Below are positions 1 through 35,974 of a stretch of DNA of 35,974 nucleotides, in pieces (within the stretch, counting starts at the first letter, position 1; every line of letters begins with the position of its first letter). The DNA is taken from assembly GCA_016763995.1 (NCBI GenBank), contig JAESST010000008.1:1-35974 (forward strand). The letters run 5' to 3'. The DNA is from Flavobacteriales bacterium. Its GTDB lineage: Bacteria; Bacteroidota; Bacteroidia; Flavobacteriales_E; Vicingaceae. The notes under the pieces are model-generated. The model worked only from the letters and a program-made list of their open reading frames with translations, searched no databases and had not been told where the DNA came from. The position numbers and the translations under genes are program-made.

Positions 1-1
1 A

Positions 2-1162
2 CTAGAAAGTTTAGATGAAGTTGATCCAGAATTGCTAGAGACCCTTAAAAAATTAGGTATTTCAATTGAGGAGCAAGAACGATTAACTGGTGTAGCAGTA
101 GATGTAGTGATTGACAGTGTATCTGTAGCCACTTCATTCAAAAAGAAATTGGGCGAATTAGGCATTATCTTTTGCTCATTTAGCGAAGCAGTGCACGAAC
201 ACCCTGAATTGGTCAAAAAATATTTAGGAACAGTTGTTCCGACTTCAGATAATTTTTACGCGGCATTAAATTCTGCAGTATTTACTGATGGTTCGTTCTG
301 CTACATTCCAAAAGGCACAAAATGCCCTATGGAATTATCTACTTACTTTAGAATTAACGAAGCCAATACTGGACAGTTTGAAAGAACACTTGTAATAGCT
401 GACGAAGGGAGTCATGTAAGTTATTTGGAAGGCTGTACGGCTCCGATGCGAGATGAGAACCAATTGCACGCTGCGGTAGTTGAACTTGTTGCATTAGACA
501 ACGCAGAGATTAAATATTCAACGATTCAAAATTGGTACCCTGGTAGCAAAGAAGGAAAAGGTGGTATTTTCAACTTTGTTACTAAACGTGGATTGTGCAT
601 GGAGAATTCTAAAATTTCTTGGACACAAGTTGAGACAGGTTCTGCAGTTACATGGAAATACCCAGGTTGTATGTTAAAAGGAAACAACTCTATTGGTGAA
701 TTCTACTCGGTAGCGGTTACTGCAAATCATCAACAGGCAGATACAGGTTCCAAAATGATTCACATCGGAAAGAACACAAAAAGCACCATTATTTCTAAAG
801 GAATTTCAGCTGGTAAAGCTCAAAACTCCTATAGAGGTTTGGTTAAAATTAACAAAGGAGCAAGCAACAGTAGAAACTTCACACAGTGTGACTCTTTACT
901 AATGGGAAATAACTGTGGAGCGCATACCTTCCCTTACATTGAAGTAAACAACTCTAGTTCTAAAGTAGAACATGAGGCGACTACTTCGAAAATTGGGGAA
1001 GATCAAATCTTTTATTGCAAGCAAAGAGGAATGGATGAAGATACAGCCATTAACTTGATTGTAAATGGATATTGTAAAGAAGTATTAAACCAACTGCCGA
1101 TGGAATTTGCAGTTGAAGCTCAAAAATTATTAGAAATTAGTTTAGAAGGATCGGTGGGCTAA
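2..1162 (+). CDS. sufB: SufB, Fe-S cluster scaffold subunit (5' end missing)
   Basis: Reading frame is open from base 2 to a TAA at 1160-1162, giving about 386 residues. Full SufB proteins are usually near 480, so roughly the first 95 residues lie outside the window. The sequence has the SufB core: a long beta-helix region, the C-terminal stretch [11 protein letters not shown], then [23 protein letters not shown] and an alpha-helical tail. SufB forms the SufBC2D complex in the cytosol and is where the nascent Fe-S cluster is built. sufC and sufD follow, which fixes the assignment. The TTG at base 32 is an internal leucine codon, not a start. Confidence 0.96.
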
Positions 1163-1201
1163 AGCCAATTAAAAATCTTTGAATTACAAATTACAAAATA
1201 A

Positions 1202-1243
1202 AATTTTGTCCTACTAGTACAGAGTCGAAGTTCAGACAAAATT
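1202..1243. other. sufB-sufC intercistronic inverted repeat
   Basis: A perfect 9-base inverted repeat (AATTTTGTC at 1202-1210, GACAAAATT at 1235-1243) lies in the 94-base gap between sufB and sufC. The loop is 24 bases and there is no U-tract, so it does not look like a terminator. It could stabilise or process the mRNA. The function is a guess. Confidence 0.35.
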
Positions 1244-1256
1244 CAACATTATAACA

Positions 1257-2018
1257 ATGATTAAGATAGAAAATTTACACGCTTCCATTGATGGAAACGA
1301 AATCTTAAAAGGAATCAACCTAGAAGTTAAAGCAGGAGAAGTTCATGCTATCATGGGTCCAAACGGTTCAGGAAAAAGCACACTTGCAAATGTTTTAGCA
1401 GGAAGAGATGAATATAAAGTTTCAGAAGGTTCTGTTATTTTTTTAGGAGAAGATTTATTGGACATGGAACCGGAAGATCGTTCAAGAGCGGGATTATTCT
1501 TGGCTTTTCAATATCCTGTTGAAATTCCCGGTGTAAGCAACATCAACTTCTTAAAAACTGCCATTAATGAAGCACGTGAGAAGAAAGGCTTAAAGCCAAT
1601 GAGCGCAAAAGACTTTTTGAGAAGAGTTAAAGAAAAGTCGAAATTAGTTGAATTAGGTGGCCGTTTGGCTAATCGTTCTGTGAATGAAGGATTTTCTGGA
1701 GGAGAAAAAAAGAGGAATGAAATTTTTCAAATGGCAATGCTAGAGCCAAAGCTTTCCATTTTAGACGAAACTGATTCAGGTTTAGACATTGATGCATTGA
1801 GAATTGTTGCCAATGGAGTAAATGAGTTAAAAACAAAAGACAATGCTTCAATTGTAATTACTCACTACCAAAGGTTGTTAGACTATATTATTCCAGATTT
1901 TGTACATGTTCTTTACAAAGGTAAAATCGTAAAAACAGGACCAAAAGAATTAGCCCTTGAATTAGAAGAAAAGGGTTACGATTGGATCATTCAAGAACAA
2001 GAAACTATTTCTACATAA
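1257..2018 (+). CDS. sufC: SufC, ABC-type ATPase of Fe-S assembly
   Basis: A 253-residue soluble ABC ATPase. The Walker A GPNGSGKST is at residues 34-42, the signature FSGGEKKRNEI at about 146-155, Walker B with the SufC-type continuation LSILDETDSGLDIDAL at 167-181, and the switch His in ITHYQRLL near 203. The asparagine after KKR in the signature and the DETDSGLD run are typical of SufC and not of transporter ATPases. It drives the SufB-SufD scaffold through ATP hydrolysis. It starts at ATG 1257, 94 bases after sufB, and ends two bases before the chosen sufD start. Confidence 0.97.
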   Translation: MIKIENLHASIDGNEILKGINLEVKAGEVHAIMGPNGSGKSTLANVLAGRDEYKVSEGSVIFLGEDLLDMEPEDRSRAGLFLAFQYPVEIPGVSNINFLKTAINEAREKKGLKPMSAKDFLRRVKEKSKLVELGGRLANRSVNEGFSGGEKKRNEIFQMAMLEPKLSILDETDSGLDIDALRIVANGVNELKTKDNASIVITHYQRLLDYIIPDFVHVLYKGKIVKTGPKELALELEEKGYDWIIQEQETIST

Positions 2019-2020
2019 GC

Positions 2021-3316
2021 ATGGAGGTATTACAAGAAACAAAAGATATGACTGCTAAAGAGCAATTTCTATCTCACTTTGATACACAAGACTTCTCTTT
2101 TGATGAAAGCTTTTCAATTGAAAAAAGAGAAGAAGCAAAAAAGATTATTGAAGACTTAAGCTTCCCAACTTCAAAAGACGAATACTGGAAATACACTAGA
2201 ACAAATCGTATTGTAAAAGGAAAATACTCCATTTCAATTCCAGAAAATGAAATGGAATTAGATTTGGCAATTCCTTCTAAAAATTGTATCGTATTAGTAA
2301 ACGGGTATTATAGCCCTGAACTAAGTTTTATCGAATCAGCTGAGGGGATACTTTTTTCTAGTCTTTCAAAAGCAAAGAGCAGCAACGAAATGGTGCAAAA
2401 GCATTTTGGATCGCTGACCAAAAAGGATGAGATTTTTGCGATGATTAACACTGCCTATCATCAAGATGGAGCTGTTTTACATTTAGGTAAGAATGTTCAA
2501 GCAAATGAGGTTTACTACATCATAAATCTTATAGATGATGATCATATTCTTTCTAATCCAAGAAATTTTATTTTCATGGAACAAGGAAGTAATGCGAAGG
2601 TCGTTTTGAAAACGATAAATTCTTCGAATACAGGAACCTTCACCAATATGGTAACTGAGGTTTTTGTAGAAAAAAACGCTCAGTTAGAAATTAACAAAGT
2701 ACAAGACGAATCAGAAAGTTCATTCCAAATCGCTACTGAACAGATTGTTCAAGCGAACGACAGCACTTTCAAAATAAACACTTTTACCTTAAGCGGTAAC
2801 ATTGTAAGAAACAACTTAAACATTGATTCTCTAGGTAAAAACACCATGACTTATCTGAATGGATTGTATCCACTGAAAGGCAAGCAACATGTTGACAATC
2901 ATTCATACCTCTTACATCGGGAACCAAATTGCGAATCGCATGAATTGTATAAAGGCATTTTAAACGATCAATCGACAGGAGTATTTAATGGAAAGGTTTT
3001 TGTGCACAGAGAAGCACAAAAAACAAATGCATTTCAATCGAATGCAAACATTGTGATGTCAGATACTGCCACAATAAATTCTAAGCCTGAGCTAGAAATT
3101 TATGCAGACGATGTAAAATGTAGTCACGGTTCTACAACCGGACAGTTAGATGATGAAGCATTGTTTTATTTGAGAGCAAGAGGTTTATCAAAAGAAAGCG
3201 CAAGAGCTGTTTTAGTTAATGCTTTTGCATCCGATGTAATTGAGCAAATAGGTGTAGAGGCTATAAAAGATGAAATCAAACAATTTATTGACGACAATTA
3301 TCAAGGGATAAAATAA
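2021..3316 (+). CDS. sufD: SufD, Fe-S scaffold partner of SufB
   Basis: A 431-residue protein starting at ATG 2021, two bases after the sufC stop. A longer in-frame start at 1982 would overlap sufC by 37 bases and adds a non-conserved peptide, so it was not used. ATG 2048 is another possible start. The C-terminal third carries the SufB/SufD family signature: ELYKGILNDQSTGVFNGKVFV, then DDVKCSHGSTTGQLDDEALFYLRARG and a helical end. SufD pairs with SufB in SufBC2D and is needed for iron acquisition. The N-terminal part is divergent, as is usual in Bacteroidota. Confidence 0.95.
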   Translation: MEVLQETKDMTAKEQFLSHFDTQDFSFDESFSIEKREEAKKIIEDLSFPTSKDEYWKYTRTNRIVKGKYSISIPENEMELDLAIPSKNCIVLVNGYYSPELSFIESAEGILFSSLSKAKSSNEMVQKHFGSLTKKDEIFAMINTAYHQDGAVLHLGKNVQANEVYYIINLIDDDHILSNPRNFIFMEQGSNAKVVLKTINSSNTGTFTNMVTEVFVEKNAQLEINKVQDESESSFQIATEQIVQANDSTFKINTFTLSGNIVRNNLNIDSLGKNTMTYLNGLYPLKGKQHVDNHSYLLHREPNCESHELYKGILNDQSTGVFNGKVFVHREAQKTNAFQSNANIVMSDTATINSKPELEIYADDVKCSHGSTTGQLDDEALFYLRARGLSKESARAVLVNAFASDVIEQIGVEAIKDEIKQFIDDNYQGIK

Positions 3317-3322
3317 AGGTAC

Positions 3323-3352
3323 ATCGAAAGGTTTTTTATTGCGCCTTTCGAT
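3323..3352. other. sufD-sufS intercistronic hairpin
   Basis: ATCGAAAGG (3323-3331) and CCTTTCGAT (3344-3352) form a perfect 9-bp stem with a 12-base loop just after the sufD stop. The sequence after it is AAATAGAAATC, not a U-tract, so complete termination is unlikely. Partial termination or 3'-end protection of the sufBCD message is possible. Confidence 0.4.
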
Positions 3353-3423
3353 AAATAGAAATCACTCAAAGAGCGACAAAATTAATAGTAGAAGCTTCAA
3401 ATTAGAATGACATAACTAGTTAA

Positions 3424-4647
3424 ATGAAAAAATTCGACGTAAATACCATTAGAAAAGATTTTCCAATTCTTTCTCGTAAAGTAAATGGAAGACCTTTGGT
3501 TTACCTCGACAATGGGGCTACCGCTCAAAAACCACAGGTGGTTATTGACTCGCTTATTAATTATTACAGCCATGAAAATGCAAACATTCACAGAGGGGTT
3601 CACACCCTAAGTCAGGAGGCAACAACGGCTTACGAAACAACTAGAGAAAAAGTACAACGCTATCTAAATGCCGAACACAAAGAAGAAATTATCTTTACCA
3701 AAGGAACAACAGATGGAATCAACTTAATTGCCAATTCATTTGGAAAACAAAACATTCAAAAGGGTGATGAGGTAATTATTACAACCATGGAACACCACTC
3801 CAACATAGTGCCTTGGCAAATGATTTGTGAAGAAAAAGAGGCTAATTTAAAAGTAATTCCTATCAACGATAAAGGTGAATTAATTTTAGAAGAATTTAAG
3901 AAGCTCCTTTCTCCTAGAACTAAAATAGTAGCTTTAACTCACATTAGCAATACATTAGGGACAATAAACCCAGTAAAAGAAATCATCGAATTGGCTCATC
4001 AACAAAATGTGCCGGTTTTAATAGATGGTGCTCAACGAGTGGCTCACAATGCTCCTGATGTTAGAGAATTGGATGTTGATTTCTATGTTTTTAGCTTACA
4101 TAAAATGTTCGGACCCACAGGGATTGGAATTCTTTATGGTAAAAAGGCCTTGCTTGAAAGCATTCCTCCTTACCAAGGTGGTGGAGATATGATTAAAACA
4201 GTAAGTTTTGAGAAAACGACTTACAATGAATTGCCTCATAAGTTTGAAGCTGGCACACCCAATATTGCAGCGGGGATAGCTACTGCTGCTGCTTTAGATT
4301 ACATCAATGCTTTAGATTGGGAAGGAATTCATAAGCATGAGACAGAATTATTAGCCTATGCCACCAAGTGTTTAAAAGAGATTGATGGTTTAAAAATTAT
4401 AGGAGAAGCTGAACAGAAAGCAAGTGTTATTTCTTTTATTGTTGAAGGAATTCATGCCTACGACATTGGTGTAATTATAGACAAAATGGGAGTGGCTGTG
4501 AGAACAGGTCATCATTGTACTCAGCCCTTGATGGAACGTTTTGGAATTTTAGGTACCATAAGAGCTTCTTTCACTTTTTACAATACCAAAGAAGAGGTAG
4601 ATTTGCTAATTAGTGCTTTGCAAAAAGCCATTAAAATGTTAGCATAA
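3424..4647 (+). CDS. sufS: SufS, group II cysteine desulfurase
   Basis: A 407-residue PLP enzyme that removes sulfur from cysteine as a persulfide for Fe-S assembly. The PLP lysine is in VFSLHKMFGPTG (Lys227), the PLP-binding Asp is in LIDGAQRVAHN (Asp201), the stacking His is in TTMEHHSN (near 124), and the catalytic Cys365 lies in the group II motif RTGHHCTQPLM. The usual dimer-swapped beta-hairpin of SufS is present. It ends in TAATG, where its stop overlaps the sufE start by one base, so the two are translationally coupled, matching the known SufS-SufE partnership. Confidence 0.97.
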   Translation: MKKFDVNTIRKDFPILSRKVNGRPLVYLDNGATAQKPQVVIDSLINYYSHENANIHRGVHTLSQEATTAYETTREKVQRYLNAEHKEEIIFTKGTTDGINLIANSFGKQNIQKGDEVIITTMEHHSNIVPWQMICEEKEANLKVIPINDKGELILEEFKKLLSPRTKIVALTHISNTLGTINPVKEIIELAHQQNVPVLIDGAQRVAHNAPDVRELDVDFYVFSLHKMFGPTGIGILYGKKALLESIPPYQGGGDMIKTVSFEKTTYNELPHKFEAGTPNIAAGIATAAALDYINALDWEGIHKHETELLAYATKCLKEIDGLKIIGEAEQKASVISFIVEGIHAYDIGVIIDKMGVAVRTGHHCTQPLMERFGILGTIRASFTFYNTKEEVDLLISALQKAIKMLA

Positions 4648-5066
4648 TGAGTATTCAAGAAAGACAAGACGAGGTAATTGAAGAGTTTGAAATGTTCGAA
4701 GATTGGATGGACAAATATGAATACCTGATTTCTTTAGGAAAAGAATTACCCATTATAAAAGAGGATAAAAAAGTAGAAGAGAACATTATTAAAGGCTGTC
4801 AATCTAGAGTTTGGTTAGCTGCCGATTTGCAAATCGATAGAATTCATTTTACAGCAGATAGCGATGCAATTATTACCAAAGGAATTATTTCCTTGATGAT
4901 TCGTGTATTAACAGATAGCACTCCGAAAGAAATTATTGAAACTGAACTTTATTTCATAGATAAAGTTGGGTTGAAAGAACACCTCTCCCCGACTCGTTCA
5001 AACGGACTGGTGAGTATGGTAAAACAAATGAAAATGTACGCCATTGCATATTCTACAAAAGTTTAA
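4647..5066 (+). CDS. sufE: SufE, sulfur-acceptor protein
   Basis: A 139-residue protein that takes persulfide sulfur from SufS and passes it to SufB. The acceptor Cys51 sits in KGCQSRVWL, at the same position as in characterised SufE. The C-terminal LSPTRSNGLVSMVKQMKMYA is also typical. Its start overlaps the sufS stop by one base (TAATG). The next gene follows after 26 bases. Confidence 0.97.
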   Translation: MSIQERQDEVIEEFEMFEDWMDKYEYLISLGKELPIIKEDKKVEENIIKGCQSRVWLAADLQIDRIHFTADSDAIITKGIISLMIRVLTDSTPKEIIETELYFIDKVGLKEHLSPTRSNGLVSMVKQMKMYAIAYSTKV

Positions 5067-5092
5067 TATTAATAGACCAAGCACTATAGATC

Positions 5093-5428
5093 ATGAGTAA
5101 AAAGGATATTAAAGAGCTTTCAAAAAAGGACGTTGAAAATCAAGTAATCGATGTGTTAAAAACCATCTTTGATCCTGAGATTCCTGTTAACATTTATGAC
5201 CTCGGGTTAATCTACTTCGTTATTGTAGATGAGGAATTCAATGTAAAAATTGAAATGACTTTGACTTCTCCGAATTGCCCTGTAGCGGAATCTTTACCAG
5301 AAGAAGTAAGAGTAAAAGCGGAAGGTTGTTGGTGTGTTAAATCTGCTGAAGTAGAAATCGTTTGGGATCCAACTTGGGACAAAGAGATGATGAGCGAAGA
5401 GGCAAAATATGAACTTGGTTTTATGTAA
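5093..5428 (+). CDS. SufT/MIP18-like (DUF59) Fe-S maturation factor
   Basis: A 111-residue single-domain MIP18/DUF59 protein. It has the signature FDPEIPVNIYDLGLIY (residues 27-41), the reactive-cysteine motif TSPNCPVAESLPEEV (Cys62), and the SUF-linked ending WDPTWDKEMMSEEAKYELG. Proteins of this type help mature or transfer Fe-S clusters, and this one sits in the suf operon between sufE and the DUF2480 gene. Residues 77-82 read EGCWCV where relatives usually have a short non-cysteine linker such as PGV, so a CxC pair is added here. Whether that is functional is unknown. Often named sufT or yitW-like. Confidence 0.9.
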   Translation: MSKKDIKELSKKDVENQVIDVLKTIFDPEIPVNIYDLGLIYFVIVDEEFNVKIEMTLTSPNCPVAESLPEEVRVKAEGCWCVKSAEVEIVWDPTWDKEMMSEEAKYELGFM

Positions 5429-5434
5429 TATAGA

Positions 5435-5947
5435 ATGTCAGAAGAAATTATCAATAGAGTAGTCAATAGCGGCCTAATCACCTTTAACTTAGAGGAATTA
5501 TTTCCTGAAGGAGAAAGAGTCCTTTATGATATAAAAGCTAATCTATGGCAAGAATTGGCCTTAAAGGAAAAAGATTTTAGAGATTTTGTAAAGGAACATG
5601 ATTGGTCTATGTACCAAGGCCAATTTGTTGCCCTACACTGCTCTGTTGACGCCATTATTCCTACTTGGGCTTACATGCTTTTGGCAACTAAACTTGCTCC
5701 TTTTGCCAAAAAAGTTGTTTTCGGAAATTTAAAGGAATTGGAAACCGTATTATTTGATGAAGCAATCGCCAAAATCAATCCACAAGATTATCAAGACGCT
5801 AGAGTAGTTATTAAAGGCTGCAGTGATAGAGAGGTGCCCACTTCCGCTTATGTAAAACTAACTGCTCTGTTACAGCCAGTAGCTAAGATTCTGATGTACG
5901 GTGAACCGTGCAGTACGGTTCCTCTGTATAAGAAACCAAGAAATTAA
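5435..5947 (+). CDS. DUF2480 family protein, putative SUF accessory factor
   Basis: A 170-residue soluble protein recognised as DUF2480, a family I know mainly from Bacteroidota. It starts six bases after the preceding gene, so it is very probably the last gene of the suf operon. Its only three cysteines are each followed by serine: ALHCSVDAI (Cys69), IKGCSDREVP (Cys129) and YGEPCSTVPLYK (Cys159). No signal peptide or membrane segment is visible. The biochemical role is unknown. Position and cysteine pattern suggest binding iron, sulfur or a cluster, which is inference. It converges on the next gene with only nine bases between, and no clear terminator is visible. Confidence 0.85.
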   Translation: MSEEIINRVVNSGLITFNLEELFPEGERVLYDIKANLWQELALKEKDFRDFVKEHDWSMYQGQFVALHCSVDAIIPTWAYMLLATKLAPFAKKVVFGNLKELETVLFDEAIAKINPQDYQDARVVIKGCSDREVPTSAYVKLTALLQPVAKILMYGEPCSTVPLYKKPRN

Positions 5948-5956
5948 TTCTTCTCT

Positions 5957-8341
5957 TTAATTAATCCTATTCTTTTCGTCTTCGGCACCAGAATTTCTTC
6001 TCCGCTTTTCTTTCACATCACTCTGACCAAAAGTATAACTTAGGAAAAAGCTAATATTTCTGCTATCTCCTCCTCCAGTTCCAGTTAAGAATAGGTCTCC
6101 GAACTTATTCTCAGCTCTCCAAGGACTTGTGTACAATACATCATTAAATGATAGCTTTCCTGTCCAATCTTTCCACCTTTTTTGAATTGCTAAGTTCAAC
6201 GAACCAATGCTCTTTGTTTTAAAAGTTCCTCTCCAAATTGAAGGTCCACTATACCAACCGCTCACTTCAAACTTAAAATCTTTAGGCAGCGTAAATGTAT
6301 TCTGAGCAAACCCACCATATACTGTTCTATTCGTTGGAATAAAGTCTGGATGGTTCGCCGTAAATTGAGTGTAATATAGATAAGTACTTGCGTAAACATT
6401 CCACCATTCTCTCAGCTTAAAAGGGTAGCTAACACTGAAGTTGTACACTTGCTGATCCGCTACATTTCGTGTATTGATAAAACTTACTCGATCTCCTTCC
6501 GCTTCCGTTACTTCTGCAAAAAAATCAGAGATGTAAGAATAAGTAAAACTTGTATTTAACGTATACTTATAAATATTTGATAGCTTAATATTATCTGTAA
6601 ACTGAGGCTGTAAAAATGGATTCCCTTTTCTAAAGCTCAGCTCATTAATCTGCGATTCAAACGGATTTAAATTCTGATAGTTTGGACGTTGGATTCTTTT
6701 ACTATACGTCAATGCAGCGGTATTATTTCGATTTACTTCATATGTGATTCCTCCTGAAGGAAATAAATTAAAGTAATCCCGCTTTACACTCTTGTCTGTA
6801 TTTGAAGTGAAAGATTCTAGATTTCCTTCTGACTCGGTCTGTTCCCCTCTTAAACCTGCTTGAAAATTCCATTTTTTATACTTGTATTTGTAATTCAAAT
6901 ATCCTGCTATAATCGTTTCTTGATAGTCGAAAGTATTACTTCTTGAACTATCCAAGCTATTGATTCCATTCTCGACCTCATAAAAGTCAAATACATTATC
7001 TGTTAATACGTTTGAAACTTTGGTTCCTACTAACAAAACACCTTTCCATAATTTTTGCTCGTAGTCAATTTTTCCGCTAAGTACAGTAATATCTATTGGT
7101 GTTTTTTGGAAATTTACATTTCTACTTAACTCTACTCCACTTGGAGAATCATAGATATTCGGTTGTAAACTTTTCTTATCCTGATTATAAATTACTCCAT
7201 CAAAATCAACGCTAAGTCTCCTCCCGTTAGTATCTTGATAGGTATAATTTACATTTGCGTTCAAATTCAGAACTTCATTTTCTTCCTCATTTGGAGCTCT
7301 TAAAACACTATCTACCTCACTATTAATTTGACTAATCGGTGTTATTGAAGTTGACTCTCCATATCGTCTATTTAAATTCCCTCCTAGGGCAAAACTTAAT
7401 GTGTTTTTTGTATCTAGATAATAATCCCCACCAATATTCAGACGATCATTCTCCATATCTGCGACTGATTCTGTTTCTCCATCAAAAACATTGCTACCCT
7501 GTAGCCGTAGCATATCAAAGAAGCCTGTCCTTTTCCCTTGAAAATGAGAATAAGTACCGAATAAGGCATAGTTTTTACTTCTATGGTTCAGGTTTAATGT
7601 TGTGTTATTTCTTCCAAAGTCTCCATAGGTGAAAGTATTGGTAATGCTTCCTTTTGTTCCTAAGCCTTTTTCACGTTTTAAAATAATATTTAAGATCCCT
7701 CCGGTTCCTGCTGCGTCATATTTTGAAGATGGTTGTGTGATTATCTCAATGCTTTCTATCTCTTCTGCACGAATGCTTTTCAGGTAATTGGTTAAGTCTG
7801 TTCCTTGAAGGAAACTTTGTTTTCCATTGATGTAGACCGTTACTCCAGACTTTCCTTCCAAGATAATATTGTCGTCATTATCTACTTGTAAACCTGGAGC
7901 CTTCCTTAACAATTCTACTCCGTTATCTCCAATTGTACTCAGGTTCTTTGAGACATTGAATATCGTTTTATCTGGCTCAACTTGAATCATTGGTTTCTCA
8001 GCAGCGATGGTAACTTCACCCAATTTAGTAGCACTTGCCTTCATGCTAAGCTTTCCCAAAACTCCTTTGTCTTTTTCTAAATCAATTAATCGAGTTGTAT
8101 TTGCATATCCTATAAAACTTATTACCAAACGATAGTTATTTTCTGTCAGATGAGTAAATCGAAAGCTTCCATCTCCACGGGTAGTTTCCACTTTTTGAAC
8201 GGTACTATCACTTTTAAAAAGTTGTAAGGTTGCGTATGGAAGAGGATTCCCTTCTTCATCTATCACAAAGCCTTGAGCGGATTGAGCTATTGAAAAAACA
8301 GAGATACAAATGGATAGAATAAATAGAATTATTTTCATCAA
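5957..8341 (-). CDS. TonB-receptor-like outer-membrane beta-barrel protein
   Basis: A 794-residue protein with a signal peptide (cleavage probably after FSIAQSAQ, about residue 22), a carboxypeptidase-regulatory-like domain at about 24-105 (GFVIDEEGNPLPYATLQLF, GSFRFTHL, FIGYANTTRLIDL), a plug-like domain at about 120-225 (LLRKAPGLQVDNDDNIILEG, GTGGILNIILKREKG) and a C-terminal barrel with many aromatic beta-strands. The charged tail after the last strand (KEKRRRNSGAEDEKNRIN) is common in the Bacteroidota outer-membrane beta-barrel family. No TonB box is clear, so it may be a receptor or a signalling barrel. The substrate cannot be read. The gene stands alone, convergent with the suf operon and divergent from the next gene. 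Confidence 0.88.
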   Translation of the reverse strand: MMKIILFILSICISVFSIAQSAQGFVIDEEGNPLPYATLQLFKSDSTVQKVETTRGDGSFRFTHLTENNYRLVISFIGYANTTRLIDLEKDKGVLGKLSMKASATKLGEVTIAAEKPMIQVEPDKTIFNVSKNLSTIGDNGVELLRKAPGLQVDNDDNIILEGKSGVTVYINGKQSFLQGTDLTNYLKSIRAEEIESIEIITQPSSKYDAAGTGGILNIILKREKGLGTKGSITNTFTYGDFGRNNTTLNLNHRSKNYALFGTYSHFQGKRTGFFDMLRLQGSNVFDGETESVADMENDRLNIGGDYYLDTKNTLSFALGGNLNRRYGESTSITPISQINSEVDSVLRAPNEEENEVLNLNANVNYTYQDTNGRRLSVDFDGVIYNQDKKSLQPNIYDSPSGVELSRNVNFQKTPIDITVLSGKIDYEQKLWKGVLLVGTKVSNVLTDNVFDFYEVENGINSLDSSRSNTFDYQETIIAGYLNYKYKYKKWNFQAGLRGEQTESEGNLESFTSNTDKSVKRDYFNLFPSGGITYEVNRNNTAALTYSKRIQRPNYQNLNPFESQINELSFRKGNPFLQPQFTDNIKLSNIYKYTLNTSFTYSYISDFFAEVTEAEGDRVSFINTRNVADQQVYNFSVSYPFKLREWWNVYASTYLYYTQFTANHPDFIPTNRTVYGGFAQNTFTLPKDFKFEVSGWYSGPSIWRGTFKTKSIGSLNLAIQKRWKDWTGKLSFNDVLYTSPWRAENKFGDLFLTGTGGGDSRNISFFLSYTFGQSDVKEKRRRNSGAEDEKNRIN

Positions 8342-8692
8342 TTTTTATTTTGGGCAAACTTCCCATATTTTTTTCATTCCAATTCTTAAAAAAAGATAAA
8401 GGGACTATTCAGTCGATAAACGGAATATCGATGCATTCAACTTTAGTAGTAGAGTATTTTATCTACTCTATTAAAATTGGAGAGATAATTATATAATCAA
8501 ACACATTCGTCGAAACTTTAACTATTCGTGTTTGTGTCAAGACTCAACTACTGATCTGATTATAAATTATTAAAACTTACTCTTTAGTTTATAGCTTACT
8601 CATAATTGTGATTACGTTGGAATATGTCCATTTTTTTAAACCAATTTATTTTTCGTAATCTTTGTATCAACCAATTATTCTAAAATAAACAC
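8342..8692. other. Intergenic region between divergent genes
   Basis: 351 bases, AT-rich, no coding signal. Visible elements: a short inverted repeat (AGAGTA and TACTCT, 7-base loop) near 8450-8470, and CAAACAC (8498-8504) with GTGTTTG (8528-8534). TAATCTTTG at 8656-8664 resembles the Bacteroidota -7 box but has three rather than two bases between TA and TTTG, so it is only a weak promoter candidate for the gene at 8693. No exact CAAAnnTA box for the leftward receptor gene was found. Confidence 0.4.
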
Positions 8693-9460
8693 TTGAGTCA
8701 TTTTTTTCGCTCAACTATTGTTGTATTACTGCTCCTCTATGCGGTCCAGCTAAAAGCGCAGTCAATACTTTTTAATTCCAGCGGAGGAACACCTGACCCT
8801 TCTGCCTTGATGGAGTTACGTTCTACAGAGAAAGGCATTTTAGTCCCAAGAATGCTAGAAATCAATAGGTTGTCCATACTTTCACCAGCCCAGGGATTAC
8901 TGGTTTTTCAGACCAACGGAACTATAGGCTTTTATTTTCACAACGGAACAGGATGGGATACCCTTGGAGGGGCAACTACAGTCACCAACATCAATAATGT
9001 TAACAATGTTACCAGTTCTGGAATTGCAGTAATTCGTGATGAAAAAACTTCTGGAACAAATGGAGGCACCTTTACTTCAGGAGCCTGGCAACAAAGGGAT
9101 TTAAATACCATTTCTGGAGATGTTTCTTTTGTTACCCTTGGAACTAATAATTTCACTTTAGATACTGGTATTTATGTGATTACTGTAAATGCTCCAGCCT
9201 CTGATGTTGATCGGCATCAAATAAGACTATATAATAACACAAAATTAGCTTCTGCTGCCGTCGGAACTATGGCATTCACAGGAGGTAATGTCACATCTAG
9301 TAGTACAATCTTTACTGTGGAGGAAGTTGGAGCAGGGGGTGAAACTTTCATAATTGAACACCAATGTACCGCTTCCAAGACCACAAGTGGTTTCGGGCTA
9401 GGCGCCACTTGGACAGGAGGAGAAAGCGTTTTTACTCAAGTTAAAATCGAAAAACTTTAG
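8693..9460 (+). CDS. Secreted protein with C1q/jelly-roll-like C-terminal domain (copy 1, intact)
   Basis: A 255-residue protein with a signal peptide (LLLLYAVQLKAQ) and the Bacteroidota surface-protein N-terminus GGTPDPSALMELRSTEKGILVPRM, then SPAQGLLVFQTN and FHNGTGWDTL. The C-terminal 130 residues follow a jelly-roll pattern known from phage tail and bacterial surface proteins: FTLDTGIYVITVNAP, HQIRLYNNT, FIIEHQCTASKTTSGFGLG, FTQVKIEKL. The start is TTG at 8693, because a TAA at 8681-8683 closes the frame upstream and no ATG precedes the signal peptide. A paralogue with an internal stop lies at 17008 and a 3' stub at 15731. No T9SS sorting domain is visible. Function is unknown, probably adhesion or surface display. 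Confidence 0.75.
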   Translation: MSHFFRSTIVVLLLLYAVQLKAQSILFNSSGGTPDPSALMELRSTEKGILVPRMLEINRLSILSPAQGLLVFQTNGTIGFYFHNGTGWDTLGGATTVTNINNVNNVTSSGIAVIRDEKTSGTNGGTFTSGAWQQRDLNTISGDVSFVTLGTNNFTLDTGIYVITVNAPASDVDRHQIRLYNNTKLASAAVGTMAFTGGNVTSSSTIFTVEEVGAGGETFIIEHQCTASKTTSGFGLGATWTGGESVFTQVKIEKL

Positions 9461-9527
9461 CAAACTCTCTCATCATTTTATCTAATATTAATCTAGAACA
9501 CCTATAAGTCTAGTATTTATAAAACGA

Positions 9528-9890
9528 GTATCTTCTAACTATTTTCTTTTACTTCTACTAGCCTTCATTTCACCTACTATCAATGCTCAATTGCAAATGA
9601 GGAATGACCTAGATGGAAAGTATGCAAACGATTTATTTGGTACAAGTGTGGCAATAAATGCAAGCAATAACACTATCGCTATTAGTTCAGAATACAATTC
9701 AGATAAAGGAGAAAACACCGAACATGTTAAGGTTTATCAGAGTATAGACTCTACTTGGTTTCAATTGGGAGAAAATCTTGACGGAGAGGAAAATTTAGAT
9801 CAAAATATTTCTTCACAAAGAAAAATAAGCCCCTCACAAATTGAAACTAGACGTTCACAAAATAAACGAGATTTTCAACCCTCATTATAA
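9528..9890 (+). pseudogene. Remnant of a secreted FG-GAP-like beta-propeller gene
   Basis: The frame is open from 9492. It encodes a clear signal peptide (YFLLLLAFISPTINAQ, about 9540-9590) followed by FG-GAP-type repeat sequence: MRNDLDGKYANDLFGTSVAIN, AISSEYNSDKG, HVKVYQ, STWFQLGENLDGEENLDQ. In known proteins this unit (QLG-DIDGEA-GD-FG-SVA) repeats many times. Here it breaks after about 1.3 units into a low-quality tail and a stop at 9890. No ATG, GTG or TTG lies before the signal peptide in frame, only TTG 9591 after it. It therefore looks like a truncated and decayed gene. Confidence 0.5.
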
Positions 9891-9929
9891 GAATTTTAGG
9901 GAACTATTAATCAAATAAATAATTAATTT

Positions 9930-11813
9930 ATGAAAAAAATACACATTGCGTCAGCTGTATTACTGCTGGCAACAACGCAACTCAATGCTCAATTTGTAAA
10001 AACTTACGAGCTTAGTGACCCTCAGGGGACATATTCTATGAGAGGTTATGACTTAAGTTTAAACAATGGAAAATATTATTACACTTCAGGAGATGAGGCA
10101 AAAAAAACAATTTTTGAAATTAACCCAACCGACGGTGTTATTATAAATCCAAGTACAAAAGTTCAAACATTTGATCAAACCGGTTCTACATCAGGAATTG
10201 GCAAAAACTCACTGGCAATAGCTCGCTACTTTCACGATCCGGCCTCTCAATGGGCTGCTCCATTGAACCCACCTGACCGTATGTATTTAACTGGGAATAT
10301 TTCTAATTGGAATAATAGCCATAGTTATTTTCATAGTAAAGAAGTTTATGATGCAGGAAGCACTTTTAGTGGTGCATTAATTACAAATCATAATAGCCCT
10401 AACATTTACCAATGGGTAGCTAATGCTCAATACTCTGATCAGGTTACTTTATACAACAACCGCTTTATGGTAGGAAATGATAAATATACAGGCGAGCTAT
10501 TTATGTTCAGACATCACAATGGTATATTCTCAGATCGTGCTATAGAATTGATATCAGGAACTGTCAGTTACACCGACCCTATGTATGATTTCCCTACTCG
10601 AACCATCAGTCGAGATGTAAATAGTAACAGTTATGATATTATAACAGCAGTTGGCGGAGCAGTGCATGATGGAAGCAACTATATATATGATCCACAAAAA
10701 ATGGACCCGGGTGTGTGGACAGTTGACCAAAACTTAAATACAACATCTTATAAAACCTATCACAACCAAAATGATCCGGTGAACAATAACCTTGGAGTGG
10801 CACAGTCTATCATTAATGTTAGCCCGCTTTCTAACACTACTCGTAATTTAATTGTAGCTAGTGGAAACAACCCTAATAGCACAGTAGGCAGTATAGATCA
10901 ATTCCAAATGGGACGATGGGATAAAGATCATTTTCATTTAATTAGAGACTGGATTACTAATTCACTTGTAGATGCATGGAAATTTAACTTTCAAGCAATT
11001 TCTCAAACATACCCTCTACAGGTTGAATATGAAAATGTTCAAGTAGGAGACATTGTAGAAGTAAGCGATGGCTACCTTATCGTTGGTTCCTTTACTAAAA
11101 AAGAAACCAATCTGGACTTCCCAAATCGAATCCCAGACTATGATGAGAAAGTATTTATGGCAAAAGTAATTCGACCATCCAATATTTTCCTTCCGCTTAC
11201 TGTTGGGTATGCAAAATACTTTAACTCAGTACAATTCCATAATGAGATTCAAGCGAATAGAATAAAAATACTTAACAATGAAGTTTTTATTGTTGGTTCA
11301 GCCACTAGTATTATTTCTCATAAAAGAATTCCTTTTTTAATTAAAACAGATTTAACAAACCAACTTGAAGAATGTTCTACTGCAATTTTAATGGTTCAGG
11401 AAACTGTAAATATTACTGAAGTGCAAGCTCCAATACAGGCCAGCAATTCAATACCATACCTAGGCCCTGGATATGCAGACAATGGGCTTCAGATTAATGC
11501 ATTTGAAGCTTTAACATGTGTAAATCCTCCACATGAACGTAAAAAGGCGATCAGAAATTCAATCGAAGACGCTTCGCAAACACAACTTTCGATTTTACCA
11601 AACCCTGCACAAAACCAGGTTCGTATTTCTGGCTTATCAGAATCTGTTGCAACTATAACTGTACTAGATGTATCTGGAAAGCTAGTGAGAGACTATACTC
11701 AAGAAGTTAACTCCAATCACACATTAGATATTTCTGAATTAAACACAGGAATCTATATTCTCAGAATATCTCAAGCAGATCAAGTTCATACCTTGAAATT
11801 AATCAAAGAGTAA
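9930..11813 (+). CDS. Large secreted protein with type IX sorting domain
   Basis: A 627-residue protein with signal peptide MKKIHIASAVLLLATTQLNAQ and a C-terminal type IX secretion sorting domain (about residues 548-627): LSILPNPAQNQVRISGL, ITVLDVSGKLVRDY, LDISELNTGIYILRISQ, LKLIKE. The middle of about 500 residues is rich in Tyr, Asn and aromatic beta-strand patterns and looks like a propeller or similar beta fold, but I do not recognise a catalytic motif. It should be exported through the T9SS and anchored or released at the surface. It starts at ATG in an AT-rich leader without Shine-Dalgarno and ends at a strong terminator. Confidence 0.85.
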   Translation: MKKIHIASAVLLLATTQLNAQFVKTYELSDPQGTYSMRGYDLSLNNGKYYYTSGDEAKKTIFEINPTDGVIINPSTKVQTFDQTGSTSGIGKNSLAIARYFHDPASQWAAPLNPPDRMYLTGNISNWNNSHSYFHSKEVYDAGSTFSGALITNHNSPNIYQWVANAQYSDQVTLYNNRFMVGNDKYTGELFMFRHHNGIFSDRAIELISGTVSYTDPMYDFPTRTISRDVNSNSYDIITAVGGAVHDGSNYIYDPQKMDPGVWTVDQNLNTTSYKTYHNQNDPVNNNLGVAQSIINVSPLSNTTRNLIVASGNNPNSTVGSIDQFQMGRWDKDHFHLIRDWITNSLVDAWKFNFQAISQTYPLQVEYENVQVGDIVEVSDGYLIVGSFTKKETNLDFPNRIPDYDEKVFMAKVIRPSNIFLPLTVGYAKYFNSVQFHNEIQANRIKILNNEVFIVGSATSIISHKRIPFLIKTDLTNQLEECSTAILMVQETVNITEVQAPIQASNSIPYLGPGYADNGLQINAFEALTCVNPPHERKKAIRNSIEDASQTQLSILPNPAQNQVRISGLSESVATITVLDVSGKLVRDYTQEVNSNHTLDISELNTGIYILRISQADQVHTLKLIKE

Positions 11814-11855
11814 ATTGAGACCGTAACAACGATTCCAATTTAGTTCTGATAAACA

Positions 11856-11890
11856 AAAAGGCTGTCTAAAGTAAGTTTAGACAGCCTTTT
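11856..11890. terminator. Bidirectional intrinsic terminator
   Basis: A perfect 15-bp stem (AAAAGGCTGTCTAAA at 11856-11870, TTTAGACAGCCTTTT at 11876-11890) with a 5-base loop lies between two converging genes. The A- and T-rich stem ends make it usable from both directions. Confidence 0.92.
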
Positions 11891-11913
11891 ACATTTAAAA
11901 AAAACAAGAATAA

Positions 11914-12654
11914 TCAAATACGGTTTATTTTTTCTGCCAAAGAAAGAAAAACAACTGCTCGTTGTCCTTTACTAATACCTAATTCTATCTTATTGGAAAT
12001 AAACACACTGCCTCCATTTTTCTTTGTATAAGCTTGAATATGTCTCATATTTACGACATAGGAACGGTTAATTTTCAAGAAATCCTCTTCAGGTAAACAA
12101 GTACAGCTGTGTTTTAAATTTTTAGACAGGATATAAGCCTTCTCTTCTGTAAAAACTTTAGTATAACTCCCTTCTGCTTTTAAATAAAGGATATCGTTTG
12201 TGCTTATTATTTTATTAACTCCTTTCTCTTTTACAGCAATTCTTTCTGTGCAATCATCCGCTCTAACAGTGCTACCTTTCATTTTTACGATTCGCACAAT
12301 GGTAGTTTCTACAGCCTCTACAAATGCAAGCCGATCAATGGGTTTTAATAAATAGGCCAATGCTTTATTTTTATAGGCCTCAATTGCATAATTGGCATAG
12401 GCTGTTATAAATATCACCTCAAAACTCCTGTTGGGAAGCAAGCCCAAAAACTCCATTCCTGTTAAGTTGGGCATATTTATGTCTAAAAACACAAGATCCA
12501 CCTTTTCGTCTTTCAAATATTGAAGCGCCTGCATTGGCTGTTGAAACTTTGCCTTCACTTCTATTTCCTCTCCAAAAAACTGATTTACATAATGCCCCAC
12601 TAATTCTAACGCATTTAATTCATCGTCTATAATAACAGCAGTTACTTTTCCCAT
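11914..12654 (-). CDS. LytTR-family response regulator
   Basis: A 246-residue two-domain regulator. The receiver domain (about 1-120) has the acidic pair Asp10-Asp11, the phospho-acceptor Asp58 in LVFLDINMP, Thr84 in IFITAY and Lys104 in LLKPID. The LytTR DNA-binding domain (about 140-246) has IISTNDILYLKAEGSYTKVF and FLKINRSYVVNMRHI. It lies five bases after the stop of the histidine kinase gene on the same strand, so the two form a cognate operon. LytTR regulators bind short direct repeats upstream of target promoters. Targets are unknown, with neighbouring surface-protein genes as candidates. Confidence 0.95.
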   Translation of the reverse strand: MGKVTAVIIDDELNALELVGHYVNQFFGEEIEVKAKFQQPMQALQYLKDEKVDLVFLDINMPNLTGMEFLGLLPNRSFEVIFITAYANYAIEAYKNKALAYLLKPIDRLAFVEAVETTIVRIVKMKGSTVRADDCTERIAVKEKGVNKIISTNDILYLKAEGSYTKVFTEEKAYILSKNLKHSCTCLPEEDFLKINRSYVVNMRHIQAYTKKNGGSVFISNKIELGISKGQRAVVFLSLAEKINRI

Positions 12655-12659
12655 AGGTC

Positions 12660-15581
12660 TTAATTAAAAGGCAATGTAATGCAAACAAAGGCTTTAAATT
12701 CTCCGTTTTCTTTATTGCCATAACTCAATTGACATTCTAATTTGCTAGATTTAGAAATGGCATGCAAGCGTTCTTTCAATAGGTTTAACCCTAACGATTC
12801 TTGCTCTTTTTTCTTTTTTTGTGGTCTAAACCCCATGCCATTATCCAACACATCAAATTGAAGTTGCCTTCCGTTTAAGTTTGTTATTTTCAATTGAATT
12901 TTGCCCTCAATATCAGAATCTTTTAAGCCATGAATAATTGCATTTTCTATTAATACATGCAACATCATAGGAGGAATTTTTAAATCCTCTATTTTTCTAT
13001 TGGTTTCATTTAAAACAGTAAACTTAATTTGAGTGTTGAACCTCAAATTCTCCAACACTAAATAGAGTTGAATCAACTCTATTTCCTTTGACAAGCTATA
13101 CCATTCTAAAACAGAATTTTCTAACACGCCTCTTAATAATTTAGCAAATTGAGAAAGGTAATAATCAGCCGATTCATTCTTTTTCATTGCTATAAGGTAT
13201 TGAATACTACCCATTGCATTAAATATAAAATGAGGATTCAGTTTAGCTGAAATGGCCCTTGCTCTGAGGGACAGTATGTTTTTTTCCAATTGTTCACGTC
13301 GCCATTTTATTCTTGACCGATAATAAAACAACGAAATAATGGCCCCAAAGATTAAGATAAGCAAGCCACCCAAAAAATCTTTTCGTTCCCAAATAGGAGT
13401 GCTTACCACAACCGAAAATGAATTAACTGCCAATTTTTCTTTCGATATATCATTCATTGCATAAACACTTAATTGATGTTTACCTGAAGATAAGCCTGGA
13501 AGAAAACTATCTTCTGAATTTAAAGGGTAGCTCTGTATTTCATTTTCACCTTCTATGTCAAGATAATACTTTATCAATGGGTTAGACATTGCATCAAAAG
13601 TAGAAAGTGTAAAATGCACCGCATTATTAGTATAGTCCAATTGAATTATTTCATTGCTAGTTATTTTAGTAGAATTATGTTCTATTACTATATTGGGAAT
13701 GGTCTTCCCTATGTTTAAATTTCCAATTGAAAACTCGTAAACCGTTCCATTCGAAATCAAATACAATTTATCCGATATTCTAGTCATTCCTGTGTATCTA
13801 GAAGGACAGATAGAGATGTATCTGGGATAGGACACCGCTTTTACTTGCTCCCCATTTAGTTGTATAATAAGCAAACAATTATCCATTAGAAAAGCCAAAC
13901 TATCTGAACTTCCATCTAGCTGCCTTATTCGATTTTTTAACAGTCTATTTTTAAAATTTAACTTTTCATAAGCAAATTCATTTTGTTTAAGAATACGATA
14001 CAATTGACTGTCATAATCCGTAAAAAAGCAAGTACCATCTGCTACTCTCAATAAATTAGAAACTTTTTGAGGTGTTTTTAGAAGCGTAAATTGAATAGAA
14101 TCTTCATGTTCTACTACTTGAACAATTTCATCCTCCTGATTTATAACCAAATGTTTTTTTACTCCAATTGGAATGTATTGTTTAAAATTAATTGGAAAAC
14201 GCAATTCATTTCTTTCGAAACTGCTTTTATTATACTTTCGAATTACTCCTTTATCTCCCACTAAAATGGTTGAATCAATCAAGTAACTCCTAGTGCTTCC
14301 TGCATATCCTAAATCCAACAGATCTATAGAACTATCCCTAAACGACTCATGACCACTTATGTTAGACATCATGGCAAATACTCCTTTGTGCTGATTTAAA
14401 CCTTTTACTGCATAATCAAATTGATAAAGCGTATCGATAACTAATGGAGAACTTAAAGAATTTACTGATAAAAGATAGCCTTCGCTTGTGCCTAAAAACA
14501 ACTTATTCCCTTTACTTGTAATGGATTCTATTTTAGTTAAAGTTTTTATTTTTCTTACCCCCCCAAGAGGTGCATAAAACAACCCTTTTCCTAAAGAACT
14601 TGCCCATATCCCTCCGTTTTTCCCCTTAGAAAACCCACTAATATTATTAAGTTCGGGATACTGCTCTACACTTATTCCACCTTGTTTTGTCCCGCTAAAA
14701 CTAATTCGCTGTGCAGCATTCCCTTGCATTCCCAGCCAAATAGTAGAATCATTTTCAATTATAGAGCTTCCCCTATTTATTCGATGAGAAAGCTCAAATT
14801 CTTGCCCTCCCCTTTTATCTAATTTTAACAGTCTAAAATCACTAATAAAAAAAAACGTATTATCTCCACCATATTGAATGTCATACCATACATTTGCTCC
14901 TTCTTCAAATTGACTTGAAGCGATATAGGAAAATATAGTATCTTTTGTTTCATAAATTATACCTTTATTTTTTAAATAAAGACTTTCATCTCTAGACATG
15001 TAAACAGATGAAAGCACCCTTCTTCCATTTTCAAAAGCAATACAATATTTATTAGCGTTACTTGAATTCTCCTTTACAACTTTCTCTACTTTATTCTCTT
15101 CACTAATGCGATAAAACACAAAATCAGTAGAATTCACGATTAGTCCTCCCAACCATACAGAATTCTGATCATCAGTTATTATTTCGTCTATTCTGTAATC
15201 CGTCTCTCTTAACTCTTTATTTAGCTCAAGCATCCATTGGGGTTGAATAATTTTATTATTCTCCAACATATACAATTGATGCTTCGGCGTTATATATAAA
15301 ATACGATTTCCTTGTATTGTCAAGCGATAAAAGTCTTCGTCCAACTCTTTTTCGTTCGAGAAATGTTTGAAACGAGTACCGTTAAAACGCAATAATCCTG
15401 AATTGGAAGCAATCCATACAAAGCCGTCGTCGTCTTGTTCTGTATCGTAGAAATAATCCTCTTGAATATCTTTAGTTGCTCTAAAGTTTTTAAAAGGAAA
15501 TTCTTGACCAAAAACACGGAAGCTCTTTCCTAGTACAAGCACAAAACACAATAAAAAATACAAAAATAATCGCTGTAGCAT
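12660..15581 (-). CDS. LytS-type sensor histidine kinase with propeller sensor
   Basis: A 973-residue membrane kinase. An N-terminal signal/anchor (FLYFLLCFVLVLGKSFRVFG) is followed by a long extracytoplasmic region with two-component-regulator propeller motifs (YFYDTEQDDDGFVWIASNSGLLRFNG, NGGIWASSLGKGLFYAP) and a Y_Y_Y-like beta-sandwich just before the membrane (YYLDIEGEN..SFLPGLSSGKHQLSVYAMN). One transmembrane segment spans about 736-754. The His_kinase domain has the phospho-acceptor His784 in LNPHFIFNAMGSIQYL. The ATPase has LIENAIIHGLK (877-887) and DNGMGF (913-918). Such kinases normally sense periplasmic ligands. It precedes its LytTR regulator by five bases. Confidence 0.93.
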   Translation of the reverse strand: MLQRLFLYFLLCFVLVLGKSFRVFGQEFPFKNFRATKDIQEDYFYDTEQDDDGFVWIASNSGLLRFNGTRFKHFSNEKELDEDFYRLTIQGNRILYITPKHQLYMLENNKIIQPQWMLELNKELRETDYRIDEIITDDQNSVWLGGLIVNSTDFVFYRISEENKVEKVVKENSSNANKYCIAFENGRRVLSSVYMSRDESLYLKNKGIIYETKDTIFSYIASSQFEEGANVWYDIQYGGDNTFFFISDFRLLKLDKRGGQEFELSHRINRGSSIIENDSTIWLGMQGNAAQRISFSGTKQGGISVEQYPELNNISGFSKGKNGGIWASSLGKGLFYAPLGGVRKIKTLTKIESITSKGNKLFLGTSEGYLLSVNSLSSPLVIDTLYQFDYAVKGLNQHKGVFAMMSNISGHESFRDSSIDLLDLGYAGSTRSYLIDSTILVGDKGVIRKYNKSSFERNELRFPINFKQYIPIGVKKHLVINQEDEIVQVVEHEDSIQFTLLKTPQKVSNLLRVADGTCFFTDYDSQLYRILKQNEFAYEKLNFKNRLLKNRIRQLDGSSDSLAFLMDNCLLIIQLNGEQVKAVSYPRYISICPSRYTGMTRISDKLYLISNGTVYEFSIGNLNIGKTIPNIVIEHNSTKITSNEIIQLDYTNNAVHFTLSTFDAMSNPLIKYYLDIEGENEIQSYPLNSEDSFLPGLSSGKHQLSVYAMNDISKEKLAVNSFSVVVSTPIWERKDFLGGLLILIFGAIISLFYYRSRIKWRREQLEKNILSLRARAISAKLNPHFIFNAMGSIQYLIAMKKNESADYYLSQFAKLLRGVLENSVLEWYSLSKEIELIQLYLVLENLRFNTQIKFTVLNETNRKIEDLKIPPMMLHVLIENAIIHGLKDSDIEGKIQLKITNLNGRQLQFDVLDNGMGFRPQKKKKEQESLGLNLLKERLHAISKSSKLECQLSYGNKENGEFKAFVCITLPFN

Positions 15582-15730
15582 GGGTGGCTAAGATAGCAAA
15601 AAGCCCCGCTAGCAGAGAAGGGAAAAGTGGTATTCACAAAGAAAAAGTGACGCTTTACAAAGTAACTCCTGTTGTGTCTCTTAGTTTTAAAATCTTCTAT
15701 TAATTCCTAATCTAATACCCCCTTATTTTG

Positions 15731-15787
15731 AGATTAGCTCATCCTGGGAAAAATGTCTGTACTCAAGTTAAGATTGAGAAGTTATAG
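15731..15787 (+). pseudogene. 3' stub of a third C1q-like gene copy
   Basis: The frame ending at TAG 15785-15787 reads NVCTQVKIEKL, nearly identical to the last residues of the gene at 8693 (SVFTQVKIEKL) and of the broken copy at 17008 (NVYTQVRIQKL). Just upstream, the nucleotides matching Gly-Glu-Ala-Ile-Ser-Trp-Gly are recognisable but out of frame. Nothing earlier can be aligned by eye. It looks like the leftover 3' end of a deleted paralogue. The 15582-15855 gap holds nothing else except the promoter box at 15843. Confidence 0.55.
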
Positions 15788-15842
15788 CATCTTCAAGAAA
15801 ACCACTCATCACATCTTACTACCTTTTTATACATAGTAGTGT

Positions 15843-15850
15843 TAATTTTG
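15843..15850 (+). promoter_or_regulatory. -7 promoter box (TAATTTTG)
   Basis: An exact match to the Bacteroidota TAnnTTTG box, 62 bases before ATG 15913. A transcript would begin near 15855, right at TTG 15856, which favours ATG 15913 as the true start of the DUF4407 gene. Confidence 0.6.
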
Positions 15851-15912
15851 GAGGTTTGAGTAATAAAATAACCTCTACACCCGTTCTATCAACTAAGCAC
15901 AAAAATTCTACC

Positions 15913-16928
15913 ATGAAGATTAGTAATTTTTTTATCTGGTGCGCAGGCAGCGATACCGACCTTTTATCTCATTGCTCACAAAAAGAACGAAACAAGCACA
16001 TTGGATTTGGGAGTCTAGTTTTAATTCCAGCTGTATTAGCATTTGTTTCCATGTCATACGCCCTTTCAACTATTCAAGGTCTTGGTAATTCTCCATTTAT
16101 TTATTACCTCGGTGGCTTAGTTTGGGCGCTCATCATTTTTTCTTTCGATCGATTCATTGTTTCTACTCATAGAAGAAAAAAAGACAATAAAAGTGAACTA
16201 AAAAGCCCAGCATTCTTTCTCCGTTTAGGCTTTGCTCTTATTTTAGGTATCGTAATTTCTCACCCATTAGTAATGCTATATTTCGATGGTAGTATTCAAG
16301 ATCAAATTGCTGAGAATGTGGTAAAACAACGAGAAGTCATTCAGAAAAAATATGATTTAAGAATCAACAAGTCTGAGCATCAAATTTCCTATTTAGATAG
16401 TTTGGAACAGCAGAAAGAACAAGAGCGAAATGCTCAAGAGCTAGTTGTTACCAAAGAAATTGATGAGAGGTGCTTAAAAACTCTAAAGGAGAAGTTACTA
16501 CAACAGGTATCTATGGCCGTGGACCTTCTGCTGAAAATAAAATTAAGTACTTAGAAAAGCTCCAAAGCGAACTGAGTGCACTGAGAGAAGAAAACAAACA
16601 AAAGAAACTTTCTTTAACGCAAGAAATTCAAGTATTAAAATTAGAACAAAGCAACAAGATTCAAGCTTATACGGTTTCTGCCGACTACTTGAAAAGAGAA
16701 ATTGCATTGGAGCAACTAAAAGATAAAAACAGCATTGTTGTTCTGACTCAAAATTTGCTAATTCTCCTATTTATCTTGGTTGATATTTTGCCTTTTATTT
16801 TCAAAACCTTCTCCCCTTTTGGAATGTATGATCGAATTGTATTGGATGATGAGATTTTGATTCACGAAATGGATAACTCAAGCAGGAAAGCTTATCTACA
16901 AAGGGTTTACCATGAAATAAATAGCTAG
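15913..16928 (+). pseudogene. DUF4407 membrane protein, frameshifted
   Basis: Two overlapping frames together make one DUF4407 protein of about 338 residues. The first part (to TGA/TAG at 16552-16554) starts with the family hallmark FFIWCAGSDTDLLSHC, has three membrane segments (LVLIPAVLAFVSMSYAL, GGLVWALIIFSFDRFIV, LRLGFALILGIVISHPL) and a coiled coil. The second frame picks up at NSKGEVTTTGIYGRGPSAENKIKYLEKL and continues through another coiled coil and a last membrane segment (VLTQNLLILLFILVDILPFIF). The switch is at the A5 run 16476-16480, where one extra A would restore TTA-AAA-AAC. It may be a decayed gene, a base-calling error, or a -1 frameshift. The function of the family is unknown. 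Confidence 0.75.
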
Positions 16929-17007
16929 AAATTTGTCTAATTATGATTAAAATATTTTTATCTGATCGCTAAATTCACTAAACTTGGGTATAATTTAGAA
17001 ACATAAA

Positions 17008-17754
17008 ATGAAATTTTGCCTAAGCATTATTCTGTTAATTCTCTCACTCTCAATTCATGCCCAAAGCGTACTAATTAATAAAAATGGGGGAACTCCTGAT
17101 GGCTCAGCAATATTAGAATTGGAATCAACCGATAAAGGAATACTAATTCCCCGAATGAAAGCAAGCAACCGGCTTTCAATTAGTTCTCCTGCCCAAGCAT
17201 TAATGGTATTTCAAACTGATGAATTAGTAGGTTTCTATTATTACAATGGTTCAGCGTAGGATACTTTAATTGGAAATACCATTATCAATGTTAGTAATAT
17301 AACCACAGCTAATAATGCAAATATTGCAGTGGTCAGAGATTTGAAAGCCAGTGGCGTAGATGGAGGGACTTTTAACGACAATGCTTGGAGAACAAGAGAT
17401 TTAAACGATTTACAAGGAGACAGTAGCTTTATCAGTATCAATGGGAGTACTTCCTTTACCTTAGATTCAGGTATCTATGCTATCTCAGCAAGCGCTCCTT
17501 CAAAGGGAGTAGATGTCAATCAAATTCGACTCTATAACAACACATCAGGATCAGTTGAAGCAGTTGGAGTTGCGGTTAAATCAGTTGCAGCAACAAGCAT
17601 TAGTAATCTATCTACAGTCATAAGCATTACATCTGCTACAAATACTTTTATTATTCAACACCGGTGTGATTCGGACCAAACAAACGATGGATTTGGAGAA
17701 GCTATCTCTTGGGGAGACAATGTTTATACTCAAGTAAGAATACAAAAACTCTGA
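17008..17754 (+). pseudogene. C1q-like secreted protein (copy 2), interrupted by an amber codon
   Basis: A paralogue of the gene at 8693, in one continuous frame except for TAG at 17257-17259. It has a signal peptide (MKFCLSIILLILSLSIHAQ), GGTPDGSAILELESTDKGILIPRM, ALMVFQTDELVGFYYYNGSA, stop, DTLIGN, then the whole C-terminal jelly-roll domain: FTLDSGIYAISASAP, NQIRLYNNTSG, FIIQHRCDSDQTNDGFGEA, YTQVRIQKL. The intact copy reads NGTGWDTLGG at the stop, so the Trp codon TGG has become TAG by a single G-to-A change. Everything downstream is still well conserved, so the change looks recent. Without suppression only an 83-residue fragment would be made. Confidence 0.8.
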
Positions 17755-17773
17755 GATTGCTTACTTTAATGAC

Positions 17774-18364
17774 ATGAAATTTTTACTCTTAATTTACATC
17801 AGTTTATCTTTATCCACTGTGCTTCGTGCTCAAAAAAAATCTTCGCAAGAATTTCAAAGTAAGCTAAATCAGCAATATGCCGACACAATAAAATCTCCTT
17901 TAACAAAAGAAGGTTTAAAGAAGTTCAAAGAACTTCCATTCTTTAAGATCGACGAAAAATACATAGTTAATGCACATTTTGAAAAGGCTGATAAAAGCAC
18001 GCCTTTTAAAATGAAAACAACAACAAATAGATTGCCTTCATATGTTAATTACGGAGTAGCTAGTTTCGAAATTGATGGAAAGGCTTTTCTCCTTAATTTG
18101 TATCAGAACGAAATTGTTGGAGATAATGAATACAAAGATTATTTGTTTCTTCCTTTCACCGATGCTACTAATGGCAACGATTCATATGGTGGAGGTCGAT
18201 TTCTTGATCTAAAGATTCCAGATGGAGATAGAATCGAGATTGACTTTAACAAAGCGTACAACCCATACTGTGCATATAATCACGCCTATTCTTGTCCAAT
18301 TCCTCCGAGAGAAAATGATCTAGATATTCGAATAGAAGCTGGAGTTAAATATGAGTCCAAATAG
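17774..18364 (+). CDS. DUF1684 family secreted protein
   Basis: A 196-residue protein with a signal peptide (FLLLIYISLSLSTVLRAQ). It has the DUF1684 core: YVNYGVASFEIDGKAFLLNLYQ, LFLPFTDATNGNDSYGGGRFLDL, and the strongly conserved IDFNKAYNPYCAY...YSCPIPPRENDLDIRIEAG near the C-terminus. The family is widespread, its function is unknown to me, and the two conserved cysteines may bind metal or form a disulfide. It starts 19 bases after the broken C1q-like copy. Its 3' end overlaps the DoxX-like gene by 14 bases, so the two are likely co-translated. Confidence 0.88.
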   Translation: MKFLLLIYISLSLSTVLRAQKKSSQEFQSKLNQQYADTIKSPLTKEGLKKFKELPFFKIDEKYIVNAHFEKADKSTPFKMKTTTNRLPSYVNYGVASFEIDGKAFLLNLYQNEIVGDNEYKDYLFLPFTDATNGNDSYGGGRFLDLKIPDGDRIEIDFNKAYNPYCAYNHAYSCPIPPRENDLDIRIEAGVKYESK

Positions 18365-19034
18365 TTTGCGAAAGCTGCTTCAACTATATACTTACATTCG
18401 GAATAATAGATACCTTAACCTATTTGCCATTAATCTTAGAATACTATTAGGTATTGGATTTGTTCATGCAGGATTAAGAAAAATTGGAGGCGAACCTTTT
18501 GCCATAATAGGTCAACAAGGTGTTTTCTTTGAATATTTAGATGCTTTGTATGAAACAGGATTTTACTATGAATTTGTTGGTTGGTTGCAGATCATTGCAG
18601 GTGTGTTACTAATTACTCAACGTTTTGCTCTACTTGGTGCTTTTATCTATTTCCCCATCATTCTTAACATCACTGTACTAACAATCAGCACAATTGGCTC
18701 TCTCACTCCGGTTTTTGCCAGCTTAATGTGCCTAGGAACGCTTTTTCTACTTTTATGGGATTATTCTAAATGGATAAATGTCTTTAGTCCTGATCACAAA
18801 TCGTTTCCCTTATTAAAGATATCTTATCCAGTAGTCAGTAAATGGTGGATAAAAACTGGGCTATTCATTGTAATCCTTCCAAGTCTTTCCGCCCTTACTT
18901 TAAAACTTATTTCTCCCAATAATAAACTTCTAGGATATTTTGGACTTGGCATATTAGCCTTAACTTTTCTAATTCCTATTCTCTCCTTTTTTATTGACGA
19001 GTTCCGTTACAGGAAGGCAAAAAAATCAAACTAA
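18351..19034 (+). CDS. DoxX-like integral membrane protein
   Basis: A 227-residue protein with about five to six hydrophobic segments. The first carries the DoxX-like pattern RILLGIGFVHAGLRKIGGEPF, followed by FYEFVGWLQIIAGVLLITQRFALLGAFIYFPII. DoxX-family proteins are small membrane proteins sometimes tied to quinone or redox stress. The specific role here is unknown. The start ATG 18351 lies inside the end of the DUF1684 gene. It ends 22 bases before the first BlaI-type operator. Confidence 0.75.
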   Translation: MSPNSLRKLLQLYTYIRNNRYLNLFAINLRILLGIGFVHAGLRKIGGEPFAIIGQQGVFFEYLDALYETGFYYEFVGWLQIIAGVLLITQRFALLGAFIYFPIILNITVLTISTIGSLTPVFASLMCLGTLFLLLWDYSKWINVFSPDHKSFPLLKISYPVVSKWWIKTGLFIVILPSLSALTLKLISPNNKLLGYFGLGILALTFLIPILSFFIDEFRYRKAKKSN

Positions 19035-19055
19035 AATTCAGTTTAACATTTTTTA

Positions 19056-19073
19056 TTACTACAAACATAGTAA
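19056..19073. promoter_or_regulatory. BlaI-type operator 1
   Basis: An 18-bp palindrome TTACTA-CAAACA-TAGTAA. The same outer arms occur in operator 2, and the centres are exactly 30 bp apart, about three helical turns. This resembles the TACTA/TAGTA core of known BlaI and MecI operators. It lies upstream of the blaI promoter. Confidence 0.8.
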
Positions 19074-19085
19074 CACATCAAATCA

Positions 19086-19103
19086 TTACTATATTTGTAG
19101 TAA
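19086..19103. promoter_or_regulatory. BlaI-type operator 2 overlapping the promoter
   Basis: The palindrome TTACTA-TATTTG-TAGTAA. The exact -7 box TATATTTG at 19090-19097 (TAnnTTTG) lies inside it, so a bound repressor would cover the promoter. Transcription would start near 19103, twenty bases before ATG 19123. This strongly suggests autorepression of the blaI operon. Confidence 0.85.
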
Positions 19104-19122
19104 CAAAACTACAATAGGAATA

Positions 19123-19503
19123 ATGAAAAATCTCACTGAAAAGGAACTCCAATTGATGAATCATCTTTGGCAAATAAAAAAGGGATATCTAAAAGATATT
19201 GTCAACCAATTTGAAGAACCTAAGCCTGCCTATACTACAATTTCTACTCTTATTAATAGGTTGATTTCTAAAAAACATTTGGGCTTCAAAATGCATGGTA
19301 GAGACAAAGAATATTTTCCCATTCTTAAAAAACCTACTTATTTTAAATTTGAATTTAAAAAAATGTTGAACAATTATTTCGACGATTCTACTTCTCAATT
19401 CGCCTCATTCTTTACTGAAAACAATGACATGACGGTAGAACAATTAAAAGAACTTCAAAATATGGTTCATCATCAAATTGAAAAGAAAACCAACAACAAA
19501 TGA
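19123..19503 (+). CDS. blaI: BlaI/MecI-family transcriptional repressor
   Basis: A 126-residue winged-helix protein. LTEKELQLMNHLWQIKKGYLKDIVNQF is followed by the recognition helix region PAYTTISTLINRLISKKHLGFKMHGRDKEYFPI and a C-terminal dimerisation helix. The BlaI cleavage and dimer regions are as in the family, and the length is typical (about 120-128). ATG 19123 is chosen because an upstream in-frame start would run through both operators and the promoter. Its last bases overlap the metallopeptidase start (ATGA), the usual blaI-blaR1 layout. It should repress its own operon until the membrane peptidase is activated. Confidence 0.93.
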   Translation: MKNLTEKELQLMNHLWQIKKGYLKDIVNQFEEPKPAYTTISTLINRLISKKHLGFKMHGRDKEYFPILKKPTYFKFEFKKMLNNYFDDSTSQFASFFTENNDMTVEQLKELQNMVHHQIEKKTNNK

Positions 19504-20849
19504 TACTCTACTTTATTCAATCAACAACAGCGCTCCTCTTATTAATCGGTATTTACCATGCGTTTCTTAAAAAAATAACACTCTTTAAATTCAATCGATT
19601 CTACCTGCTAACAGCACTGCTCTGTTCATTGGCGATACCAAGCCTTGCTGTTGAATTTTCAACAAATACTAGTCAACTTATTGAGCCTTACCAAGAACTT
19701 AGCTCTTTTGGTTCTTCTATTGATTACTCAACTGATAACATTCTCATTCTAGGCAAGCAAAAAGCAACGCCTTTACAGCGTTTTACTTATTCTTTCCTCC
19801 TCTTTTCTTATTTAATAATAAGCTGCTTTTTTCTCATACGATTTATCTTAAATCTCTACTTTCTTTTAGCTTTATCACAAAAAGGAGGTCCTCAGTTAGG
19901 AAGAATGCAAAGCATCCTAATTTCACAGAAGAGTAATCCATTTAGTTTCTTTCGATTCTTGTTTATTCATAAAGATGAGCTAGAAAACGTAAAACAAAAT
20001 GAATCCATTCTATTGCATGAGGAAGCACATAGTATACAAAAGCACAGTATTGATATCTTAGTGATAGAGGTCACTCAATGTATCTTCTGGTTTAATCCTG
20101 TTTTATGGCTCTATAGAAAGGCCATAAAAGAAAACCATGAATTCCTAGCCGACAACTATGCTACTGCCCAACACAGTAATCATCAACAATATCTAGTTGA
20201 TCTACTCCAATTCGTAAAAGTTAAAACCCAGAATCCATTATCAAGTTCCTTCAGTTATTTAAAAATCAAAAATCGAATCAAAATGATACATAAAAAACAA
20301 CCTACATTCATTCAGAAAACAACTCAAGTCTCATTCAGTTTTGTACTGGCATGTAGTATACTGCTTGTCTGCTCTTTTAAACCTGTTCTGTTAGAAAATC
20401 AATACAAGTCATTAGAATTAAATCTAGGGTCTGTAACTCCTTCTATTCTCCCAATAGATGAAGATAAAATAACAGCAATGCGTTCTTCTTTTGGGATGAG
20501 AACAAATCCAATTAGCAAAACCAAACAAATGCACAATGGTATAGATATTTCCGCCCCTGAGGGAACTACTATTATTGCTACCGCCGATGGAACAATACAA
20601 AAGGCAATTTACTCCTCAGGTTATGGAAATCATATCAAAATAATACATGATCACACCTATCAAACAATGTATGCTCACTTAAAAACCATTCATGTAGAAG
20701 AAGGACAAAAAGTAAAAACAGGTGACGTTATCGGAGTGATTGGTAATACAGGAAAATCACTGGGAAGGCATTTGCATTATGAAGTCATTAAAGACAATAA
20801 GAAGGTGAACCCTGCTGACTATTTTCAATTTGAAATTCAGAAGGAATAA
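19500..20849 (+). CDS. M56-M23 double metallopeptidase (BlaR1-like)
   Basis: A 449-residue membrane protein. The N-terminal half is an M56 BlaR1-type peptidase with several membrane segments (2-20, 35-50, 96-125, 277-292), zinc motif HEEAH at 173-177 and the third ligand in NHEFLAD (Glu214). After the last membrane segment comes a complete M23/LytM domain: MRTNPISKTKQMHNGIDISAP (His345, Asp349), TMYAHLKTIH (His393) and GRHLHYEV (His424, His426). Classical BlaR1 ends in a penicillin-binding sensor instead. The M23 domain would lie outside the membrane and act on or sense peptidoglycan. It is partnered with BlaI by an ATGA overlap and followed by a terminator. Confidence 0.9.
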   Translation: MILYFIQSTTALLLLIGIYHAFLKKITLFKFNRFYLLTALLCSLAIPSLAVEFSTNTSQLIEPYQELSSFGSSIDYSTDNILILGKQKATPLQRFTYSFLLFSYLIISCFFLIRFILNLYFLLALSQKGGPQLGRMQSILISQKSNPFSFFRFLFIHKDELENVKQNESILLHEEAHSIQKHSIDILVIEVTQCIFWFNPVLWLYRKAIKENHEFLADNYATAQHSNHQQYLVDLLQFVKVKTQNPLSSSFSYLKIKNRIKMIHKKQPTFIQKTTQVSFSFVLACSILLVCSFKPVLLENQYKSLELNLGSVTPSILPIDEDKITAMRSSFGMRTNPISKTKQMHNGIDISAPEGTTIIATADGTIQKAIYSSGYGNHIKIIHDHTYQTMYAHLKTIHVEEGQKVKTGDVIGVIGNTGKSLGRHLHYEVIKDNKKVNPADYFQFEIQKE

Positions 20850-20865
20850 ATTATTATCGCAGAAA

Positions 20866-20910
20866 AATCAAAAAAAGGAGAATGTGAAGAAGCATTCTCC
20901 TTTTTTGATT
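20866..20910 (+). terminator. Intrinsic terminator after the blaI operon
   Basis: The core stem AAAAAAGGAGAATG (20871-20884) pairs with CATTCTCCTTTTTT (20893-20906), 14 bp with an 8-base loop. Outer bases AATC and GATT extend it around a one-base bulge. The T6 run serves as the U-tract. Confidence 0.92.
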
Positions 20911-21006
20911 CAATTCAATTCACTTCTTCGGTAGACAGAAACAACTCTACTGCTGTCTTTTTTATAGCAGCTGCGCTTACATATTATTCACTTTAAACTT
21001 TAGACT

Positions 21007-22065
21007 ATGAAAAATCTGCTCTTCATTATCGGTCTATTGCTAACTTTAAAACTCTACTGCTTCGACACTCTTGTTCTCACTTCTAAAATAACTTCGGTTC
21101 AAGTAACCGACAATGGAACAAAAATCTCAAACAGTATTTCAATACAGGCTCAACAGGGGAGCTTTGTTGTAAAATTGAAAGACATTCCTTCAACTGTAGA
21201 TAAAAACTACATTGAGTTTCCTGAAATTCAAGGGTTATATATCTTAAATATTGAGTTGATAAAAACGGACCCTATGCTTAATAATTATAAGAACTCATAC
21301 CAAAATCTTAATAAAGAGATCGACTCTGCATACGCTCAGTTGAAATCTCTAGAAAATAATGAAAAAAAATTATTGGAAGAGAAAAAAACGCTTTACAAAA
21401 AGAAATTAAACACCAAGGAGCTGGAGAGTTTCCAAGATTATTTTCACACAAAAGGAAATGCCATAAAGAAAGAGCGTCAGGACATTTTTAAGCAGCTCAT
21501 AAATCTCCGTGAAAAAAATGGCAATGCGATTCGACAAGTAAGGCAAGCAGTACCAAAATTCAATTCAATTAAGAACACACTTTTTATCAGCATAACGTTG
21601 ATGGACGAAAGCATTCAGTCCTTTCAGTGGAGCTACCTTCTTCCTTCTAAAAGTCAAAGAAGATTTAAAACAAAGGAAAAATGGCTAAGCAGTGAATCTC
21701 AAAACTTAAACGACACAATAGAGCTTCCCGATTACATTATGATGCGAGGAAAAGTAATTGAACAGCAGCATAAAGCTCCAATGATATTTGCCACCATAGA
21801 GATTTATCAAGATAGGCAATTATTCTATTCCACTACTACTGACTACAATGGGGAGTATAGCTTGAAACTTGCGACTCTAACACCTTATGATTTAGTAGTT
21901 TCATTTGAAGGCTACAAAAGGAAAAAAGTCAAAAACATTTTTATCAATCGCCCATCTGTGCCAAAGCAAATTATTGTAATGAAAGTAAAAACCACAATTT
22001 CCATGTTAGAAATTGTTGCTTATACTTTACCTCTTCTAGATCTTGCTAAAGGTTTCATTAAATAA
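21007..22065 (+). CDS. MuiA N-terminal-like protein with carboxypeptidase-regulatory-like domain
   Basis: A 352-residue protein with a signal peptide (residues 1-18). Residues 20-90 (ITSVQVTDNGTKISNSISI, GSFVVKLKDIPSTVDKNYIEF) resemble the DUF4140 domain of MuiA-family proteins. A long Lys/Glu-rich coiled coil follows (about 95-170). Residues 247-326 form a carboxypeptidase-regulatory-like domain (GKVIEQQHKAPMIFATIEIYQ, TTDYNGEYSLKL, VVSFEGYKRKKV). The end, MLEIVAYTLPLLDLAKGF, recalls the plug linker after such domains in outer-membrane receptors. The DUF4139 beta domain expected after the coiled coil is not obvious, so the protein is short for a MuiA relative. Role unknown, probably cell-envelope. 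Confidence 0.55.
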   Translation: MKNLLFIIGLLLTLKLYCFDTLVLTSKITSVQVTDNGTKISNSISIQAQQGSFVVKLKDIPSTVDKNYIEFPEIQGLYILNIELIKTDPMLNNYKNSYQNLNKEIDSAYAQLKSLENNEKKLLEEKKTLYKKKLNTKELESFQDYFHTKGNAIKKERQDIFKQLINLREKNGNAIRQVRQAVPKFNSIKNTLFISITLMDESIQSFQWSYLLPSKSQRRFKTKEKWLSSESQNLNDTIELPDYIMMRGKVIEQQHKAPMIFATIEIYQDRQLFYSTTTDYNGEYSLKLATLTPYDLVVSFEGYKRKKVKNIFINRPSVPKQIIVMKVKTTISMLEIVAYTLPLLDLAKGFIK

Positions 22066-22131
22066 TTTTAAAGATTACAATAAGACAATATAAGAGTAGC
22101 ATTTAAGCTTACTTAAGCCATTTAGAAACTG

Positions 22132-22139
22132 TATTTTTG
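22132..22139 (+). promoter_or_regulatory. ppa -7 promoter box (TATTTTTG)
   Basis: An exact TAnnTTTG box ending 16 bases before ATG 22156, predicting a 5' leader of roughly 10 bases. No good -33 TTTG was seen at the expected spacing. Confidence 0.7.
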
Positions 22140-22155
22140 CGCAAAATTTAAGTAG

Positions 22156-22689
22156 ATGAACAACCCTTGGCACGATGTAAATATCGGAGACAATGCTCCA
22201 GAAATTGTAACAGGAATTATTGAAATTCCTAGAAATAGTAGAGCAAAATATGAACTAGACAAAGAATCAGGCCTTTTGAAATTGGATCGAGTCTTATACT
22301 CTTCTATTAATTACCCTTCGAATTATGGTTTTATACCGCAAACCTATTGCGACGATGATGATCCATTAGATATTTTAGTGCTATCGCAAGTAGACATTGT
22401 TCCTATGTGCTTAATCGAAGCAAAACCAATTGGTGTTATGCGTATGATGGATGAAGGTGAAATGGATGATAAGATTATTGCTGTTGCATTACATGATATG
22501 AGCGTTAGCCACATTAATGATGTTTCTGAATTACCTGCACATTCATTTAAAGAATTAAGAAGCTTTTTCGAAGACTATAAAAAGTTAGAAAATAAGGAAG
22601 TAATCGTAGAAGATTTTCAAGGTAAAGAGGTCGCACATGAAGTAATTCGCCAGAGCATGCTAGATTATAAGAAATTGATGAATAATTAA
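22156..22689 (+). CDS. ppa: Soluble inorganic pyrophosphatase
   Basis: A 177-residue family I pyrophosphatase that hydrolyses pyrophosphate to two phosphates in the cytosol. The metal-binding signature DDDPLDILV is at residues 67-75, with [24 protein letters not shown] and [15 protein letters not shown] before it. Length and motifs match bacterial enzymes. It has its own promoter and terminator, so it is monocistronic, converging on the nqr operon. Confidence 0.97.
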
Positions 22690-22715
22690 TCCTCAATTTC
22701 CAATTATAAACAAAC

Positions 22716-22747
22716 AAAAAAGAGCCGCTAATTAGCGGCTCTTTTTT
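22716..22747. terminator. Bidirectional terminator shared by ppa and nqr
   Basis: GAGCCGCT (22722-22729) pairs with AGCGGCTC (22734-22741). A6 before and T6 after extend the stem and give a U-tract in either direction. The loop is AATT. It lies between the ppa stop and the nqrF stop. Confidence 0.93.
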
Positions 22748-22770
22748 ATATCGTGATATTTCCCATTTAC

Positions 22771-24078
22771 TTATCCTCCGAAGTCATCGAAAGAAACATT
22801 CTCTTCAGGTACTCCCCAATCATCACACATCTTAAGAACAGCTTGGTTCATCATTGGAGGGCCACAGAAGTAATATTCAATATCTTCAGGCGATTCATGC
22901 TTAGATAGATAATTGTCAATCACAGACTGATGAACAAATCCAACAAATCCATCTCCTTGGTCTTGTATATCATTCTTTACTTTCCAATTATCTACTTCCA
23001 TTGGTTCAGATAAAACCATGTAGAATTTAAAATTTGGAAAATCCTTCTCTAAAGCTTTAAAATGATCTATGTAAAATAATTCTCTCTTTGAACGACCGCC
23101 ATACCAATAAGATACTTTTCTGCCAGACTTTAAGGTTCTGAATAGATGGTATAAGTGAGAACGCATAGGTGCCATTCCTGCACCACCACCAATGTACAAC
23201 ATTTCTGCATCAGTTTCCTTAATGAAGAATTCTCCATAAGGTCCTGAAACAGTTACTTTATCCCCTTTCTTCTGGTTATAGATGTAAGATGAAGCTACTC
23301 CTGGGTTTACATTCATCCAAGCATTCTTATCTCTATCCCAAGGTGGAGTTGCGATACGAACGTTCAACATAATTTTTCTTCCTTCAGCTGGGTAAGAGGC
23401 CATTGAATAGGCTCTTTCTACGAGCTCATCGTTCTTCATAGTCAAAGGCCACAAATTAAACTTATCCCATTCTGCCTTAAACTTATCAGGTTCTCCTGGG
23501 TGCTCTTCAGGGTGTGCTGTAATATCAATATCCTTAAAGTTAACTACTGTCTTAGGAATTTCAATCTGGATGTAACCTCCAGCTTTGTAATCCATATCTT
23601 CTGGTAACTCAACAATAAATTCCTTAATGAATGATGCAACACTGTAGTTAGAGACAACAGTAGCTTCCCATTTCTTAATTCCGAATACCTCTTCAGGTAC
23701 TTCAACCACCATGTCTTCTTTTACCTTTACTTGACAACCCAATCTCCAGTTATCTGCAATCTCTTTTCTAGAAAAATATGGTTTCTCTGTTGGTAGAATT
23801 TCACCACCGCCACTAGTTACTTGACACTTGCACATGGCACAAGTACCACCTCCACCACAGGCTGATGGTAAAAATATTTTCTCGTTACTTAAGGTAGAAA
23901 GTAAAGTACTTCCTGCGTCAACTTGAACTTGTTTCTCTCCATTTATGCTTAACATAACAGGACCTGAATTCGTCAATTTTGCTTTTGCCCATAATAATAG
24001 ACTCACCAAAAGTAACATTACGACTAAGGATACAACTATTGCTGCTCCTATTGTAACTGTATTTAATGCTAACATCAT
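22771..24078 (-). CDS. nqrF: NqrF, NADH-oxidising subunit of Na+-NQR
   Basis: A 435-residue protein with an N-terminal membrane anchor (about 8-32), a ferredoxin-like [2Fe-2S] domain with Cys74, Cys80, Cys83 (CGGGGTCAMCKC) and Cys115 (WRLGCQV), an FAD domain with RAYSMASYP and a C-terminal NAD-binding domain (YIGGGAGMAPMRSHL, EYYFCGPPMM). NqrF accepts electrons from NADH and passes them through FAD and the iron-sulfur centre into the complex. It is the last gene of the operon, 18 bases after nqrE, and ends near the shared terminator. Confidence 0.97.
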   Translation of the reverse strand: MMLALNTVTIGAAIVVSLVVMLLLVSLLLWAKAKLTNSGPVMLSINGEKQVQVDAGSTLLSTLSNEKIFLPSACGGGGTCAMCKCQVTSGGGEILPTEKPYFSRKEIADNWRLGCQVKVKEDMVVEVPEEVFGIKKWEATVVSNYSVASFIKEFIVELPEDMDYKAGGYIQIEIPKTVVNFKDIDITAHPEEHPGEPDKFKAEWDKFNLWPLTMKNDELVERAYSMASYPAEGRKIMLNVRIATPPWDRDKNAWMNVNPGVASSYIYNQKKGDKVTVSGPYGEFFIKETDAEMLYIGGGAGMAPMRSHLYHLFRTLKSGRKVSYWYGGRSKRELFYIDHFKALEKDFPNFKFYMVLSEPMEVDNWKVKNDIQDQGDGFVGFVHQSVIDNYLSKHESPEDIEYYFCGPPMMNQAVLKMCDDWGVPEENVSFDDFGG

Positions 24079-24096
24079 TTTCTTATTGTTCTTTAA

Positions 24097-24711
24097 TTAC
24101 AATTCAATTCCCATAAAACTCATAAAGGCCATTCCCATTAAGCCTGTTATGATAAACGTAATTCCCAAACCTCTCAATGGAGCAGGAACCTTTGAATATC
24201 TAATCTTCTCTCTAATGGCTGCAATAGCTACAATGGCTAAAAACCAACCAACTCCTGAGCCTAAGCCAAATACAGTAGCTTCTCCAATGTTTGCATATTG
24301 TCTCTCTTGCATAAATAATGATCCTCCTAAGATAGAACAGTTTACAGCAATAAGCGGTAAGAAAATACCTAAAGCTCCATATAACGCAGGAGCATACTTT
24401 TCAACTGCCATTTCTACTAACTGAACCATAGATGCAATCACAGCAATAAACATGATAAAGCTTAAGAAACTTAAGTCTACTTCAGCAAACTCTTCTCCTA
24501 GCCAAATTAGTGCTCCTTCTTTCAACACATAATTTTCAAGTAAGTAGTTAATTGGAACTGTAATTCCTAATACAAAAATTACTGCTGCTCCAAGACCAAC
24601 TCCAGTCTTTACTGTTTTTGATACTGCTAAGTAGGAACACATTCCTAGAAAATAAGCGAATATCATGTTGTCAATAAAAATTGACTTGATGAAAATGTTA
24701 ATATATTCCAT
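24097..24711 (-). CDS. nqrE: NqrE, membrane subunit of Na+-NQR
   Basis: A 204-residue protein with six hydrophobic helices. It has the NqrE/RnfA pattern with conserved cysteines in [12 protein letters not shown] (Cys25) and [11 protein letters not shown] (Cys125), which in solved Na+-NQR structures help hold an iron centre between NqrD and NqrE inside the membrane. Located 19 bases after nqrD. Confidence 0.96.
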
Positions 24712-24730
24712 TGTCTATTCTCTTAAAAAA

Positions 24731-25408
24731 TTAATTCTCTTCAATTAGTTTGGTATTCTTAGAACGCTGAATCCAGATGATAATTCCAACGGTGATTAGA
24801 GCCATTGGAGGTAAAATCATCAATCCATTATTAAAGTATCCGAAATCATATACAGCATCTGGAATTACTTGATATCCCCAGAATTTACCTGATCCAAAAA
24901 GCTCTCTTACCACTGCTACGGCAATTAAAATCCATCCGTAACCTGCTGCATTTCCAATCGCATCCAAAAACGAAGGCCAAGGTTTGTTCGCTAAAGCAAA
25001 TGCTTCTAAACGTCCCATGATAATACAATTGGTAATAATTAAGCCAACAAATACTGATAGTTGCTTACTTACATCATAAACATATGCCTTCAGCACCTGA
25101 TCTACTAAGATTACTAAAGCGGCAACAATTACTAGTTGTACAATAATTCTAACTCTCGATGGGATCAAGTTTCTCATTAATGATACGATTAGGTTCGCTC
25201 CAATCATTACTACCAATACTGAAAGCGACATTACTACCGCCTGTTTTACTTGAACTGTAATCGCTAATGCTGAACATATCCCAAGTACTTGAATGGTAAT
25301 TGGATTGTCATCATTTAAAGGATCACTTAATAGTTTCTTATTCTTCGACGAGAATAAAGGCTCTCTTGGCTCTTTTACAACTGCTGTTGCTTCTGCTGTT
25401 TCACTCAT
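24731..25408 (-). CDS. nqrD: NqrD, membrane subunit of Na+-NQR
   Basis: A 225-residue protein with a soluble N-terminal extension and six hydrophobic helices. The conserved cysteines are in QVLGICSALAIT (Cys45) and LIITNCIIMGRLEAF (Cys128), the partners of those in NqrE. The first 35 or so residues (with KEPREPLFSSKNKKLLSDPLN) form a hydrophilic lead-in before the first helix. Placed 18 bases after nqrC. Confidence 0.96.
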   Translation of the reverse strand: MSETAEATAVVKEPREPLFSSKNKKLLSDPLNDDNPITIQVLGICSALAITVQVKQAVVMSLSVLVVMIGANLIVSLMRNLIPSRVRIIVQLVIVAALVILVDQVLKAYVYDVSKQLSVFVGLIITNCIIMGRLEAFALANKPWPSFLDAIGNAAGYGWILIAVAVVRELFGSGKFWGYQVIPDAVYDFGYFNNGLMILPPMALITVGIIIWIQRSKNTKLIEEN

Positions 25409-25426
25409 AGCTTCGTTGTTTTAATA

Positions 25427-26146
25427 TTATAAAGCAGCTTTTTGCGACCTTTTAAAATAAGGCACATAAACGTTTAATGTTCTTTCCATCATTTCACCTA
25501 CTCCTTTTGAAGTAATTGTACCTCCAGAGATACCATCTACTCTATGTTTATCTCCTGATACATCTGTTCCACCTTTTACAACTTCTACAGATACATACTC
25601 AGATCCTTCGAAGATTGTTTTTCCAATAAATTTATCTTGAAAATCTGGTTGATTAATCTCAGCTCCAAGACCAGGAGTTTCAGTTTTGTGATCGAAAGTT
25701 GAACCATAAATTGTATTCATGTCACCATTAAAAGCAACATATCCCCAGATTGGGCCCCATAGACCTTTACCTGCTAAAGGAACAATGTATTTTCTCTCTC
25801 CTCCATCTTCAAAAATAAATAGAGGGTAACTCCTTTTATCTTCGTCTATGGTTTTGAATTCTTTCACTACATCTATATCAAAAGCAGTTACACCATCTTT
25901 GGTTAATTGTGTACCGGTATGATCTAGTAATACTTGTTCTACAATGTATTGCTCAAATTTAGCAGAAGCTTCTTCAGGTGTAGATTCAATCTTCACTGAA
26001 GCTAGAATGTTCTGCATTTTCTCCAAACGCACATTCTCTTTCTGCATTGGCTTTAAACTCTCAGCTGCAAAGGCAAGCGTTGCACCTACTACAACAACTA
26101 AAATTGCTGAAAAGGTGAATATATAACTGTTCTTATTTACGTCCAT
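25427..26146 (-). CDS. nqrC: NqrC, flavin-carrying subunit of Na+-NQR
   Basis: A 239-residue protein with one N-terminal membrane helix (about 9-27) and a periplasm-facing FMN domain. The flavinylation motif reads DGISGGT (residues 204-210), with Thr210 as the expected covalent FMN site. The usual Ala before Thr is Gly here. GLWGPIWGYVAFN and ETPGLGAEI are other family marks. FMN is attached by ApbE, whose gene is not in the window. Placed 12 bases after nqrB. Confidence 0.96.
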   Translation of the reverse strand: MDVNKNSYIFTFSAILVVVVGATLAFAAESLKPMQKENVRLEKMQNILASVKIESTPEEASAKFEQYIVEQVLLDHTGTQLTKDGVTAFDIDVVKEFKTIDEDKRSYPLFIFEDGGERKYIVPLAGKGLWGPIWGYVAFNGDMNTIYGSTFDHKTETPGLGAEINQPDFQDKFIGKTIFEGSEYVSVEVVKGGTDVSGDKHRVDGISGGTITSKGVGEMMERTLNVYVPYFKRSQKAAL

Positions 26147-26158
26147 TTCTTATATCAA

Positions 26159-27358
26159 TTAAGCGGCAACTGCCATTGTACGTTTCTGTCTTCTTTTAAT
26201 GTTTGCTTCCACTACATAATGGTCAATTAATGGTGCCATTACGTTCATAAATAAAATAGCTAACATAATTCCTTCTGGATATGCGGGGTTAAATACTCGA
26301 ATCATAATTCCTAAGAAACCGATTAAGAAACCATAGATGTATTTACCTGTTGAAGTTTGAGCAGCCGTTACCGGGTCAGTTGCCATGAAGACAATTCCAA
26401 AGGCAAAACCTCCCATTACTAAATGCATGTGAGCTGGCACTTCCATGAAAGGATTAGCTCCCCATAAGTTAAACAATAAACCCATCACATAAGCTCCTGC
26501 AATTCCTGAGAACATTACTTTCCAGGAAGCAATCCCTGTAATCAATAAAATTGCTGCTCCAATCATGATTGCCAAGGTTGATGTTTCACCAATAGATCCT
26601 GGAATCATTCCCATAAATGCAGACCAAAAGCTATCTCCATACTGGACACCTGCCGCATCTACAAAACCTGACGACCTTTCTGTTGCTTGAGCCAATAAGG
26701 TAGCTCCTGTTGAACCGTCTGCATAAGCAACGGCCTCGTCAGTTCCACCACCAATCCATACCTTGTCTCCTGACATCCATGTTGGATACGCAAAGAGTAA
26801 GAAAGCCCTTGCCGTTAATGCTACATTTAAAATGTTCATTCCTGTTCCTCCAAAGACTTCCTTTCCAATAACTACAGCAAAAATGGTTGCTGCTGCTACC
26901 ATCCATAAAGGAATCTCAACCGGTAAACAAAGTGGAATTAACATTCCTGACACCAAGAATCCTTCTGCCACTTGATGCTTATTGATAATAGCGAAAACAA
27001 ATTCTACTCCTAAACCTGCAGCATAAGAAACCACCACCAAAGGCAAAACCTTTAAAGCTCCATATAAGAAAGCATCCATAAAAGTGTACGCTTCTCCTGT
27101 AGATAAGAAGTATTGATATCCGGTGTTCCACATTCCGAATAATAAAGCTGGAACCATCGCTAACACGACCATAATCATGGTACGTTTCATGTCGATTCCA
27201 TCTCTAATGTGCGATCCTTTGCCATTTGTTGTGTGCCCGGGAACAAATAAGAATGTTTCCAAAGCATCGTAAGCAGGAAAGAAGTTTTCAAGCTTTCCTC
27301 CTTTATCGAAGCTAGGCTTGATATTTTTCTCTAAAAAATTGTGAATTGCGTTACTCAT
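26159..27358 (-). CDS. nqrB: NqrB, main membrane subunit of Na+-NQR
   Basis: A 399-residue protein with about ten hydrophobic helices. It carries the covalent FMN motif DGSTGAT (residues 214-220, Thr220 expected). NILNVALTARAFLLFAYP and FMATDPVTAAQTSTGKYIYG are family signatures. NqrB holds riboflavin and FMN and forms much of the Na+ path and quinone site. Placed 16 bases after nqrA. Confidence 0.97.
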   Translation of the reverse strand: MSNAIHNFLEKNIKPSFDKGGKLENFFPAYDALETFLFVPGHTTNGKGSHIRDGIDMKRTMIMVVLAMVPALLFGMWNTGYQYFLSTGEAYTFMDAFLYGALKVLPLVVVSYAAGLGVEFVFAIINKHQVAEGFLVSGMLIPLCLPVEIPLWMVAAATIFAVVIGKEVFGGTGMNILNVALTARAFLLFAYPTWMSGDKVWIGGGTDEAVAYADGSTGATLLAQATERSSGFVDAAGVQYGDSFWSAFMGMIPGSIGETSTLAIMIGAAILLITGIASWKVMFSGIAGAYVMGLLFNLWGANPFMEVPAHMHLVMGGFAFGIVFMATDPVTAAQTSTGKYIYGFLIGFLGIMIRVFNPAYPEGIMLAILFMNVMAPLIDHYVVEANIKRRQKRTMAVAA

Positions 27359-27374
27359 CTCAATAAATTTATTT

Positions 27375-28721
27375 TTAGCTCATTTCATTTCGCAACATAG
27401 TAAGTCCGTCACGAACAATGGTTTGGGTTGCTATTTTTGAAGTACAAACTGTTTCACATAATGCAAAATCTTCAGGTGCTACTTCATAGATTCCTAAGTT
27501 TTCCATCAGCTCAATATCTTCTATCATGATAGATTTTACCAATTGAACTGGAAAAATATCGAATGGAAAAACTTTGTCATATTCTTCAGTCACTACAAAT
27601 GGCCTTTCTTCTCCATTCATGTTAGCATCTAAATTGTATTTCTTGTTCGGAGACATCCAAGAAACGAGCGCTCTTGAAATACTGAACTTACCCGGGTTAG
27701 GTAAAATCCATCCAAACATCTGAGCCTCTCCTCCTTCTGGAATAACAGTTATATGAGAATCGTAAAATCCTATATATCCTTCTTCTTCAAGCTTAGTTCC
27801 TGTTAAAACATTTCCGCTAATGATACGATTGTTGCCTTCTTTTAAATTGTCAGCCAACAATGTTTTCAAACTCGCTCCTAAAACCGTTCTATAGTATTTA
27901 GGCGTTTTTACTTGCGCTCCTGTAATTGCAACAATTCTACCTCCATCGAACTGTCCTTTTTCAAACAATCTTCCAATTGTCAAAACATCTTGAGGTTTCA
28001 ATGTCCATACTATTTCACCTTTACATATTGGCATAAAATGGTGAATATGCACTCCTACATTTCCTGCAGGATGAGGTCCTTCAATAGAATGAATCGTTAC
28101 ATTTTTAGCTTGCAAAAATGCTTCGTCTGCTTTCGCAGCATTATTTACTGTTAAGTGAACTTCTGCTAATTTCGAAAGAACATCAATTCCTTTTTGAAAT
28201 GTAGCTGCTTGTCCGTGAACAATAAAGTCATTATCCGGTGCTAAAGGAGACGAATCGAATACTGAAATAAAAATTGCTTTCGCAGTATCGTTTGGATTTG
28301 CCACCACGTCGTAAGGACGTTGCTTAATAAATGGCCAAACACCGCTTTCGCAAAGTTTATTAATAATGTTCTCTCTACTTTCTTTTGCAGGGTCTGCAGC
28401 TTTGAAGTCAACATATTTTGTTTCCTTGTCTACAACGATAACAACCTCTTGAAGTACTCTTTTAGCACCTCTTTTGATCTCAGCTACCTCTCCACTAACC
28501 GGAGATGTAAATTTAATCTTGTCATTATCTTTGTTGTAAAATAAAGTTGATCCAGCTTTTACTTCATCTCCTACCTTAACAAGCATTTTAGCCGTTGTAC
28601 CTTCAAAATCAGACGGCTTAATAGCCACCGTATGAGGCATAGGTAAGTCAGTAAGTATTTTCTCAGCTCCTCCAACGAGCTTGATATCAGCTCCTCTTTT
28701 GATTTTAAGCACTTTTGACAT
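27375..28721 (-). CDS. nqrA: NqrA, ubiquinone/menaquinone-site subunit of Na+-NQR
   Basis: A 448-residue peripheral subunit. ATG 28721 (MSKVLKIKRGADIKLVGGAEK) is chosen over an upstream TTG at 28739, because the family begins with the K-IKRG-DI sequence and the promoter box lies at 28750-28757. Family motifs include HPAGNVGVHIHHFMPI, GRIVAITGAQVKTPKYYRTVLGASL and CSHYDVFPFDIFPVQLVKSIM-like sequence near the end. No redox centre is expected in NqrA. It is the first gene of nqrABCDEF, the respiratory complex that couples NADH-quinone oxidation to Na+ export. Confidence 0.96.
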   Translation of the reverse strand: MSKVLKIKRGADIKLVGGAEKILTDLPMPHTVAIKPSDFEGTTAKMLVKVGDEVKAGSTLFYNKDNDKIKFTSPVSGEVAEIKRGAKRVLQEVVIVVDKETKYVDFKAADPAKESRENIINKLCESGVWPFIKQRPYDVVANPNDTAKAIFISVFDSSPLAPDNDFIVHGQAATFQKGIDVLSKLAEVHLTVNNAAKADEAFLQAKNVTIHSIEGPHPAGNVGVHIHHFMPICKGEIVWTLKPQDVLTIGRLFEKGQFDGGRIVAITGAQVKTPKYYRTVLGASLKTLLADNLKEGNNRIISGNVLTGTKLEEEGYIGFYDSHITVIPEGGEAQMFGWILPNPGKFSISRALVSWMSPNKKYNLDANMNGEERPFVVTEEYDKVFPFDIFPVQLVKSIMIEDIELMENLGIYEVAPEDFALCETVCTSKIATQTIVRDGLTMLRNEMS

Positions 28722-28749
28722 AATAATTGATCGATTCAATTTTCGCGTG

Positions 28750-28757
28750 CAAAAATA
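28750..28757 (-). promoter_or_regulatory. nqr operon -7 promoter box (TATTTTTG on - strand)
   Basis: An exact TAnnTTTG box on the minus strand, predicting a transcript start near 28744 and a leader of about 23 bases before the nqrA ATG at 28721. The same eight bases occur at the ppa promoter. Confidence 0.72.
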
Positions 28758-28914
28758 AGATTTTAGTCAATTCTAATTTAGCTTTTTTTAACTTTTTTAA
28801 ACAAGCTATGAACCATTGATTAATCTCCTTTATTTTGTGTGAACTAAATGCCTTTTTAAGACGTTTTAAACTGTTCTATTCTTAATTTTATATTCCAGAC
28901 CACAACCAACAAAC

Positions 28915-30255
28915 ATGAAAAAGTCTCTTTTATTAATTCTATCATCATTCATTGTAGCTCTCAACCTTTATTCTTCAAAGTTTTTAGATAGCAATTCTCC
29001 AGAAAGCTTTGCCGCTAAAAAAGAACCAAGGCAAGAAGATTCGGAAGAGGGAGTACTTAAATATAGAGACCATACTTATAAGGAGAACATTAAAACTGCT
29101 CAGCTCTATCGCAAAGGAGATGCACTTTCTTTTCCTATTCTCTTTTTAGGAGGCACAGATCAACTTGAATTGCATTTTGACGACTTAAGTAATGATTTTC
29201 AGATCTATTCCTATTCTATTGTTCATTGCAATGCCAATTGGGAACCTTCAGGATTAACAGAAACTGAATATTTAACTGACTTCATGTACGGATACATTGA
29301 AGACTATCAATATTCTTTTAATACGTTGATTCCTTACATTCATTACAAAGTTGAACTCCCAAACAACCAAGTTCGCTTTAAACTATCTGGCAATTACCTC
29401 GTGAAAGTTTATGCCAACAATAATGAAGAAGATTTATTCTTGACTCGAAGATTTTATGTAGTAGAAAAAAAGATCACCATAAAATCAAGTATTAGAATGG
29501 CCACTTTGGCGAGGTTTAGAGACTACAAACAAGAAGTCGACTTCACATTAAATCACAACAATTACCCTATACAAGACCCATACTCTCAATTAAAAGTTGT
29601 TATTTCTCAGAATAGAAGATGGGACAATGCCATCACAGATTTAAAGCCATTATTTATTAAAACACCTGAATTGGTCTACAATTATGAAGACAAAAACCTC
29701 TTTGATGGAGGAAATGAATTCCGATTCTTTGAAACTAAGAACCTAAGATATCAATCGATGAATGTGGATGGCATACAAATTATGGGAGGAAAAACTCATG
29801 TATTTATATTACCCGAAGAACCCCGTTCATTTAAACGATATTATTTTCAACCTGACATTAATGGGAAAAGATTGATCACCCGTGAGAATAGCCCATCATC
29901 TGATAAAGAAGCGGACTATATGGTTACCCATTTCACTCTTAAAAGAGAAACACCCTTACCGGGAGGAGATTTGTACCTATTTGGTGAACTAAGCGATTGG
30001 GAGTTTAAAAAAGAGTTCAAAATGGAGTATGTCGAAATAAATGGAGCCTATACATTGACAACACAATTAAAACAAGGGTACTATAATTATAATTATGCTT
30101 TCCTACCAAATGGGTCAACTACAGGAGACTTATCGCCGATTGAAGGCACTCACTCTGAAACCAGTAATGAATATTATATCTTCGTTTACCATCGACAAAA
30201 TGCAGAGATTTATGATCGCTTAGTAGGATTTGAAATCAAAAAATCTAATGAATGA
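28915..30255 (+). CDS. Type IX secretion system plug protein (DUF5103 family)
   Basis: A 446-residue protein with a signal peptide (KKSLLLILSSFIVALNLYSS). It matches the T9SS plug family: RDHTYKENIKTAQLYRKGDALSFPILFLGG, LELHFDDLSNDFQIYSYSIVHCNANWEPSGLTETEYLTDF, YQYSFNTLIPYIHYKVELP, LTRRFYVVEK, then two more beta-sandwich regions ending in YYIFVYHRQNAEIYDRLVGF. The plug closes the periplasmic side of the SprA channel of the T9SS. This agrees with the T9SS sorting domain on the protein at 9930. It is divergent from nqrA and followed by apaG after 33 bases. Confidence 0.88.
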   Translation: MKKSLLLILSSFIVALNLYSSKFLDSNSPESFAAKKEPRQEDSEEGVLKYRDHTYKENIKTAQLYRKGDALSFPILFLGGTDQLELHFDDLSNDFQIYSYSIVHCNANWEPSGLTETEYLTDFMYGYIEDYQYSFNTLIPYIHYKVELPNNQVRFKLSGNYLVKVYANNNEEDLFLTRRFYVVEKKITIKSSIRMATLARFRDYKQEVDFTLNHNNYPIQDPYSQLKVVISQNRRWDNAITDLKPLFIKTPELVYNYEDKNLFDGGNEFRFFETKNLRYQSMNVDGIQIMGGKTHVFILPEEPRSFKRYYFQPDINGKRLITRENSPSSDKEADYMVTHFTLKRETPLPGGDLYLFGELSDWEFKKEFKMEYVEINGAYTLTTQLKQGYYNYNYAFLPNGSTTGDLSPIEGTHSETSNEYYIFVYHRQNAEIYDRLVGFEIKKSNE

Positions 30256-30288
30256 TTTTTGAATTCTATTTTTAATTAATATTGTTCT

Positions 30289-30675
30289 ATGCCAGCATTT
30301 CTAACAGACAAGGTTAGTGTAAAAGTTAAGCCCAGCTATGAGGCTGCACATTCGTCTCCTGCTAAACATGAATATTATTTCAGTTACTCCATTCAAATTT
30401 CAAATGAGGGAAATTCTGCTATTCAACTATTAAGCAGGCATTGGTTTATTTTCGACTCAAATGGACAATACTCTGAAATTAAAGGAGAGGGTGTTCTTGG
30501 AGAGCAGCCTATTATTCATCCAAATCAAACACATGCTTACCAATCATTCTGTCATTTAAAAAGCGACATAGGAATGATGTGGGGAACTTATTTAATGAAG
30601 ATTGTTGATACAGGAAAACTCTTTGAAGTAAGCATTCCAGAATTTCAGATGATTACCCCAATGAGGTTGAATTAG
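30289..30675 (+). CDS. apaG: ApaG domain protein
   Basis: A 128-residue protein with an immunoglobulin-like ApaG fold. It shows VSVKVKPSYEAAHSSPAKHEYYFSYSIQISNEGN, LLSRHWFIFDSNG, the glycine motif GEGVLGEQPIIHPNQ, and MWGTYLMKIVDTGKLFEVSIPEF. Length and motif order match ApaG. The family was linked to Co2+ resistance in enterobacteria, but its molecular role is unsettled. Probably co-transcribed with the plug gene. Confidence 0.93.
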   Translation: MPAFLTDKVSVKVKPSYEAAHSSPAKHEYYFSYSIQISNEGNSAIQLLSRHWFIFDSNGQYSEIKGEGVLGEQPIIHPNQTHAYQSFCHLKSDIGMMWGTYLMKIVDTGKLFEVSIPEFQMITPMRLN

Positions 30676-30801
30676 TTAAACTATAACCTGGCTATCGTTG
30701 TTGTTGTTTCATACGCTTTAAGCAAATAAAAACTTACCCCTTCGCTTTTATTCTAAAAAAATAAAAATTCATGCTTTGCGTTTTCTAGTGAAAAAATTAA
30801 A

Positions 30802-30809
30802 TAGTTTTG
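30802..30809 (+). promoter_or_regulatory. trp operon -7 promoter box (TAGTTTTG)
   Basis: An exact TAnnTTTG box with TTTG at 30775-30778 as a candidate -33 element, 23 bases upstream. Transcription would start near 30815, only a few bases before the first leader peptide ATG at 30819, so the first leader would be nearly leaderless. Confidence 0.75.
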
Positions 30810-30818
30810 TACTAACAA

Positions 30819-30863
30819 ATGAACAATGCAATTACATATACTTGGTGGTATCACGTTAATTAA
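30819..30863 (+). CDS. trp leader peptide 1 (Trp-Trp)
   Basis: A 14-residue reading frame, MNNAITYTWWYHVN, ending in TAA. Two adjacent Trp codons (30843-30848) in so short a frame, right after a promoter and before a terminator and the trp operon, are the hallmark of a trp attenuator leader peptide. When charged tRNA-Trp is scarce, a ribosome would stall there. It is too short for automatic gene finders. Confidence 0.88.
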   Translation: MNNAITYTWWYHVN

Positions 30864-30868
30864 CGAGA

Positions 30869-30910
30869 GAAGCTGAGCTATATAAAAAATAGAAAAAAAA
30901 GACTCGCTTC
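30869..30910 (+). promoter_or_regulatory. Antiterminator of trp attenuator 1
   Basis: GAAGC (30869-30873) and GAG (30875-30877), with T30874 bulged, can pair with CTC-GCTTC (30903-30910), the 5' arm of terminator 1. This 8-bp alternative fold excludes the terminator. The segment begins 21 bases after the second Trp codon, within reach of a ribosome resting on the leader stop codon. A convincing 1:2 stem was not found. Confidence 0.65.
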
Positions 30911-30928
30911 AAGCGGGTCTTTTTTTTT
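30893..30928 (+). terminator. trp attenuator 1 terminator
   Basis: GACTCGCT (30901-30908) pairs with AGCGGGTC (30912-30919) with one G-T pair and a 3-base loop. It is flanked by A8 and followed by T9 at 30920-30928. It lies 37 bases after the first leader stop, within the transcript of the trp operon. Confidence 0.9.
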
Positions 30929-30938
30929 GCCATAAATT

Positions 30939-31031
30939 ATGATGATAGAACAAAACATAACACTGAATGCCTACAATACTGCAAGTTATTGGTGGTGGTA
31001 CTTTTTTCACAAAAACGAAGAGAATTGCTAA
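30939..31031 (+). CDS. trp leader peptide 2 (Trp-Trp-Trp-Tyr-Phe-Phe-His)
   Basis: A 30-residue reading frame starting at tandem ATG codons (30939, 30942). Its core is ASYWWWYFFHK, with three Trp codons at 30990-30998 followed by Tyr-Phe-Phe-His. It lies between terminator 1 and terminator 2. The aromatic run is far above chance and matches a second attenuator leader. It lacks its own visible promoter, so it is expressed only on read-through of terminator 1. The core resembles leader 1 (Y-T-WW-Y-H), which suggests a duplicated attenuator. Confidence 0.86.
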   Translation: MMIEQNITLNAYNTASYWWWYFFHKNEENC

Positions 31032-31072
31032 TGCTATAATTTGAATATCAAATCCTAAAAAGCCTGCTTCTC
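30981..31072 (+). promoter_or_regulatory. Competing stems of trp attenuator 2
   Basis: Three segments can be drawn. Segment 1 (GCAAGTT, 30981-30987) pairs with segment 2 (AATTGC, 31023-31028) around one bulged G. Segment 2 as GAGAA-TT-GC (31020-31028) can instead pair with GC-TTCTC (31066-31072), the 5' arm and loop of terminator 2. A ribosome stalled on the Trp codons at 30990-30998 would cover segment 1 and leave segment 2 free, favouring antitermination. A ribosome at the stop (31029-31031) would cover segment 2. The geometry is that of classical trp attenuation, though the pairs are short. Confidence 0.6.
31039..31053 (+). other. Small hairpin before trp terminator 2
   Basis: ATTTGA (31039-31044) and TCAAAT (31048-31053) form a 6-bp stem with a 3-base ATA loop, directly upstream of terminator 2. 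It may act as a pause site that keeps polymerase and leader ribosome in step, which is a guess. Confidence 0.4.
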
Positions 31073-31087
31073 GCAGGCTTTTTTTTT
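31057..31087 (+). terminator. trp attenuator 2 terminator
   Basis: GCCTGC (31062-31067) pairs with GCAGGC (31073-31078), loop TTCTC, extended by A5 (31057-31061) and T9 (31079-31087). It ends eight bases before the trpE ATG, so besides terminating it could mask the trpE ribosome-binding region in read-through transcripts. Confidence 0.92.
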
Positions 31088-31095
31088 GCTCCAAT

Positions 31096-32508
31096 ATGAA
31101 AACAACATTAAAAACAACATCGATCCAATCCTTAGCCGATATGCTAACTCCAGTGAGTGCATATTCTAAACTGAGAGACCATTACTCAAATACATTATTA
31201 CTTGAAAGTGCTGATTTTCATAGCATACAAGACAGTAAAAGCTTTATTTGCTTAGAGCCAATCTCAGGCTTCGAAGCTAAAGGATTACAATACAATATCG
31301 AATCAATAGATGGAACTATTACTTATAATACTGCAAATATATCAGCAGACGTTTTTAAAGCTTTTACCGAATTCACGCAGCAATTTGAAGTAAATAATGA
31401 GCCGCATTCCTCATCTGTCTGTGGTTTGTTTGGATACAGCTCTTTTGAGGCTGTTCAATACATGGAAGACATTCTTCTTGATAATCCCACTCAACCAACA
31501 AAAGATAACCCAGATTTAAAATACCAGCTTTTCCGCTACGTGTTAGAATTCGATCATTTTAAAGATGTGCTAACGCTCACTGAAAACCATGTGAAAGAGA
31601 ATACCAATTCCAACAAAGGCTTAAAACGAATAATGGAATTGCTAAAAGGAAATCATTCATCCAGCTTTCCCTTCTCAATTAATGGAGAAGAGGAATCTAG
31701 TATTACAGATGACACTTACAAGGGATTTATTGAGAAAGGAGTTGCTCATTGTCAAAGAGGCGATGTGTTTCAAGTGGTTCTTTCCAGAGAATTCAAGCAA
31801 GCATTTAAAGGAGATGAATTTAATGTATACCGCAGTTTACGAAGCATTAATCCTTCTCCCTATCTCTTCTATTTCGATTATGGAAGTTTTAAAATTATGG
31901 GCGCATCTCCAGAATCACAATTAAAAATTGAAGACGGAGTTGCCCACATCAACCCGATTGCTGGCACTGCTTTAAGAGGAGGAAATGTAGAGGAAGATGC
32001 GCTAAAAGCAAAAGAATTACTCAATAATCCCAAAGAGAAAGCAGAGCATGTAATGTTAGTCGACTTGGCTAGAAATGACATGAGCAAATACGCTGATGAA
32101 GTTTCAGTTTCTGCCTATGCAGAAATTCAATATTTCTCCCATGTCATTCACATGGTAAGTAAAGTAAGTGGTCTATTGAGTTCTAAGAATGATCAGCTTA
32201 ATGTTTACGCAAGTACCTTTCCTGCTGGAACATTAAGCGGTGCACCCAAATACAGAGCATTGCAAATCATCAACGAATGTGAACCACATCAGAGAAATTT
32301 TTATGGTGGAAGCATTGGTTTCATTGGTTTCGATGGAAGCATTAATAAAGCAATCATCATTCGATCCATCCTGAGCAAAAATCACACACTTACCTATCAA
32401 GCAGGAGCAGGGGTTGTAATCGACAGCAGCCCAGAAGGAGAATTACAAGAAGTAAATAATAAACTAGCAGCCATTCGAATGGCCATTAAAAATGCAGAAG
32501 CCTTATGA
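31096..32508 (+). CDS. trpE: TrpE, anthranilate synthase component I
   Basis: A 470-residue enzyme that makes anthranilate from chorismate with ammonia supplied by TrpG. The Trp feedback-binding motif LLES is at residues 35-38, so end-product inhibition is expected. The chorismate-binding core carries GDVFQVVLSREF, INPSPYLFYFDYG, GASPE, PIAGTALRGG, DLARNDMSKYA and FPAGTLSGAPKYRA. First gene of the operon, eight bases after terminator 2. Overlaps trpG by four bases (ATGA). Confidence 0.97.
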   Translation: MKTTLKTTSIQSLADMLTPVSAYSKLRDHYSNTLLLESADFHSIQDSKSFICLEPISGFEAKGLQYNIESIDGTITYNTANISADVFKAFTEFTQQFEVNNEPHSSSVCGLFGYSSFEAVQYMEDILLDNPTQPTKDNPDLKYQLFRYVLEFDHFKDVLTLTENHVKENTNSNKGLKRIMELLKGNHSSSFPFSINGEEESSITDDTYKGFIEKGVAHCQRGDVFQVVLSREFKQAFKGDEFNVYRSLRSINPSPYLFYFDYGSFKIMGASPESQLKIEDGVAHINPIAGTALRGGNVEEDALKAKELLNNPKEKAEHVMLVDLARNDMSKYADEVSVSAYAEIQYFSHVIHMVSKVSGLLSSKNDQLNVYASTFPAGTLSGAPKYRALQIINECEPHQRNFYGGSIGFIGFDGSINKAIIIRSILSKNHTLTYQAGAGVVIDSSPEGELQEVNNKLAAIRMAIKNAEAL

Positions 32509-33089
32509 AAATTGGTGTTATAGACAACTACGATAGTTTCACACTCAACTTAACTTACTTGTTAAAACAAGAAGGGATAAGCTTTGAGATTTATAGAAAT
32601 GATAAAATAAGTGCACAACAAGCGGCCGAATTCGATGGCCTATTACTCTCTCCTGGGCCTGGACTTCCTGAAGAAGCAGGAAACCTAATGAGCATCATTC
32701 AAAGCTGCTTTCAAAAAATACCCATACTTGGAGTTTGTTTAGGACATCAGGCCATCGCAGCTCATTTTGAATCAGGGTTGAGCAATTTAAAAAAGGTTTC
32801 TCATGGAATCGAAAAATCAGTTCTTCTCACCGAAAGAAAGAGTCGACTTTTTTCAGGAATCTCAAATAAATTTCAAGCAGGTCACTACCATTCTTGGATT
32901 GTAGATCAGTATCATTTATCGCCAAAATTAGAAGTGACAGCTATTGATGAGAATCGAGAAATAATGGCTTTAGAGCATCATGAATTACCCATTTATGGCG
33001 TGCAATTCCATCCGGAAAGCATTATGACAGCAGAAGGGCCAAGAATCATTAAAAACTTTATTGGAATTTGTAAAGAACACATCAAATGA
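32505..33089 (+). CDS. trpG: TrpG, anthranilate synthase glutamine amidotransferase
   Basis: A 194-residue class I amidotransferase. NYDSFTLNL near the N-terminus, SPGPGLPEEAGN, catalytic Cys78 in GVCLGHQAIA, and His169/Glu171 in VQFHPESIMT complete the triad. It supplies ammonia to TrpE. Could also serve aminodeoxychorismate synthase, but its place in the trp operon favours anthranilate. Overlaps trpE and trpD by four bases each. Confidence 0.96.
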   Translation: MKIGVIDNYDSFTLNLTYLLKQEGISFEIYRNDKISAQQAAEFDGLLLSPGPGLPEEAGNLMSIIQSCFQKIPILGVCLGHQAIAAHFESGLSNLKKVSHGIEKSVLLTERKSRLFSGISNKFQAGHYHSWIVDQYHLSPKLEVTAIDENREIMALEHHELPIYGVQFHPESIMTAEGPRIIKNFIGICKEHIK

Positions 33090-34075
33090 ACGAACTACTA
33101 GAATACTTATTTGCTAACGGGCAGTTGACAAAAACACAAGCCAAGGAGGTATTGGGCAGAATTTCGGAAGGCCAATACAACTCGAATCAAGTGAGCGCTT
33201 TTTTAACCGTATTTCGCATGAGAGACATCAGCTTAGATGAGCTCATTGGCTTTAGAGATTGCTTAAAGGAACGTAGCAATAAAGTAGATCTTAGCGATTT
33301 CGACCCCATTGATTTATGCGGAACGGGAGGAGATGGAAAAGACACCTTTAACATTAGCACTTTGGCTTCTTTTGTTACTGCTGGTGCAGGAATAAAAGTT
33401 GCAAAACATGGAAATTATGGAGTAAGTTCTTCCTGTGGCTCCTCCAACGTGATGGAGTTTTTAGGGTATAAATTCACCAATGATCATGATCGATTAAAAG
33501 GACAAATCGAACAAAGTGGAATTTGCTTTTTACATGCACCTCTTTTTCACCCTGCCATGAAAGAAGTCGCTCCCATTCGAAGGAGTCTAGGAGTGCGCAC
33601 TTTCTTTAATATGCTAGGACCATTGGTAAATCCATCCTCACCACAAAAGCAAGTGGTGGGAGTGTCTTCTCTTCATCTACAACGCTACTACAAATATATT
33701 TTTGAGCAATCGACTGCCGCTTATCGTATTGTACATTCTTTAGATGGATATGATGAAATAAGCCTCACCAGCCATGCAATGGTAATTAGTGAAGAGGAAG
33801 ACAGAAGAATGACCCCTTCTGACTTTAGTTCAACAAAAATAAATGGAGAGAAACTCTATGGTGGAAAAACAGTTGCATCCTCAGCTAAAATCTTCATCGA
33901 TATTCTAGAAGGCGTAGGAAGCCCTGAACAAATTGCAGCTGTTGCTGCCAACGCTTCATTGGCTATACACTGTTGTAATCCTCAAAAATCATCTGAAGAA
34001 TGTGTGAACCTAGCAATAGAGTCATTAGAAAGCGGGAAAGCCTTAAATGCATTTAAAACCTTAATTGAATCATGA
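33086..34075 (+). CDS. trpD: TrpD, anthranilate phosphoribosyltransferase
   Basis: A 329-residue enzyme that joins anthranilate to PRPP. DLCGTGGDGKDTFNISTLAS holds the phosphate-binding glycine loop, KHGNYGVSSSCGSSNVMEFLG and APLFHPAMKEVAPIRRSLGVRTFFNMLGPLVNP are family signatures. It is separate from trpG, unlike the fused gene of enterobacteria. Four-base overlaps join it to trpG and trpC. Confidence 0.97.
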   Translation: MNELLEYLFANGQLTKTQAKEVLGRISEGQYNSNQVSAFLTVFRMRDISLDELIGFRDCLKERSNKVDLSDFDPIDLCGTGGDGKDTFNISTLASFVTAGAGIKVAKHGNYGVSSSCGSSNVMEFLGYKFTNDHDRLKGQIEQSGICFLHAPLFHPAMKEVAPIRRSLGVRTFFNMLGPLVNPSSPQKQVVGVSSLHLQRYYKYIFEQSTAAYRIVHSLDGYDEISLTSHAMVISEEEDRRMTPSDFSSTKINGEKLYGGKTVASSAKIFIDILEGVGSPEQIAAVAANASLAIHCCNPQKSSEECVNLAIESLESGKALNAFKTLIES

Positions 34076-34875
34076 GCATATTAGAACAAATCATTCAAGA
34101 TAAAAGAGCTCAAGTAGCCCTCAATAAGTCATTAAAGCCTCTAAAATTATTAGAAAGAAGCATATATTATGAAACCAAAGGTGTTTCCATGAAAACCTAT
34201 CTCCAACGAGATGACAAAACTGGAATTATTGCAGAAATAAAACGTTCGTCTCCGAGTACAGGTTTGTTCAAACACAAGCTCGATGTGAGTCAGCTTAGTG
34301 TAGGTTATATGCAAGCAGGGGCAACGGCATTATCGGTATTAACCGACCCAAGCTATTTCAAAGGAAGTGATGCAGACTTAAGCATTGCAAGAAAGTACAA
34401 CTACTGCCCCATTTTGCGAAAAGAATTCATTATTGACGAATATCAGATAGTAGAAGCAAAAAGCATTGGAGCAGATTGCATTTTATTAATTGCCGCTTGC
34501 CTGAGTCCTCAACAATGCAAGGCATTAGCTGCATTTGCCAAATCATTAGGGCTTGAAGTTTTGTTGGAAGTACATGATCAATCTGAAATAGAAAGTCACT
34601 TAAATGAACACTTAGACCTAGTTGGAGTGAACAACAGAAACCTTCATGATTTCTCTACCAACATTCAACAAAGCATCAAATTGGCTCCTCATATTCCCGA
34701 CGAATTTATTCGCATTAGTGAAAGTGGAATTAGTAGCGCTGATCAAATTATAAGCTTAAAGAAACATGGTTTTAAGGGTTTTCTGATTGGCGGTTACTTC
34801 ATGAAACAAGCTCATCCTGAAAAGGCTTGCAAAAAACTCATTGACAATTTAATACTACAAGACCATGAAAGTTAA
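34072..34875 (+). CDS. trpC: TrpC, indole-3-glycerol phosphate synthase
   Basis: A 267-residue TIM barrel that closes the indole ring. It begins MSILEQIIQDKRAQVALNK, then IIAEIKRSSPSTG, GATALSVLTDPSYFKGS, ILRKEFIIDEYQI, DCILLIAACLS, LEVLLEVHD, GVNNRNLHDF and RISESGIS, the ordered barrel motifs of the family with catalytic Lys and Glu residues. It is not fused to trpF. Overlaps trpF by 11 bases. Confidence 0.97.
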   Translation: MSILEQIIQDKRAQVALNKSLKPLKLLERSIYYETKGVSMKTYLQRDDKTGIIAEIKRSSPSTGLFKHKLDVSQLSVGYMQAGATALSVLTDPSYFKGSDADLSIARKYNYCPILRKEFIIDEYQIVEAKSIGADCILLIAACLSPQQCKALAAFAKSLGLEVLLEVHDQSEIESHLNEHLDLVGVNNRNLHDFSTNIQQSIKLAPHIPDEFIRISESGISSADQIISLKKHGFKGFLIGGYFMKQAHPEKACKKLIDNLILQDHES

Positions 34876-35497
34876 AATATGCGGTATGAAACATGCCCAA
34901 AACATTCAAGATTTGAGCGCTTTAGCAATTGATTTTATGGGCTTCATTTTTTATCCTAACTCTAAACGATGTGTAGAAAACGAGAGCTTATCAATTTCCA
35001 TAAAAAGGTTAAATCCAGTCATTCAAAAAGTAGGAGTGTTTGTCAATCAGCCTGTTGAATACGTTCTTAAGACATGCCAACTACTCCAACTCCAATATAC
35101 TCAACTACATGGAAATGAAACGCCTAATGTATTAGAGCAAATAAAAAAAGCTAAAATTGGGACAATCAAAGTATTTAGTCCGACTCAAGAATTTCAATGG
35201 AAAGATGTAGAACCTTTTATTTCGGGTAGTGATTATTTTTTATTCGATACTCCAACAATTCTTTACGGTGGTAGTGGTCAACAATTCGATTGGAACTTAT
35301 TGAGCAACTATCCTTATAATGTTCCATTCTTTTTAAGTGGAGGAATCGGCCCCGACGATATTAAATCCATTTCTAAGCTTTCATTTCCTCAATTGGCAGG
35401 AATTGATGTGAACAGTGGAGTAGAAATAGAACCTGCACTAAAGGATATTTCCAAAGTAAAAGCAATCTTAAAACAAGTAAGAAATGAGCATATTTAG
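34865..35497 (+). CDS. trpF: TrpF, phosphoribosylanthranilate isomerase
   Basis: A 210-residue TIM barrel that isomerises phosphoribosylanthranilate. The N-terminal KVKICGMKH has the catalytic Cys6, followed by [60 protein letters not shown] and GIDVNSGVE. Start and end overlap trpC by 11 and trpB by 14 bases. Confidence 0.95.
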
Positions 35498-35974
35498 TGT
35501 AGATCAAATGGGTTATTATGGAATGTTTGGAGGAGCTTACATTCCTGAAATGTTGCATCCCAACATCCAACAATTAAAATCCAATTATCAAAAAATAATC
35601 GACTCTAAAGAATTCCAACTAGAATTTAAAAGCCTTCTTAAAGACTATGTTGGACGCCCCACACCGCTCTATTATGCAAAGCGTTTGAGCAAACATTATG
35701 GGGCTTCTATTTATTTAAAACGAGAAGATCTATGCCATACCGGTGCGCACAAAATCAACAATGCTTTAGGCCAAATAATATTGGCGAAAAAGATGAATAA
35801 AACACGCATTATTGCAGAGACTGGAGCAGGCCAACATGGTGTTGCTACAGCTACAGCCTGTGCCCTAATGGGAATGGAATGCATCGTATACATGGGCGAA
35901 AAAGACATAGAGCGTCAGTCGCCAAATGTGAATAGAATGCGAATGCTAGGGGCCAAAGTTGAACCAGTTTCTTC
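35484..35974 (+). CDS. trpB: TrpB, tryptophan synthase beta subunit (3' end outside window)
   Basis: The first 163 codons of trpB from ATG 35484, inside the end of trp[24 protein letters not shown] is the usual start, then [34 protein letters not shown] with PLP lysine Lys90, and [28 protein letters not shown]. It condenses indole with serine. The window cuts it at about 40 percent of its usual length. trpA is expected next but is not in view. Confidence 0.96.

Follow-up and report, generated by a model that had tools for sequence, protein, structure and literature searches.

Two putative Trp-sensing attenuators arranged in series upstream of trpE in a member of the Bacteroidota

In the E. 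coli trpL leader (Rfam family RF00513), trpE is preceded by a short open reading frame with adjacent Trp codons, by segments that form alternative 1:2, 2:3 and 3:4 helices, and by an intrinsic terminator. Modelling has assigned to such trp attenuators a high basal read-through and a low sensitivity in comparison with his attenuators (PMC1183508), and a survey of 2010 gave leader-peptide systems as then known only in the Proteobacteria and Actinobacteria, with hisS of the Firmicutes added (PMC2965389). In Sinorhizobium meliloti the trp leader RNA (rnTrpL, encoding peTrpL) is leaderless, starts at the ATG and, when attenuated, is released by itself and acts in trans (PMC7298713). Two sensors in one leader RNA are known from the mgtCBR operon of Salmonella, whose tandem leader-ORF attenuators respond to different signals, ATP and proline, and have been described as singular (PMC3641672). 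Meanwhile, trp genes in the Bacillota are controlled by two or three T-boxes in series, from which a pseudo-cooperative response is expected (PMC12452182). In the openly readable papers searched we found no description of tandem leader-peptide attenuators for the same amino acid, nor of trp leader peptides in the Bacteroidota.

Here we analyze a stretch of 35,974 nucleotides, which we refer to as the window and which is contig 78 of a metagenome-like Bacteroidota draft genome (519 contigs, 4.5 Mb). Its trp leader has the elements of trpL but differs from it in having two units in series, a Bacteroidota-type promoter and a near-leaderless first leader. Like mgtCBR it carries a pair of putative leader-ORF attenuators within a single leader RNA, but both of its regulatory codon runs are Trp, and so it is not a two-signal device of the mgtCBR type. 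The likeness to the tandem T-boxes lies in two sensors of the same signal, Trp, each with its own platform, placed in series before trp genes. A T-box binds tRNA directly, however, whereas the sensor in the window would be the translating ribosome, and the T-box covariance model had no match at gathering in the window. With S. meliloti the locus shares a leader that starts at or close to the ATG and an attenuated RNA that would be released by itself; for action in trans, which has been shown there, the genome studied here offers only a hint, a second copy of the leader with no gene behind it.

The trp operon and its promoter

The trp operon sits downstream of apaG and runs along the forward strand in the order trpE-trpG-trpD-trpC-trpF-trpB. 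Its first structural gene, trpE (31096–32508), matches the Pfam families Chorismate_bind (1.2e-78) and Anth_synt_I_N (1.3e-22). The remainder, from trpG to the start of trpB, occupies positions 32505–35974, where the contig ends; trpG was recognized by a GATase match and the start of trpB by a PALP match, and trpD, trpC and trpF were named from their own sequence and gene order, without a domain scan. Contamination of the contig was ruled out: a block of nqrA, a type IX plug gene and apaG (with the trp operon, window region 28915–35974) is conserved in five congeners (L168–L172), with plug identities of 70–76%. In these congeners, however, the block is not followed by a trp operon, and none of them yielded a TrpE that reached the threshold applied; the operon is therefore particular to the window's species within the genus, through gain here or loss elsewhere. 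The TrpE of the window is sister to that of UBA7430 (L045), with tree support of 100/99, and stands apart from the other TrpE sequences of the family, a placement that is consistent with acquisition by transfer but is no proof of it.

The promoter consensus of the Bacteroidota consists of TTTG and TAnnTTTG elements (PMC7366714). An exact match to the latter, TAGTTTTG at 30802–30809, provides the −7 element; it is the sole exact match between positions 30701 and 31100, and the one exact match between apaG and trpE. A TTTG at 30775–30778, 23 nt before the −7 element, can be read as a candidate −33 element. The first leader peptide starts 9 nt past the −7 element, and the same arrangement recurs in other Bacteroidota: TAnnTTTG was found within 40 nt upstream of the start codon in 55 of 89 other trp leaders, as against 1.7% of control windows, mostly at a distance of 4–10 nt from the start codon. 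The position of the motif in these trpE regions (for example, L045, L050, L005 and L111) implies leaderless or near-leaderless leader peptides. Because only about 3.7% of the 5′ untranslated regions of B. thetaiotaomicron are shorter than 10 nt (PMC7366714), near-leaderless trp leaders, with start sites placed from the motif, look like a special trait.

Anatomy of the two units

Downstream of this one promoter follow, in order, leader 1, terminator 1, leader 2, terminator 2 and trpE. Leader peptide 1 (MNNAITYTWWYHVN, then stop) is encoded at 30819–30863, with its two Trp codons at 30843–30848, inside segment 1. Segment 2 of the unit (GAAGCUGAGCUAUAU, 30869–30883), whose pairing portion GAAGC begins at 30869, 20 nt past the last Trp codon, can pair with either the Trp-codon region or the 5′ arm of terminator 1. 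The hairpin and U-tract of that terminator span approximately 30892–30928, as indicated by folding and by matches to Rfam and to R1, a covariance model that we built from 59 single units at other loci with the window's genome left out. Unit 1 folded more stably than all 200 of its shuffles (z −4.7), and its 2:3 duplex of −11.5 kcal/mol was equalled by 0.3% of shuffled arms. When folding was carried out with a ribosome on the Trp codons and the 3′ arm of the terminator still unmade, a 2:3 helix of −8.4 to −9.7 kcal/mol formed. The unit scored 52.0 bits with R1 (30831–30929) and, below threshold, 32.6 bits with the Trp_leader family RF00513 (30837–30926). The latter score falls short of the gathering cut-off of 41 bits, which neither unit reached; unit 2 was not among the RF00513 matches listed, and a scan of the whole window found no Rfam family at gathering.

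Leader peptide 2, (M)MIEQNITLNAYNTASYWWWYFFHKNEENC and then stop, begins at one of two alternative ATGs, 30939 or 30942, and ends at 31031. Its three Trp codons (30990–30998) again lie within segment 1. They are followed after 21 nt by the pairing portion GAGAA (31020) of segment 2 (GAGAAUUGCUAAUGCUAUAAUU, 31020–31041), a segment that takes part in both the 1:2 and the 2:3 folds. Terminator 2 has its hairpin at 31057–31083 and a U-tract extending to 31087, as judged by folding and by R1, which scored the unit at 52.8 bits (30978–31089). The fold of unit 2 was weaker than that of unit 1 (z −2.0, with 5 of 200 shuffles equally good), and its 2:3 duplex, at −8.6, beat 93% of shuffles, 7% being equally good. 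When the ribosome occupied the Trp codons and the terminator 3′ arm was unmade, the 2:3 helix came to −6.3 kcal/mol; when it occupied the first of these codons, with the shorter footprint, an alternative hairpin (−6.4) prevailed over that helix. Leader 2 starts 16–17 codons before its Trp run, compared with 7–10 in nearly all other units, and neither a promoter nor a recognizable initiation signal was found at its start.

Both units thus have the makeup of a classic trp attenuator, in which trp genes are preceded by a short leader ORF that contains neighboring Trp codons. Both can also, in silico, fold mutually exclusive 1:2, 2:3 and 3:4 helices that end in an intrinsic terminator, the 2:3 helix of unit 2 being weak; in each, the 1:2 hairpin joins the Trp-codon region to segment 2 downstream. 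Placing the ribosome at the stop codon abolished the 2:3 helix or reduced it to −1 to −3 kcal/mol. In neither unit was the contiguous helix with its own terminator better than with swapped terminators. The two units are related to each other (alignment score 56, versus 22 ± 4.8 for shuffles), although unit 1 resembles more closely (67.5) the lone unit of UBA7430, the nearest TrpE relative, than it does unit 2. They differ in sequence, which rules out an assembly error. The first-pass annotation of this DNA had described two complete units behind one promoter upstream of trpE, each with its Trp codons about 21 bases before a pairing segment, and the ORFs, Trp runs, terminators, R1 scores and spacings bear that description out. 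From this anatomy we infer that the helices are used, that both leaders are translated, and that the units act in series and respond to Trp. Unit 2 is the less certain of the two, since its antiterminator is weak, its start distance is odd and the tandem is absent from close relatives.

Trp leaders elsewhere and a second copy of the double leader

We collected the regions upstream of trpE in 29 relatives and on 80 public genome contigs, some genomes being present under two names, and counted units with one script in the 108 regions, the window included, that had at least 150 bases upstream. Exactly one unit of Trp leader plus terminator was found in 90 of the other 107 regions, none in 17 and two in no region. 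The 17 follow from a strict rule, and in several of them a unit is in fact present but escaped the script, as in L067, which scores 75.3 bits with R1. In 89 single units the start codon lies, nearly always, 7–10 codons before the Trp run, and the terminator 52–92 nt past it. Segment 2 was more complementary to its own terminator than to swapped ones (mean 5.67 versus 4.26 contiguous base pairs; Wilcoxon p 5e-14, uncorrected for kinship). The single attenuators of other Bacteroidota (for example, L045, L111 and L005) share with the window the leader ORF, the Trp run, the antiterminator, the terminator and a TAnnTTTG beside the start codon, but have one unit where the window has two. Thus, whereas single attenuators had been credited to proteobacteria at first pass, the host belongs to the Bacteroidota, where a single Trp-leader attenuator appears, from sequence comparison, to be a nearly universal and conserved regulator of trpE in the genomes sampled. 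The view that two units in tandem are unusual is upheld by the same counts. Conservation of the Trp runs, which had been named as a test, holds across the phylum for single units but not for the tandem, of which the searched genomes yielded no orthologue and the window's own genome only a paralogous copy.

A covariance search across relatives had also been proposed. R1 matched both window units at an E value of about 1e-8; its false matches in relatives reach 47.8 bits, and therefore the margin at 52–53 bits is modest and much weight falls on the in-frame Trp ORFs, the promoter and the trpE context. In a search of 395 genomes of the class, under filters that lose weak matches, the only R1 pair less than 1 kb apart among the matches listed was that of the window. 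Within the family, 46 genomes were searched, 15 of them with TrpE, and the readable upstream regions displayed one unit or none that was recognized. The pattern TGGTGG-T5-TGGTGG was uninformative in the 395 genomes, giving counts similar to those of a reversed-pattern control. Weaker R1 matches in congeners lacking TrpE, where inspected, were ends of atpG or of other genes followed by terminators, and the other matches in the window's own genome at 30–35 bits, where inspected, were plain terminators. In several genomes of the family (L192, L193, L194 and L195) the end of atpG (IVGGAEAL) with its terminator mimics R1 at 41–48 bits. Two further stretches of the window, 11850–11939 (reverse strand) and 22664–22751 (forward strand), score 20–23 bits, below plain terminators elsewhere in the genome. 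Looking for stacking at the his operon as well, we noted a strong terminator hairpin (CCCGTCTGA...TCAGACGGG, with a T-run) just upstream of hisG (L156 1–98, contig G000:C45); it is likely part of a his attenuator, of which the contig, beginning 98 bases before hisG, displays the terminator only.

The double leader occurs a second time in the same genome (G000:C200:3334-3567; L002 1471–1740), 84% identical over 246 query bases. This copy keeps the promoter, leader 1 (MNNTITYAWWYRVNNERS, then stop) with its Trp run, terminator 1, the WWWYFF run and an identical unit 2 segment 2; another hairpin replaces terminator 2, and leader 2 lacks an in-frame ATG. It comes after an aminotransferase gene absent from the congeners, and no gene on the same strand follows it up to a convergent gene. 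We read it as a dispersed and partly decayed duplicate. That it might instead be a stand-alone RNA, peptide or both acting in trans, for instance on the trp operon, seems improbable.

Probable series action and its alternatives

The best explanation of the locus is probably that two ribosome-mediated, Trp-sensing transcription attenuators follow each other in series on a single transcript. In this reading, RNA polymerase would start at the single promoter, and a ribosome would begin translating leader 1 very close to the 5′ end of the RNA. When Trp-tRNA is plentiful, the ribosome would pass the Trp codons and cover segment 2, allowing terminator 1 to form; when it is scarce, the ribosome would stall on the Trp codons, segment 2 would pair with the 5′ arm of the terminator, and the polymerase would continue. 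Internal initiation would then allow leader 2 to be translated, and the same choice would be made anew at terminator 2, this time with three Trp codons. Expression of the operon would approximate the product of the two read-throughs, with a lower basal level and a steeper response than from one unit. It had been suggested that termination probabilities multiply in such an arrangement and that a steeper response or two thresholds would result. It is the read-through probabilities that multiply, so that log-sensitivities add. In an illustrative race model, with assumed rates and a leak of 15%, the range was 34-fold for the pair as against 5.6-fold for unit 2 alone, and the maximal log-gain was 2.0 as against 0.9 and 1.1 for the single units. 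The steeper response is thus reproduced, together with a wider range, and two separate thresholds did not appear.

We counted in favor of series action that the double arrangement recurs in the genome, and against it that the in-frame ATG of leader 2 is gone from the second copy, that the tandem was seen in no other genome searched and that the window comes from a metagenome-like draft. Part of this evidence bears on the foremost alternative, that only one unit works and the other, most likely unit 2, is a relic of duplication or a constitutive, leaky terminator. The broken leader 2 of the copy, the odd start distance and weak antiterminator of unit 2, and the fact that the sister lineage by TrpE, UBA7430, has one unit only, most like unit 1, all speak for this alternative. 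Yet the ORF of unit 2 is intact and retains its three Trp codons, the unit keeps a 1:2 hairpin and a strong terminator, its segment 2 is the same in both copies, and an unregulated terminator of such strength ahead of trpE would be costly; we consider a single working unit unlikely.

Much less probable is a second promoter near 30922 that would yield a shorter mRNA carrying unit 2 only. The sequence TTTTTTTG at 30922–30929 departs from TAnnTTTG at one position and ends 9 nt before the ATG at 30939, the usual spacing, but the mismatch hits the A of TA, no TTTG lies at the −33 distance, and strings of this kind are to be expected at any U-tract with a terminal G, another example lying at 31081. 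Least probable of all is that unit 2 integrates Trp with Tyr and Phe supply, as its WWWYFF run and the WWWYFL of the single-unit relative L111 might suggest, for the Tyr and Phe codons come after the Trp run, so that a ribosome stalled on them would be closer to segment 2, and a Tyr/Phe run is absent from most other leaders.

If two attenuators do act in series upstream of trpE, serial ribosome attenuators for one signal would be a natural route to lower leak and a steeper response, in parallel with the tandem T-boxes of the Bacillota, and the idea that stacked sensors give pseudo-cooperativity would become testable with the translating ribosome as the sensor. Should the second copy prove to act in trans, the bacterium would combine attenuation in two stages in cis with a leader RNA that works in trans. 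Finally, our survey suggests that, among the Bacteroidota sampled, trpE is by default controlled through near-leaderless Trp-leader attenuation.
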